From Liolophura sinensis (taxonomy: Eukaryota > Mollusca > Polyplacophora > Chitonida > Chitonidae), in NCBI RefSeq assembly GCF_032854445.1, contig NC_088295.1, positions 27,951,385 through 28,015,384 on the forward strand: 64,000 bases of DNA. Direction: 5' to 3'. The notes beneath the pieces were generated by a model. That model was not told where the DNA came from and did not search any database. It saw only the letters and a list, made by a program, of their open reading frames with translations. How positions within the stretch are numbered: the first letter of the stretch is position 1; the number at the start of each line of letters is the position of its first letter. Made by a program: the position numbers and the translations under genes. Below, in pieces: positions 1 through 64,000 of the stretch.

Positions 1-682
1 CTGACACCGACGCACGCTGCTGTCATTGACGAATGGCGCAGTGACGGTTGAACTTGTTTGTGAATACCTTGTTTTAGGCGTGTACAGTGTCAAGTGTTTC
101 ATTTCCTTTCACCAACCTTGGCTGCTTTTTACATTTCATGAAGATTCCTTTTTATTCCTATCGAGCGTACCGGAAACTCAACCATTTTGGTACCAAGAAA
201 CCATTGTCACGGCGTAGAAAGTGATTGCCAGCCTGTTTGTTTTTTTTTGCACAGCAACAAACAATAGAAGTAGTCCAGTGTGTTCATTGGATAAGCTAGC
301 CGATGAAAGTTCAGGTGACCAATCAAAATTTCTGGTTATTTATACGAGTGGTATATTGAAAATTTACATCACTGTTTTTATATCACCGACACGGACAAAT
401 TATGGGATAAATTCAGATTATGTCCCACAACCCCACTTCTTGTGACAATGTTTCTTTTCATTCCATTCCCGGTCAAAGCAACACGGACTGCATTTACATC
501 ACAGTACATGTGATTCTTGACTTAATTTTTGTGTTGCTAATTCCTCTGTGGAAATGTTGATTCTGTTTTGTAGCATGACAAGGTTTTGTCAGACGTGGTT
601 GTGTTGTTCTGTACTTTCTGTACCTTGTGATTAATGACATTTCACTGCTTTAATGGGTATTATATTATTCTTTCTGGTCCAG
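1..682. other. Upstream or intronic DNA before the first recognised methyltransferase exon
   Basis: No coding exon is convincing here. The first exon of the methyltransferase, encoding roughly its N-terminal 50 residues, was looked for as an ORF ending in a Trp codon at a splice donor and was not seen. It probably lies before the window. The stretch ends in a pyrimidine-rich tract and the AG acceptor at 681-682. Confidence 0.5.
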
Positions 683-1861
683 CAATTAAGCCAGTTCTGG
701 TACAACGATGCAACAGCTACAGCTTTAGCGAAAGAAGTCATTCAGGCTGCAGGTCAAAATGGAAGGTATTTACAAACCTGCTGTTCTACTTTTCTGCGTT
801 TATGGCATATTTAATATAAACTTTGTACATTCATCTTTGATTGTTTCACATGTTATACGTACTGCTTTGTCAGGTGTCAGTATACCGTGACTACGTGAAC
901 TTTATGTGTGGTGTATTTGGAATGTTATTTCAATAATGCAGCATTATAACTTTAAAATACAGGGGTCAGTCTGCTACCATAATGATTTCACTAAAATTTT
1001 GTTGAAAGCAACTAACGTCAAGCAACAAAGAGAAGCAAACCAACACTATGTTACAGCAAAGTATGATTGGATGTGTTTTTCAGAATAGCATGCCTTTGTG
1101 CCCCGTCCACATACTCAAGGATTACTGAAATGAAGTCACCACAGTGTGAAGTCAAGGTGTTTGAGTATGACCGTAGATTTCAGGTCTATGGAGAGGACTA
1201 TGTACATTACGACTATAAAGACCCGCTCAATCTGCCAGCTGATCTTAAGAACAGTTTTGATGTGGTGCTAGCAGATCCACCTTTTTTATCTGAGGAATGT
1301 TTACAGAAGACAGCTGAGACCATAAAATATTTAACAAAAGGGAAAATTTTATTGTGCACAGGTGAGAACAGACAAATTAAGAAAAATATGCAACATGATA
1401 TTTTCATTATTAAAACACGGTTTAATGGGCTTAGGGAGCGTAAGGTAATAAAAATTACATTAAAATCCACGATGCAGTAGTTATTTTCGGTTGAGCATAT
1501 GGAAGTTTTGCCTGGTAAACCATAAGCACATGTAGCATTTATTCAATTCATCTAGTTATAAACATCATCACAAAACTCTTGATCTTTACATAAAGCATAG
1601 GCTTGAGCTTCATTGAAGACTGTCTTGTGGTTTACTCTGCATGTCATTTAGTCAGTGTATCATTAACAACCGTCACAAGTTCACAATATTTTTAGTTTAC
1701 TCACACCTTTTCATTGTTTCTCTTTTGCAGGTGCAGTAATGGAGACATCCGCTAAGTCCCTTCTAGGTCTAACTGTCTGCAAGTTTATACCCAAACATTC
1801 CAATCAGCTGCAGAATGAATTTCGTTGTTATGCCAATTATCAAACCACTGCCATTCAATAA
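683..1861 (+). CDS. EEF1AKMT1: eEF1A lysine methyltransferase 1 (EEF1AKMT1/N6AMT2-like), 5' partial
   Basis: Three exons join in frame: 683-765, 1084-1361 and 1731-1861, each bounded by AG/GT sites, with stop TAA at 1859-1861. Exon 683-765 starts with [16 protein letters not shown]. The next carries [13 protein letters not shown], the [19 protein letters not shown] block and the catalytic-type DPPF motif ([15 protein letters not shown]), then [13 protein letters not shown]. The last exon ends in EFRCYANYQ. This order and spacing match the EEF1AKMT1 family of seven-beta-strand, SAM-dependent methyltransferases, which in humans trimethylate a lysine of translation elongation factor eEF1A in the cytosol. 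About 163 residues are encoded here against roughly 214 in the human protein, so the N-terminal exon is missing from view. An AATAAA at 1857-1862 overlaps the stop codon, and an ATTAAA follows at 1882-1887. It converges on the SDR gene, whose stop lies about 950 bp further on. Confidence 0.93.
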
Positions 1862-1887
1862 ATGTTTTACTGGGTGAACTCATTAAA
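1857..1887 (+). promoter_or_regulatory. Candidate polyadenylation signals of the methyltransferase gene
   Basis: AATAAA at 1857-1862 shares bases with the TAA stop at 1859-1861. A second hexamer, ATTAAA, lies at 1882-1887. Either would give a very short 3' UTR. Which one is used cannot be told from the sequence. Confidence 0.45.
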
Positions 1888-2097
1888 TTATTGTAGTATA
1901 GCTTTCATAAATACAGGAGTCAAAGACTGTAATGTTATACCAGCAGATCACCATGCAAATGTCCAGCAATGTTTGAGCTGCCTACACCCATCTCAAGAAA
2001 TGCACAGAATACATAACAAAGCGTAAGTACATACGAGTAGAAAGTCGTGTAAATACAGAGCCACTTCAGGGTTTTCTGTGTATATGTCAGTACCGAT

Positions 2098-2330
2098 GAC
2101 CTCCGTGGCCTAGTTTTTATTGTGCTAGCGCGATGGCTCATGGGCCCTTCACCAATGCAATCACTATGAGTTCAAGTCCACTGTGAGTTCATATCCATTT
2201 TGATGGTACATGGGAAAGTCTGCCATTAACCTGTGGATGGTTGTGGGTTTCTCACACTCTGCCTCCCACCCAAACATGGTATAACAGAAATATTTCTGAG
2301 TATGGCGTAATGCAGCGATCAAATAAATAA
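2098..2330 (+). repeat. SINE family A copy, degenerate, nearly full length
   Basis: It starts with a diverged tRNA-like head (CTCCGTGGCC) and passes through the B-box-like GAGTTCAAGTCC. It ends in GTATGGCGTAA and ATCAAATAAATAA. It lies between the two convergent genes. Confidence 0.8.
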
Positions 2331-2547
2331 GTCTATAAGATTACGCCGCATTTCTGCTAACAAAGGTCATGGAGCCTGCCTTAAAGTACAGCTTTGAAAC
2401 GCCTTTCTTTTCTACAAAGTTACACCATTGTCAATGACTGCAAAGAATTTTGAGGTACCACTTCTGAACTCATCTCTGCAGTTATTATTCATGGACTTAA
2501 GACATTTCATGAATCGGCAAATGTACTGTCAGGGATTCATCCATTAA

Positions 2548-2553
2548 TTTATT
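2548..2553 (-). promoter_or_regulatory. Candidate polyadenylation signal of the SDR gene
   Basis: AATAAA on the minus strand, about 260 bases past the SDR stop codon. It is the first such hexamer noticed downstream of the gene. Confidence 0.35.
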
Positions 2554-2814
2554 TGATTTGGTTCACTGTCACGCCATAGATGAGAAAGCCTCTATATATT
2601 CTTGTGTGATAAAGCATGATGTTGATGGCATTGATAATATTTGTTAGAGACCCAACATGCCTCTAGTGCAATTCATCAACCAAGCTTGTTGGTTAACATA
2701 GCCCGATCGTATGCCCTCTTGGTTTAGACACAAGGTGTATGGTCTGTCCTGAAGAGTGCCATGTTTTTGGCACAGTAAGTTTCATTTCTATGTCATGATA
2801 CAGTCCACAATCTG

Positions 2815-4148
2815 TTACTTCTTGAGATTGAGTTCTTCCAGCGTTTCCCCAGGAACATATTTCTCAATACACTGTAGACTGTAGTCTAATAACATTTCCT
2901 GACGCTCCTCTCTCCTGAAACATTCAATCATTTGGTTACTACAGAACACCCGTTATCGTTTCTGTGACTCAGAAATCAATTTTAAAGCATATGTTGTAAC
3001 TATATTCGCTCTTCCCCATAAAGTCTCGGAATAAATTTAATTAAAAGTACGAAGAATTTTAACCAGACATCTAATGCAAGGCTTTCAATTGTACAAGAAA
3101 ACAGATGTGAAGGAGACTGTTGTCTCGGCCTTTAGCAAACCTACCTCGACTCTGCTGAGGTCGCCCGCGGAACAGTTTCGTCATAATACAAACATTTGAT
3201 GCCTGCTAGTTTCGGACTGACGGCCATGTAGACAATTGACAGAGCAGCAGAGTCGGCGCCCCTCATAAATCCGGTCTTGTGTAAGAGGTACTTCACGGGA
3301 GGCAGGGAATAAACTGGAAGTAAAACGGTGTTCATGAGGGTCAATGAAACAAGGGGTAAAAGTGTGCAAATTTTAAGTTTGAATTTGACTTTGCACAAAT
3401 AACTTGAAAGATGCAGAAAGATATCCGGAGAATTAAGTGATATCCTAGTTAAGCTGCAAAAAGTTTTTCCAGATCAGGTTTTTTTCTCTCCTAAAATGAT
3501 CAAAGTATAAATCAAATTATTATATCCTTCATTATTGCTCTAAATAATGAATTAGGTCTTTCCAAGACTAAGATTTGATGAATGTTATTATATAATGAAG
3601 CCAAAAGGATCATCCTTAAATTAAACACGGCTGCCAAAGTGGAACATAAAAAACAATTTACTTAGCATGTGACACAATGTAAATGAATTTTGCCTATAGT
3701 GAAGCTGGAATGCATATGTAAAATGACATTACGATCTAACCCATTTTCAAGCCTCGGTTGAACCAGCCAAACCAGGTCTTGTCATCCATGATTCCCTGTT
3801 GAATGTTCGTCTCGATGACCCCTGGGTGTAAGGAGCTGATGGTCACGTGAGAGTTGGTGATCCGCCTCTGAAGCGCGTACATGCTCATGATCTGTTCGGG
3901 TGGAATGAGTTGAAGCTGTACAATCTCCCATACAGAGGACTTATTTATGTGATTGGTGTTAAACCCTGGTTGTAGTTGGTAACATATATACTATTTGTAT
4001 ATTTTACTGCATTTCAATATTCAAGATATAAGTGAAAGTCTTTCGACCACATAGAAGAACGCAATGCCGATTTTTTAATAGCGTAGGCCAAAATGTAGTG
4101 TGTATCAGATGAAAAACTGTCCAGGAAAATAGTTCCATTTTTTCAAAG

Positions 4149-4191
<43 letters not shown>

Positions 4192-7100
4192 AGTATGCAT
4201 TTGGATTTTGATGTTGTGGAGATAGCGACATGGCGAGTGGCTTCTCTATGATACATTAAGCTTAACTCCACAGAATATGTGATAGTTTTAAGTTCACCGT
4301 GCATGAAAACTTTCACGGAAACCTGGCCTGACCGGTTATATTTATTTATTTATTTGATTGGTGTTTTACGCGGTACTCAAGAATATTTCACTTATACGAC
4401 ATCGGCCAGCATTATGGTGGGTGGAAACCGGGCGGAGCCCGGGGGAAACCCATGACCATCCGCAGGTTGCTGACAGACCTTTCCACGTACGGCCAGAGAG
4501 GAAGCCAGCATGAGTCCGGTTATAAGAAATGTTTCAAGCAAGCAGGCCTCGCAAAAATAAGTTGTATGCTGTGATAATATCTGTACACTAAAAAGTTGCA
4601 TCCGCAAATGTATTTTACCTGATAAAGTTTAGATTTACTGTAGAATCCCACTCGGCCGTACGCCTTCTCTCCATGAATGTTGTCCATTTCAAGGCTGGCA
4701 AAAAGGTGTAATTTGGCAGAAACGTTCACAATTCGACAATCCGGCCCAGAATCCATCAAAACGGGAAGTAACAGAAGCGTCATCAACAGATGGGATAAAT
4801 AATTCACCTGCAGAAACAAACACACATTCAACGTTTTACCGTTTTTTAACTGTCACATGATTAGTTGTATTTAGATGATATATAGGGTCTACGGCTGGCC
4901 TTAAATTTTCCTTAATGATGACAAGAAGTTGGACATTTTTCCGGGTTTCCAAATCCTAGTCAACGTGAGAAATCACTCATAACCTGAACACCAAAACACA
5001 GTCCTGACTGAATATACCTATGACGTATGCACGTTTGTAAAATTGAAAAACATATGTAATATGAGGTGACTGAAACCAAAGCAATACACACCTGAAAATG
5101 GGTTTCGTATCCATCTGCTGTAAAACCTGGAATTACGAATTGGTACGGATTTATTTGGCTGCATACGATCATCATTTTTACATGTTTATCCACGGCGAAA
5201 TCCAATAAAATCGTTACAGTTTACAGAATATGCATTCTAATGAAATTTGCTTACATGGAACTAAATTGTTAAGCATTCAAGAAACCAACCATATGTGTGT
5301 ATATACGGACGAACACAGTATATCACACGCACAGTATGAACTCCCACAGTAGATTATTTCATTATGCTGCATGTGGTCCTGGTCCTAGTCAGACGCTAAT
5401 TAAAGCGCTGGCTGGTAGCAACTGATACTCTCTTAAGAAAGATTGGTTCTTCCAGGCACCCGGATTCGTTCTTTGGTATGCCACACTGGTGGAACCAAAG
5501 TTAGTAAATCTTTTTTTTTTTTTTTTGCTGCACAGGTCTTCGACCCGCAGCCAATCGCAAGCACGGTCTATGGACTACTACGGCAATTCATCACTGTCCT
5601 GCACTGTACTTTCCCACTTTTGATTCTTAACGACCCACACTATCAGAGGGCCTTTAAGGTTGAATCAGGGCCACCTGACGAATGCGAGAGTACCTATACC
5701 CTACACTAACGGTTTGATTTCTCACCTTTTCCAGAGGTTGTTTTGTTGTTGATAATGAATCACAACAAAGATCGGTCCGTAAAAGTAACTGGACTCTTCT
5801 ACTAGCTCACGGCATGTGTACGTGTGTGTCGTCGCGACTATAGTTTGTTTCAAACACAAAGTTTGCTTCTTTGCGCATATAACACAAGTATAGGATAGAG
5901 GTCTGAAAAGTCTTCACGATTATGACGGGTCGGAGCTGTCACGATTCGTAATTGAAGTTCGAAGGAAGGACGGAACTCCGTACCCGCCCAACACGTTAGT
6001 CCAGATTTCTTCTGGGATTCAGCCGCATTTGCGCGATGACTTAAACCGCGCTGATGTGAACTTATTTTTGAAAAGTGACCCCACCTTTGACAGTTTCAAA
6101 AAGGCAACTGATGCTCGTATGTAGGAACTGACGGTCAGCGGTTTTGGGACAACTGTCCGTAGTGAAGACCCGGTCCTTGCCGAAGAAGAAGCAGAATTCT
6201 GGGATAAAGGCGTATTCAGATTAAATAGCGCCAAAGGATTATCTAATGCTGTGTTTATTTTTTTCCAACTGCAAAGCATTTGGCTCCAGAGGGATGCAAG
6301 AACATCGTAACATGGAATCCGAACAGTTTTCCATAGAAACGGACAAAACCTATGGATTACGATACCTTCGGTATGTTTCTCGTGTATCCAAAATGCTCAA
6401 GGCGGACTAAACCAGAGAAAAGTTGCCCCTAAGGATATCAAACATTCTGATGGTGTGAGCAACGACAGGTGCCTTGTAAAATTGTACAGTTTTTATAGAA
6501 AACCATTGCTCGAAAACGATAAATTCAAATATCCTAGATTTAGTGCCACAGCCTTATCAGAAAATGAGATGAAGAAAATGTTACAGAATATTTATAAATC
6601 AGCAGGGATTGACACGGGTAGCAGAAACATCACCAATCACAGTGGACGTGTTACGTGTTGTACAATAACGGATTTGATGACAACGCGGTGTGTAGCAGAT
6701 CCTGGCACAGAAGTTCCGCGGTAAATGTATATGTTACAGTCAATCTGTGTAATCGGTCATTACGCGTAATGACAACAAATCAGTCATTTCGTGAAGTGCC
6801 TGTGAGCACCAGGCAATATGTGTAATGACTAAAAATTCCAGTCATTACACGAACTGACTAAAAATCATGGTCAGGCATTACGTGAAATGACTAAAGGCTA
6901 TAAAACATCAGTTGAATATAAAGAGTTTATTGGCGATTGATCATGATGAAGTAAATCATTAAGTAAAGTCAAAAGCACAAAATGAAGTCATACATCACAG
7001 TTAAAATCATACACAATGAAAGTCTTACAGTCAGTTCTCTTTAAAAATACTACATGTTGTTGGTTAGTATTATGAGTCATTTATTTTTGCACATTAGGCT

Positions 7101-10100
7101 GCTGTGACACCGGCTGGAGCATTTTATTTTATTTTTAAAACACTTGCACCTATTGGTTCCACATCTCTTGGAGCCTGCACAATTGCACCGTACATATCCC
7201 TGACCACCACAGCTTGATTCCATATGTACAGCCTGGCGTAGTGTTACCCTCTTTGTACAGTCTACATCAGAATCAGTAAGTAAATACTGGGGACACAAAT
7301 CAAACTGATTGCGTGAAAACTTTCCTTTCAGAATCCCAGCTTTAACACAAATGGTGTACATGTCATTCATATCACGGCCCAATATCATTCCCTGAATATT
7401 ACGTGAATCACCACGTCCCCCTATCCACAAGAGGAATAGGTACAGCCACATTGTCTCCCACCTTACCACTGGCTAGTTCCTCTTGACCATACGCTGAGCT
7501 TGTGTCATCTGGGCAGAGCTGGCACCCTTTCTCTCACTTGAAATGTTTTGTAAGCGGTCACTTAATAAATCTGAGGATACGACAGCTGGATCATTGTCAC
7601 TGCTCATTTGATCAACTGGCAGACTAGCTGGAGGTGTAAAGCCCATATCAGTCGTTTGCGCAGGTTCCTGAGTGGTGGTTGGTGTTGGTTCCTGGGTGGT
7701 AGTTGGTGTCAGTTCCTGGGTGGTAGTTGGTGTCAGTTCCTGACTGGTTGTTGGTGTTGGCTCAAGATTAGAATATGCTAACACTAGATCATCCTCACTT
7801 TGCATTCGTTCAACAACCTCAGTCGGCAAAGATGATGATGTTAGGCCATCTTTAGCTTCACACCCAAACATAGCGGCATATTGTGATCGCTGGATTCCAG
7901 AATGCAAACTGCAATTTTTCTGGAACTGCACAAATTTGATGCCTACAGACCAATCATTTGTGTTATTATCTCCAATTCAAGCAACAAGCATATCCTTAAT
8001 GTCACCATTTGTTCTTTCAACAGAGCCTTGACTTTGAGGGTGTCGAGGTTTACCATGTATCATGATAAGTGTTGGCCTAACTAGTTTCAGTTCAGAGATT
8101 ACTTCAGCAGTAAATTTACTTCCATTGTCGCTCTGAAGGATGGATGGAGTACCATTAAGAAGAAAGATAGCTGATGGGCAAACTCAGCAGCACGTTTTGA
8201 AGTTAATGCTCTCAGTATAACAAACTTGGTCAAGTGGTCCTGATAGACCATGATCCACTTGAATGAATTTTGGGCCATAGACTGCATATCAATAAGGTCA
8301 ATCTGTGCACGCGAGCCGAATTCCTTCGTGAGAGTGGGACGTACTACTACACCCTTGGTCCTTGGGCGCTTGTGCTTCTTCTGGCATTCCTGGCAGTAAA
8401 ACTTGAAAAGAGCCTCGCGAGTTATGTTGGCATACTCTTTGTTGACCTTTCTGACCATTCGATCACGTCCACCATGGCCTGTGGCTTTGTGAGCTCTGTT
8501 AACCATGTCGTATGTATCTTCTATACTAGCATATACTGGATCCTCATCTTGGGTGGCTCGCTTTTTGATCAGTTTCTCGACATCACCACACTGCAGTATC
8601 TCAAACCTGAAATAATACAAGAAATTTATTTAACAAGAGATTTATATAACAAACATAAATAGATCGTGCATGCATGGTCTTGAATAAGAATACTTGATAT
8701 AAACTGCCAAATATCGATAGTATATCAAAATGACCGTTACGCTGGCTTAAATCTTAAATCTGTTATACGGCTGTTAAGAGCTCTGTAACTTGGCACCATA
8801 TGCCTGTTGTTTTTAAATTGAATAAATCTAAACATAAACTTACTTTGATAAAAGGTAGTATCCATGTCTGTTCTGCGTTCCAACAGCTCTCGCTGTCTCT
8901 TTTAAATCTTCTTTCATTGTGAAGTAGGTCTCCTTCGGAATCAAAACATTCTTGCAAACTTGATAATTCTTATAAAGCGCCTCAATAAACTGGTTTTCAT
9001 AAAATTCTGCCATGGTGATATCTTGTAATGGTTGTAACAGAATGATTTATGGCAAAATTCTGTTACAATGCAGGTTATATGGGAAAATTTTCTAATCCAC
9101 AGGTTTGCAGGATTAAGAAGTCACTTTGGGTATAAAGCCCCTGGAGAAAAGACACAGTTTCGGGGCTTAATTGCCATGTGCTTGGGGGCTTAAGAAGAAG
9201 TCACTTATGGAAGCCACTCATTCTAGGAAGCCACTCTCACTTTGGGTATAAAGCCCCTGGAGGGAAGACACAGTTTCAGGGCTTAATTGTCATGTGCTAG
9301 GGGATTGAGAAGACGTCACTTGGGGAAGCCACTCACTCTGGGAAGCCACTCTCACTCTTAAGAACTTTTCATTTGGCGTGTTTAAAAAGGCCGTATTACA
9401 TCTGTAACCACTGTGCTACTTGTTGTATGATAGTAAAATCATACTGGCATCGAGATCAGAGTAATCCGATAATAACAACATTGTCGTTTTATGTGTTACA
9501 CACACTGCCTGGTTTGCAGAATTGGCATTCAGGCATTTTGTTTAGAAGAAAGGCTTGATTTTTAGTCAGTTCGTGTAATGACTGGAATTTTTAGTCATTA
9601 CTCGTATTGCCTGGTGCTTACAGGCTCTTAACGAAATGACTTTGTTTAGTCAGTACGCGTAATGACTGATTACACAGATTGACTGAAACATATATAAGAA
9701 GGAACTGACACTTAATCCACCAGCTCCAAACAAATCTCAGTTAGCTGGTTCTGAAAAAAGTGCCACGCCACCCGGTGAGCGCAATTCTTCATGTTGTCAT
9801 TCATCCACAAAAAATGACGAAAACACTTGTACTGTTATTTTACCTGTCTCTGTCAAGTATGTGACCATAGTACAAGGTGACAAGAAAATTAAACATGAAC
9901 TGTAAAACTGTGTTATCTGTGACATAAGGTCAATGTGTCTAATTCTAAAAGCATATATTGCCTTTATAGGGACTGTTCTTTAAACTTTGTGGCGTAAGCA
10001 AACTTCTTTGTGACTTGCTTATTGCCAAATTTGAGAAACATTGTTTAATGTTCCCAGTTATAACCTGAGGTAAATATAAAATACATACCTTTTGATACAT

Positions 10101-11772
10101 GTAAGTTCCAGAACGTGAGTTAACTTTATTAAAAGAATTCATTTGTTGCAATTTATGCCTTGTTTCATTTTATATACAGCCGTGCGAAAGCAAGAAAACC
10201 CGCGTCGTTTAGTTGTTATTCATTGATTCTAGGCTGCAGGTGTTTGATTATGTTCATTACTGTCAAACATTTGCGGCTGGGAAATGACCTGTCAATCAAT
10301 GTCTGCTCACTAGGCGCACGGTTTCTTTGGCTCCGCCCCTACTGTCTTCATATGACGACGTTTTCTTCATCAATAAGTACTTTGGAATTAAAGCCTGTAA
10401 TGGGCTGAAAACACCATCGATAGCCAATCTGTCGTCTAATGATATGACAGAGACTTTTATTGCTTACCCATTCAGTAGCATATTTTGGATTATATTCCAT
10501 ATATAACAACAGGTTTCATAAAGAACCACTGATGAGAGCAAAAAACCACGCAGTTCTATAAATAACCAAGATTTCTGAGAGTGTAGGCCGTTTACCAGTA
10601 TATATGGTAGAGTGCTCAAATCTGGTACCAGGCGAAGAGCGATGGTGTACATTGTATAAAAGAGAAACACAACAAGCGGCTGCTTACTTTGTGGTATCCC
10701 GAACACAGCCGCATTACAGATGAGGATATGTAACGGAAGACCAGTGTCTTTAAACTTCACACAGAAGTCGTGCACACTCTGTAGATTAGACAAATCCAGT
10801 GGTATGAACCGCAGATCGGGTTCTGTAATTCCATCCGCCGCACACGCTGTCTTGATATCCTCTATTGCCTGTAGATTAAAAAAAAATTGTATGTTTTATT
10901 GTTGTGTACCTTGTGAGACATGCATATATAATTATAGGCCATTCTACAAGGATGAGAATAAGATACATGAGCTCCATGTCTCATATCTGCATTGTATAAT
11001 ATACGTAGAAAAATCGGCCAATCAGAATTTTTTAAAAATTTTAATGGAGGTCAAAAATAATGTACGGTACACAGTTTAATGTATCCCGAGCATTTTCCTA
11101 CGTTCACTGACCGCAGCCTCCGAAAAGGTCGCGGAAATATGGTATAATATATGGGAAGGCAAAATGTAATGTATATGATGCAAACTTGCAGTCACTCTGT
11201 AGTATATACCTTGTACTACATATGCTCTGTTGTGTATCTTTGACTGTCCATGCCATATCTCGTGTGAGATTTGTGAGAGGTATATAGTCCTCTCATTTTA
11301 AATTCCTTTCTTACTTTCAGGGCTCTTTCCTCGGATCTGCACCCTAACACGACCTTACAGCCCAGACAGGCCAGCTGTTTGGCCGTCTCCAAACCCAGAC
11401 CTGCCAAACATAAACAGTAACTTGTATTTGTTGTTTATCAGCCCAGAGTGAACTTCATGTTCACCCAAGCCATGTACAGGTTTGACCTGATTTTCTTTAC
11501 AATCAAAACAAAGCCATGAACTGTTATGATTTCATCACCAGATTTATGCAGGCAAGAAGACATCACCTAAAACACAATATATATTATCCAATGTCATTTT
11601 AGGCTGTATGTGAGCAATATACGAAAGTCCAGGCAATAACAGATATCAAATATATATATATACATGTATAGGCTGTATGTTGCAGCTAATTAGTAACACA
11701 ACCAGTGCGATAAAGATCCTTGGTGATGCGATAAAGATGCCACATACAGACTACTATAGTGCAGACTCTGTC

Positions 11773-11804
<32 letters not shown>

Positions 11805-12005
11805 TCGATAGGGCTGAATAGCCGCCATATACGTCCTGCATGCTGTGATCTCAGGGTTAGTAGATAACACCACAGTTACATGTTAAGCCTTCGGTTTTCA
11901 GACTGGAGTTGGATAAATCTTGTACAAACCCTGGTTAGCTCCTGTGACAACAGCCACCCTGTTCAGTGGCGGCTGCACATCACTAAGGGAGAGTGTAGCG
12001 CCCAT
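2815..12005 (-). CDS. Short-chain dehydrogenase/reductase, WWOX/DHRSX/RDH-like, no WW domains
   Basis: Eight minus-strand exons join in frame with GT-AG introns: 11930-12005, 11315-11400, 10688-10868, 5092-5117, 4619-4807, 3741-3891, 3145-3313 and 2815-2914. They encode 325 aa. Visible motifs are the nucleotide-binding TGANQGLG (residues 21-28), NAA at 106-108 in place of NNAG, the catalytic Ser in VNVSAK (153) and the YSKSK active-site pair Tyr179/Lys183. HPGVIETN follows. The order fits a classical SDR that uses NAD(P)(H). The segments LPLHILICNAAVFGIP and DGYETHFQVNYLSHL are closest in style to the SDR domain of WWOX and to DHRSX/retinol dehydrogenases, but no WW domain precedes it. Substrate is unknown. 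The start at 12005 gives a short leader (MGATLSLSDVQPPLNR) before the first beta strand, as expected. Intron 3 (5118-10687) is swollen by nested transposons. Intron 5 (3892-4618) holds a microsatellite and a SINE. It is transcribed divergently from the ferritin-like gene. Confidence 0.93.
4149..4190. repeat. (TA)n microsatellite
   Basis: An almost pure run of alternating T and A, about 35 bases, continuing into GTATATAAG. It lies in intron 5 of the SDR gene, next to a SINE. Confidence 0.95.
4341..4515 (-). repeat. SINE family A copy, 5'-truncated, with target-site duplication
   Basis: The tail (TTTATTTATTTGATTGGTG on the + strand), the TACTCAAGAATATTTCACTT block and the GCCAGCATTATGG block are present. 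The tRNA-like head is lost. The flanks carry a perfect 9-bp duplication, CCGGTTATA, at 4332-4340 and 4516-4524, which marks an insertion by target-primed reverse transcription. Confidence 0.9.
5118..5935. other. SDR intron 3, proximal part; left flank of the Crypton
   Basis: No gene is seen. The open frame at 5443-5709 contains a T-run and has no recognisable domain. The left end of the Crypton must lie in or near this stretch, but no terminal feature marks it. Confidence 0.4.
5936..6731 (+). pseudogene. Crypton-type tyrosine recombinase, left part, broken
   Basis: Translation in shifting frames gives FVIEVRRKDGTPYPPNTL, ELTVSGFGTTVR, RNMESEQFSIET, GGLNQRKVAPKDIKHSD and NITNHSGRVTCC. These match the arrangement of the DUF3504/Crypton tyrosine-recombinase domain, the family from which ZMYM2-4, QRICH1 and KCTD1 took their C-terminal domains. 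The NHSGR segment carries the H-x-x-R pair of the recombinase active site. Lesions seen are a TAG at 6122-6124 and frame changes near 6255-6262, 6395 and 6663. The left end of the element could not be defined. The coding sequence stops abruptly at a Ginger insertion at 6732 and resumes at 9691. Confidence 0.78.
6728..6731. repeat. Target-site duplication of the Ginger-like element, left copy
   Basis: TATA directly precedes the TGTTACAGTC terminus. The same TATA follows the right terminus at 9691-9694. A 4-bp duplication is the length known for Ginger transposons. Confidence 0.75.
6732..6867. repeat. Left terminal inverted repeat of the Ginger-like element
   Basis: About 136 bp, matching 9556-9690 in inverted orientation. 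It holds the palindrome GTCATTACGCGTAATGAC and further GTCATT(A/T)C-like motifs in both orientations. Another pair of such motifs lies just inside it, at about 6870-6895. Confidence 0.9.
7077..9013 (-). pseudogene. Ginger integrase gene (KRBA2-like), spliced, broken
   Basis: Exon 8844-9013 (MAEFYENQFIEALYKNY...) joins exon 8606 onward across a GTAAGT...TTTCAG intron. The product has a zinc-binding stretch (HKATGHGGRDR...FYCQECQKKH) and then an integrase catalytic core. The core has Asp in QIDLIDMQ, Asp in QSDNGSKF (after a frame change) and Glu in GSVERTNGD, that is D,D,E. A tail with four 8-residue PTPTTTQE-type repeats follows (about 7666-7767). The end is a Cys-rich region (CNCAGSKRCGTNRCKCFKNK) seen in KRBA2/SCAND3-like integrase proteins. 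Lesions are a frameshift near 8169, TGA at 7977-7979 and a frameshift near 7418; the 7473 frame ends in TAG. The enzyme would cut and join transposon ends. This copy cannot encode it whole. Confidence 0.85.
9121..9357. repeat. Tandem duplication inside the Ginger-like element, two ~116-bp units
   Basis: TCACTTTGGGTATAAAGCCC occurs at 9121 and again from 9237. Each copy is followed by a GGAG...AAGACACAGTTTC...GGGCTTAATTG block and by GGAAGCCACTC motifs. It lies between the start of the integrase gene and the right inverted repeat, where the promoter of that gene would be. Confidence 0.85.
9556..9690. repeat. Right terminal inverted repeat of the Ginger-like element
   Basis: About 135 bp, inverted relative to 6732-6867. 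It ends ...GACTGAAACA just before the TATA duplication at 9691-9694. Confidence 0.9.
9691..9905 (+). pseudogene. Crypton-type recombinase, right part, C-terminal remnant
   Basis: An open frame continues from the Ginger insertion: ELTLNPPAPNKSQLAGSEKS to VSVKYVTIVQGDKKIKHEL, stop TAA at 9903-9905. On the left side the sequence before the insertion can be read SRSWHRSSAVNVY, the usual final recombinase block (HR...Y). The right side then continues as K-K-E-L-T. The two parts therefore belong to one gene cut by the Ginger element. Confidence 0.65.
9906..10687. other. SDR intron 3, distal part
   Basis: No gene is seen. The right end of the Crypton should lie here but is not marked by a recognisable repeat. 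The ORFs at 9945-10151 and 10160-10408 show no domain. Confidence 0.4.
11644..11800. repeat. AT-rich microsatellites in SDR intron 1
   Basis: Two TA runs at about 11648-11660 and 11773-11799, in the intron between the first two SDR exons. Nothing else is recognised in the intron. Confidence 0.9.
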
Positions 12006-12540
12006 CGTCTTACTGTCTGTCTTGTACAGCCACCGTGACAAGTATACATGTAATTGTATACTGGCCAGGAAATGAACTCTGGGAGTGACCTAGTTTGTGG
12101 AGGTGGTACATACAGGCATGAATGCCGGATCAGTAGTATGCACCTCTTCGGAAGAATTTCAGCCATATCGTGGCAGTGTGCACGAGTAGTGTCGATCAGC
12201 TTAGATTGCGTGTATCTGATCAGTTAAGTTCAGAATAGTAAGAAATCCAGTCACAATGCAAAGGAAGCATACTTTAGGCTCCCGTGAAACATTTAACTGA
12301 TTAATTAATAAATAAATTTGTTTCTTTGTTATAGCCATATACTCCAGATTTTCGAAGTGGCTGGGGGAAAATCATCGTGCTTAGGCATGTATAAGGAAAG
12401 TTTCTTAGGCAATATACGAACACATTTTCATTGACCTCAAAGAAAATGTTCCACTTTGTGTCTTAGACAAAACAATGTCATTCACCAAATATGATTCAGC
12501 GTGGTTTGTGCCTTAAAATAGACAATAGAAAACAAAGTTT

Positions 12541-12600
12541 GGGGCCTCCGTGACCGAGATTTAAGCCGTGCCATCTCAGCATAATGGCGGAATTTCTGTA
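12541..12600 (+). repeat. SINE family A head fragment
   Basis: GGGGCCTCCGTGACCGAG followed by AGCATAATGG resembles only the tRNA-like 5' end of the SINE. The rest of the element is missing. Confidence 0.5.
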
Positions 12601-12745
12601 GTTTTGGATTTGCGTAACACATGACTCTGTTGAACAAAACGATTCAGGGAACTGGATGCTCTTTCTGTGGTGCTGAACCTGTGACCAATGAGGTTACAGA
12701 TCGAAATCCAGGTCCTGTTGGTTCAGCTGTGGATTTAAATCTGAG

Positions 12746-13010
12746 GAGGGGCATCTCTGGCCGAGTTGCATAACGTGATAATTCAAAGCAATGGCTCGGG
12801 AGCCACTGACGTCACCAATGCGGTCACTGTTAGTTCAAGCCCATCTCTTGGTGGTTTCCTCTCTGGTCGTCTGTGGAAAGGTCTGCTAGTATCCTGCTGA
12901 TGGTCGTGAGTTTCCCCTGGGCTCATCCACGTTTCCTTCAACCATGATGCTGACCGCTGTCTAAAATATTCTTGAGTACGGCGGAAAGCACAAGTCAAAG
13001 GAAATAAATA
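12746..13010 (+). repeat. SINE family A copy, degenerate
   Basis: It has a head-like GGGCATCTCTGGCCGAGTTG, a CACCAATGCGGTCACTGTTAG block, TTTCCTCTCTGG, and TATTCTTGAGTACGGCG near the tail. It lies between the SDR and ferritin-like genes, which are divergent. Confidence 0.85.
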
Positions 13011-13568
13011 TAACAATTCCATTGACCATGCATGCAGTGGCCATCATCTTGTTAGTTGAGGTGCGAGGTTAGATTTTGCTGGGTACAATGTCGATGGAAT
13101 ACAGAGAAGTCACTGGGCGGTTTCGTTGCAGATCAGCTGTGAACGTGAGAGAATGGTATGTTTTATGTAACGTATTAGACACTGTGGAACAAGTGCGCAC
13201 ATAAAAGTTAGAAGTCTACACGCCGACTTACAAATATTAATGTCTGCACTTTACTCGGCTTAATGGTTCTGTATTATCGACGGTGTAGAACATTATAAAT
13301 AGAAAGCAGCCATGCTTATTTAATTACATGTGGTGTATATGAATGCTGGGGCAGTTTTATCTATAATGCATATACTGCACGCGGATGCTTATCGTCGGAT
13401 TCCGCTAGTCTTTTCAGCATAAAGTATGCAGTTTCCCCAAACATACTCGGATAAGAAATAGGAAGGAGATTGCACATGAACGGCACAGTATACCGCTGTA
13501 AATAAAACAAGCATTTGATGCACTTAGTGGTATCTTAAGCATAATATTGTGAGCAATGAAGCAGCACT

Positions 13569-13670
13569 GTGCACTATCTGCTTTTCACGCATTATCACGC
13601 GAGATTTGTAATATTGGAGCAATGCTGCAAGTCACGTGGTATGTCTGGTCGAGAAAAGCCAGTAGTGCAC
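13569..13670. mobile_element. Short MITE-like element, copy 1
   Basis: GTGCACTATCTGCTTTT at the left and AAAAGCCAGTAGTGCAC at the right form imperfect inverted ends. The body (CACGCATTATCACGCGAGAT...GTAATATTGGAGCA) is shared with 20650-20768. This copy lacks about 13 internal bases. Confidence 0.7.
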
Positions 13671-13845
13671 CTTAACGGATGATGCGAGCTAAGGTGATAC
13701 CTAACTTCAAGCATAGAAGCAGACAGAGTAAACGAATAAGCTTCCACTTGACGAAAAACCACTATGTCAAGCATGTAAGAGGTGTTTATAATCAGTGATA
13801 TGTAGAGATACATATATAATATTAGTAAATTCATGTAGTCAGTGC

Positions 13846-13962
13846 AGTCCGGCTCATGCTGACTTCATCTCCGGCCTTACGTGGGAAAGTTTGTCAGCAG
13901 TAAGAATACGATAAATATTCTTGAGAACGGCGTAAAACACCAGTCAGATAACTAAATAAATA
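13846..13962 (+). repeat. SINE family A copy with internal deletion
   Basis: TCCGGCTCATGCTGACTTC and CCGGCCTTACGTGGGAAAG are followed after a deletion by AATATTCTTGAGAACGGCG and the tail CAGTCAGATAACTAAATAAA. Confidence 0.8.
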
Positions 13963-14634
13963 TAAGCAGTACAGGGCCACTTTGGGTGTCGAATGGCTAC
14001 GGCGGCCTCTCCTTTCACATGTAGACACAGTATACGTACACATATGCATCTAATGACTTCTCCTCGACATATGACAAAATTGTACCATAGTTGTAAGACG
14101 GAAAACGTTAAGCAAACATACATACTTATATTGAAACAAGCTGAAAGTCTTTGTCACCAGGTTGGACATTGGAAGGGCATAGGAACTGGCTCTAGAGTAT
14201 ACACCCAGGTAATTAGGCCTAAATATTTTATTCCATTAACAGCAAATGAGTTTTCACAAATGTCAAATTTTCAGAAATTCTTATTTCTAGACACGCGATT
14301 TTCAGCTTAAGATTTATTTATACCATTATGATGGTGGAATATCAGCGCTTAAAATCAACGATTTTACAGTACAGAGACAATCTATGCTGAAGTGACTTTA
14401 TTTAAATATACAAATCCGTGTATTTATATAACCAAAATTTGACATGTTAAATATTCTTGTTAGTATGAGACATGCATGCACCTGACTGCGTGTCGTCATA
14501 TGACACGTTTTATTACGCCATAAAACCTAAGCCTCTACAAAGTTAAAGTACAATCAGTATGTTTGCAATTCCACTAAGATTATGGCCTATTGTGTAATGG
14601 CAACTTTGTAGATAAGATTGTTAAAAGGGTGGAT
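13963..14634. other. 5' flank of the ferritin-like gene
   Basis: No repeat or exon is recognised. The ORF at 13993-14310 has no domain. Regulatory sites other than the TATA box just downstream could not be assigned. Confidence 0.4.
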
Positions 14635-14723
14635 GTATATAAAGCCAAGAAAAACCTTGCGCATTTCAAACTTTGTTCAGTATACCTGGTTTGACACACA
14701 GCGCGTTGAATTGTAAAGTTACA
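14635..14723 (+). promoter_or_regulatory. TATA box and short 5' leader of the ferritin-like gene
   Basis: GTATATAAAGCC near 14635-14646 is a strong TATA box about 80 bases before the ATG. A start site near 14668-14675 would give a leader of about 50 bases. No CAGUGN iron-responsive-element loop is present between the TATA box and the ATG, unlike many cytosolic ferritin mRNAs. Confidence 0.6.
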
Positions 14724-17464
14724 ATGATGAAAGCTGCGGTTTTCGTGGCGGTCTGTCTGGCCTTTTGTGTGTATGGAGACCATCATGGCGATCACACAAG
14801 GGCAACTGGTAAGTGTTATTAGCATGGAAGCAAGATAATGGGTACCTGTTGTTTAATTTTACACACTTGTGACTAATTGTAACGAATAATCTGGTATGGA
14901 TATTAGTCATACAAATTTCCTGCATAAATCTGATGTTCTTCTTTTTTATATATTTCATCGAAGTAAAACATATCTTTGCACAGAGGAAGTAAGTTTTTGC
15001 CACATTATAACAGTGAAGCTTTCATATTTATTCAGATGACTGCGTTTGCTTGGAATTATCCTGTAGTCTAAATAAAAACAAAAAACACAGCCTATGTTTC
15101 TGTACCCAGGCGATAACACCGGTGAGGCCTTGTCTTTATCACACTTCAGCCAGGACAGCCAGGAATTACTGAATGAGCTAATCCATTATCAGATAGAATC
15201 GGTGTTTCATTACATGGCAATGGTAAGATATGGTGAACAGTGCAGAGTGAACCTGTAAAATTTTATTTCCGCAAGTGTGTCCGAATTTGTTCTCCTCTCT
15301 TTAGGGATATTTGGTCATGAAGTGTATAAAATGCGCCAACTTTTTTTCTAAAAATAAAATGTGCATGACACTTAATTCATAGCTGTGAATATCAATTTCC
15401 CTTTGGTTAAAATGCCGTGGAGTATATTTCTACTTATTTATAGAGCTATAAAATTTCGTTCTTATTTCCAGGCAACTTGGTTTCGACGCCACGACGTTGA
15501 TGTTATCGGCATGTCGTTAATGTATAATTCATGGGCGAGAAAAAAGATGACTATGTCCAAGATGGCGATGATGTACATGGTTAAACGAGGGGCGCCTATT
15601 AACTTCATGGATGTCAAGGTATTAAGACGAGGGGTTAACCACATAATTAACATTTGGTTGATAATCTCACCTTACACACTTAATTACAGATGTACTATTT
15701 TTAAAGACCCCATTGCTGCTTTATCAGGATATGAACTTGCGTCCCTTATAACTTTCTCATTAAGTCTCATTAAAACCACTTTACTAGCGTACCAGTGAAG
15801 TTTCTGTTAAGCTAAGATAAACACACGAGTCTTCCAAATATGTTCTTACTTATGATATGAGTTTGTAATCTTCACATGCATGGAAGGTTGCTCACTTTGT
15901 TACAGTATTAAACAAGTAATTGCTCCATGATATATATGATTGTTACTAGAAACCATCAGCCACATCTTGGAGCACACCTGTGGATGCTTTAGTCTTGACG
16001 CTGAGAAGGGAGAAAACTCTTACGGAGAAAATCAATCAGTTGGCCAGACACAGTATTAAGGAACATCACGATCCCAACGTGAGTATACTTGAACATCTCT
16101 CAATGCTAAGTGACTGGAGCACAAGTTCAAATGAATAAACAACAGTGCGCATGCGAGTTTTTATTCATCTAAATTGTTGAATTGTGCTTAGTTTGAAAAA
16201 AGGTCGCCGTGTCTCATGAGGACCGTGAGAGCGACGCATGAAATTCGAATCAACATTATTTGGCGTCGTGCATAGAATTTTAGTGTAAAATCATTTGACT
16301 TTGCGAATTGGTTATCAATAACCAGTTAGGGATGAAAATAGTTAAATACCAAAAAGTCGCAATGGTGACCAAAGCTAAGCATGAACTTTAACTTGTCTTA
16401 ACTTGTGGACTTTGTCATAATAATTTACATCTATCTGCTCGATGAAATTAAATAAAAATGTGAACTGTTAAAGGCAAACTTAGCAGAGCAAACAGTACTG
16501 AAATTTAGACTAAGTTTGTCTTATAAGCTTAAATCACTGTCATGACACTGGGGCTAGGGATCTATTCCACAAATCCATGTATGACTTATAAATCAAAATC
16601 AAAATTTAGAACCTTGTCATTTTGGTACTGGTACAGTTAGTTGAAATTTTGACATATTTATCAATAGATAATATTTATAAGATTGACAAAATTTTAATTT
16701 CTAAGGCCCAAAAATAAGCCTTAAAATCGTATTTCAAATTGTAACTTCAGTGCGCATATGAGTTGTTAAAAGGATTTGAATCATTGAATTGTGCTAGGTT
16801 TGAAATAGCTCGCCGCACCTCACGAGGACAGTGAGTGCGAGGCAAGAGATTCGAATCAACCCTATTTGGCTCGTATACAGAAGTTTAGAATAAAACCATG
16901 TGTCCATACGGAATTTACCGAAGTCGCTCAAAAAATTGTCTTTCAGTATATATCAGACTCGTACCTGCACTATTTATAGTATGAAAATGCTTCTAAATCT
17001 GGAAACAGTTTAAAAGCTACTGCGCATCATAAATTTTACTTGTGTATAGACAGTCGGTACACGTGAACAGACGAGTGCCTGTATTTTTGAAACGTTATTA
17101 TTTCTGCTATCCTAAAAATAATAACAGCAAAAATTCGACTGGATTTGAGCTGATGGATTTTTTGCCAGACATGTCTACCAAATTCTCTTTGCATCGAAAA
17201 TAGTTCTGTGGAATCGGTACTAGGGGAATAGGCCTATACGAACCGCTCATTCGTTTATTTTCTTTGCAGCTGTTTGCCTTCCTGATGAACAACGTTGTGG
17301 ACGCTCAGTCGGAGCACGTGTTTGAAGCTGCTGCCTACATACACAAGATGGAGAAAGGTGGACCAAAGTTTGGGCTGATGGCAATGAACCGACAGATGGT
17401 CACAAAATATCGGAACTTCCTGGATTGTGAAAGCGATGCGGAGAAATATAAGTGGAACTACTGA
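14724..17464 (+). CDS. Secreted ferritin-like protein lacking ferroxidase residues
   Basis: Five exons with GT-AG introns join in frame: 14724-14808, 15110-15222, 15472-15618, 15950-16078 and 17270-17464, giving 222 aa. The N-terminus MMKAAVFVAVCLAFCVYG is a signal peptide, followed by a His-rich DHHGDH. The mature part aligns with human ferritin H without gaps from QDS through helix B (QDSQELLNELIHYQIESVFH, then ATWFRRHDV). IKKP matches VKKP, and helix D ends in DAQSEHVFEAAAYIHKM. By that alignment the ferroxidase ligands change: Glu27 is Gln56, Glu61 and Glu62 are Lys90 and Lys91, and His65 is Met94. Tyr34, Glu107 and Gln141 are kept. Iron oxidation is therefore unlikely. It may form or join a secreted shell, bind something else, or act as a scaffold. 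Secreted ferritins (for example yolk ferritins) are known in molluscs. Either of two adjacent ATGs could start it. ATTAAA at 17814-17819 is a possible poly(A) signal. Confidence 0.93.
16140..16920. repeat. Pair of ~150-bp direct repeats in ferritin intron 4
   Basis: The blocks at about 16146-16300 and 16750-16905 share AGTGCGCAT, TGAATTGTGCT, TAGTTTGAAA/TAGGTTTGAAA, CTCGCCG/GTCGCCG, GAGGAC.GTGAG and ATTCGAATCAAC.TATTTGG. They are about 600 bp apart in the 1.2-kb intron. The family is not recognised; they could be two copies of one non-autonomous element or ends of a larger one. Confidence 0.65.
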
Positions 17465-18161
17465 ATCATATTCAATATGTATGGCGAGTGAAATTTATCA
17501 ACATGTTTTTTACCATTTCATGGTTTTCATTTTCTTTATTGCATTCGTGTACCACATATAGTAAGTCATTTTGGAATGTTGTTCATTATTATCTGCGAAG
17601 GCATAAGAACCCAGTGTACATCTGTATAAAATTGTTCCAACAAAGAGCGAGATGATATTATCTGTTGTTTCAGCATCTCGCTGCGAGCTAAAAAGATTAT
17701 CCTCAGCCATAGGCTCTCTGTAGTCTTGAAGAGTTAATATGGCTCAATATATCAAGGTAGATGATGTTAGACAATTGTTTATGAAGATGAATATACCATA
17801 TGTAAATATACATATTAAAGCCATTGTATTTGATTTATTTTGTGCCTCAAATGTAGTGTATATACGTATATGTATACATATGGATATCGAGTCAGTGTAT
17901 TTATCTACTGAACTCTACAAAAGTTGGGAGTCATCTTAAAGCACCCTTCAACACTCTCTGATAAAAAAATCTTTTCTTGTCTTAGCGTTTGGTGTGGTTC
18001 TAAGTGAATGTATTGGAGCATGTTCCACATGTAAGCTGAGCGCCTTTGTTGTTTTGTCAGCCGTAGACCATTGGCGCATGTAGTCTTTTCCAAATAATGA
18101 TTGACAGCATCAGCAGATGAGCACGACACCTTGACAAATAGCTGTCCAAGTAATACATTAT
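17465..18161. other. 3' flank of the ferritin-like gene
   Basis: The start is the likely 3' UTR. No further exon or repeat is recognised. The ORFs in this stretch (for example 17739-17939 and 17905-18201) lack any domain. Confidence 0.4.
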
Positions 18162-18255
18162 ACACGATCATTGGATTTAGACTGGTCTTAGCTAACTTCA
18201 CTTTATAAACACGATCATTGAATTTAGATTGGTCTTAGCTAACTTCGCTTTATAA
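18162..18255. repeat. 47-bp tandem duplication
   Basis: Two adjacent copies starting ACACGATCATTG and ending CTTTATAA, differing at only a few positions. The boundary is at 18208/18209. Confidence 0.9.
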
Positions 18256-18326
18256 ACTTTGAAATGCATCATTAACAGATGTTTTTTTTCCCCTCTTTCT
18301 GATGATTGTTAAAAATGCAGTATTCA

Positions 18327-18910
18327 TGAATTTTTCACCTCTATACTATGGTGGTCACTAATCTAGTCAATATTGTGGAGGAAAAAGGAACACTCGGAGT
18401 AAACCATCGGCCTTTGGCCAAATACACATGCGAATGACTTGTACACTCCAAAAATTAATCTGTTAATTTTAATAGAAATTGTCTGAGTGATGCTGAAATG
18501 TATTCTGCTACAGCAACAGATTATTTGTTAAAAATAACACACAAATTATATTAATTCAACGTTAAGATTCTATTAGATTAACAGGATATTATGTTATTAT
18601 ATGGCATAGTATTATGTTATAATAACAGAATACATTCTCGCATCACTCAGACAACAGACGTACTGTTGAAATTAACAGATTATTTTTTTTAATGTATGTC
18701 AGATTTGTGAAAGGCAAATGGTCTCCAACGAACTTCATCCTGAGACCTACACTAAACAGCACGGTTAAAACCTTACTGGCATCAAGGCCCCGACAATAAT
18801 GGAACCAAGGGTTGTCTCGAAAATTTCCTGATAATAATATTGAACCCACGCCTCATGTGACTTGCAGCGGCTGAAAAACAAACACCTTAACCACCCTCCC
18901 ATGACCCGCT
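18327..18910. repeat. SINE-like repeat (family C) interrupted by a MITE
   Basis: The left part has GTGGAGGAAAAAGGAACACTCGGAGTAAACCATCGGCCTTTGG. The right part has TTGAACCCACGCCTC and CTTAACCACCC. Both resemble fragments of another tRNA-related SINE also seen near 27.8, 44.5 and 60.4 kb. The insert is listed separately. Confidence 0.45.
18445..18692. mobile_element. MITE-like element with ~60-bp inverted repeats
   Basis: The left arm 18450-18507 (AAAAATTAATCTGTTAATTT to GTCTGAGTGATGC...ATGTATTCTG) is the inverse of the right arm 18626-18690. The AT-rich middle has no ORF. The exact ends and target duplication are uncertain. Confidence 0.75.
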
Positions 18911-19359
18911 CTCATTAACAGATGAAGGAACCTTGACACACCTTACCCCAGTTAGCACATACATGTGTACATCATTAGGATTAGTGAAGATGGTGCCATG
19001 TCGAAGCTTTCTGCAAAATTTCGTTTTCTTTGTTGGTCTGTTTTCAAGCATTCATAGAAAACCGGTGATGAATTTGCTTTGAGAGTGATATTAACATGTA
19101 TAAAATCTTTGTCAAACCGAATAAACTAAGGTCCGTTATTGCGCGTCTGTAAGAAGATTAATGGATAGATCGCGTTGACGTGACTGAAGACAGCCTAATT
19201 TGCTCATTCCACCAAGCACACTGACGCATCACTATAAATAACCCCATCATTATGCTTATATATCATCTCAAGGACTACCACCTTCATGAAATAGTAAAGA
19301 AAATGTCTACGTTGACGAGAGGCTTTTGATGGTGTTTCCGTTTATGTGAAACAAATCAC

Positions 19360-19680
19360 GAGTGAGTGAGTGCTTGGGGTTTAACGTGGTACTTAACAAT
19401 TTTTCAGTCACAGGCCGACGAAGGAATCCTTAGTGGGCATGTAATATGCCTCCTTGTTGCAGGACGGATTTCCACCGCTCTTTTATCTAGTGTTGCTTCA
19501 CTGAGACGCCTTACCGAAGGCAAGAAAGCCATCCCGCCCGAACCATTATACTGATACGGGTCAACCAGTCGTTGCACTATCCCTTCATGCTGAACGCCAA
19601 GCGAGGAAGTTACAGGATTGACCCTGGATCTACCGCTCCCGAAGCGGACGCTCTACCAAACAAATGTCGAAGGGGAAGTA
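19360..19680 (+). repeat. SINE-like repeat family B copy
   Basis: It starts GAGTGAGTGAGTGCTTGGGG, with TTTTTCAGTCACAGGCCGAC next. It ends with GGATCTACCGCTCCCGAAGC and GGACGCTCTACC, a tRNA-like segment. Related segments occur at 23352-23590 and, inverted, at 36426-36692. The peptide of the ORF at 19366-19554 is a by-product of the repeat. Confidence 0.75.
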
Positions 19681-20649
19681 TACGGTGAAAGTCCCCATTC
19701 CCTAAAGACCACATTTCTTTTTTTCAAGGCTTAGATAAATTGGACATGTCATTGTGTAGAACCAAACCACCCAACATGCTAGAATTATAAGATGTTTTAT
19801 CATGTTTTATAAGATGTTTTAATTATGTTCTTACAAATATACTATTAATTTTAGCGCTTAGAATGCATTTGCCTTTACAGATATATGGCTCTTTTCGATT
19901 CATGCAAACGAGTGAAGCTACCACACTGTCGTCGCTGCTCTAGTTTTACTCTATATGTTGGTCTTTAATTATATTGTACTCCTGCATAAACCAGAATTCT
20001 GTTGGTGGATTAAGCATCTGGTCCCTTTGCATTGTTTTAATGTGATTATATGTTAAATGTGATGACCACACGGCATTTCGATTATTTCTGGACCAGTGAC
20101 GTCCAACAAATTGCAATTAATATCACTGCATCTTTTTTTTAAGACACATGTTGACTATATATATCACAGCGTTTAGACACTGTGAAACAGAGACAAAAAC
20201 ACTCAATACTAAAGTGTTTATAGCTTTATACTCGCTCCTGCATTATAATTGCACACTACTGTACTTTCCGCGACAATCGAGATAACAAATATGTTGAAAA
20301 GATCTGCGAATGATTCATTTCGTGACCAACACTCCATTGTGGAAATGTAGTGGCCTTGTATTCAATCTCCCATTAAGGCTTGTATATGAACCATTGAGGT
20401 GAAAATACTGCAGGGCTTCGTGACTCACAATATTAAGTCAAAGCGACACTAATGTTTTATAAACCATATACATTTAAGATTACTTTGCTAACGTCATGTT
20501 ATGGTGCAAAATGTGATTCTGTTAGGTATTTAAATGAATGGGTCATGTCATCGAAATTCTGACTTTACTACAGTGTGTATCAGTATACTAAAGTCTGAAG
20601 GTTACGGGAAGTAGACACACATGCAAAATGTACACTGTAAAGTCAAGCT
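19681..20649. other. Intergenic DNA without recognised features
   Basis: AT-rich. I see no gene and no repeat shared with the rest of the window. Confidence 0.4.
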
Positions 20650-20768
20650 AGGTGCACTATCAGCTTTTTACGCATTATCACGCGAGATATGTAATATTGG
20701 AGCATTGCTGTAAACGGGAGTTTGCGAGTCTCGTGGCCTGTCTGCCGAACAAAGCCAATAGTGCACCT
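20650..20768. mobile_element. Short MITE-like element, copy 2
   Basis: AGGTGCACTAT at the left and ATAGTGCACCT at the right are perfect 11-bp inverted ends. The body matches 13569-13670 with about 13 extra bases. No coding capacity. Confidence 0.75.
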
Positions 20769-22288
20769 TAATGGTAAAGTCACGGTGGTCACGTATACAC
20801 CGTTGTGGACATGTACACACATATACTCATCATCTTTGTGTTTGTACAGCTTTTATGATCAATAGATTTTCTTTACACTTAGTCTCAATAAATTTATCAT
20901 CGTGTGTTGCCAACTCTTAGTAAAATCGGACAACTAACAGGTCGAAGGCTTTTACCCTTTCACATGTTTGGCAGCGAAAGAGCAGTTAATTGCTGTTTAT
21001 TTATTTAGTTTATTGTTGTTTACGATGGCGGGCAGTTTTATGTGTGGTGGAAACCAAATACCTGGGATAAATCACTGACCTCAGTTTGACAAGTTAATGA
21101 TCAACTTTCTAACAGATCAGGCGTAGGTGTGCACCGGCTGTATTGATGAAAGGCAAGTGTTGTTCAACGAACGTTACACGCGGTGCAAACGATCACATGA
21201 GGCTTGCTGTCAACTAACCGAGTGATGAGAGCGGGGGAATGCACAAATTCTCTGTCCAAGACCGAGTTTTGATTGTTGTTTTGACGCCACATTCAGGACA
21301 CATCTCCACATATATATTGCTACGAGTCATGGATACAGACCTGTTGGAGATGGGTTGTGTTTGCATTTGATGTTTTGTGTAAGGGAGAGACAGAACATCA
21401 TACCTCACCAGATACTGGAAAAGCTTCTTTAATTTAAAATCTTGAAAGAATGAGAAACAGCTGGATTCGAACCCGTGATCTCAATGGTCTAGCGTAAGGG
21501 TGCTCTCGGCAGAAGTCATTTTAAACCTTGACAACTTATGAACCTTCGGATTTTTCATCATTCCTGTGTGCACGTTGTACTTTCGTGAGACACCGTTTAG
21601 TTATGTTTCGTTAAGGTGGGATTAAACGTAAAAGTTCATCATTCACTGACTCGTCACGAAGAACGCAGGTAGTTTTGAGTGGTCAGGTGCGAAATGTAAC
21701 GTGACACTTCCTAAAGTTAGCTATAAGCCTTTGCTTGAAGCTGGAGGGGGTGGTAAGCTTACTGTATGTACAAAAGTTATATGACCCTACATTTAGTCTG
21801 AAGTATATAAACTTAAAGTATATCTTTCCTATTTTCTATATTGATATTTACTGACAGTTTATTCACGTAAAGAAAATTTGTTTCCTCGATAAACTACGAT
21901 GTACATAATACCTCATTTTCATTTTGAGTTAACAGTTCTGGACTTAATCGGATGACAGCACGGTATGATGATATCCAGGATTTTTCCTCTTTCGTTAACA
22001 ATCCATATCGCGCAATGTCCACGTCACGTGATCGCCGGTGTATAGACATACATGTACATGCATGTACTAACATTAAGTTTGAGAGACGCTGCATGGGTGG
22101 CCTTGCCACACAACATGTGGCTACCCACAGGTATGCAGAGAAGTATAAAATCTGCGTGTTCTTAAAATTGAAACGTTTTACATTTACAGGTATCTTTAAT
22201 ATGTTAAATCCTACCTGTTGGCAGTGCTGGATGGAGGAGAGCATTTATAACGTTAGCTTAACAAACCGTAATCTGAACCGTAGATGAT
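20769..22288. other. Intergenic DNA with old SINE-like fragments
   Basis: The segment 21001-21090 (TTTATTTAG...GGCGGGCAGTTTTATGTGTGGTGG) and the GGATTCGAACCCGTGATCTC at about 21463-21482 look like SINE remnants. The overlapping ORFs on both strands at 21894-22287 have no domain. Confidence 0.4.
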
Positions 22289-22632
22289 TCATGGGGCACC
22301 GAGGTTTGGAATGGAACATCACTCATTGGGCACCAAGGTTTGGGTTGAAACCCCACTCATGGGGCACCAAGGGTTGGGCTGGAATGTCTCTCATGGAGCA
22401 ACAAGGTTTGGGCTGGAATTTTATTTATAGGGCACAGAGGGTTGAGCTGGGAAATTCACTCATGGGGCACCAGAGTTCGAGCTGGAATGTCTCTCATGGG
22501 GCAGCAGTGTTTGGACTGGACAATTCACTCATGGGGCACCAGAGTTTGAGCTGGAATGTCTCTCATGGGGCAGCAATGTTTGGACTGGACAATTCACTCA
22601 AGAGGCACAAAGAACTGGGCTGGAACAGTCAC
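22289..22632. repeat. 34-bp minisatellite, about ten units
   Basis: Units read TCATGGGGCACCAAGGTTTG then GGCTGGAATGTCTC or close variants, 34 or 35 bp each. Units 6-7 and 8-9 form a near-identical 69-bp higher-order pair. The + frame stays open from 22291 to 22857 through the array, but there is no domain and no splice-bounded context. Confidence 0.93.
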
Positions 22633-23351
22633 TACAGGGTTGCATTGATCATATATCAAAACGGGTTTAAATCGAGATTAGTGGACAACCCGTTGAGCAC
22701 CAAGGACTGGGAATTTTTCTCCGGCGTTACAACAATGATTAAATCGGATGGTCGAATTACTAAAAACTTGGGAGCATCAGCTGGCAAAGATGGAGAGATG
22801 GATGAAACACTGGTGTTCGCATGTGGGGTCTGGACATTTATTTATACTGGCGTATAACTATTGACCAGACGTTACACTTTAATCCAAACACGACGGTTTC
22901 AGTCTCTCTTCACTATCTGGCTGTTGCTTCTGTACAGGAGAATCAACAGGATCCAGCTGTAGTGCGCAGTTTGGCAATATATAAATAGGACTGTATATGT
23001 GTCCTATTGAATAATATTGCCACTTATATGAACAATTGCAATCAAAGCACATCTATGATATAATTAACGACATGGATGCTACTTAAATTTATGTGCCCAG
23101 AGCATCCCTTGCGTCTTTCTAGCGTCATTAAAATCATTGAAAACATATGATCCCTTATAAACTTTCAGCATACAGAGTGTAAGAACTATATCCGACAGAT
23201 TTGTTACACATTACTCGTTATATGGAGAAATAAACAGTATTAAGTAGCAAACAAAAACATAGCAATATTTCACTAAATATGTCAAGGCGGAGATATTTAG
23301 GGGTGGATGGAACGGGAGTAAGCCACCGCCCAATGGCAAGTACAAGTAACA
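22633..23351. other. Intergenic DNA without recognised features
   Basis: The frame open through the minisatellite continues to 22857. Beyond it I see no gene or repeat. Confidence 0.4.
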
Positions 23352-23590
23352 AACGATGTCATACGACGACGAGTCATTAGGTGTGTGTACCTATACTGTG
23401 TCTTATTGTGGCAGGGAGCGCCAGTGCCGCCAAAGTGCTGCCGTCACTGAAGTATCATGCCGAAGACACCAGACATCATACCCCAGCAAGTCACATTATA
23501 CTGACTTTGGTATGACCCAACCCGGGTTTGATCCCAGGCCTCCCAGTTTCGAGGCAGTCGTTCGAACCATTAGGCCACCAAACCAGCAGT
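23352..23590 (+). repeat. SINE-like repeat family B copy, partial
   Basis: ACGACGACGAGTCATTAGG, AGTATCATGCCGAAGACACC and TATGACCCAACCCGGGTTTG form the family B body. The B-box-like GGGTTTGATCCC follows, then GAACCATTAGGCCACC. The inverted copy at 36426-36692 shares the CGAAGACACCAGACAT core. Confidence 0.75.
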
Positions 23591-23749
23591 CACATTGGTG
23601 GAAGATAGGTGATCTCCAAAGAACAATCACAGTTACAAAAAGAATGCAAAGTGGCCAGGCCTTTGGGGATCCTTAGTCAACTACGAGAATCCTGGTTGAT
23701 GCAGGAAGCCACAGAAAGTGGCTAACCGGGCACTGACGACATGTTGCGC

Positions 23750-23960
23750 TGTCCGAAGCTATACGATTTAACTTTGGGTACAATACTGAATAATATTGTA
23801 TCCAAGACTTGAATGAAAGAATGAAATGCCAACAAATTTGCCGTAAGCACAAGGCGCCATAAAAGTTCCGCGTGATCCACACCCACGGCCTTGTTCAACC
23901 GGAAACTAGTTAGGAATTGGATATATATGGTTTTGAACACAATCTTCCTGTTTTTGAAGA
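23750..23960 (-). pseudogene. Possible reverse-transcriptase fragment of a LINE
   Basis: The minus-strand frame reads RLNKAVGVDHAELLWRL then LLAFHSFIQVLDTILFSIV. It resembles the K-A-x-G-x-D...AE.L segment that precedes the catalytic motifs of non-LTR retrotransposon RTs. It is short and diverged, and no neighbouring motif supports it. Confidence 0.25.
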
Positions 23961-24754
23961 CTTGCGTCATTGTAATGCGCCCTTTTTGGGGGTTCGGTTA
24001 ATCTCAAACAGGATTGGTAACTAAGCGAATCACACGGCTTTCTTGCCAGACACAAGGGGGAGTTTCACGTTCGTTTGAGGAACGGCGCTTGAATGGTTCG
24101 CACCATGATTGCAACACATTTGTGGATTTTTTCTGCGTAACTCTCTATGGAGAATTTCCCGGTCTATTAACATTTGCCGACAACCGTACGGCATGCAGGC
24201 CTTGGCTGGGTATAATATACTGGCGTAGTACAATACACAACGTTTATTTAAGCATTTTATTTGTACATGCATGTATATTATTATTGGTGCTTTCATATAT
24301 TACTTATTTCAATCTTTAAAAAAAAGTATCCATATAACCATAAATGTACCTATTTGATTAATGTTTTCGATTTAGGTAGGCATATTTATCTTTTTACTCT
24401 CAGCTTCAACTGCATATCTATATGTGACATCCCTTACTCTTCACAGTGCCGTAGTTCAGTTATAGATAACAGCACCGAAACATGATATATGTGTCATTAT
24501 ATTTTTCACAGTGCACGCATGCGTTGTTCGAGTTACCATATCATTTAATAAGGTACTTTTACAAGTGTTTTTTTACTCATTACTGAGATAACTTTATATA
24601 ATTTCTGCACAAATACATTTTGTGCTGTTAATAAGTTCCCTTGGCCCTTGCAGCGTGACTACTGCAGTTGTCTCTTTCGTCAATAAATGTCAGTTTGCCC
24701 AATCTACATGCAGGAGCAATGTGTACAAATTCCAGCATATTTTGTATTCTCTGC
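23961..24754. other. Intergenic DNA without recognised features
   Basis: The overlapping ORFs at 24014-24485 on both strands show no domain. Confidence 0.35.
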
Positions 24755-24998
24755 GGGAGTCTCCGTGGCCGAGGTGATTGGCACGCCAGCATGGCGCTGT
24801 GACCCAGGAGCCTCTCACTAATGCGGTCGCTGTGAGTTCAAGTCCAGCTCATGCTGGCTTCTGCTCCGGCTGTACGTTTGAAAGTCTGCCAGCAATCTGC
24901 GGGTGATCGTGCGTTTCTCAAGGGCTCTGTCCGGTTTCCTCACACCATTGTAAATGAAAGATTCCTGAGTGCACGAATCAAATAAATAAAAAATAAAT
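24755..24998 (+). repeat. SINE family A copy, nearly full length
   Basis: It has the head GGGAGTCTCCGTGGCCGAGG and TGACCCAGGAGCCTCTCAC. GTGAGTTCAAGTCCAGCTC follows, and the tail is GAATCAAATAAATAAA. A possible 7-bp duplication, TGTATTC, flanks it. Confidence 0.92.
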
Positions 24999-26639
24999 AC
25001 ATGTATTCCGTGCATAACATGAGCCGTACAAATACCTCACATCCCTCTTCACGTCTGCAGCCCTTATCATGCAGTCAACGGACTCGGGATTCAACTACGC
25101 GAAAGCATTTGGGTCGGAACTACGCAATATTATGAGACCTGGGTCTATGCGGCTATTATATTCCCAGATGTAGGGTGGGATAGCAGTGAAGCAATCTGTA
25201 TATGTGGAGCGCCATGCAGAGGTCCACAAGTGGTTTTCAAAGACAAATTTCACGGAGAGGTATTATTAATTGCGAGAGGGTGACGCGAGTGCATCGGGAG
25301 GGGAAGGTGCAAATACATGTCGTATTTAAATAAACCGAGCAAATATCGACAGCACGACTCCTCGTTTACATAGACATCTAATCGAACAAGATACTCAAAT
25401 GGCACCTAACTGTGTAATCGGGGCTCACCAGTGTTTATACCGTCCGCACAACTTCACATGCGAAACAGGAACAAGGTATTTGGAAGAACTCCAAGTCGTG
25501 ACCAACCTATAAAGCTGCTGGCTAATATATAGTTTTAGGGTTGCGCGCGCTGACCTCAAAACGATATTCTCTTTGAGGTTTCATATGGCTCGAAATACAC
25601 GCACATATCTGATATACCAATTCAAATCACTTGGGCCGATATGGAGTGAGATACAGTCAACATCTTATTTCTGTTATCAGTCATTTTAAAATATTGAACA
25701 GAATACACGTGGCCAAGGCTGGATGCTGTGAGAGTTAACAGATTACTCTTCGTATGTGGTTTGTCTCCTGATCATGCAAATTGCTTTGGACAATATTTAC
25801 ACATGACAGTTCAAATGTCAAAGGCAATCATCAGCCCGTATAAGGGACGTAAGTATATTACTGCTTCGTACTCACACCATTTTATTGTCAACAGTGTATA
25901 TCGCATAAACCGGTATATCCAAGCAGACGCTGAAATCACTTGCAAACCGAGGGCTCGGCATGGAATCTTCAACGATCTCAGATAATATAATGGTTATGTA
26001 CTCCGTGTTTACACGTGGCTCTCGCTGACTCAGACGCTTAAAGCGATGGCTCGCTGCGACTCAGCCGGACAGCTGGGCAATGAGATCACGTGTTCCAATC
26101 CTGCTCTCGCTGGTTGCAGGGGTAAATCAGGACATTTTTCAGGTTTACGTCACAAAACAACAATTAAAAAAATAAATATATATATAATCCAGATCTCCAC
26201 CGTACAACTTTGCTGAATATATAATACTGAAGTCAAAAATCTTAAAAATTACTATGGCCATAATAGTTACACTAAAAATCATGGACAATTCAGTCTATGC
26301 TTTGTTTTCAAAACACATAACATATTTGTATATTCCAAAACCTGTACCATGCATGTGTATGTTTAAATGACTGAATTATCTACAAATGGAGCAATTTTCT
26401 TCTTTCAGCATATTTTAGTATATGCATTTACAAACAAAGGCACTTTATATTTGTGAAAATTAAACGATAGCAAATAAAACATAGACAAAGTCTTAGGCAC
26501 CTAAAATAGACCTCAAGATATATTTTGATATTGGTTTGCATTATCATGATGAGATGCAATTCACTTGATCCATGACAAGCTTTCTGCACATGTACCAAGG
26601 TCCACATATACCTATAAGACTTCAAATCTCCTTCCCCAC
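24999..26639. other. Intergenic DNA with a tRNA-like repeat trace
   Basis: Around 26020-26150, GATGGCTCGCTGCGACTCAG and TCCAATCCTGCTCTCGCTGG look like the head of an old tRNA-derived repeat. Nothing else is recognised. Confidence 0.35.
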
Positions 26640-26723
26640 TTCGTCCCACCATAATGCTGTCTGCCGTCGTATAAATAAAATATTCTTGAGTACGACGTAA
26701 AACACCAATCAAATAAATAAATG
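26640..26723 (+). repeat. SINE family A 3' fragment
   Basis: CCCACCATAATGCTG, GCCGTCGTATAAAT, TATTCTTGAGTACGACGTAA and the tail CACCAATCAAATAAATAAAT. The 5' two thirds are absent. Confidence 0.9.
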
Positions 26724-27786
26724 AATCAAATCTCCAATTAATGCTCGCATTTCTCCGCCTGTATGCTCGTAGTATTTTACAGGATAATGGCCAAATAAAA
26801 GGAGGTCTGATATAATATATACTTTGACAAGGTGCGGCTCCAGTCAAGCTGCTCCAGTCAGGCTGCACAATGATGAATGCTTGCTTAGGCGTTTAGATAA
26901 GCATATATTATACAAGGCGACACCGTCGTGGTGTATATTAGCAGAAAGATGTTGAAAACGACGTTAAATAATTTTCCAAACAAACAATCGGACAAATCAG
27001 ATTTTCATAATCTGCGTAAAAAGACTGTTGACAATATACTCAATAATAAAAAAAATGAGAAAAAAAATGTGTGTTCCTGGATATATGTTTTTAAACTGCA
27101 GCCTTCGTAGAAATACTAATTGCAGAGTACTAACTGATCGTTCAGAGAAAAATGATAACGCGGTAACATTCTTTGGTATATATAATGGAATAAACCAAAT
27201 CGGCAGTTTGAGCAGATATATTTCATATCGCATGAATTCATCGTCAGCATGCATCAGAAATTCCATGATCTGATGTACACCGAGTATTCATCAGCCAGTT
27301 GGTCATTGCAGCCAGACTAAGTATATGTAAATGTATGCATCCGCATCGCTCATTGTCATGGTGTGCATGGGTTATCTCCTTCATGTCACTTAATCTAGTC
27401 ATATACTCAGAATAAATTGTTTGCCATGTTTGCCAACGTATGTATAGTGGCCAGCTAAAAGATGTTTCTCACGGACATGTTATAGATTGTTGACAAAATG
27501 CTTTACAACAGCTTTAAATTATGCTATGTTATTTATATTGCCATTAATGGGCGACAAATACACCTAATGCCACAATGTATATCACAGTTCACTAATGTAA
27601 CGCAAGTGTGGAATGACCTTAATGACAACCATTATGCATGGATATACAAATTCAGAACTCCTGTGTAGGCCTGCATAGAACACGTATCTTTTTATAAAGC
27701 GCACACAGACGTTCGATGCAATTGTGGAGGCTTAGATGTAGAGGTCAGTTATTGATGGGGCATCAACTTTTTTTGTTAATGTCTTT
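26724..27786. other. Intergenic DNA without recognised features
   Basis: AT-rich, with no gene or shared repeat seen. Confidence 0.35.
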
Positions 27787-28190
27787 ACTTTTATGACTGG
27801 CCTTTAATTATACCGCGTGGTCAGTTTTATGGAAGAAGAAGAACGGAGTGCTCAGGCTAAACCCTTTGCCCTTTACCAGGTAACTAACAAAAGTCCCGAT
27901 AAAGCGGCATGCAACTGAAACAGCGGGAACTGGATGAGAGCTTCCGAACTCGCTAGTTATTGCCCAATTGGTGCTCCAGTAGCCAGAGACTATCGCGGCA
28001 TTATCATGGGGACACATAATTCACGTGTTGGTTCCAATCTAACCTTGGCCAGAAAATTTGCAGATTCCCTCACTTGCTCGGGGGAACTTTGATGACAATA
28101 AGCGGTGGACAATGTTCGTGAGCAAAGTATATACCTCATAACTTAACACAAGTCGGTGGTTTACCCAGGACACTCCGGTTTCCTCTATAG
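27787..28190. repeat. SINE-like family C remnants
   Basis: GTGGTCAGTTTTATGGAAG, GGAGTGCTCAGGCTAAACCC and, at 28150-28185, CGGTGGTTTACCCAGGACAC plus TCCGGTTTCCTC. These match the degenerate repeat type near 44.7 and 60.4 kb. Boundaries are unclear. Confidence 0.45.
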
Positions 28191-29222
28191 AAGTCATTGC
28201 ATGAATTAGTGAAAACGTCTTGAATATACATGTATGTCGTTAAACAACAATTAGGTAAATAAATAAATAAATCATACACGCATATATACACATACATTGG
28301 CCATAATGCTCCACGCGATGTCTCAGGTTCATATATTCGCAACATTTTAGACCATAATGTTGCACATGGTTTCCGAACCATTGCATTACCGGATAATAGT
28401 CCGCGTGATTTCTCGCAACCAAACTTGTACACAAGCATTGGCCATGCATAATATTAGACATCATTTCTCTGATGCATGCACATACCCTATACCTTAATGT
28501 TACACATCCTTCCTACATACCAGCGTATGCGCAATCAGTGGTCACGATCATTATACTCACAGTATTATATATTTCAAGTTACATTAGCCTACACAAGCAG
28601 CGGTGCAGCAGCACGGTGATGATTCATGGTTAAGTGTTAGCGTGCAATACATGTATATCTTCCCTGCGTATAATTCAGTTCTTATTGCATGTGCGTTTTC
28701 TTGAAGATCTGTAGCTATCATTTACAGGAATGAGTACCATCTGCATGTGGGTCAATAAGCCTGAATGTATGGGAATACATAAATATATATACACTCAAAC
28801 TGTAATGTGACCACTGTGTGCAGCAGATCAGCATGGCCATACAATGGATAAAACAACGGACTAGATATAGGTGAAAAGACATACACATTAGTATGGATTA
28901 ATTTAATTTCTAATGACGTAATTAGTGTTGAGACAAAATCATGCATGGCCTGTATAGACAAAATATGTAGGCCCTATATCCGCGCTGCTCTCATTTATAG
29001 ACCTGTATAATATTTGTTGCGCGTTAGGTGTGTTGTCCACATAGTTATATTTACGGGCATTTTCTACTTTTCTTTTAGTTGCGCCACCCTGTTCCTTATG
29101 TATTTGATGTATTCATAAATATCTGCAGCTAACTTACCGAAGTAACTTGCCAAAACATCAGTCTGAAAATAACTTACCAAAATCATTGATGTCAGGCTGC
29201 ATAAGTATACACACGTGGGGTG
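28191..29222. other. Intergenic DNA without recognised features
   Basis: A short (AAAT)n run lies at 28256-28272. No gene is seen. Confidence 0.35.
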
Positions 29223-29392
29223 ATTTACTTATTTAATAAAATGTTTTACGCCAAACTCAAGAATGTTTCACTTAGATGCAACGACAGCCAGCATTTTGGT
29301 GGGAGAAAATTGGTCCGAGCACGGTGAAACCCATTACCATCCGCAGGTTGACCTGGTAGACCTGTCGACGACGTACGGCCGCAATTGGAGTG
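29223..29392 (-). repeat. SINE family A copy, 5'-truncated, degenerate
   Basis: TTTACTTATTTAATAAAATG, ACGCCAAACTCAAGAATGTT, CAGCCAGCATTTTGGTGGG and CCATCCGCAGGTTGACC in inverted orientation. The tRNA-like head is missing. Confidence 0.85.
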
Positions 29393-30565
29393 AGGCTGAA
29401 GTCACATTGTATACACTGTTTGAATGAAAGTGTACTTTTTAAACACATACACTTAGGTTTAAGTTTAGACACAGACTTTAATTATGAGGTTTCAGGGCTT
29501 CCTTTGTCGGTATATAAAGCTGGTTTCTGTTCGTTGGAGAAGAATCATTTCCGATCCCATGCACGCTTAGCACATGTCATTGTATACATATACATATTAT
29601 ACAAACCTGTACTTTACAAGTGCTCATGGGAGTAAATGTTAAGGCATTCTTTGTACCCGCATTCTTTGTAACTGTACAGGTTTACAGATCGGCTCGAAAA
29701 GCGTCTCACATATGTACATGTATCTTGAACACCGCTTGTACATACATGTTACAAATGTCCACAGTTCCTAAGTGTTTTTAGGCCAACGGACCTCGATCTA
29801 AATTTAGTCTTCGTGAATGCCGATGGCGGATAAACATTCATGTCGTATATGATGTATTTATAGACACAGGCGACATTGGTATGCACGGAGCTATAGAAGA
29901 CACCCCCACAACTAAGGACCGTAGAATAAAGACAAACTGAATCAATGCACCGCCGATCTGCCGATAACTGTTTTTATGTGGATCATATTGGAGCTCCATT
30001 CACGTTAACAGGTCTTATCTCTTTAGGTATAAATGAGTTACATTAATAATATATATACGACTGCGTTTAGAGATTGCCAGCTAGATTCGCTTAAATGGAC
30101 CTGTAGGCGTATATATTGAAGTGAAAACTGGAGATATGCCATACAGCGAAATATGAGGACAATTTATGTATTGCCACATCCGGTTATCAAAAATGAAGTT
30201 ATATCAGTACCCTCTGTGGTGTGTGGTCATTCAGTCTTACGCGCCTTTGTGTGCAGCTCTCCTGACATAGTCATTATGTTGCTTCCTCGTGTTTTTACAG
30301 GATTTCCCTTATATACCTGCACACTGTAGGTACAGTTTATATATAGGCCTGCACAGCTATAGTTTGCATCTCTTAGGCCCAGTGTGACAAGGCTTTTAAT
30401 CCTTTCGACTGAATCACCATTGAACCGTTTTTCACACGTGGACATGTACCATATATAGATGCGCGAAGTAATGCGCGCGGTACGCACACGTTGAACTCGA
30501 CCCAGCCCACCTGCTCGAGCGTTGTCAACTGTCATGCATAAACTTTGTTTATACCCAGCATCCTC
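29393..30565. other. Intergenic DNA without recognised features
   Basis: No gene or shared repeat is seen. The minus ORF at 30227-30535 has no domain. Confidence 0.35.
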
Positions 30566-30699
30566 AGGACAAAATGGCGCTGTTGAGGAGACTTTAGTGA
30601 GTGGATTGTACCGCTTTCATAAAGACACCTCAGAAAAGTCAGCTAACTTTCTGGTCATGCTGCGGTAACGGAGGAATCTGAGATCGGTTTATTCAAGGT
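30566..30699 (+). other. Candidate untranslated first exon with splice donor
   Basis: Relatively GC-balanced sequence ends GTTTATTCAAG at 30699, followed by GTATGTGTAA, a good donor. It contains only a tiny upstream frame, ATGGCGCTGTTGAGGAGACTTTAG in 8 codons. No TATA box or matching downstream coding exon was found, so this is a guess from splice signal and composition. Confidence 0.25.
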
Positions 30700-32336
30700 A
30701 TGTGTAACCTATAGAGTGACTTTGCTGATTCGAATATAAAAAACCGTACCACTTATTGCCTAAGCTATCTGTGAGGCTGAAGTCCAGTCCACACGTGTGA
30801 TCTGCTCGCCGCTGTCACTTCACCGTCTCTACTTTCACTCACACTTAATTGTTTGTCTTTACCCTTATCTTGTCTGTACTTCATTTAATAGTTGTGAAAG
30901 ACAGGCTGTGGATGTTTAAATAATACCACAAGCCCTTGTCTTTAGCTCAGCTCCATATTCACTCGATTGTGCTATCTTAACCGCATTATTTCGTAGGGCG
31001 TTAAATGAATATTATAATACTCTCAGTACGTTTTTAAAACTAGATTTTCACGAAACAACAACTGACTAAGTAATCAGTTGTTGTGATGGTGTACTAGTTT
31101 AATAGACAGATTGTGGTTCAGTTGGCAGTTCGTTACAGTTAATAAGCTTTGAAGAGCATTTTAGTTAGACTGTATATAAGTTGCCATAGTAACCATACGT
31201 ATGCAACTTTCTTATACTATCACTACCATCATAAGTGCATAATTTAAAGTATACTCTACAAACAGGCTCATGGCAGTGTGAGGTAAGGTCTGAAATATTG
31301 TGCAGGAAACATAATCTTGCAAGTGGGCTATGGCAGTATCTTTTGACTTTTATACAGATTTCAGGGTTGTGTTTAATCACATATTCATTTGATGAATCAG
31401 TGTGCTACGTGCTTCCATGAAGTAATTCACACTTGACAACATTTATTGCCATGAAGAAAATCACAATGTCCAGAGTAAACCATCAACCTTTCAAGAATGA
31501 ATGTCGTTGTGTCTTTCAGAAGGGCAAAAAAATTTGAAAAAATCAAATAAATCTTGTCTAAAAAAAAATGTGTGCGTGAGATAAGATTTAGAATGTAACT
31601 GATATATTCATTTTATAGTATGCACTGAAATATCTAATCTGTTTCAGAGCTTCTAGAAAATCATAGCATTTGAAGGTGTGTTATTGATTTATACATGTAC
31701 TTACAAAAATTGGAAAACATACTGGTAACTATTTATATTGTTCCAATTCATGAATTGTAGGACTAACTTCATGCTAAATTTTTATTGTCAGACACATTTT
31801 ATAATAAGCGCAGAAATGGCTTAGGACGACTGAGAGTGCATTTCCAAGCAAACACAAAATATGTGGCCTTCAGACCCCCAGTCTGTTTCACCTCACTGCC
31901 CATGAGGAAATTTTTCCAAAACTGCAAATAAGGACTTCACAAAACTTCCTGGATCCAACACTATCCTTTGGCAAATAACTTCATGCTGAACTTTCTCAAC
32001 TGCAGAGGAAGCTCAAAGTGACCAGTGGCTACTTATTACCTGAGTTCAGCGAAAGCAGGAATCAAATCTTGATGATTTCTTGTTATGGCCTTTTATGGAA
32101 CCAACACATCATGTATCCCGTAGAGACATACTTTTCACAACTGACCTCACAAATATTAGGACTGAGATTTTTTGGAAAATGTTATTTGTTTCTGTGAGAC
32201 ATTACTTTATCAGAAGCTTTATATAAGTATGTTGTTGTGTTTAGGTATACCAGTATCAGTTTAATAAAGAAATGTTGTCATTGTGTACCTTTGTGTCATT
32301 TTCCTGTGAATATAATGCTATTTAGTCACTTGGTTG
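30700..32336. other. Gene-poor DNA, possible intron
   Basis: No coding exon is recognised. A small SINE-like trace (GTCCAGAGTAAACCATCAACC) lies near 31469. Confidence 0.3.
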
Positions 32337-32391
32337 GTTTGTTGACTGGCCAGTGGGTCGGTTTGTTGACTGGCCAGTGGGTCGGTTTGGT
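32337..32391. repeat. Short tandem duplication, two units of about 26 bp
   Basis: GTTTGTTGACTGGCCAGTGG plus GTCG occurs twice in a row. Confidence 0.9.
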
Positions 32392-32732
32392 TCGTCAAAT
32401 TCTTCATATTGCATTTTCCAATTCAGTTTTTTTGATGGGCCATTCACTTAACAAGGGGTTTAAGTGCTTGAGATATTGAGTATTTGGGCCAGTTATTTGA
32501 TGAGGCTACCAAGACTCCCCAAGCGTGTGCCCTGGTGCAGGTGGCAGGAATGTCACATTGGTTGCTTTGTTACACAGGCTATGGTCATGAAGTGATGGTT
32601 TGAGTGTGTTAAGAATTTCACTAGCATTGTCCTTATGTGAGGCTAAAAATGGATGCCTCCTTCTTAAGCTGAGGTGCTGTATTTAATGTATTGTGCACAT
32701 ACATTGTATCTGACAATTTATTTGAGGAACAT

Positions 32733-32988
32733 GGGGACCTCCGTGGCTCAGTTGGTTAGCATGCTAGTGCAGTATAATGACTGACCAATGCAGTTGCTGT
32801 GAGTTCAAGTCCAGCTCACGCTGGCTTCCTCTCCCGCCAGGTCTGAGAGCAGCCTGCGGATGGTTGTGGGTTTCCCCGTGCTCTGCCCGATTTCCTCCCA
32901 CCATAATGCTGGTAGCCGTCGTTTAAATGAAATGTTCTTGAGTATGGTATAAAACACCAATCAAATAAATAAATCAAATAAATACTTG
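32733..32988 (+). repeat. SINE family A copy, full length
   Basis: The head GGGGACCTCCGTGGCTCAGTT includes the A-box TGGCTCAGTTGG. GTGAGTTCAAGTCCAGCTCA carries the B-box. The end is AAAACACCAATCAAATAAAT. Confidence 0.95.
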
Positions 32989-35900
32989 AGTAACGTTGTC
33001 ACCGTCGAAAGGAAGTGAAATACATAGAAGTTAAAGAAAAAATATTAGACACAAGGCTTTATTTGAAACTGGAATAACTGAAATAAATCATTTGCTTCGA
33101 TGGATTCAAACTAGTTGAGCTAATAATCTTAGGGAAAACTGGGTAACAGATGCATCGTGGAGAGTTTGCTTTTACGCCTGATCTGACAGAATCTTCATCA
33201 CCCATGTTACCACAGAGCCAGAGTTATGGGAGCTGTTGTGTTTCCCTCCAACTTGTGACAGCACAGCAGTGCAGGTTTAACATGAACATAAATTCAAGAA
33301 AATCTGTTTTTGTTGATAGCATATAATATAGTTTGTCATAGAGCGTTGCCCGGTTGTTTTCATCCTAGTGACAATACTGGAAAACTAGGATGTAAATAAG
33401 ATGTAATTTTTATTCACACTTTTTACTGGTATTCTCCCATATCTGGTATTGGTATATGGCGGGGAACAATGCTCATTGCCACACTATTTCTAACCTGACA
33501 TATATTCGACTGTCACAAAGACACAGTGAAATGGTGGTCAGAACAATTTGTTTGTTTGCTTAATATATAATGGTTTAAGAGCAAAAACTCATTCATTCCC
33601 AAGAGGTATCGCATTTGTAACAGTATTTTTCAAATGCAGAAATACATACATGCTACCTCATTGAAAAAGCCATGATGAAGACACCAGACAGGACACCCCA
33701 CACAGACTAACGAGACTAAAACCCCTTCCAGACTATCCAACATCATTCAGCTTTTGTTGACTCAACATCAAGTTGAATGCTGTTGAGGTAAGTTGAGTGT
33801 TCATCCACACTACATATCAGATAGGTCAACATTGTCGAACACCGTTGTCGTGTATTGAGCTGCGTGTTTTACACAAACTTTCAATAAACTGGAAAGAAAT
33901 TTCCATCTTTCTCTCCAGTGCAATGAGACTCAATGATTTTGTTTTGTCCCTGTATTTGTAATCTTTAGAGAGAGTCTTGTACAGGCAAGAGTATTTTTTC
34001 ATACTCCTGTGTCAACGAAACTGTCTCATTGTGAGACCAGTCTCTCTCTTTCGCCTTTTCTGCACGCCTGCTGATTTCCTGCTTTCACTCAACTTGACTC
34101 AACTTATTGATAAAAAATAATCATGCACATTTCAATGTTCAATGTTGTTGGATGTTGTTGAACGGAGAGAATGTTAGTTTTGATGGGTGTCTGTGACACA
34201 TACTCGTCTATTTTGTGATTGTTGATGTAGCCAGTCATGACAGTTCCATTATGCTTGACTTTCATTAGAGGTGTAAGTGGCCTGGATGTGTTTATTTAAC
34301 ACTTCCAATAGGTGATCTGTACATGTATTTGGTATGCATTTACTGTACAGCTGTATGTATTTGTAGGTGTGCATGATTCCTGTTTTTATCTGATGTTCAT
34401 TTAACTCCCTGTATGCAAAGCATGGAAGGCTGAAACTATGAACAGTTGATGATCTTGTAATAAAAACATTACAAGCTTTATACACATCTGTCACCCAGAT
34501 TAAGTATTTCATTAATGATGAGTCATACAAATGAATTGACCCAGTGTATTGGCAGATATCTAATGTAGCTAAATGTTCAGTGCATTCAGCATGTTTAGTT
34601 AATATCATAATTTTCTTTGATGATCCTTCCAAAAATATTGTGGAGTCATCCTTTCACTTAGTGTCAGCGCTTTTCTGTGGTAATTCTGTAGCATGTGAGA
34701 GACTTCTAGACCTTGGTATGTTTATAGATGAATTTAACGGAATCCAGTATGGCTTGCCAGTTGTGACTTCCACACTTTCTCCTCTAGTCTTGGGCATGGC
34801 ACAACACCAAACAAGTAAACAGATTAATGAAGTAATTTAAAATTTTCACTGTTCTGCTCTGTCATTTTTATGTATAATTTGATATTAATTTAGAATAACC
34901 CTACATGTGTATTTTACAATCCACCATGTGATCTATAATGGCCATTGCAACAGTAGAAAGGTTATGCCCATATACCTGAAAGTAAATTTTCTGAAGTTAT
35001 CATCTGACACAAGGCTCTCTCTTCATTTGGTAATCGAAAGAGTTTTTCGTGTACACTTTTCTTTTCAAAGTGTTGCGGAACTTCAGTATAAATCACAGGC
35101 CCTTGTTAGTGGTATAATGAGCTATTCTTGTCACTGCCAGACCTGGCCTATGAAGGCACAGGCTTAAATCTCTGCTGCTTTAGATGTGGCTTTAAGTCAA
35201 GAAAACAACTCCCCTCTTCAAACCTGACCAATGACATAGAAATAAAATAAATTCTTTAGTGTGGCATTAAAGAGGCTATACCAGAGATTTTTAGCCAAAA
35301 AATCCATATTTGATGTAATCAAATCCAATATTCTGTATTTACCTGTGCCAAGAATAGCTCAAATTATTGTCTTTTATTGAGCTTTATGACAGATTTTAAA
35401 AGGGTAACACATGCACAGATGAGGTTGATATTTTGTGAAAGATATAATTTGGGCTATTGTAAAATACATACATGTAATAGCAAAAATTTATTGGCATTTG
35501 CTCGGATTGAGTTTTTGCACAAAAACTCCGCTATAACCTCTTTATGGAAAAAAAAATCTGTAATATTGTACACAGTATGTACATATAAAACAAAGGCAAG
35601 GTAATTTTCTGTAAATTTGTCAAACTCTTCAATATGAGGTAAATGTACATATATACATGTGTATGAAAAGATATGGACGACAACTTTTATTTAGGAGACC
35701 TATCAACATGTCTAGATGTACAGGACTCACTTTATACATGTGTATGCAAATGTGCATGAAAATGTCACTCAGGTGATAGGATAATATACATGTACATGTT
35801 TACATGTGCCATGAATAACTACATGATCTCCTACCAGATACATTGAGTGACATTTAATACATGTATGCGAAACAACCAGAGGCTTATTTAACTGCTGACT

Positions 35901-36425
35901 GCTTATAGTTGCAAACCTTTCTGCTGTCATTCCAGATGTAATCTAGCAGCTTGGAGGCCTGGATAGTTTGCAAAATTTGCTAATGAGGATACGGGATTCT
36001 TTTGACCCATATTTAGGTGACAGCTATCAGGTTTACTTGTTGAAAAATATGTGTCCTCAGGAAACATAAAACCTTTTCATCCACCAAACTCTAATCGTAA
36101 TCATCAAGAGATCTAAAAAGTACATGTATTACTAGTGGCCAGTATACATGTATAGGCACAAAAGTGCAAACCTCTGCCACAGCTAAATGCACAAAAGCAC
36201 ATGGTAAAATCCTTTAAAAATCATGTGGTGATGCAGATCTTGATCGCAATCTTAATGTAATGGATTAGATTGCTCAAAATTTAATGCAAGCCTTTGGATA
36301 ATCCTATGTAAAGTTACTGACAGAAAGACAGACAGACAGACAAATAAACACCGACATAAACATAAACTCCTTTGATGAAGACGGTTTAGTTGTGTTAAAA
36401 TGAAGCCTTCCTATTATACTCAAGA
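32989..36425. other. Gene-poor DNA without recognised features
   Basis: The longest ORFs (34249-34632 minus, 34544-34840 plus) overlap each other and have no domain or splice context. A (GACA)n run lies at about 36320-36342. Confidence 0.35.
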
Positions 36426-36692
36426 TCATACCAAAGATCATACCAAAGACTTACCAAAGAATGGTACATGTTGCTGCCTTGCTTGGCATTCAGTACTGAG
36501 AGCTTTGAGCAAGGATTGGCCTGGTGTCAGTAGAATATGACTGGGTGATGTGTCATGTCTGGTGTCTTCGGCATGATACTTGTGACAGCAGCACATAATA
36601 GGACACAGCATACATGTATGTACCCACACCTACTGACTCCCGTCGTCACATGACTGAAAATTGTTACCCTACAGCATAAAACCCCAAGCATT
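36426..36692 (-). repeat. SINE-like repeat family B copy, inverted
   Basis: Read on the minus strand it starts TGCTTGGGGTTTTATGCTG and has TTTTCAGTCATGTGACGACG. The AAGTATCATGCCGAAGACAC core and the CTGAATGCCAAGCAAGG block follow. It is the same family as 19360-19680 and 23352-23590. Confidence 0.8.
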
Positions 36693-37578
36693 CATGTATA
36701 TACATACCCATGATGTGCTTGACTCTAGGCATGGGAGTGGGTTTGTGGGACAGATTTATTAGGTTGAATTAACTTTTGTTCTTTCCATATGTACATACAT
36801 CTGGTCAACATTTTCTTAGAACATTTCTAAGCACAAGTCACCAAAGGATCTGTTCGAACAGTTGAAGTAATAAGCAGTTAACATTTACAGATGATCTGGC
36901 TTGTCTCCTGAAGTGCACAGGTGTTAAAGATGTTGCAGCTGTACATGTAGCTCTGAAATTATGCATTATCCTTGTGTGTATTATTGACGAGTGTAACAGT
37001 GATGCAGGTACTATACTGCCAGATGTGCAGCAGTTATCATTTACATCTGATCTCTTTGATCATCAAAGAGCCAAACGTCGGCGCACAGTACAAGTTCACA
37101 GTCACCCTATTTAAGTTCTTCAGAGGCATGATTTCTTCAGGTCATTGAATTTCTGTGAATTAATACTTTTTTTCAGATCAGAAAGTGCAATATTTAAAGA
37201 TTTATGACAAAAATGAAGAAGTAGTTCAAAAACTCAGGTACTTGTCTATGATACCTGTAATTTAGGGGGTGTAAAGAACAGCATGATATGTTGGCTGCCT
37301 CTTGAGTGTTTCTGTGCTAGTTTCCTGAGTAAATATATACATGTCACATCATACTGGTAAGCAGTATTCTGTTTGCTGCATATATACACGTAGTTGTGTC
37401 GGAATGCTATTGTCAACAGTGGCAGAGTCTGTCACATTATTAAACATCACGGTTAAAGGTAAACAAATATGCATATACAATCTCTCATTTCCAGTGCTCC
37501 CCGCTTAAGCTTACATACATTTACCATATCTAGAATCATCCTATCTGTCTGTTATCTATACCTCTGAATAAGTCATTG
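36693..37578. other. Gene-poor DNA without recognised features
   Basis: No gene or shared repeat is seen. Confidence 0.35.
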
Positions 37579-38126
37579 AAGGAGAAGAAAACCTTAAAAA
37601 CATGACACTATAGGCTGAAAAGAGTCAATTTTTTTCTATCTGGTGGTGCCTGCTGCATAATTTTGCGATTTTTCCTTGCCATTCACGTAAAACCTGAATA
37701 CAGCGAAGCTGTCCATCGTGTCCTCCATCTTTAACACCCTGTAATTCATGCTGGGGTGTGTTGCCTCTCAGTCAGTGAGAGTCGTTAAAACTGCCGGCTT
37801 GTTCGTGTAAACTCGGAACCTACGTCCAACATTTCCCGATCGTCAAGCGGAAAACGAACTCTACTGTTTGCCACCTTCTGGGAAGAAGAGTTCTACCAGA
37901 AATGTACGAACTGCACTTCGGCGGTTTCCAACGGCAATTCTCCTCCTAACGCAGAAGACTTCAGGACTAGTTTTTAGGCAAAATGGAGTCACCTACACCA
38001 GATTTTGGCGCCGACTTTATTTATAATTTATCAACTTGAGGTACATTTTTTTTTATGGCATGCACCTGGAGGAAATGCATACTCTTTTCATTGTTATTTG
38101 ATTGATATTTAAATTTTCTTCTCCTT
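37579..38126. mobile_element. Putative 548-bp MITE with 13-bp inverted ends
   Basis: AAGGAGAAGAAAA at 37579-37591 is perfectly inverted as TTTTCTTCTCCTT at 38114-38126. The interior is more GC-rich than its surroundings and has no long ORF. No clear target duplication was found, so the element call rests on the ends and the composition step. Confidence 0.5.
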
Positions 38127-39985
38127 TAAGCCACTCACTGATGATTCAAGAAATATTAATGTCTGTTACTGAATGTTACTCAGGTAAATGACAGGTGAGC
38201 ATACGTCGGAAACTGTCCAATTTAAGTGTTGATAGACAGGTATCTTTTTTGGATCTCAAAGGGCAATTTAGAAAGTTTAATGAGCTAATTTTGATCAATT
38301 TTTGCCAAAAATAAATTAACGTATAACTACAATTAAAGTTGATATTAAAGTTTAGTTATATCAAGAAAGTAATTGCATTCATGTGAAACTATAAACACAA
38401 CGTTATGTTACAGTTAGTATTATTTTAACTTTATTGTAGAACTTTGTATGACTGGTATTTCCTTGAATATTCTTATAGTGAATACAAATACCAAATTAAG
38501 TGAAGGTCCTAGTTCTGTGCATCCATATGTATTTATAAAAATGAAAGTACATGTAAGTCTGTATCTGTATATGTATATATATATATCTTCCATCTCTGAG
38601 AAAAATCTTGGTTTTTCACTTCTGCAATTGACTAAATTACACATCTAAATCACACGGCATGTTTTCCTGTGAAATGAATCATGTGGAGTTACAGCTGAAT
38701 AAAGCATTAGTCAGTGGATTCTTTCTGTTGTACAATAACTGAGGAATCTGAATCAATAACCAATAACAATAGCTGCTCACAGTCTGATGTCATCACTATC
38801 AGTTTAACTGTCATGTGTCCTATAAACTGTGGGTATAATATTACTTTTAAATCATGTGTGTTTGGTGTCTTTCACTTTATATCCCCTAACTTGAAGTGGT
38901 ATATATATTTGACCTACAATGTATATACTTGTATATAATGTCTTAATCTTGTACGGATAGGTGTATATCACACAGATATAAACAGGAAGTCCTTAAGAAT
39001 GTGGATTTTGTTGAGTTCAAGGTGAGCACTTGCATGTTATTACAGCAGTTTTGCTTTGGTGGAGGTGTCTGTGGTTATACTTCAAGTTTGTAACATTATA
39101 CAATCAATCTCCAGTATTTCTGCACAGGTTTATTATTATTCATAAGACATTGTGAGGTGAAGTGTCTGAATCCACCCAGAGAAATCATTACAAGGAGCTG
39201 ATCATTAGTTAAATTTATGCCTTTTTGTCTTGAGAAAGTTGTTATGCAGTTAATGACAACAACAACTACTGGTAGACTTACGCACATATTGGAACTTGTC
39301 CTGCCTTAAGTAGGGATAATGTTTACAACAGAAAATAGCATTAAATTTAGATGAATTTCTAGTCTTGAAAATTCTGAGTGGTAATGGATTACTCCGATTA
39401 CCTCTCATATACCCTGGGAAAATCCCATATATTCCAAACAGGAAACAGTGGGCATAAAGATTAGGCTTGATATGACACATGTAGGCCAGTTTTTAAAAAT
39501 ATTTTTCTTTCCTTTCTTTCATTGTATTGGGAAAGTCCTACTCTTTAAGAGTATAAAATAGGATTTCATATTTCAATATTTCAATGATGAGCACCAAGCC
39601 TTTGGTCTTTGTCTGTTATTCACTCTGCCATGATGGGCATGTCTTGAGATTCTGAAACTTGGTAATGAACAGTGGCTTTAGAGTTGCAAATAGTACATAT
39701 ACGATTCATTGAGTAGGTTATGACAGTATTGTGCAAAACTACCGTGTAAAATTCCATAGTCATAGAAAGTCCACAGTAAGTGTACTTGTAGAGGAGTGAG
39801 ATTTTATTAGGTAGATTTTCATTTGATTGAAGTGTGCGGTTTGTTAACCTGATTAGTAGACATGTTAATGCTCCAGAGACTATTGAACGCACGCCGATAT
39901 ACCGATGTAATAGGCTGTTGCTCTGGATTTCAGTTCTGCACACTTTATTGTGCGTGAGTTAGGTTTTGTCTAGCATTTCCATGTT
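38127..39985. other. Gene-poor DNA without recognised features
   Basis: A short TA run lies at 38570-38585. ORFs such as 39620-39943 (minus) lack domains. Confidence 0.35.
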
Positions 39986-39995
39986 ACAGTTTCAT

Positions 39996-40244
39996 TTATT
40001 TATTTATTGGTGTTTTATGCCGTACTCAAGAATATTTCACTTATATGACGACGGCCATTATGTTGGGAGGAAATCAGGCAGAGCCCGGGGGAAACCCACG
40101 ACCATCCGCAGGTTGCTGCAAGACCTTCTTACATATGGCCGGATAGGAAGCCAGCATGAGCTGGACTTGAACTCAAAGCAACCACATTGGTGAAAGGCTT
40201 CTGGGTCATTTCTCTGCGCTAGCGCGCTAACTATCTGAGCTGTA
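39996..40244 (-). repeat. SINE family A copy with target-site duplication
   Basis: It has an inverted tail TTATTTATTTATTGGTGTTT, GAGCCCGGGGGAAACCCACG, and GCGCTAGCGCGCTAAC near the head. ACAGTTTCAT flanks it at 39986-39995 and 40245-40254. The first few bases of the head are missing. Confidence 0.92.
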
Positions 40245-40254
40245 ACAGTTTCAT

Positions 40255-43200
40255 GTCAGAGGTCTATCAGTACAATGAATATACACTACATGGGAAGCCT
40301 TAAGTCAGTCTATAATTACGGCGTGACTTTTGTTCACATTATACCCAACTCAACCAGTTGATGACTTAAGATCAGTTCATGCTGTGAAATATTCACCATT
40401 AACCGGAGCCTCACATGGGAGAAATTAGATTTGAGTGTTCAGCAGAAAATGCAATTGACAAGGATTGTCGCCAAATTAAATTAGGTGGATGGGTGATTAG
40501 TTCTTCTGTGTGTGAGAGCTTGGTAACACAGCTGTGCATTCATTTGGCTGTGAAATGGGATTCAAGCTCAAGGAGGTTTATAGCCATACTGTAATTACCA
40601 TGCAATTCTTAAATGACGGTGGGAAAGACGGTCTTTCTCAAAGGGCATGACAATGGCAACTTTATTAATCTAACCTTCCTACACAGCTGATTTAACATTT
40701 ACATGTAGACAAAGGCCTCTTAAGGTGGTTGTAATTATAATGAAAGTTTGAATTTTTTTTTAGTTTAATCATTAACAATCAAATATTTTAAACTTCATGA
40801 AGCAGCTCCCTAAGTTTCTTTGATGCTTTGGCCCTCAGTCAGTCGCTGAGGTTGTTGATTAGATTTGTGTCATCCTATCTTCTAACATGGACCATTCACT
40901 TAAAGTGAAAGACAGCACTATGTTTATGTCCACTGAAAGACTACCACTCAGAGTATCTCAAACCGGCATTAAATATTTTTTTAGATTTTTTTTTCAACCA
41001 AATGAAAGTTTAGCGAAAACTTTTCAGCATCAGCATGTCTCCACTATCGACAGCAAGTTGACAGCCCTGTTTAATTTAGTTCTTTATCGTCGAAGGCATA
41101 ATAGTCTAAGCCATAGTCTAGGGCAGATTAAATTCGTGGACTTAGGCAATGAAGGACCAAGTGATAAAGAGCTTTCTCGGAAATTGGACATTCTGGAAGA
41201 ATTTCTTCCACTGCTTGAACTGTTCGTGCATCAGACCTACTTTTGTGCAGTGTATGAGTAGCTTGCAGATGCATGGCCGACGTATTCCTGGTTAAAGTAG
41301 TCTCCGGACGTGTTTTGCTTGTACTGGTAATTCTGACCCCTATTAAATGTTTACAAAATTACAGTAGGATTGTCATATAACTGGATTCATGCTTCAATTC
41401 TAAATCTAGGCGTTTGACTGCCGCTAGATTTTATGCTTCAGTTTTATTGTGGTGGCTTCTAAAATGAGAGCAGTGCTGACCTAGTTATCGCTGACGTCAG
41501 AGAAGGCACCTTGGCTTAAACACAGCATTTCAATAATTTTACTGTATTTTATAAAAGGAAACAGAAATAAATATCCCTTATATACGAGAAAGACAAAGGG
41601 CAAAATTTAAATTCTTCAGTTCTGATAAATTCAGAAAAAAAATGTTTATTAAGATTTAATTAATTTTAAGCATTCTTCTCTTTCCCATAAACCTTTGGCA
41701 TCCCTTATGAATTTTTCCCTGACTCTGATATTTGTTATTTAACAACTGCATGCTGACTAAACGCTAACATGAGCGACAAAAAATGTACTTGTATAATTTG
41801 AAAAAGTGGGCCTAAGGTCTACTGGGGAGATGAATGCGGTGTGGGTCGAGACGGTATGCTACTGTCTTACATACTTTGTTATACCGTTATTGAATATTAC
41901 ACTGCTGGTAAATCAACTGATTTTACATCTGTAGGGGTGTGTAAATGATACAGACCTGTCCCACAACACTGTGAAATTGCCCTTTGGCTACACGTAACTA
42001 AATCATTGTAAACGATCTCAAAATGATGTTCTATGCAGTAGTTCTGTGTTGTCATATGTCACTTCATGGAGTGAATGGGTAAAGGCCACGTCACATCTTA
42101 GGGCGTGCTATCTGATAGCAACGTGTTTGATTGGATACAATTCTCAAGATGGCCGCCTTGATTCACACCATTTGAGTAGCATTGTCATTTTGTTCTACAT
42201 GTTATTCACTGAAATCCCATTAAAATAATAAAGTATGATACTTTTTAGAGTATCCTGCTTTCGATTGAAACATGCTTTAGCCAGGTGCTGTCTTGCTCTT
42301 TAACAAGGCACTCAGCGTAAAATGATTTCACCGTTTTGGGTGATGGTATTTGCAGCTTTATGTTGACAAATATGACTTCAAGCCCAATCACAGCATACTG
42401 ACACTGCCAACAAAAATATGACGTATATCCCCTTATGTTTAGCAGCCAACCAAAATTAAGAAGGTGCAAGCATGTACTAAGATTGACAGTTTTAAAGTGT
42501 TAAGTAAGACGTGCCTAGACCTCGAACCTTGGTGTCTTCGAGCAGCAAGTAGGTGATATATTCCAGGTGACTGTGGAGCTGGATTTAAAAAAACATTCAG
42601 ATTATTGGTGCAGGGATTGTCATTGTGAATGATGGCACAAAATGTGTGGAATTTGGTCTTTAAAAGTGAGTTGTCACAAAAACATTTATGTTTACAGTTT
42701 ATTCTCTACAATTGTAACTAGACTGACACATTTTTTTGTCATTGTAATAATGATGAAAGGAGCATCTGGCAGACAACAGTAGACTCCAGAGTTATTCCAG
42801 TGGAGAATAAAAATTGAAGTTGTCATTGTTAAGTTTCTGGAAATGTTAAAGCCAAAATTTGATTTTTTATATATTTAATTAATGATCAAATTTATCTCAG
42901 TGTTGCACTATAAAAACCACTGGTTAATCTCCGATATGTGTGGGATGACCGATGAAGGTGTATGAAATAAGGCTGCCAGCTACTGAGGTGGAGAAAAAGA
43001 TAATTTTGATAGCTGTTAAAACAAACTGTATGTACATGTGTCTACAATATCTCTTTTGAGATACAACTACTAGTAATACTAACACATTTGTTAAATTTCC
43101 TATTTTGCCATTTTTTTTTACCATTTTTTTGTGGAATTCTGAAACCAGATTTTAAATTAGCACAAGCTTTTGTCTACTTAAACACAAGAATGTTTCCTTT

Positions 43201-44195
43201 TTGCACCGAGGGCCACCAGCCTTTTTTGCATTCTGCTGGCCATATAAAGCTGCGGGTGTGGATTGATTTATTGATGTAGCTTAACTGGATGACCATGCTG
43301 TTAATATCTTTTTTCCCCAGCTGAGCAAAGTGTGTCAGGTTGACCTTATGGAGGTTGGACAAAAAGATAAAGACTGGCATTGAAGTGCCAGGCTTATCAG
43401 AGCCATGATTCTTTTGATGTTTTGTTGGGAGAATTCTTATTAAATATCTCCCTACCAGGAGTCATTTTAGGTTTCATAGTGATAATGATTTTTAGTATAA
43501 TGTGGATTCATGCAAATATATGTTTGAATGGTTATTGTGGATACTACAAACGTTGCTGAACTGTATGTGGATACAGTCAATGTCTCAATGACCTTTTTCA
43601 GGTGGAAAAAGAAAAATCAAACTAAATAGTAGTCAGATATGTAGACTAAATAAGTAGTCATCACTATCTGAAATTCTGAAAACCCTATAATATTTAATAC
43701 CTATTTATGGAGCACTGATAAGTTAATGTGATATATTGGTTTGTTCTTAATAACACTGTCAATATGGTGGATACAGCTTTAAAGTATCATTTATTCGTTT
43801 CACTGCGTTGAACTTTGAAATAAGTGAAGATGTATTTTCTGAAATAATTTTCAGGTGAGTTCTTCAATCCTTAGCGTCAATCCCCTGTACAAATACAATC
43901 ATTTATAAAACTGACATACTGTAATTCTTCAACCTGTTCAACCACTAAAGCACTTTTTGAGTGGAAATGATGCATATAAATATTCTGAAAATGATGCTGA
44001 AAACAATTTGTTCGTGTCATTAAAGATGGCTGCTTCATAAAACTGTGCAAGTTCTTTCTGTAGACGTCAAGTTCTCTTAGAATGTTTGAAACTATTGGCT
44101 GCAGAGATGGTTGAAAAGGTTTGAGAATTAGGGTAGTTGTACATATATTGTATATGTGTTTGGGGAGGAGCTATCATGGGGCGATTTGGAGGTAT
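40255..44195. other. Gene-poor DNA without recognised features
   Basis: The 124-codon ORF at 40887-41261 has no domain, signal or splice context. No shared repeat was noticed. Confidence 0.35.
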
Positions 44196-44205
44196 AAGGC
44201 TTTGA

Positions 44206-44477
44206 TTTATTTATTTATTTATTTGATTGGTGTTTTACGCCGTGCTCAAGAATATTTCACTTATACGATGGCGGCCAGCATTATGGTGGGTGGAAACCGG
44301 GCAGAGCCCGGGGGAAACCCATGACCATCCGCAGGTTGCTGACAGACCTTCTCACGTACGGCCGGAGAGGAAGCCAGCATGAGCTGGACTTGAACTCACA
44401 GCGACCACATTGGTGAGAGACTCCTGGGTCACTACGCTCTGCTGGCGCTTTAACCGACTGAGCCGCGGAGGCCCCAC
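44206..44477 (-). repeat. SINE family A copy, full length, with target-site duplication
   Basis: The copy runs from the inverted tail TTTATTTATTTATTTATTTG to the head GAGCCGCGGAGGCCCC. A perfect 10-bp duplication, AAGGCTTTGA, lies at 44196-44205 and 44478-44487. Confidence 0.95.
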
Positions 44478-44479
44478 AA

Positions 44480-44790
44480 GGCTTTGAATCCAGGCTCAAA
44501 TCCAGCCTTGGACTGGAAATTTGTAGACTCTCCTCCTTTCATTGTTTGTGAGATCTTGGTGACAATAGCATTATGCTCTTGTGTCAGTTTGCGCTGTCTG
44601 TTCATTGAAGACCACTTCATTTGTTTTCACCAGTATGGTTTGGATGTCCGTACATTATATGTGGAAAAATTCGTGAGCAACTGGCCAATTTAAGGTTGAT
44701 GATTTACCCTGGGCACTCCGGTTTTCCTCCACCTACATTTAAACTGACTGCCATTATTAAAGTGAAAAAAAGATATTTCATTCAGTTTTT
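44480..44790 (+). repeat. SINE-like family C copy, degenerate
   Basis: TTGAATCCAGGCTCAAATCC (B-box-like), TTCGTGAGCAACTGGCCAAT, TTTACCCTGGGCACTCCGG and AGATATTTCATTCA. The family A SINE at 44206-44477 sits at its B-box. Confidence 0.5.
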
Positions 44791-46150
44791 TTTTTGACAA
44801 GTATTGAATGAATATTATTCAAGAATTAAACAGTTTCACCTGCCATTTGGCTTTAGAACTCAGAATGTACAGACATATGCATGTATCTGATAACATTAAA
44901 AGCACTCAGTACATATTTCTACTGAAGCTCTTGCACCTTGTTGGTCATACATTTATTGTCAAATCATATGAGTTGAGGGATCTAAAATACCATTGGAAAC
45001 AAGACACCCAAAGAAATAGCCCTAGGGAGTACAGTACAAGGGTAGTGGAAATTTCATTTCCATAAAAATTGAAAGTTGTAATCAAAGAAACCTTTCCACA
45101 TATCGAAATGTCAGTTTTCTCTTTCTCAGGATTTGATATATCGTGTCTAGTTGGATTTTTTTCCAGATTTACATAGAAATGTATTAGATTGTTACCTCTG
45201 CAGTCAACGGAAGAACCCTTCAGAAATTGCTTTCTCTGTGATCACAATAGTAAGGACAACAGTGTCACACTTAGATATATAAATGTATACACTTACATTG
45301 GTTACTGTGGGTGCATATTACAGTGTGTGATTTGGTAAGCCATACATGTATATGGTGTCCTCCAGCCAGAGGTAGATTATCTGGCTTCTGAAGTAGGTAC
45401 CTTAAATATCTGCTTCTGTAGTCACAAACTTATAATGGTATGTTACACACACTTTGTCAGAATGGGAGCGAGTGGTTAAGGTGCTTATCTTTCCTTCACC
45501 AAGTGACACAAGACATAAGACAGTTGTTCAGCTTTTTCGCATGTTTACAGGGTATCATTCAAGCAAATTCTGACTGCATTATTCTGTGTAGACTGATAAA
45601 ATTATACATTTTGTGAAGCCCTGAAATTAGCCTATCCAACCAATGTAGTTTTGTCTCTAAATTAAAAACATGCATAAATTGCACTGAAAGCTGATCTTTC
45701 ATATGCAAAATGGTTCAGGAATTATGGTGTCAGATATGCCTACCATTCTTGGGCTGGGATATTTCGACATTCTCTGAGTGACTTCTATTGTTCTTGTGGC
45801 CTTTCTGGCCCTTAGCAGTCAATGTCCCACTCTTGTACCGTCTTACATGAAGTTTACTGCCTTCCACCAACATGACACGTGTAAAAGTTCATCTGTAAAG
45901 TTGCAACATTTTGAAGGTCAGCGGTTTACTCTGGGCTGTTAGGAGTCATATCATATACTCTCTGCCATAACTTGTGTGAAAAAATTCTTGAGTAAGTTTG
46001 TTAACTACAGTAAAAAAAAAATTGTTTTTTTTTTTAATTTTTAGCTGCAGCAACTGCCCAGTCTCCCTGTTAATTTGTTTTCAGGTTCACAATAGTTGGT
46101 CGGTCAGTAAGATTTTTACATCATATGTTTACATCATATGTTAACATAGA
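44791..46150. other. Gene-poor DNA with repeat traces
   Basis: At 45467-45530, GCGAGTGGTTAAGGTGCTTA looks like a tRNA-type SINE head. At 45920-46000, GGTCAGCGGTTTACTCTGGG and AAATTCTTGAGTAAG look like a SINE tail. No gene is seen. Confidence 0.35.
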
Positions 46151-46152
46151 GG

Positions 46153-46271
46153 ATATTGCACGGTGGCATGGTGAAGGTTGAATACCATAAATATTGTTCG
46201 AGTGAGAGATGGAATGATAACCCACAAGATGCAAATTTTTTTATGGTATTCAATCTTCACTGTGCAATATT
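46153..46271. repeat. Inverted repeat, possible short MITE
   Basis: The arm 46153-46190 (ATATTGCACGGTGG...GTTGAATACCATAA) is the inverse of 46241-46271 (TTATGGTATTCAATCTTCAC then TGTGCAATAT), with about 50 bp between. The left arm has about 6 extra bases. Confidence 0.75.
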
Positions 46272-47397
46272 CTGTTTATTATTTATATCCTGACATTTTC
46301 TCTACATGTATAAATGTGTTGCAGTTTTTCTGTTGCATAGGTAAAAAAAATTAAGCACAGGAAGAATTTCTGCCTCTTTTTTTGGCGAACTATATATTGT
46401 GCGGAAGTACACTGCCTTGTGATGCAGTCCATGAAGGGTCAAGGTCTCCAGCAGTGTAATAGCAAAATGTAATAACAAAAGTGATATCTAACTAGTGAAG
46501 ATATCATTTTTATCAGTGAAGGAAATGCTGGGATTACACTGATGCATAAATAATAAATCATATGTTTAACAACATGGGCCATTCACTTAATGAGAGACTT
46601 AAGTGCATAATGGCATCAACTTTTTGCAGACTGTTGCAGTTCAACAGTAGACAAATAGAGCTTACATTCTAGTTGATGTAGACAAGTGCTGCCCTCAACT
46701 CAATTCTACTAGAGGTTCAAATCGAACCTTTGTTGGGTCAGCGCCTGTTATATATATTCAAACAGCCTCCTTGTTGTGTGAGACAAACCCATGGAGTTCA
46801 TTTTTTGTATCTTTCTACCTTTTCATTAAACTTGTTTTTTTCTTTCTCTATATGATTATGTATCTTTATTGTGTTCCTATCTGGATGCATATCGCATTAT
46901 GCGTGCAGTGCTGATCAAATGTGAAAATAGATGTGCAGATTGTATTTGTACACCACTTTAATTCATTGCATCTCATAGTGAGAGCTGCTGCATGATAGTG
47001 TGGAGGTATTGATAGAATTTGATTCATTTCAGTGGCCTCGAGTGTGATTTGCCATCCATATTGTTGCTCTCCCGCACCTTGCTGCATGCAGTAGTAGAAA
47101 GCATATACACGCACACATTCCGATGATGTAGCGATTTGGCATTCAAAGCATATGTACCTGGTGGATTGGCCATGCGGAGGAGCATAATATAATGATCCCC
47201 ATTATTCTGCTTTGTCCATCTGTCTGTCCAAATATTATCTGGACCAGATCCTTCTACAGTAAACACAAATGCAAACAACTAATGAACAGATCATCAGATT
47301 TCTGATGGTCCAATCTATATCTACCAATAGGAGTGATGTAGTCCTATAATTTTCCAAATGCAGAATGAAGATATGTAGACAGATTGGATTTATTTAT
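46272..47397. other. Gene-poor DNA without recognised features
   Basis: The overlapping minus ORFs at 46866-47278 show no domain. Confidence 0.35.
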
Positions 47398-47609
47398 TTA
47401 TTTGATCAGTGTTTTATGGCACACTCAAGAATGATTCACTTATTCGACTGCAGCCAGCAAATTCTGGTGGGGGGAAATGACCATTGGCAGGTTGGTGGCA
47501 GACCTTCTGACATATGGCCTTGACTTGAACTCACAGTGACCGCACTGGTGAGAGGCTTCTGGGACATTGCGCTGCGCTGGTGTACTAACCTCTCGGCTGC
47601 GGAGGCCCA
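47398..47609 (-). repeat. SINE family A copy, internally deleted
   Basis: TTTATTTATTTATTTGATCAG at the tail and CTCAAGAATGATTCACTTAT next to it. The GGAAACCC-to-GGAAGCCAGC region is shortened, and the head reads TCGGCTGCGGAGGCCC. Confidence 0.9.
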
Positions 47610-50600
47610 TACAGTACATACAGTGTATTGGATAACTTGACAAACTAAAATTCTGAGTTTTTGTTGGAGGATGGACTTAAACCGTTCAGCAAAATGTCTG
47701 TTATGGCTTACTGTCCTATCATTCAAGGTGTACAAAATAGTATTCTGTGATACAAGGTAAAATAAAAATTTGCTTTTAAGTTTTCATACCTTGAGGATGA
47801 CAAAATTTAACACGAAGAATGGAACATGTTATGTGTTGATTTTTGAAAGGCTTTTATCCTTGAACAAATTGGTTTAAGATTTTTGTTATTATTTTCAAAA
47901 GCAAGTATTCAGGAATGTTTGGGTTTTTTAATCATTCTGGAATGTGGGTACAGGTAAATCATACAGATTGGGGTCTGCATTGTTTCACTATTATGAATGA
48001 TGGCAATTGTTGTGAGGTGTTGAGCAATCAGCAGTATACAGTATACAGTATTAATGTTACATGTTCCTCAGCCACAATGTCTTACCTTTATTTAATCCTC
48101 CATTTTGTAGAGCTGGAAGCCAGGCATTGTGGAAAGTTTGTCATGCAGACAAAATGGTGGACCTAGCTTAGTTATTTTGATGTCACATCTTGATAGGCTG
48201 AAGATAATTTGGAGGTTTGCGGTCAGTGGGTTACTTATGAGAGGGAGGTGGTAGTGTGTTGCTGTTGATTGGTGTCTTTACTTTAGTTTAATACATGTTT
48301 CAAAAGGAGACACAGTTGTCAATCTGAGCACATACTAGGACAAGCCATATGGTAGCTTGTAATACCTTCACTGAACAATCTGGCATAAATATTTCATCAC
48401 CTACATTACAGTACATTTTCAGTGATTACATGTGGACAATTAAGACTTGGTCAAATAAATCTTTACTTCTTGAATGTTAATACTAACCTCACTGCTTATC
48501 TTTTTTTCATTCTTTAACATGCATTTTGCCGTTTGATATTAAAATTATATTCTGTGATACATGTAGGGAAAGTTCAATAATGGTCTGAGGTATTTGTCAG
48601 ATGTGTCAGAAACAGCTATTAATAAACCTATTAAAAACTGTTGACTTCAGTTGGCCATTGGTACAAGGGTTGGGTTATAAGTGCATGTTGGTTTTGTCAG
48701 CTGACCAACATGAGAACTCCCACGTTCAGGCTTAAGTTGGGTTGTTTATTGTACTGATGTTTATTTGATAAATGTCTGCGGCCATGACAGTCCTCTGTTT
48801 ATTGTGGTTCGAGCCAGAGTTCTGGGATTTTCATTTATATTGTGTTGAAGCATTCTGTGGGAAGGTCGAGCTAGATGACAGCAATAGAAACACCGGCCAG
48901 TGGCTATTGATTACAAGGATATAGGATTCGCATGGACCGACAGCTCGGTAAAGTTGTCTGATGACAAATCTGTTATGACAGTCGCGGTAATTTGCCCGTT
49001 TTTTTCCATTAGCGTGGTTTGCAAAGTGTTGTTGGTGTCCAGAGGAGGTGTTGACTGTTAATCTGAGCCAGGTACGGATCTCAGTACTCCACATGTACAA
49101 TTAAACAGCAACTGAGGTGTTTTGATTCATTGCTCTTCTGGTTTGCCGTTTTGCCTGCTCAATTTGCTCTTGATATGTGCACGTAGCTGTTAATGGCCCA
49201 GTAAATGGCTGTGGACTCCTTTGATAATGCTTTGCTCAGAGTGCTACCTTTTGCTAACTGTCATTATTCGGTGGCTGCCGTGACGTGCCAGTGTCATGCC
49301 GCATTTCAGCTGTTCAGCGTAGCCAGTGCTTCCAAGGAGGTTATTGATTTTACCAAGTCCCCACTCAGAGGCTGACTCAGCAACGGACAGATGCAATAGC
49401 TGTGCTTCTTGGGCGGTGCACTGGTGGTAGCTCTGGGTAAACAATTAGTGGTGATCAGCCCTTAAGGTCTTTGAGAGCCTGGCTCTGTGAGGTCATCACG
49501 AGCTGATCAGTTCTATCATTCTGTGATAACAGTTTACTGTACAATCTGCCACTTACATTGGAATATCCGAGGCTGAGACAAAGAACTTTTCTAGGAAGTA
49601 TCCCTGCCACGTAGTGAAACTTGATCAAAGTCTCTTGTATCTGCCAGTCTCAACTGATATCATTACTATAGTGTCACACCTGAGGATGACGGATCTCGGT
49701 TAACACTCCCTTCTCTTGCTGCTCTCGTTGTTTAGCCTGCTTATAAGTCACCTGGACATATTTCACAGTGATTATAAGCCAAAGTAAACCAAGGTAAGCA
49801 TTCATATTTTGATCTTTGTGCTCAACGCTTCCATATATGATAAGAAAAACTTGTTTAAGTCTGTTGAATAGGATGGGAGTTTAGTGTAAATGGTGTACCA
49901 ACATTTACAGTGTCATTTAACTCATTGTTAATGTTGATCGAATACGTGTTGTGTGAAGTGAAGTCATGACTTTGAAACCTGATGGATGAAACCTGTATGG
50001 ATTTGTACTTATCGCTACATGTGGATAACATATAGGAACTGACGAAAATTTGTGCTTATTTTGCCTGATTGTGAGAGTTAAATATTTCTTCAAACAACAT
50101 TCTGGGATCAGCTTGGAAGGTAGGATAAATTTCAACACCTGAAGAAATATTTTATGACATTTATTCGTCTCTAAATATAGACTTTTTTGAGGGGCGAAAG
50201 TTAGTCATTTTTGAATGAATGAATGAAAGATTATGGCTTAACGCCACATCGGCATAGTCATTTTTGAAGGCAAGGTGGTATGTAGATGTATATATTGGAA
50301 TGGCGCAGCAATGAGGCCTAGTATAATTATATGTGGCTGTATGGAGGAAAGTTGTGTGCAGTCTCATAGTGTTATACCTACATGAACATGGAGGCTTTAA
50401 TGCCTTGATTGGTTTTTGGTCATTGTGATTCAAGAGGTGCCAGATGTAGGTGTGCTTGTAGGATATATTGAATAGAATTCAGTTTGAGCTCTACATGTTT
50501 GTCTCTGTACATGTTACAACATGTATCTGCTGACTTCTGGTAGGTGTTGATCTCCACCACCACAGCATGGGTAATCTTGTGTGGGTGTTTACATGTATAA

Positions 50601-52985
50601 TACCAATTGACCCATTTCCCTGGCGGCCTATAGTGTGGTGGGCACCAGTGCAACTTCCTAGCCTTTTAGTGTTATGTATAATATACATATACACAAGTAC
50701 CACTCAGTTGTATCCACAGATTTAATTGGACACAAGTTAACCTTTGTGTGTTACATGCTGAATATTGAAGGAAGTTCATTGTGTATACGCACATGACATT
50801 GTCATTTGAGGATATCCTGTTCAATTTACCATTGTGCTTTGCTCTGTAAGATACATGAAATGAAGTTTCAGTGGTCGCATCGCGATCCATGTAGGATGTA
50901 TTTCCATTTGTGGATTTAATATTTATTTATCTACAGCCATACTTAAGGATTTTCACATATACATGTGCATATGCATGTATGAAGCCTGTGAGATTTATCA
51001 GGGGTGGAAACCAGTGTTCAGAGTAAGTTAGATTCTGATAAATTCATTACACTGGGCCGTACCTGTGCCAAATTTTGTTATATAAATATACCTTTTAAGT
51101 TTTTGTTCAAATTGTCTGTATATAAAGTTAAACCATTTTTAAAAGGAATAGTGAGTGATTAAAATTTCTTTGTGAGCCATTTTTTAATGCCCTAATCATG
51201 TCATGCGTAAAGTTAGTGTTCTGTGTTGACCACACAGGTAACATTGAGCAGGTACAGGTACATGTATACCATATCAAAACATGCTAAGTCCCAGTTCTTG
51301 GCAAATACTTTAACCCTCTGTACATAATGCAGCTTTAAACTGCATGATAACTAGACCACATGTAAACCATGTAGTTGGAATGTTCTTTGAGGATTAGCAG
51401 CAAGCCACTAGCAATACCTATAAACGTATGCCAGATGAATCGAATACATGTACCTGAGAATTCACACTGAGGTTTGGACTCTCCATGGGCATACCAGGGT
51501 CATAATCAATACATAATCATTTATTAAAGGAGTCGGCTGGAAAGAGACGGAGGCATTGTTACGGTCACTTTGAGGTACATGTGTACATGTGCATGTATGC
51601 CCTCGATGTGGGTAGATTCATTCATCTCCCAGGTATACCTGCATAAAAATTCAGGCTATAGGGATAGGCAGTGGGTTCACTTCTGCTTAGTTCTTTAGGG
51701 GATGGTCAATATTAAATTTGTTGTCATATGGATAAGCTTTCAGCTATTATCATGGATAATGACATTCATTTAGGGAGCATCGCCAAAAATTGCAAGCGTT
51801 TCAATCGCAAATTTTTGTGAACGATTGATTCTTAATTGCAATGGCAACTTTCATACTGTTTCCAATTAAATTTAACAATTATAATTGTGACGACAAGTTC
51901 GCAATTGGTCTCAATTAGATGAAATCACTCTTCAAGTGAGACTTGAGTGATGTCCGGTCACGGAGTGATACAGTGACCTCCCTCAAAACCACACGACTCT
52001 GATATCGGTAGGCATGTATGGAACTAATCCCAAAGTATGATCACATCTTAATAACTTTTTGGTCAGATCATGGACTATTCTACCTCCACGATCAGAATAA
52101 ACGTAATAAAAATCACGTACCTTTCTTGACAGAGATCAAGTGATATAGCAAAAGCTGTGTGACCCGAAGAAGCGCGAGACGAATAAGACATCCTGGTTTT
52201 GATATGCTGGTTTCTGCACCATCAAGGAAAATTAACAAACTGCTCCTGGAATAAATTGTGCAGCTGCGACTGTAAATGCGCTAAACTAACTAAAATTACT
52301 GAAAGAGATTGAAGACTGACCAGTAGAGTATTGTAAGGGCACATAAGTACATGTGGAAGCATAAAAAAACAGGGGTGACCTTTGAAAGTCAAGTATTTAC
52401 TGATATTATGAATTACTCAATGTTGGCTCAGCTGGGAGTTACATTCATAAGAAGTTTCTAATGTTACATATTCACGTTTCAGAGAATTGCTTCATCACCT
52501 TCATTAATCTCCTTGCATCAGAACTTTCTTCCCCTGCTGATGACTCTCCAGTATCCAGCAGTGAGAAAAGGCGTGCAGCACCACGCTGGGTCGCTTGCAT
52601 CGGTATTAATAGACAGTCACATTTCATATCTACATTTTCTACAGGATTTAATGAATACACTTTATTCTGTTTGGCAAGGTCAGTTTCAATGCACAGATTC
52701 CAATCATAGAATTCATGACATAAAGAATGCTAAGAAGTACACCGCCGAAAATTGGATCGGGCTCTGTCGTGATTTATGTAAAATAAAACCAATTACACGT
52801 TGCCGTAAATAGACATAGCTCACAAGAACTTTTTCTATCCCATGAAAAGTAGAATCTTTTATATTAGAGTAAATACATGGATTAGTGGTTTTATTACAGT
52901 GTGACATATATAAGCATACATGGTAACAAACAAATATTCAAAATCAGGAATCATAAAAGATGTTGGAAACTTTAGGAACAGGAAC
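47610..52985. other. Gene-poor DNA without recognised features
   Basis: The segment 48.8-49.8 kb is less AT-rich. It ends in a possible donor (AACCAAG followed by GTAAGC near 49794), so an exon there is possible but unsupported. TGAATGAATGAATG then GGCTTAACGCCACATCGGC at 50213-50255 looks like another repeat trace. No coding exon is recognised. Confidence 0.3.
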
Positions 52986-54735
52986 TTTTTTTGTTTTTTT
53001 TTTTGTCATTAAGCTACATAAGCAACCAAAGTGCATCTTAATCAAATTGCTCAAGGAGGTATAGTTTAAGCATATAATTAAAAAAGAGATGTGGAATTTA
53101 TAATACAAAGTTGGTTCCATTCTCGAGGGTAGTTGTTCTTAGTGAAAAGTACGATAAGTTTGTACTGTACACAGGTCTATTATAATCCAGTCGAGTTGCT
53201 CTAGTCACCTAGTGATGGCTAGCAGATTGTTTGAACAGATATGTTTTGAAGCTGGGAGGAATAAGTTTGGGTCATAAAAAAAAACTTGAACTAAGAGTGA
53301 TACAGATAGAACGTTCAACTCTCGCAGTGGTAAGATGGATAGTTGACAGAACAGAGAAGGCATGTGATCATTTCTTTTTGAACGAGTGATAGTTCAATTG
53401 AGGCATTTCTGCAGGATCTGCAAGGCTGTAAGATGAGTTCAATATGTATTGCTCATATGATGTTTCCGTAGGAAAGGTAAGGATATATAAGAGAAAAATA
53501 CAGAATAAATGTTTTCTTTTTAACAGAATGCTGTATGTGGCTTACCAACCTGAGATTTCTAGACACCTTTGCACTAATATAATCGATATGGGAAATCCAC
53601 TTAAGTTTGGAATTGAAGACCATTCCAAGAAATTTGAATTTATATAATCTTTCTATTTCATTGTCACATATTTTAAGAGAGGGTGGTTAGTTTACTTTCT
53701 TTTGAGTTGGGGCCTCCGTGGCTCAGTTGGTTAGCGCGCTAGCGCAGCGTAATGACCCAGGAGTCTCTCACCAATGCGGTCGCTGTGAGTTAAAGTCCAG
53801 CTTATGCTGGCTTCCTCTCCGGCCGTACGTGGGAAGGTTTGCCAGCAACCTGCGGCTGGTCGTGGGTTTCCCTCGGGCTCTGCCCGGTTTCCACCCACCA
53901 TAATGCTGGCTGCCGTCGTATAAGTGAAATATTCTTGAGTACGGCGTAAAACACCAATCAAATAAATAAATAAATTCTTTTTAGTGAGGGTGGATATGAG
54001 ATCATATTTTGTTTTCATAATGTTCTGGGCTAGACAGTTTAAACAGAACCAAGTATGAAATTTTTCAAGTTCAATGGACATAGTATTATAGAGATCATTT
54101 ATATTATGAGAGGAGTAAATTGTGCTGGTATCATCTGCAAATAGAGTAAAATGTAGAAGCTTAGATACATGAGTTGTCATTGATATAAAGTAGGAATAAA
54201 AAGGTCCTAAAATAGAGCCTTGTGGAACTCCACACTGTACAGATTCAGTTGATGATAAAGTGTCATAAAGTGATACACACTGAGTTCTATTATATAAATA
54301 ACTTATAAAACAATAGTATTCCAGTTTACACAAAAGTATGATTTACTGTATCCAATGCCTTTGAAAGGTCGAGAAATGTGACTATACTGTACAGTTCTCC
54401 TTGGCAGGCGCTGATTTATCATACAATGAACAAGCAGCCAGAGATGTGTAGTGATTTCCTCTGAAGCCATATTGGTTTTTATCAACCATACCATTAGTTT
54501 CTGCGTGGCTAAATACTGCATTTGAAGTTATTTTCTCAAGTATTTTACTGAAACAGGGAAGTAAGGATATAGGTCGGTAGTTTTCCAGGAGATTAGCCTC
54601 TCCAGCTTTGTTTACAGACAACACTTTAGCAATTTTCACACAATCAGGAACTTTACCTGATACGTAAGATAAGTTGATAGTATGTGACAGAGGGGCAGAA
54701 ATGTGAAGTGTGATCAGAGACAAGTTTAATGACTA
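52986..54735 (-). mobile_element. 5'-truncated non-LTR retrotransposon (LINE), jockey/CR1-like RT, broken
   Basis: On the minus strand the RT domain reads NYRPISLLPCFSKILEKI, KNQYGFRGNHYTSLAA, then QCGVPQGSILGP and the catalytic FADD box (LFADDTSTIYSS). KFKFLGMVFNSKLKW and YFSLIYPYLSYGN follow. These are the RT and thumb segments of jockey/CR1-type LINEs. Endonuclease and the first ORF are absent. A frame change lies near 54.36 kb, with more stops downstream. The A-rich stretch (T-rich on the + strand) at 52986-53005 is the probable 3' tail. A SINE is inserted at 53708-53974. Confidence 0.85.
53708..53974 (+). repeat. SINE family A copy, full length, inserted in the LINE
   Basis: It runs from the head GGGGCCTCCGTGGCTCAGTT (A-box TGGCTCAGTTGG) to the tail CACCAATCAAATAAATAAAT. 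The 11-bp flanks TTCTTTTGAGT (53697-53707) and TTCTTTTTAGT (53975-53985) match at 10 positions. With the SINE removed, the LINE frame reads across the site. Confidence 0.95.
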
Positions 54736-56191
54736 ACATTTGTCCTCAAAGTAATGTTTTCTTGCTAAGCGATTACTATTATTTAACTTGTTAAAGCATC
54801 AGGTTTTTTTGAATTTGTAAACGTCTAACTGAAAGTCTGAGGGAAATTATGCTATATTCTCTATGCTAAAATAAAATAAATGTGGCCACGTTTTTACCAT
54901 ATAGCAGACTTCCAGTTCCTAATTGGCCTTATCTGTTGCCTAATATTTATCTTAAAACATTTACTTGCATATGTTAGTAGTTGCAGCAGTGAAAAAATTA
55001 GAAATTTAAAGTATTTTTTAATATTTTGTGAATAAGGATAGTTTTCTGTTGAATATGAAAATATATAAATAATCAGTTAGACTTTCATGACAGCCTGCTT
55101 AATTTAGGTAAAGGCAGACATCCATGTCTATGTTAATGTTAGCATAGGATTTTTACAAAAAAATTCAAGTGCATGTATGTGGGCTAAAGGGTGTATGCCA
55201 TGCAGATTATGTGCATCAGTAATACAGAAAAATATTATTGCCTGTGTGTAAGTTGAAACTGGGATTGCCATGTCATACATTCAGTGTAATAAAGTGAAAC
55301 AATTCTTCTTGGTCTAATTCTGACCAGGTTGTTTTGTGGCATTCACTGAAATGAAATGAACAACGTTACGCTGTTGTTGCCACGTTTTACAGAAAAGTCG
55401 AGGAAATTCGTCCGCATAAAAAAAAAAAAAAACATCCAGTACTCAGCATCAGAGGTGTACATATAGTTGTCTTCTGGGAAAGTATTTACTGACATGGAGT
55501 AAAATACATACACTGTTAGTGACAAGTGCTTATAGAGGGGATAAGCATCTGGAAATTAAGGTTTGACGTGCCTAGAATCAAATCATCAGCAGGTGTCATA
55601 CGTTACTGAAATAAACTCCCTCATATACCAGTAGAGGCACATCTTGCTATGAAGAGCAAAAAAATTGTACATTACACGTTAATACTTAATTTGTATTATA
55701 TTGATTTTAAGCACTAATCAATACCATTCAAGACTCATTGACTTTGTGAACTCTGAGACGTGCACCCACACATTTGCTTTTCAACTATAAATATGAAAGA
55801 AAAATGTATTGTATAATTTTTACAAACAGCTTTTATTAGTTTTAGTAACTGACACAACAATCAATGGAGCATGATAGCTGATATGGGTATCCTGCTATTA
55901 CTAGTTTAGATTTCAACATCTCTCCGTGGAACTACTTTCGTCTTTCTTTGATCCTGACGACAGTGATGTTACCCCAAGATTTTACAGGCTCATTCGGAAT
56001 CTGTTTACACGAGTCGCAAACAGATGGCAAGATGAGGAGGGCTTCTCAATATTTTTCAAATTTGATCAAACGTGAAATTCTCAGATGGCAAAAGATTGGT
56101 TCTCACACAATATTTGGTCGCGCTGCCTTAGCACATGTGCTTTGGGTTGATCTTGTTGATTGACTTTAACATGTAAGTTTAATCTATAGCT
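54736..56191. other. Gene-poor DNA without recognised features
   Basis: A poly-A run lies at 55418-55432. The ORF at 55948-56163 has no domain. Confidence 0.35.
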
Positions 56192-56329
56192 ATCCAGATT
56201 GCAAATGCTAAGATCATGCAATGCTAAGATCATCCAGATTGCAAATGCTGAGATCATCTAGATTGCAAATGTTAAAATCATCCAGATTGCAAATGTTAAG
56301 ATCATCCAGATTGCAAATGGTAAAATCAA
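56192..56329. repeat. 24-bp tandem repeat, about five units
   Basis: Units read ATCCAGATTGCAAATG then (C/T)TAAGATC with small changes. The second unit is shortened. Confidence 0.92.
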
Positions 56330-59300
56330 CTAGCATCCACTAAGTGCCTGATTATTAAAGTAAACATGCTGTAATTCTCCTAATTCTTAGAACAAATGTT
56401 AGTAGTGCAAAGAGCAAAAAATTACAATTTTCACTCTTTTTTTTTTTAAACGGAAATTAAAGATAGGTACTAATCATGTGAGAAAAGAAAAATCCTAGTA
56501 CAGTTACATGTTTAATGTGTATTGACTAAAAGAAGCAGACAAGATGTCCCAAATGTAGAAGAATTGCAGTACACCTTATGGGATGTTTTAACCCTACACA
56601 TGCACGCGTAAGTAAAACTTGATATTAATATGCGCATATATGTATTTTAAGTAATTATGGTAATAGGTTAAGCTGTCTGAAGAAGTTGGCCTGGGATTGA
56701 CTTCTGTAAATCTGACTAGATTTTCATCAGTGCAGTGTCTGCTTGTCATCTCATTTTGTTTTGAGCATTAAATTCCTGCTTTCAAATTTAGTTATTAGTG
56801 CCAGTATCTGCTTTACAGAAATGCAGTTAGATTTTCCCTGGTTTTTGATTTATAGAGATATTGTTAAAAAATTCTATGCCACATACGCTTCCATCAGAGT
56901 CATTTAGTTGAAATTGTAAACAACTGTTTTAAATTAATAATTAAACTGATCTGTTTGAATGAACAGATTGACAAATCACTTAAAAGAGTTCTCTATTTAA
57001 AATACATGCGATGTAAGGTCTACATATACACCTATTGAAAACTGCTTCCCTTTTATATGTTAATGATTGGAGCAAAACAAAATGAGGACTGAGCAGAATT
57101 AGTTCAACGAGCTACCAGTCAATCTCCTTTATTCATCTGAAATTAAGCTAATGGTAAATCTAAAATCAAGAGCACAGCAGCACACGTTAAAGGCTTGTTC
57201 AACCTATTATTCCTCAGTAATACCGATGGTGTGCTGTTTATTTAGCAGACAGGTACATTCATATGGATGGCGGCAAATGATAAGATCAGCTATTGAACAA
57301 TGCTTTCTCCTGAAATGTATTGACTACGGTTGATAAAGCGTATGTAGTCACACTTATGCGCCGTCACAGCTAGGAAACACATACATGGCACACAGTGGTT
57401 GCTGGCTGATTCTATTGTGTGCTTGATTAGGTGATCACTAGGTGCTTGTTTGTACAAAGTGTTTGTTTGTACAAAGTATTGTGTACATTGTATTTAGGCT
57501 GGTCAATTTTGTTAACGATCATGAATTTGTCTGTATATAATACCTGACAGGTGCTTGTTTGCTTCAGATATTCCCTATATGTGTTAAGTATTACAGAGTT
57601 TTTGTGGTTTTATTACATGTGCATATATATGTGTGCTGGTATGACCAGTACATGGGTGTATTATCAGGTGTTATTATATACTTGGGCTGTGAATTTGCAT
57701 TGCAGTATAGTTATTATACACATGAAGCCTTGGCAGTGGGAACATGTGGGTTTGTACAGGTATATCATGGACATTTGCACTAAGGACTAATAAGGGCGTC
57801 TGGATACATAACCCTAAAGAGCTACATCGCTTGTGTCTTAAAGTAAGGTGAAATGATAAAGATTGTGGTAGTTCATGATGCTTTCCTAAATTCAACAAAA
57901 ATAACAATTTATTATATGTAGACGTGCTGTTGGACATTTTAGAGGATAACATTAAGACAAAAAGTCTCTGTCCTTCCCACTTTGGCCTGGTGTGAACATC
58001 ACTGACATATAAGCCACAAATGACCCTGTACTTTATTGGAATTGCTGCTGATGACAATCCAGCATGATGGGAAGACACCATATTTTTTAATCCCGTAAGG
58101 TGGTGCTAGTGTGAAGCAGGACCTCGATCTATTGCTAGATCAAGGAAATGATTGTGGCACAACATCAGCGCCTTTATGTTACAGTTGATGGGAAATGAAC
58201 GTTTCACCTCAATAAAATGTCGTCAAGTTCCTACTGCCGAACATTGATAGGTCCCCATTGCCCTACTCAACGTCATAACTACCTGATTCAGTCCTGAAAA
58301 GGAAGATCACGTCACTTTCAAAAATTTTTTGGAAACTGCTGAAGAGTTTGTGTTTTAGGATTCTTCTGTTACGGGGTTATATGTAAATATAGTAATATTC
58401 ATTGTAAATCCTTTCAAGCCATGGTGTTTAGCTCTGTTCCATACGATTTTTGTCATAAGATTTTAATATTTCTGCCCAGTTTTATTGGGGACTGAAGTAG
58501 CACTTTAAATTGTAAATAGTTCTTTAATAGTCTCATCTGCATTTGAGGCTTGGCCTTTGATATGGCTTGTAGTTTCTGTAGCTTTAAGTTGTCCCATTGG
58601 TACCTATTTTGTCTGTTCCTGTTCTATGACATTGGGAATTGAGGAATGGTGTAACTTCTGTTGTAATCAAGTACTGTCAAACACCACATAGTGTGGCAAC
58701 ACAATTTGTCAAGCAATCTGCTTGAACATACAATATGATTTGGCCAAAGCACAATCTTTTGAATTGTAACTGAATCTGTATCCTTACTTTACACATCATT
58801 ATACATTGTATCATCAGTAATCTTTTGTGTTAACATGATTAAGCTCATTGACAAATACTTTTCGTTTAATGTTGTGAAAGTAATCATAATGTTGTATAGC
58901 TGTCATGCTGTCAGATATGTTTTTGGTCTTATTTGACAACATTTTATTGTTGTTTTATGGGGTTTTTTTTGTATTTTTTGAAATACTGGAGTTGATTTTG
59001 TCTCTTAAATTGATTTAAGATGGTTTTGTACCCATTGACAGCTTATTAAACAGCTTCGAACAAGATTCAACATTACCCGGTACTATTTTGATTAAAAATC
59101 TTGTTTTTTTCTTTCTTATCTAAGGGGACTATTTTTAATTCAGGTGCGCATACAGCTCCTAAAGTGGAAATGTTGCCTAGAAGAGTGTAAATGGACATGT
59201 GTCTGGAGTGTCAATTGTATGTAGAGCCATTCAGTAACTTGCTGTAATGGAGGACTTAAATACAATGCCACTTTGAAGTGCAGTTCCAGGTGTGACTGTT

Positions 59301-59725
59301 ACATTGCCAGGGAAATGTACTTGAAAGATTTTTTTCAAGTGTAATGTGTTCCAGAAACCTGGGCCTCTCAGACTATTCTGAGCTTTGTGTGTATACAAAA
59401 CTTTCTCCTATAAAGGCTTTATTTATCCATGAATGTGCTAACAGCCACGTACTGTGCAAATGGATGAGGCAGTGTGGCCTGTAGGCCTGGCATAAACATC
59501 CTGGTTGTGTACTAAGATTACAGAGTTAACTGCGTTAGGATTTATTACTTTCTGTTACTGTAACAAAATCTGAATATCACAGAAAGTAGTGTTCTGTCTA
59601 ACGGTGAACAAAAAAAGAAGGGTGAATAGAAAATAAGCAGGAGAGTGTATCATTCTCACTTTAGAAATCAAATATTTGAGTATTTCATTTACTGCAGATT
59701 TCTGTAAAACAAAGTATAGGTAGAG

Positions 59726-59726
<1 letters not shown>
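56330..59726. other. Gene-poor DNA without recognised features
   Basis: The minus ORF of 135 codons at 57674-58081 and the plus ORFs opposite it have no domain. No shared repeat was noticed. Confidence 0.35.
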
Positions 59727-59770
<44 letters not shown>

Positions 59771-59775
59771 TATAT
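59727..59775. repeat. (TA)n microsatellite
   Basis: About 24 TA units with one C interruption near 59765. Confidence 0.95.
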
Positions 59776-60109
59776 TGTTGATATTACCATTCATAATTGT
59801 TCCATTTCTTGTTTTCTTTATCTTTAAAAGTCTGGCTCATATGGTGAACTAGAAAGTAGAAACTGCTGGTTCATCTCAAGCTTGCTGGGTACAGATAAGT
59901 GTACATGTGTGTATAATGGTGATTACTTTGCTGAAGCTAAAGTTTACCATTTTACTAGTTTCAGCCTTGTAATTTTAGAACGTTTCTCATCAGTATTGGC
60001 AGACATGCTTAGACTAGGCTACAGACAAGTTTCACAGCTTGCAATGTCAGGATTGTGGCTCCCCAGAGTGTTTGGTGTTAACTTCTCCAGACATCTCTCG
60101 GATAGAAGT

Positions 60110-60145
60110 CTTCCGATAATGGTTGTCTTTCGATAATGGTTGTCT
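60110..60145. repeat. Short tandem duplication, 17-18 bp
   Basis: TCTTCCGATAATGGTTG is followed directly by TCTTTCGATAATGGTTG. Confidence 0.85.
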
Positions 60146-60394
60146 GTTCTCTTTTGCTCAATCTGTTCATTCTTTACATGTAGTGTTGTATCTACTGAAT
60201 ACCTTGGGATGGTATCGCTGTTATTATTGAAGCATAATATATTTTTTTGAAAGCACAGAATAATCATGTTGAAGCAGCAAAAATAGTTAATACTGTGAAT
60301 GTATTACATGCGGGTTGATATTATACCCTTGTTGCTGATGGTTATCTTTATTTGGGTGGGTATGGATTTTAAAGTTCATCAGTATTTTGCCAAA

Positions 60395-60490
60395 GGTCGT
60401 TAGTTTAACCTGGGTATTCTGGTTTCCTCTACCCGTAAAATGAACCGCCATTGTGTAAGTGAAGAACACTTGAATATATCATTCAACAAC
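60395..60490. repeat. SINE-like family C fragment
   Basis: GGTCGTTAGTTTAACCTGGG, TATTCTGGTTTCCTCTACCC and GTAAGTGAAGAACACTTGAA resemble the 3' half of the copy at 44480-44790. Confidence 0.45.
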
Positions 60491-60620
60491 ATTCATTTCA
60501 TTATTATGTTTTGTGATGGATCTTTTAGACAATGATTTATAAAGCTCTATCTCCAGATTGATCATAAAACCACCTTTATCATTTGTGTTGCAAATGGTGG
60601 TGCATGTTTCACCTGTTTGA

Positions 60621-60887
60621 TTTATTTATTTATTTGATTGGTGTTTTACGCTGTACTCAAGAATATTTCACTTATACGACGGCAGCCAGCATTATGGTGG
60701 GTGGAAACCGGGCACAGCCCGGGGGAAACCCACGACCATCCGCAGGTTGCTTGCAGACCTTCCCACTTAACGGCCGGAGAGGAAGCCAGCATGAGCTGGA
60801 CTTGAACTCACAGCGACCGCATTGGTGAGAGACTCCTGGATCATTACGCTGCGCTAGCGCGCTAACCGACTGAGCCACGGAGGCCCC
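60621..60887 (-). repeat. SINE family A copy, full length, with target-site duplication
   Basis: The copy runs from the inverted tail to the head TGAGCCACGGAGGCCCC. A perfect 12-bp duplication, TCACCTGTTTGA, lies at 60609-60620 and 60888-60899. This is among the least diverged copies in the window. Confidence 0.96.
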
Positions 60888-60899
60888 TCACCTGTTTGA

Positions 60900-63171
60900 A
60901 GTTTCAGTTATAAAGTCCATTCCATTTAAAGTTTCACTTTCACTTTCAGTCATATTTTCATACAACTTTTGTGCAACCATTTCATGATGTACTTTTTTAC
61001 GTCTTTACTCTTCCCTTTCACTCTTGCATGTAATTTGTTGGAAGTCAATGAATTTAAGTTAATAAGAATAAAATGTGTAATTAAACAGGCACAAAGAATG
61101 CAGTAAAATATTGAGAACAAATTATGTAATATTGGCATGGTTGGATCATTGTAAGTGTTCTTACATGTTTAACATGTATCATAAAAAGTAAGGATAGAAG
61201 CTTAGAGCTTGCGCTACATGCTTTTATGTGGAAATTAAACATAAACCCATTACACTGAAAGCAGTAAAGACAAGTGGGTTTGTGAGCGTGATTTCATTAC
61301 ATAATGATTTTATTAAGGCGACACCCTCTGTAAATACCTGAAAATAGCACAATGACGTTTATAAATGTCATCAGTAGATTGTAACAGGGTATAAGTTATA
61401 TATAAATATTTGCATACAGATCTGGTACTCCAATCTGACTTGTAATGCTTGAGAAAGAATAAACATGGGCCGCATGTGTTCACGACTCATTTTACTAACT
61501 CGATAGTTTCTTTGCTCAGTTCTTTAGACGAACAAACTCACAGGCACAAGTACAGGTATTGATTGAAGTTTGCGAAGAACTGTTTTCACGTCGTGCTTGC
61601 TGTATTGTTTTTGAAGCCGTATGATTCTGGCTGGTGTATAATTAATGCCTTGGCAAACAGTTTGGCGCTTTGGACGGCTTTGAGAAAAGATGCTGGCCAT
61701 GAAGTGGAGTATGTGCTACACATGTTTTATTAGCCTCTTTGGGTGGTTAAATAAAACCGTTGGAATATTCTGATGTCATTGAGTGATTGGTACATGTAAA
61801 GGAGCTGCAGTGTAATCCGGGTCGGCTGGCTGTTCTAAGGTCTGTGTCAGGGTGGTGCTCTGGGCTGCGCTGTTTTGATCAATATGCCACCGTTAGAACG
61901 TACTGACAGGATATACACACATCCATCATCATCAAACACTTAGTGAACACTCATGCCATTTCTGTCAATTGTGTGACCTTAGGATAGTCCATGATTTGTT
62001 TCCCACTTAATCAAGGCCAATGCAATGAGATGGATAACCTGCCAGGCTATGCTATTCATGTTTAAGGAGGAACTGCATCGGTTGTGTAAATATAAACACT
62101 GCTATAGCACCCTAAACAACCTTAAATTTCGCCCCCAGAAGTGCATTTTTGGATGCAAATAAATGTCACAAAATATTATTTTGAATGCTGAAACATGGAA
62201 TTTTCCAGTAGAATATCACCCTGCATTCCCAGCAAACCTCAGAAAACTTGTCTGAACTCAATAGAACTCTCAGAATCAGGAAAAATGGGCAAGTTAGCCG
62301 TGGACGAAATTTGATGTCATTTAGGGTACATGTAATTGGTTTATAGTGACAATCATTTTGTCACCATATTTATAGAGCCATACAATATGTGTACTGTGTT
62401 CTACATTGTATTTTTTATGTAAAACTTTAAAAAAACATTTCCGATGGTCTCTGAAGGTATTTTTTTAGCATGTTACATTCATGTACATGTGAATGTACAT
62501 GTGCCCGTCAGTGGGTACCTTCAAGTATAGGAAGAGGAACTACCTTTGTTCTTTGTGATTGCATTAAAGTATCTCATCTTGATTCTGTGAATAATACATG
62601 CATTTGAAAAGGTGTTGTATTTAACACTTTTTCACCTGGTCAATGGCCTAATTAATGACTTAGTATAAGAGCAGTGAACAAAGATTTAGGCTATGTTTTG
62701 AATCAGTGTATCTAGGGCTGATTACTCAAAGCCATATTTTAAGTCAAAATTTGAAATATTATTTTAGTGCATATTTTGAGGATCTTGAGTTCAGTAATCT
62801 CATAAGTGTTATGTTTAGACAAGTGAGTCAAATTTGCAACTTCCAGTACCAAAAACTAAGCAATGTGACGATCAAGGTTTTTAATTTTTGACTTTTGTCA
62901 GAAATGGCGCTGTGGACCCTCATTGCCATTTGTTTTCCTGTATTGCCTTATCCCCTGTGTAAGGCTACATGTACATATCTGGTAGACACCAGGGAGATAC
63001 CTGTCTAGGTAAACCTACTGTATGCCAGTGAATGCAGTGTGTGAACATTTACTTGTTAATGCAGTTTATAAAAATGGAAGGCAAATTTCGTAAGGCAATT
63101 TTTTAAGACATAGAGATAAAAAGTAATGGTGGGAGAAAATTCCATTGAGTATTCTGCCTTATTAAGGGACT
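60900..63171. other. Gene-poor DNA without recognised features
   Basis: No coding exon or shared repeat is seen. Small palindromic ACATGTA-rich stretches occur, as they do widely in this window. Confidence 0.35.
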
Positions 63172-63180
63172 GACTGATTT

Positions 63181-63435
63181 TATTTATTTATTTATTTAAT
63201 TGGTGTTTTACGCCGTACTCAAGAATATTTCACTTATACGACGGCGGCCAGCATTATGGTGGGTGGAAACCGGGCACAGCCCAGGGGAAACCCACGACCA
63301 TCCGCAGGTTGCTGGCAGACCTTCCCACGTACGGCCAGAGAGGAAGCCAGCATGAGCTGGACTTGAACTCACAGCGACTGCATTGGTGAGAGGCTCCTGG
63401 GTCATTACGCTGTGCTAGCGCGCTAACCGACTGAG
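63181..63435 (-). repeat. SINE family A copy with target-site duplication, head slightly truncated
   Basis: It runs from the inverted tail TTATTTATTTATTTAATTGG to GCTAGCGCGCTAACCGACTG. GACTGATTT lies at 63172-63180 and 63436-63444. The final CACGGAGGCCCC of the head is missing. Confidence 0.93.
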
Positions 63436-63444
63436 GACTGATTT

Positions 63445-64000
63445 GAGTGCTAACATTTCTGTGGTTTTTGATGTTTCACAGATATTAATACTACCATCTT
63501 GAACATGTTCTTATCTATAGAGTGACAGAAATATTATTGAGATATGGTAAGTGAAGACATTTTCAGCCATTCATAATTAGCCATATAAATGTGAAGTACA
63601 TGGAATTGTTGTTATCTGTGATGGATGGTTGCACAGTAGTTTGTGAAAAAGGAGAAAAAAATGCATGCATCCTACACATGTATTTGGGGTATAACAAGTT
63701 ACATACAAGTTACATGCATGGAAGTGGCTCATGGCCACGTGGTTAAAGTTGCCTGCCTTTCGTTCATCAGGTTTTGTGGTTACACACAAGACATGGGCTC
63801 AATTTTTTTTTCTTCACCCAGCGAATCTTTCAGGTTTGTTGGCCATTGCTTTTTGGGGCCCTTGTGGCCGTAAATGTCAATGGTATTTTCTTGTGTGGTC
63901 TTGCATTAACTTCACTGGAGACTGTTTGCCCTCAGCCAGTAGCATGGGAGTTATTCCTGTCTGAATTGTCTCCTCAGATCCTGCTAAGAACAGGAAGTTT
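63445..64000. other. Gene-poor DNA with a tRNA-like repeat trace
   Basis: GCTCATGGCCACGTGGTTAA and AGACATGGGCTCAA at 63726-63808 look like the head of a degenerate tRNA-derived SINE rather than a tRNA gene. No exon is recognised. Confidence 0.35.

Follow-up and report, generated by a model that had tools for sequence, protein, structure and literature searches.

The closest described counterparts of the elements analyzed here are the animal Cryptons of the CryptonA group and the Ginger2/TDD DNA transposons. In the portions of the 2011 survey by Kojima and Jurka (PMC3212892) used here, no terminal repeats are found in animal Cryptons. Like the CryptonA elements in these portions of the survey, the Crypton family represented in our window (the whole stretch analyzed, 64,000 nucleotides of Liolophura sinensis contig NC_088295.1) has a DUF3504-type recombinase, is more abundant as short non-autonomous derivatives, and includes a member with another transposon nested inside, a situation recorded in Table 2 of that survey. 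In contrast to the published animal elements, it has an imperfect 4-bp CTAA repeat and a palindromic left end. Short direct end repeats, 4-6 bp long and taken as the recombination substrate, are described in the same portions for fungal and oomycete Cryptons; in the window's family, the repeat is imperfect because its left copy belongs to the target.

The insert within this Crypton resembles Ginger2/TDD, as presented in the portions of Bao, Kapitonov and Jurka 2010 (PMC2836005) used here, in its 4-bp target site duplication (TSD) in an RTATAY target, its TGTNR ends, terminal inverted repeats (TIRs) of ~136 bp (published range 50-180 bp), a length within the 2.75-6.7 kb of their Table 2, and a putative H2C2 finger and DDE core, which are represented here by fragments scoring under the gathering cut-off. 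The window copy departs from this description in its right end, TGTTT, and in a barely hinted CXC-like C-terminus, and several copies contain internal tandem arrays.

Three dead elements stacked in one intron

The elements lie within the intron at 5127-10687 (minus strand) of a short-chain dehydrogenase/reductase (SDR) gene, with a GT donor at 10687 and an AG acceptor ending at 5127, both splice sites being identified by eye. Scanned singly against Pfam, the SDR exons yielded weak matches, which were replaced by the match of the conceptually spliced translation to adh_short (E 2.1e-20). Of the 5.56 kb of the intron, 85% is occupied by three dead mobile elements that are almost certainly stacked as nested, with Ginger2 inside a Crypton inside a short repeat, R. 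No evidence against the nesting itself was found in this analysis, and the sequences directly show in which order the elements arrived, where they begin and end, what the empty sites look like and what footprint each of the two insertions left. The initial annotation had proposed that the Crypton came first and Ginger second, both within the SDR intron; this order is borne out by an empty site in a second Crypton copy, by Ginger copies located outside Crypton sequence and by the match obtained with the joined SDR exons, although a further layer, the small repeat split by the Crypton, had been overlooked. The comparison of divergence suggested as an age check was run and proved uninformative: identity to the window is 87-93% for Ginger pieces longer than 700 bp, 80-92% for Crypton, and 89-94% for the six fetched R copies (71-94% across all R matches), and the layers are ordered by nesting only.

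The outermost element, R, is ~160 bp long. Its left part (5738-5887, plus strand) includes the 4-mer ACAA at 5884-5887, and its right remainder, TGATATGACA, amounts to only 10 bp (10440-10449, plus strand). Uninterrupted R copies mostly read AAC[ACCA]TTATATGACA across the site, so that the 4-mer on the left of the window Crypton is one base off the commonest one (ACAA vs ACCA). All six fetched R copies are continuous through the site, five as read by pattern and one (L015) by flank anchor, which failed for the other five because R's right arm is so short, whereas the pattern missed L015; for the same reason, the evidence for this empty site depends on a brief stretch in which 9 of 10 bases agree with TTATATGACA.

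Borders, family and insertion footprint of the Crypton

The Crypton is an internally deleted animal element (5888-10439, plus strand; GTATAGG...GTCGTCTAA) that was delineated by ends common to its family and by DUF3504 and QRICH1 matches. It spans 4,552 bp, of which ~1.6 kb remain once the Ginger2 insert and the second TATA are subtracted; the limits originally assigned to it, 5936-9905, were wrong. On the plus strand, it starts with a left terminal segment (5888-5936), which in fuller copies is the start of a palindrome, continues with a broken QRICH1/DUF3504 recombinase coding region that lacks its N-terminal part and runs to a Tyr codon (5937-6731), and resumes beyond the insert with the end of the recombinase frame and the 3' part (9695-10439), closing with its own CTAA at 10436-10439. 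This 3' part is 92% identical to sequences on C4 (over 9708-10438) and C3 (over 10065-10439). Joined to each other, the Crypton ends read GTCGTCTAAGTATAGG.

Among the 30 family loci fetched (L019-L028 and L042-L061), the right end was recognized in all 30, two of them incomplete, and the left end in 24, the exceptions being L044, L047, L049, L051, L053 and L060. The two loci with incomplete right ends, L054 and L055, were kept in the left count and out of the right count. Most family members are short (185-360 bp in 23 of the 24 copies measured). The fullest left end, that of L052, forms a palindrome whose arms are 47 nt long. L019 keeps an N-terminal part: enclosed by the same family ends, it has the beginning of a Crypton-like frame. 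We considered an invertible left end, with the terminal segment reversed in some copies, and set it aside: L052 is palindromic, and the others look, by eye, like one-arm deletions.

Empty sites were sought with flank pairs from 21 (15 + 6) of the 24 loci with both ends, leaving out L054, L055 and L059; with 40 of 2,786 and 40 of 466 candidates scored, four of the 21 pairs gave usable relatives. At four of the five Crypton-family sites with empty relatives, there is no target duplication: the target 4-mer stays on the left, and the element's CTAA stands on the right. Exactly a 4-mer separates the trimmed flanks in every fetched empty relative of L058 (7/7), L061 (5/5) and L021 (11/11), the left 4-mer of L021 being one base off most of its empty copies. 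The fifth site, L020, is unclean, with 3 nt in six of the eight relatives compared (out of 11 fetched) and 2 and -6 in the others. Across 24 copies, including the window and with L059 dropped as a duplicate of L050, the left 4-mers match CTAA at 64 of 96 positions, whereas the control over 70 offsets averages 29% and peaks at 45%, CTAA and the offset having been picked after inspection of the ends. The two duplicates diverge immediately after CTA, where L050 has T and L059 has A.

The family probably exemplifies animal Crypton integration as a conservative, TSD-free process with a CTAA-like 4-bp core, in which the target 4-mer ends up on the left and the element's CTAA on the right, and the palindromic left end is a possible recombinase binding site. 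Because no intact recombinase of the window's Crypton family was found among the copies examined, we only infer that the CTAA core belongs with this enzyme. Since the left and right 4-mers are merely similar, terminal repeats of this kind could be missed in searches of animal Cryptons. An unlikely alternative is that the short copies belong to an unrelated DDE-type MITE with a 4-bp TSD, CTAA, the Crypton frame being a passenger or neighbor. CTAA on both sides of some copies would agree with this, as would a 20-nt inverted repeat in L027, TTAGACGACTGATTGGCTAT (85%), that links the right end with the inside of the left palindrome. However, the right side still reads CTAA where the targets are CTTT, CTTA, mostly CAAC and mostly ACCA, and is therefore not a copy of the target; furthermore, the frame start in L019 lies between the same ends.

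The disrupted recombinase gene

Taken singly, the recombinase pieces fall below the DUF3504 cut-off; joined with X, they match this domain with E 3e-12 (47.3 bits, cut-off 29.7). The putative catalytic residues, R (in FGSRG), H and R (NHSGR) and Y (VNVY), were all seen by eye in the broken frames. Used as queries, two Crypton protein pieces retrieved only the query's own locus. The frame break reported at 6731/9691 was confirmed and can be placed more sharply: the TSD takes in two bases from the end of the Val codon and two from the start of the Tyr codon in VNVY, and the Ginger2 insert thus interrupts the presumed catalytic tyrosine codon of a gene that is now fragmentary.

QRICH1 and DUF3504, the top domain names for this sequence, both also occur in host genes, as would be expected of a pseudogene or exon of a domesticated WOC/ZMYM/QRICH1-like gene. 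We consider such an origin very improbable, given that the ends are common to dispersed copies (right in 30/30 and left in 24/30 loci), that empty sites exist, and that R, H, R and Y are all seen by eye, whereas DUF3504 genes, as presented in the portions of PMC3212892 used here, are without most of these residues. The same portions report that animal DUF3504 genes (WOC/ZMYM, QRICH1, KIAA1958 and KCTD1) are held to derive from Crypton recombinases.

The Ginger2-like insert and its empty site

The 2,959-bp insert with inverted repeats and a TATA duplication was delimited exactly in the initial annotation. It is a dead Ginger2-like element (6732-9690, coding strand minus) with a left TIR at 6732-6867 and a right TIR at 9556-9690, flanked by TATA at 6728-6731, overlapping the Val-Tyr codons, and at 9691-9694 (all on the plus strand). 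Element positions 1-136 match the reversed 2825-2959 with 91% identity, and at the ends, inverted repeats of 86 nt and 46 nt are 94% and 93% complementary, respectively. The integrase is split over frames (7977-8629, minus strand): the HHCC zinc finger and first Asp lie in 8099-8629, and the second Asp and Glu in 7977-8183 in another frame, with 36 residues between them, the catalytic residues being assigned by eye. When the pieces are joined with X, Pfam yields rve (E 2.2e-6) and Integrase_H2C2 (E 0.0042), both under the gathering score; a TCR match (E 0.11, below the cut-off) is a mere hint of a CXC-like C-terminus. One integrase piece searched against PDB sequences returned a single chance match (E 0.77).

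A Crypton homologue on C4 (872346-873618, minus strand) runs on through the site without the insert and with the target present once. The window flanks joined with a single TATA, AATGTATATAAGAAGG, align without gaps to the C4 sequence AATGTGTATAATAAGG; two bases differ. The C4 site has TGTA in place of the duplicated TATA, and a few bases beyond the junction, on its right, there is a 27-bp gap in the window sequence. A Crypton site empty of Ginger2 was therefore found, and positions 6732-9690 are not a constant part of the recombinase element. Relatives of the insert occur at 13 other places among the matches listed, none coinciding with a listed Crypton match; 7 of these 13 were compared with window positions 4001-12000, and Crypton sequence was absent from all seven. 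A single pair of outer ends does enclose both genes, and the portions of PMC3212892 used here describe a Crypton/Mariner composite in Fusarium, MarCry-1_FO, but the possibility of a single composite transposon encoding a tyrosine recombinase as well as a DDE integrase is negligible, being already refuted by the empty site on C4 and further contradicted by the 13 listed Ginger places, separate from the listed Crypton matches, and by an insert with TIRs and a TSD of its own that interrupts a codon of the recombinase gene.

Among 15 independent readable Ginger ends (three C10 duplicates being counted once), TATA adjoins 14 and TAGA the remaining one, although one of the 15 (L004) sits in a TA run and says little; A or G precedes the target 4-mer in all 15, and 13 start with TGTNR, the exceptions being the window right end, TGTTT, and one C6 end, TATTA. 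These sequence features fit Ginger2, with its RTATAY target, rather than Ginger1. We set aside a Ginger1 identity, given the TATA target as opposed to the CCGG or CCGT/ACGG TSD of Ginger1. Five pieces from the window's broken copy gave no match to an OTU or Ulp1 C-terminal domain, although one Ginger1 without either is also described in the portions of PMC2836005 used here. The suggestion that both families have donated domains to animal host genes needs a qualification in the case of Ginger: the vertebrate GIN-1 and GIN-2 genes are traced in these portions to Ginger1, whereas the insert fits Ginger2.

Proposed sequence of events and implications

R was already present in the SDR intron when an animal Crypton entered this repeat, in all likelihood as a circular molecule integrated by the Crypton's tyrosine recombinase; we infer both the circular intermediate and the enzymes responsible. 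The target 4-mer was kept at the left end of the Crypton, which brought in its own CTAA at the right, with no duplication. Ginger2, a cut-and-paste transposon, then inserted at TATA over the presumed catalytic tyrosine codon, duplicating the TATA, and all three elements have subsequently decayed.

Nested insertion is ordinary, and nesting of this kind is common; by itself, it gives the relative order of old insertions and nothing more, and the useful part is the insertion footprint. The borders of animal Cryptons are hard to find because these elements are without obvious terminal repeats. The dispersed copies of the family described here have defined ends and lack a TSD in four of the five empty-site sets, L020 being unclean. 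The Crypton family is more useful than the nesting: it defines where an animal Crypton begins and ends and provides four insertion sites with clean empty relatives, and therefore makes the chemistry of animal Crypton integration testable in vitro.

Nested elements in an SDR intron

The window (C1:27951385-28015384, in a genome of 609 Mb in 632 contigs) contains, on the minus strand, five exons of an SDR gene with limits set by eye (~12060-11898, 11400-11320, 10870-10688, 5126-5092 and 4810-4620). Scanned singly, these exons give weak matches only; conceptually joined, they match adh_short (E 2.1e-20, profile positions 2-137 of 195), which bears out the initial annotation of an SDR intron as the host of the stacked elements. 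The third and fourth listed exons are separated by this intron, which has its GT at 10687 and its AG at 5127 (5,561 bp), and the stack (5738-10449; 4,712 bp) makes up 85% of it. The joined coding pieces of the Crypton (5888-10439) match DUF3504 (E 3e-12) and QRICH1 (E 1.9e-6, below the gathering score, with the first piece alone scoring above it).

A second copy of this Crypton, without the Ginger2-like insert (C4:872346-873618, minus strand), is uninterrupted at the insertion point: its sequence AATGTGTATAATAAGGAACTG aligns ungapped with the window flanks joined through one TATA, AATGTATATAAGAAGGAACTG, and immediately to the right of this alignment the window sequence shows a 27-bp gap. With the insert removed, the frame across the junction reads V-N-V-Y-K-K, with the TATA bridging the second Val codon (its final two bases) and the Tyr codon (its initial two). 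This Tyr is at the expected place of the catalytic tyrosine, a putative assignment with the spacing judged by eye. The gene is also damaged elsewhere: it contains frameshifts, and its N-terminal part has been lost at 5936.

The insert has relatives apart from the Crypton. A whole-genome search yielded at least 76 matching pieces, grouped into at least 14 places including the window, both counts being lower bounds; a local triplicate on contig C10 was counted as three places, two pieces on C44 as one, and one place is a 73-bp fragment. None of the 13 other places overlaps any of the 40 and 3 listed matches to the two Crypton halves. Seven of the 13 (L002-L008) were compared with window positions 4001-12000, and the only sequence in common is the insert, joined in three of the seven by the repeat at 4337-4514. 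This repeat is short and dispersed, with a resemblance to SINEs judged by eye only, and occurs among the fetched loci in L004, L005, L007, L010, L013-L016, L018 and L019.

The order originally proposed, Crypton first and Ginger second, is thus upheld by the C4 empty site and by the insert copies lying off the listed Crypton matches, and the insert was not found to be always joined to recombinase sequence. The layers recognized initially also stand, but the transposon group and the borders need correction, and a third layer was missed. Window positions 5738-5887 match a short repeat, denoted R, with at least 28 other matches listed. Six fetched R copies run on beyond the left border of the Crypton as ACCATTATATGACA or a closely similar sequence, and the right flank of the Crypton is TGATATGACA; therefore, the Crypton split an R copy. 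The empty site, AAC[ACCA]TTATATGACA (the tetramer varying to ACGA and GCCA, and the second T to C), is backed by all six fetched R copies, although the right arm comprises just 10 bp, which limits this particular empty site; the filled site in the window is AAC[ACAA]G-TATAGG...GTCGT[CTAA]TGATATGACA.

The inner element is Ginger2-like

The insert (6732-9690, coding strand minus) has inverted repeats of ~136 bp and is flanked by TATA on both sides. Among 15 independent readable ends in the family, one of which sits within a TA run, 14 adjoin TATA and one TAGA; A or G precedes the target tetramer in all 15, and 13 start with TGTNR. These features agree with those described by Bao and colleagues for animal Ginger2, namely, a 4-bp target site duplication, an RTATAY target, TGTNR and terminal inverted repeats of ~50-180 bp, and differ from the CCGG or CCGT target of Ginger1, in which OTU or Ulp1 domains are nearly always present (PMC2836005). 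The protein pieces of the window copy, which is broken, produced no match to OTU or Ulp1. The same paper traces GIN-1 and GIN-2 to Ginger1, so the earlier remark that both transposon families donated domains to host genes finds no support there for Ginger2.

The integrase is disrupted: the HHCC finger and first Asp fall in 8099-8629, and a different frame holds the second Asp and, with a spacing of 36 residues, the Glu (residues identified by eye). When the pieces are joined with X, they match rve (E 2.2e-6) and Integrase_H2C2 (E 0.0042), both below the gathering scores.

The insert in the window holds seven near-palindromic 18-bp motifs such as GTCATTACGCGTAATGAC, several per end region (6756-6891 and 9565-9666), which are possible transposase-binding sites. 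Tandem arrays of 94-115-bp units were found in L002 (2750-3296; 5 copies), L003 (3326-3699; 4 copies), L007 (2491-3298; 7 copies) and L008 (1172-1612 and 2602-3941; 4 and 11.8 copies), and the window copy has two such units (9121-9356). The arrays lie partly in stretches matching the coding region of the window copy, and the segment expanded differs from one copy to another. A 24-bp tandem repeat within the reading frame (7651-7763) is Thr/Pro/Gln-rich on the coding strand; L008 carries a period-24 array of 10 copies.

Borders and family of the Crypton

The Crypton was initially delimited at 5936-9905. However, the C4 copy and a further relative on C3 hold 92% identity to the window up to 10438-10439, which places the right end there; in the coding part, identity to C4 is only ~80%. 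The left end was located by a 49-bp terminal segment shared with at least 10 dispersed places.

A family search with one short copy as the query gave 52 matches from the best 40 of 65 candidates, and 30 places were fetched. The right end is present in all 30 (two incomplete) and the left end in 24; 23 of the 24 both-ended copies are 185-360 bp long end to end. The remaining one, L019 (924 bp), retains the start of a reading frame (MDAEYFGNFDLL..., with a frame change within) but lacks what follows, a loss opposite to that in the window copy. Beyond C4 and L019, no further coding copies of this family were found among the best-scoring candidates. DUF3504 has at least 60 matches genome-wide, including the C4 copy, a count of domain matches of any kinship; those at C11:23323203-23323673, C2:17160878-17161318 and C7:55529465-55529908 lie in open frames of 326-423 aa without stops and may represent either other Crypton families or host genes.

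L052 has the fullest left end, which forms a palindrome whose arms measure 47 nt. In L027, a 20-nt inverted repeat (85%; 427-446 and 664-683) pairs the family right end with the inner edge of the left palindrome, and might comprise recombinase half-sites.

Crypton insertion footprint

Empty relatives were sought with the joined flanks of 15, then 6, family copies. The flank searches covered the best 40 of 2,786 and the best 40 of 466 candidates, and one or two abundant repeats filled these lists, so other empty sites may have been missed. Usable empty relatives were obtained for four of the 21 copies (L020, L021, L058 and L061). Exactly four target bases separate the trimmed flanks in all fetched relatives of L021 (11), L058 (7) and L061 (5); L020 is not clean, with 3 nt between the flanks in six of the eight relatives given. 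The target is CTTT for L058, CTTA for L061 and mostly CAAC (8 of 11) for L021; the respective left tetramers of the filled copies are CTTT, CTTA and CAAA, and the right tetramer is CTAA in each. Because CTAA is found on the right whatever the target, it is the element that supplies the right tetramer and the target that supplies, exactly or nearly, the left one.

Across 24 copies, 64 of 96 left-tetramer positions carry the CTAA base, compared to a mean of 29% and a maximum of 45% at 70 offsets further left; CTAA and the offset were chosen after inspection, being read off the right end and the left border, respectively. On the right side, CTA is followed by A in 21 of 22 cases. Such a footprint is what a site-specific recombination event would leave at a core that is short and imperfect, and is not a target duplication.

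Kojima and Jurka describe direct repeats of 4-6 bp in fungal and oomycete Cryptons and report none in animal Cryptons (PMC3212892). In a search covering part of the literature, including passages of PMC5753468, we recognized no later report on end repeats of animal Cryptons. Transposons nested within Crypton copies already appear in Table 2 of Kojima and Jurka (PMC3212892). The nesting of transposons is ordinary, and the Crypton insertion footprint is the part worth following.
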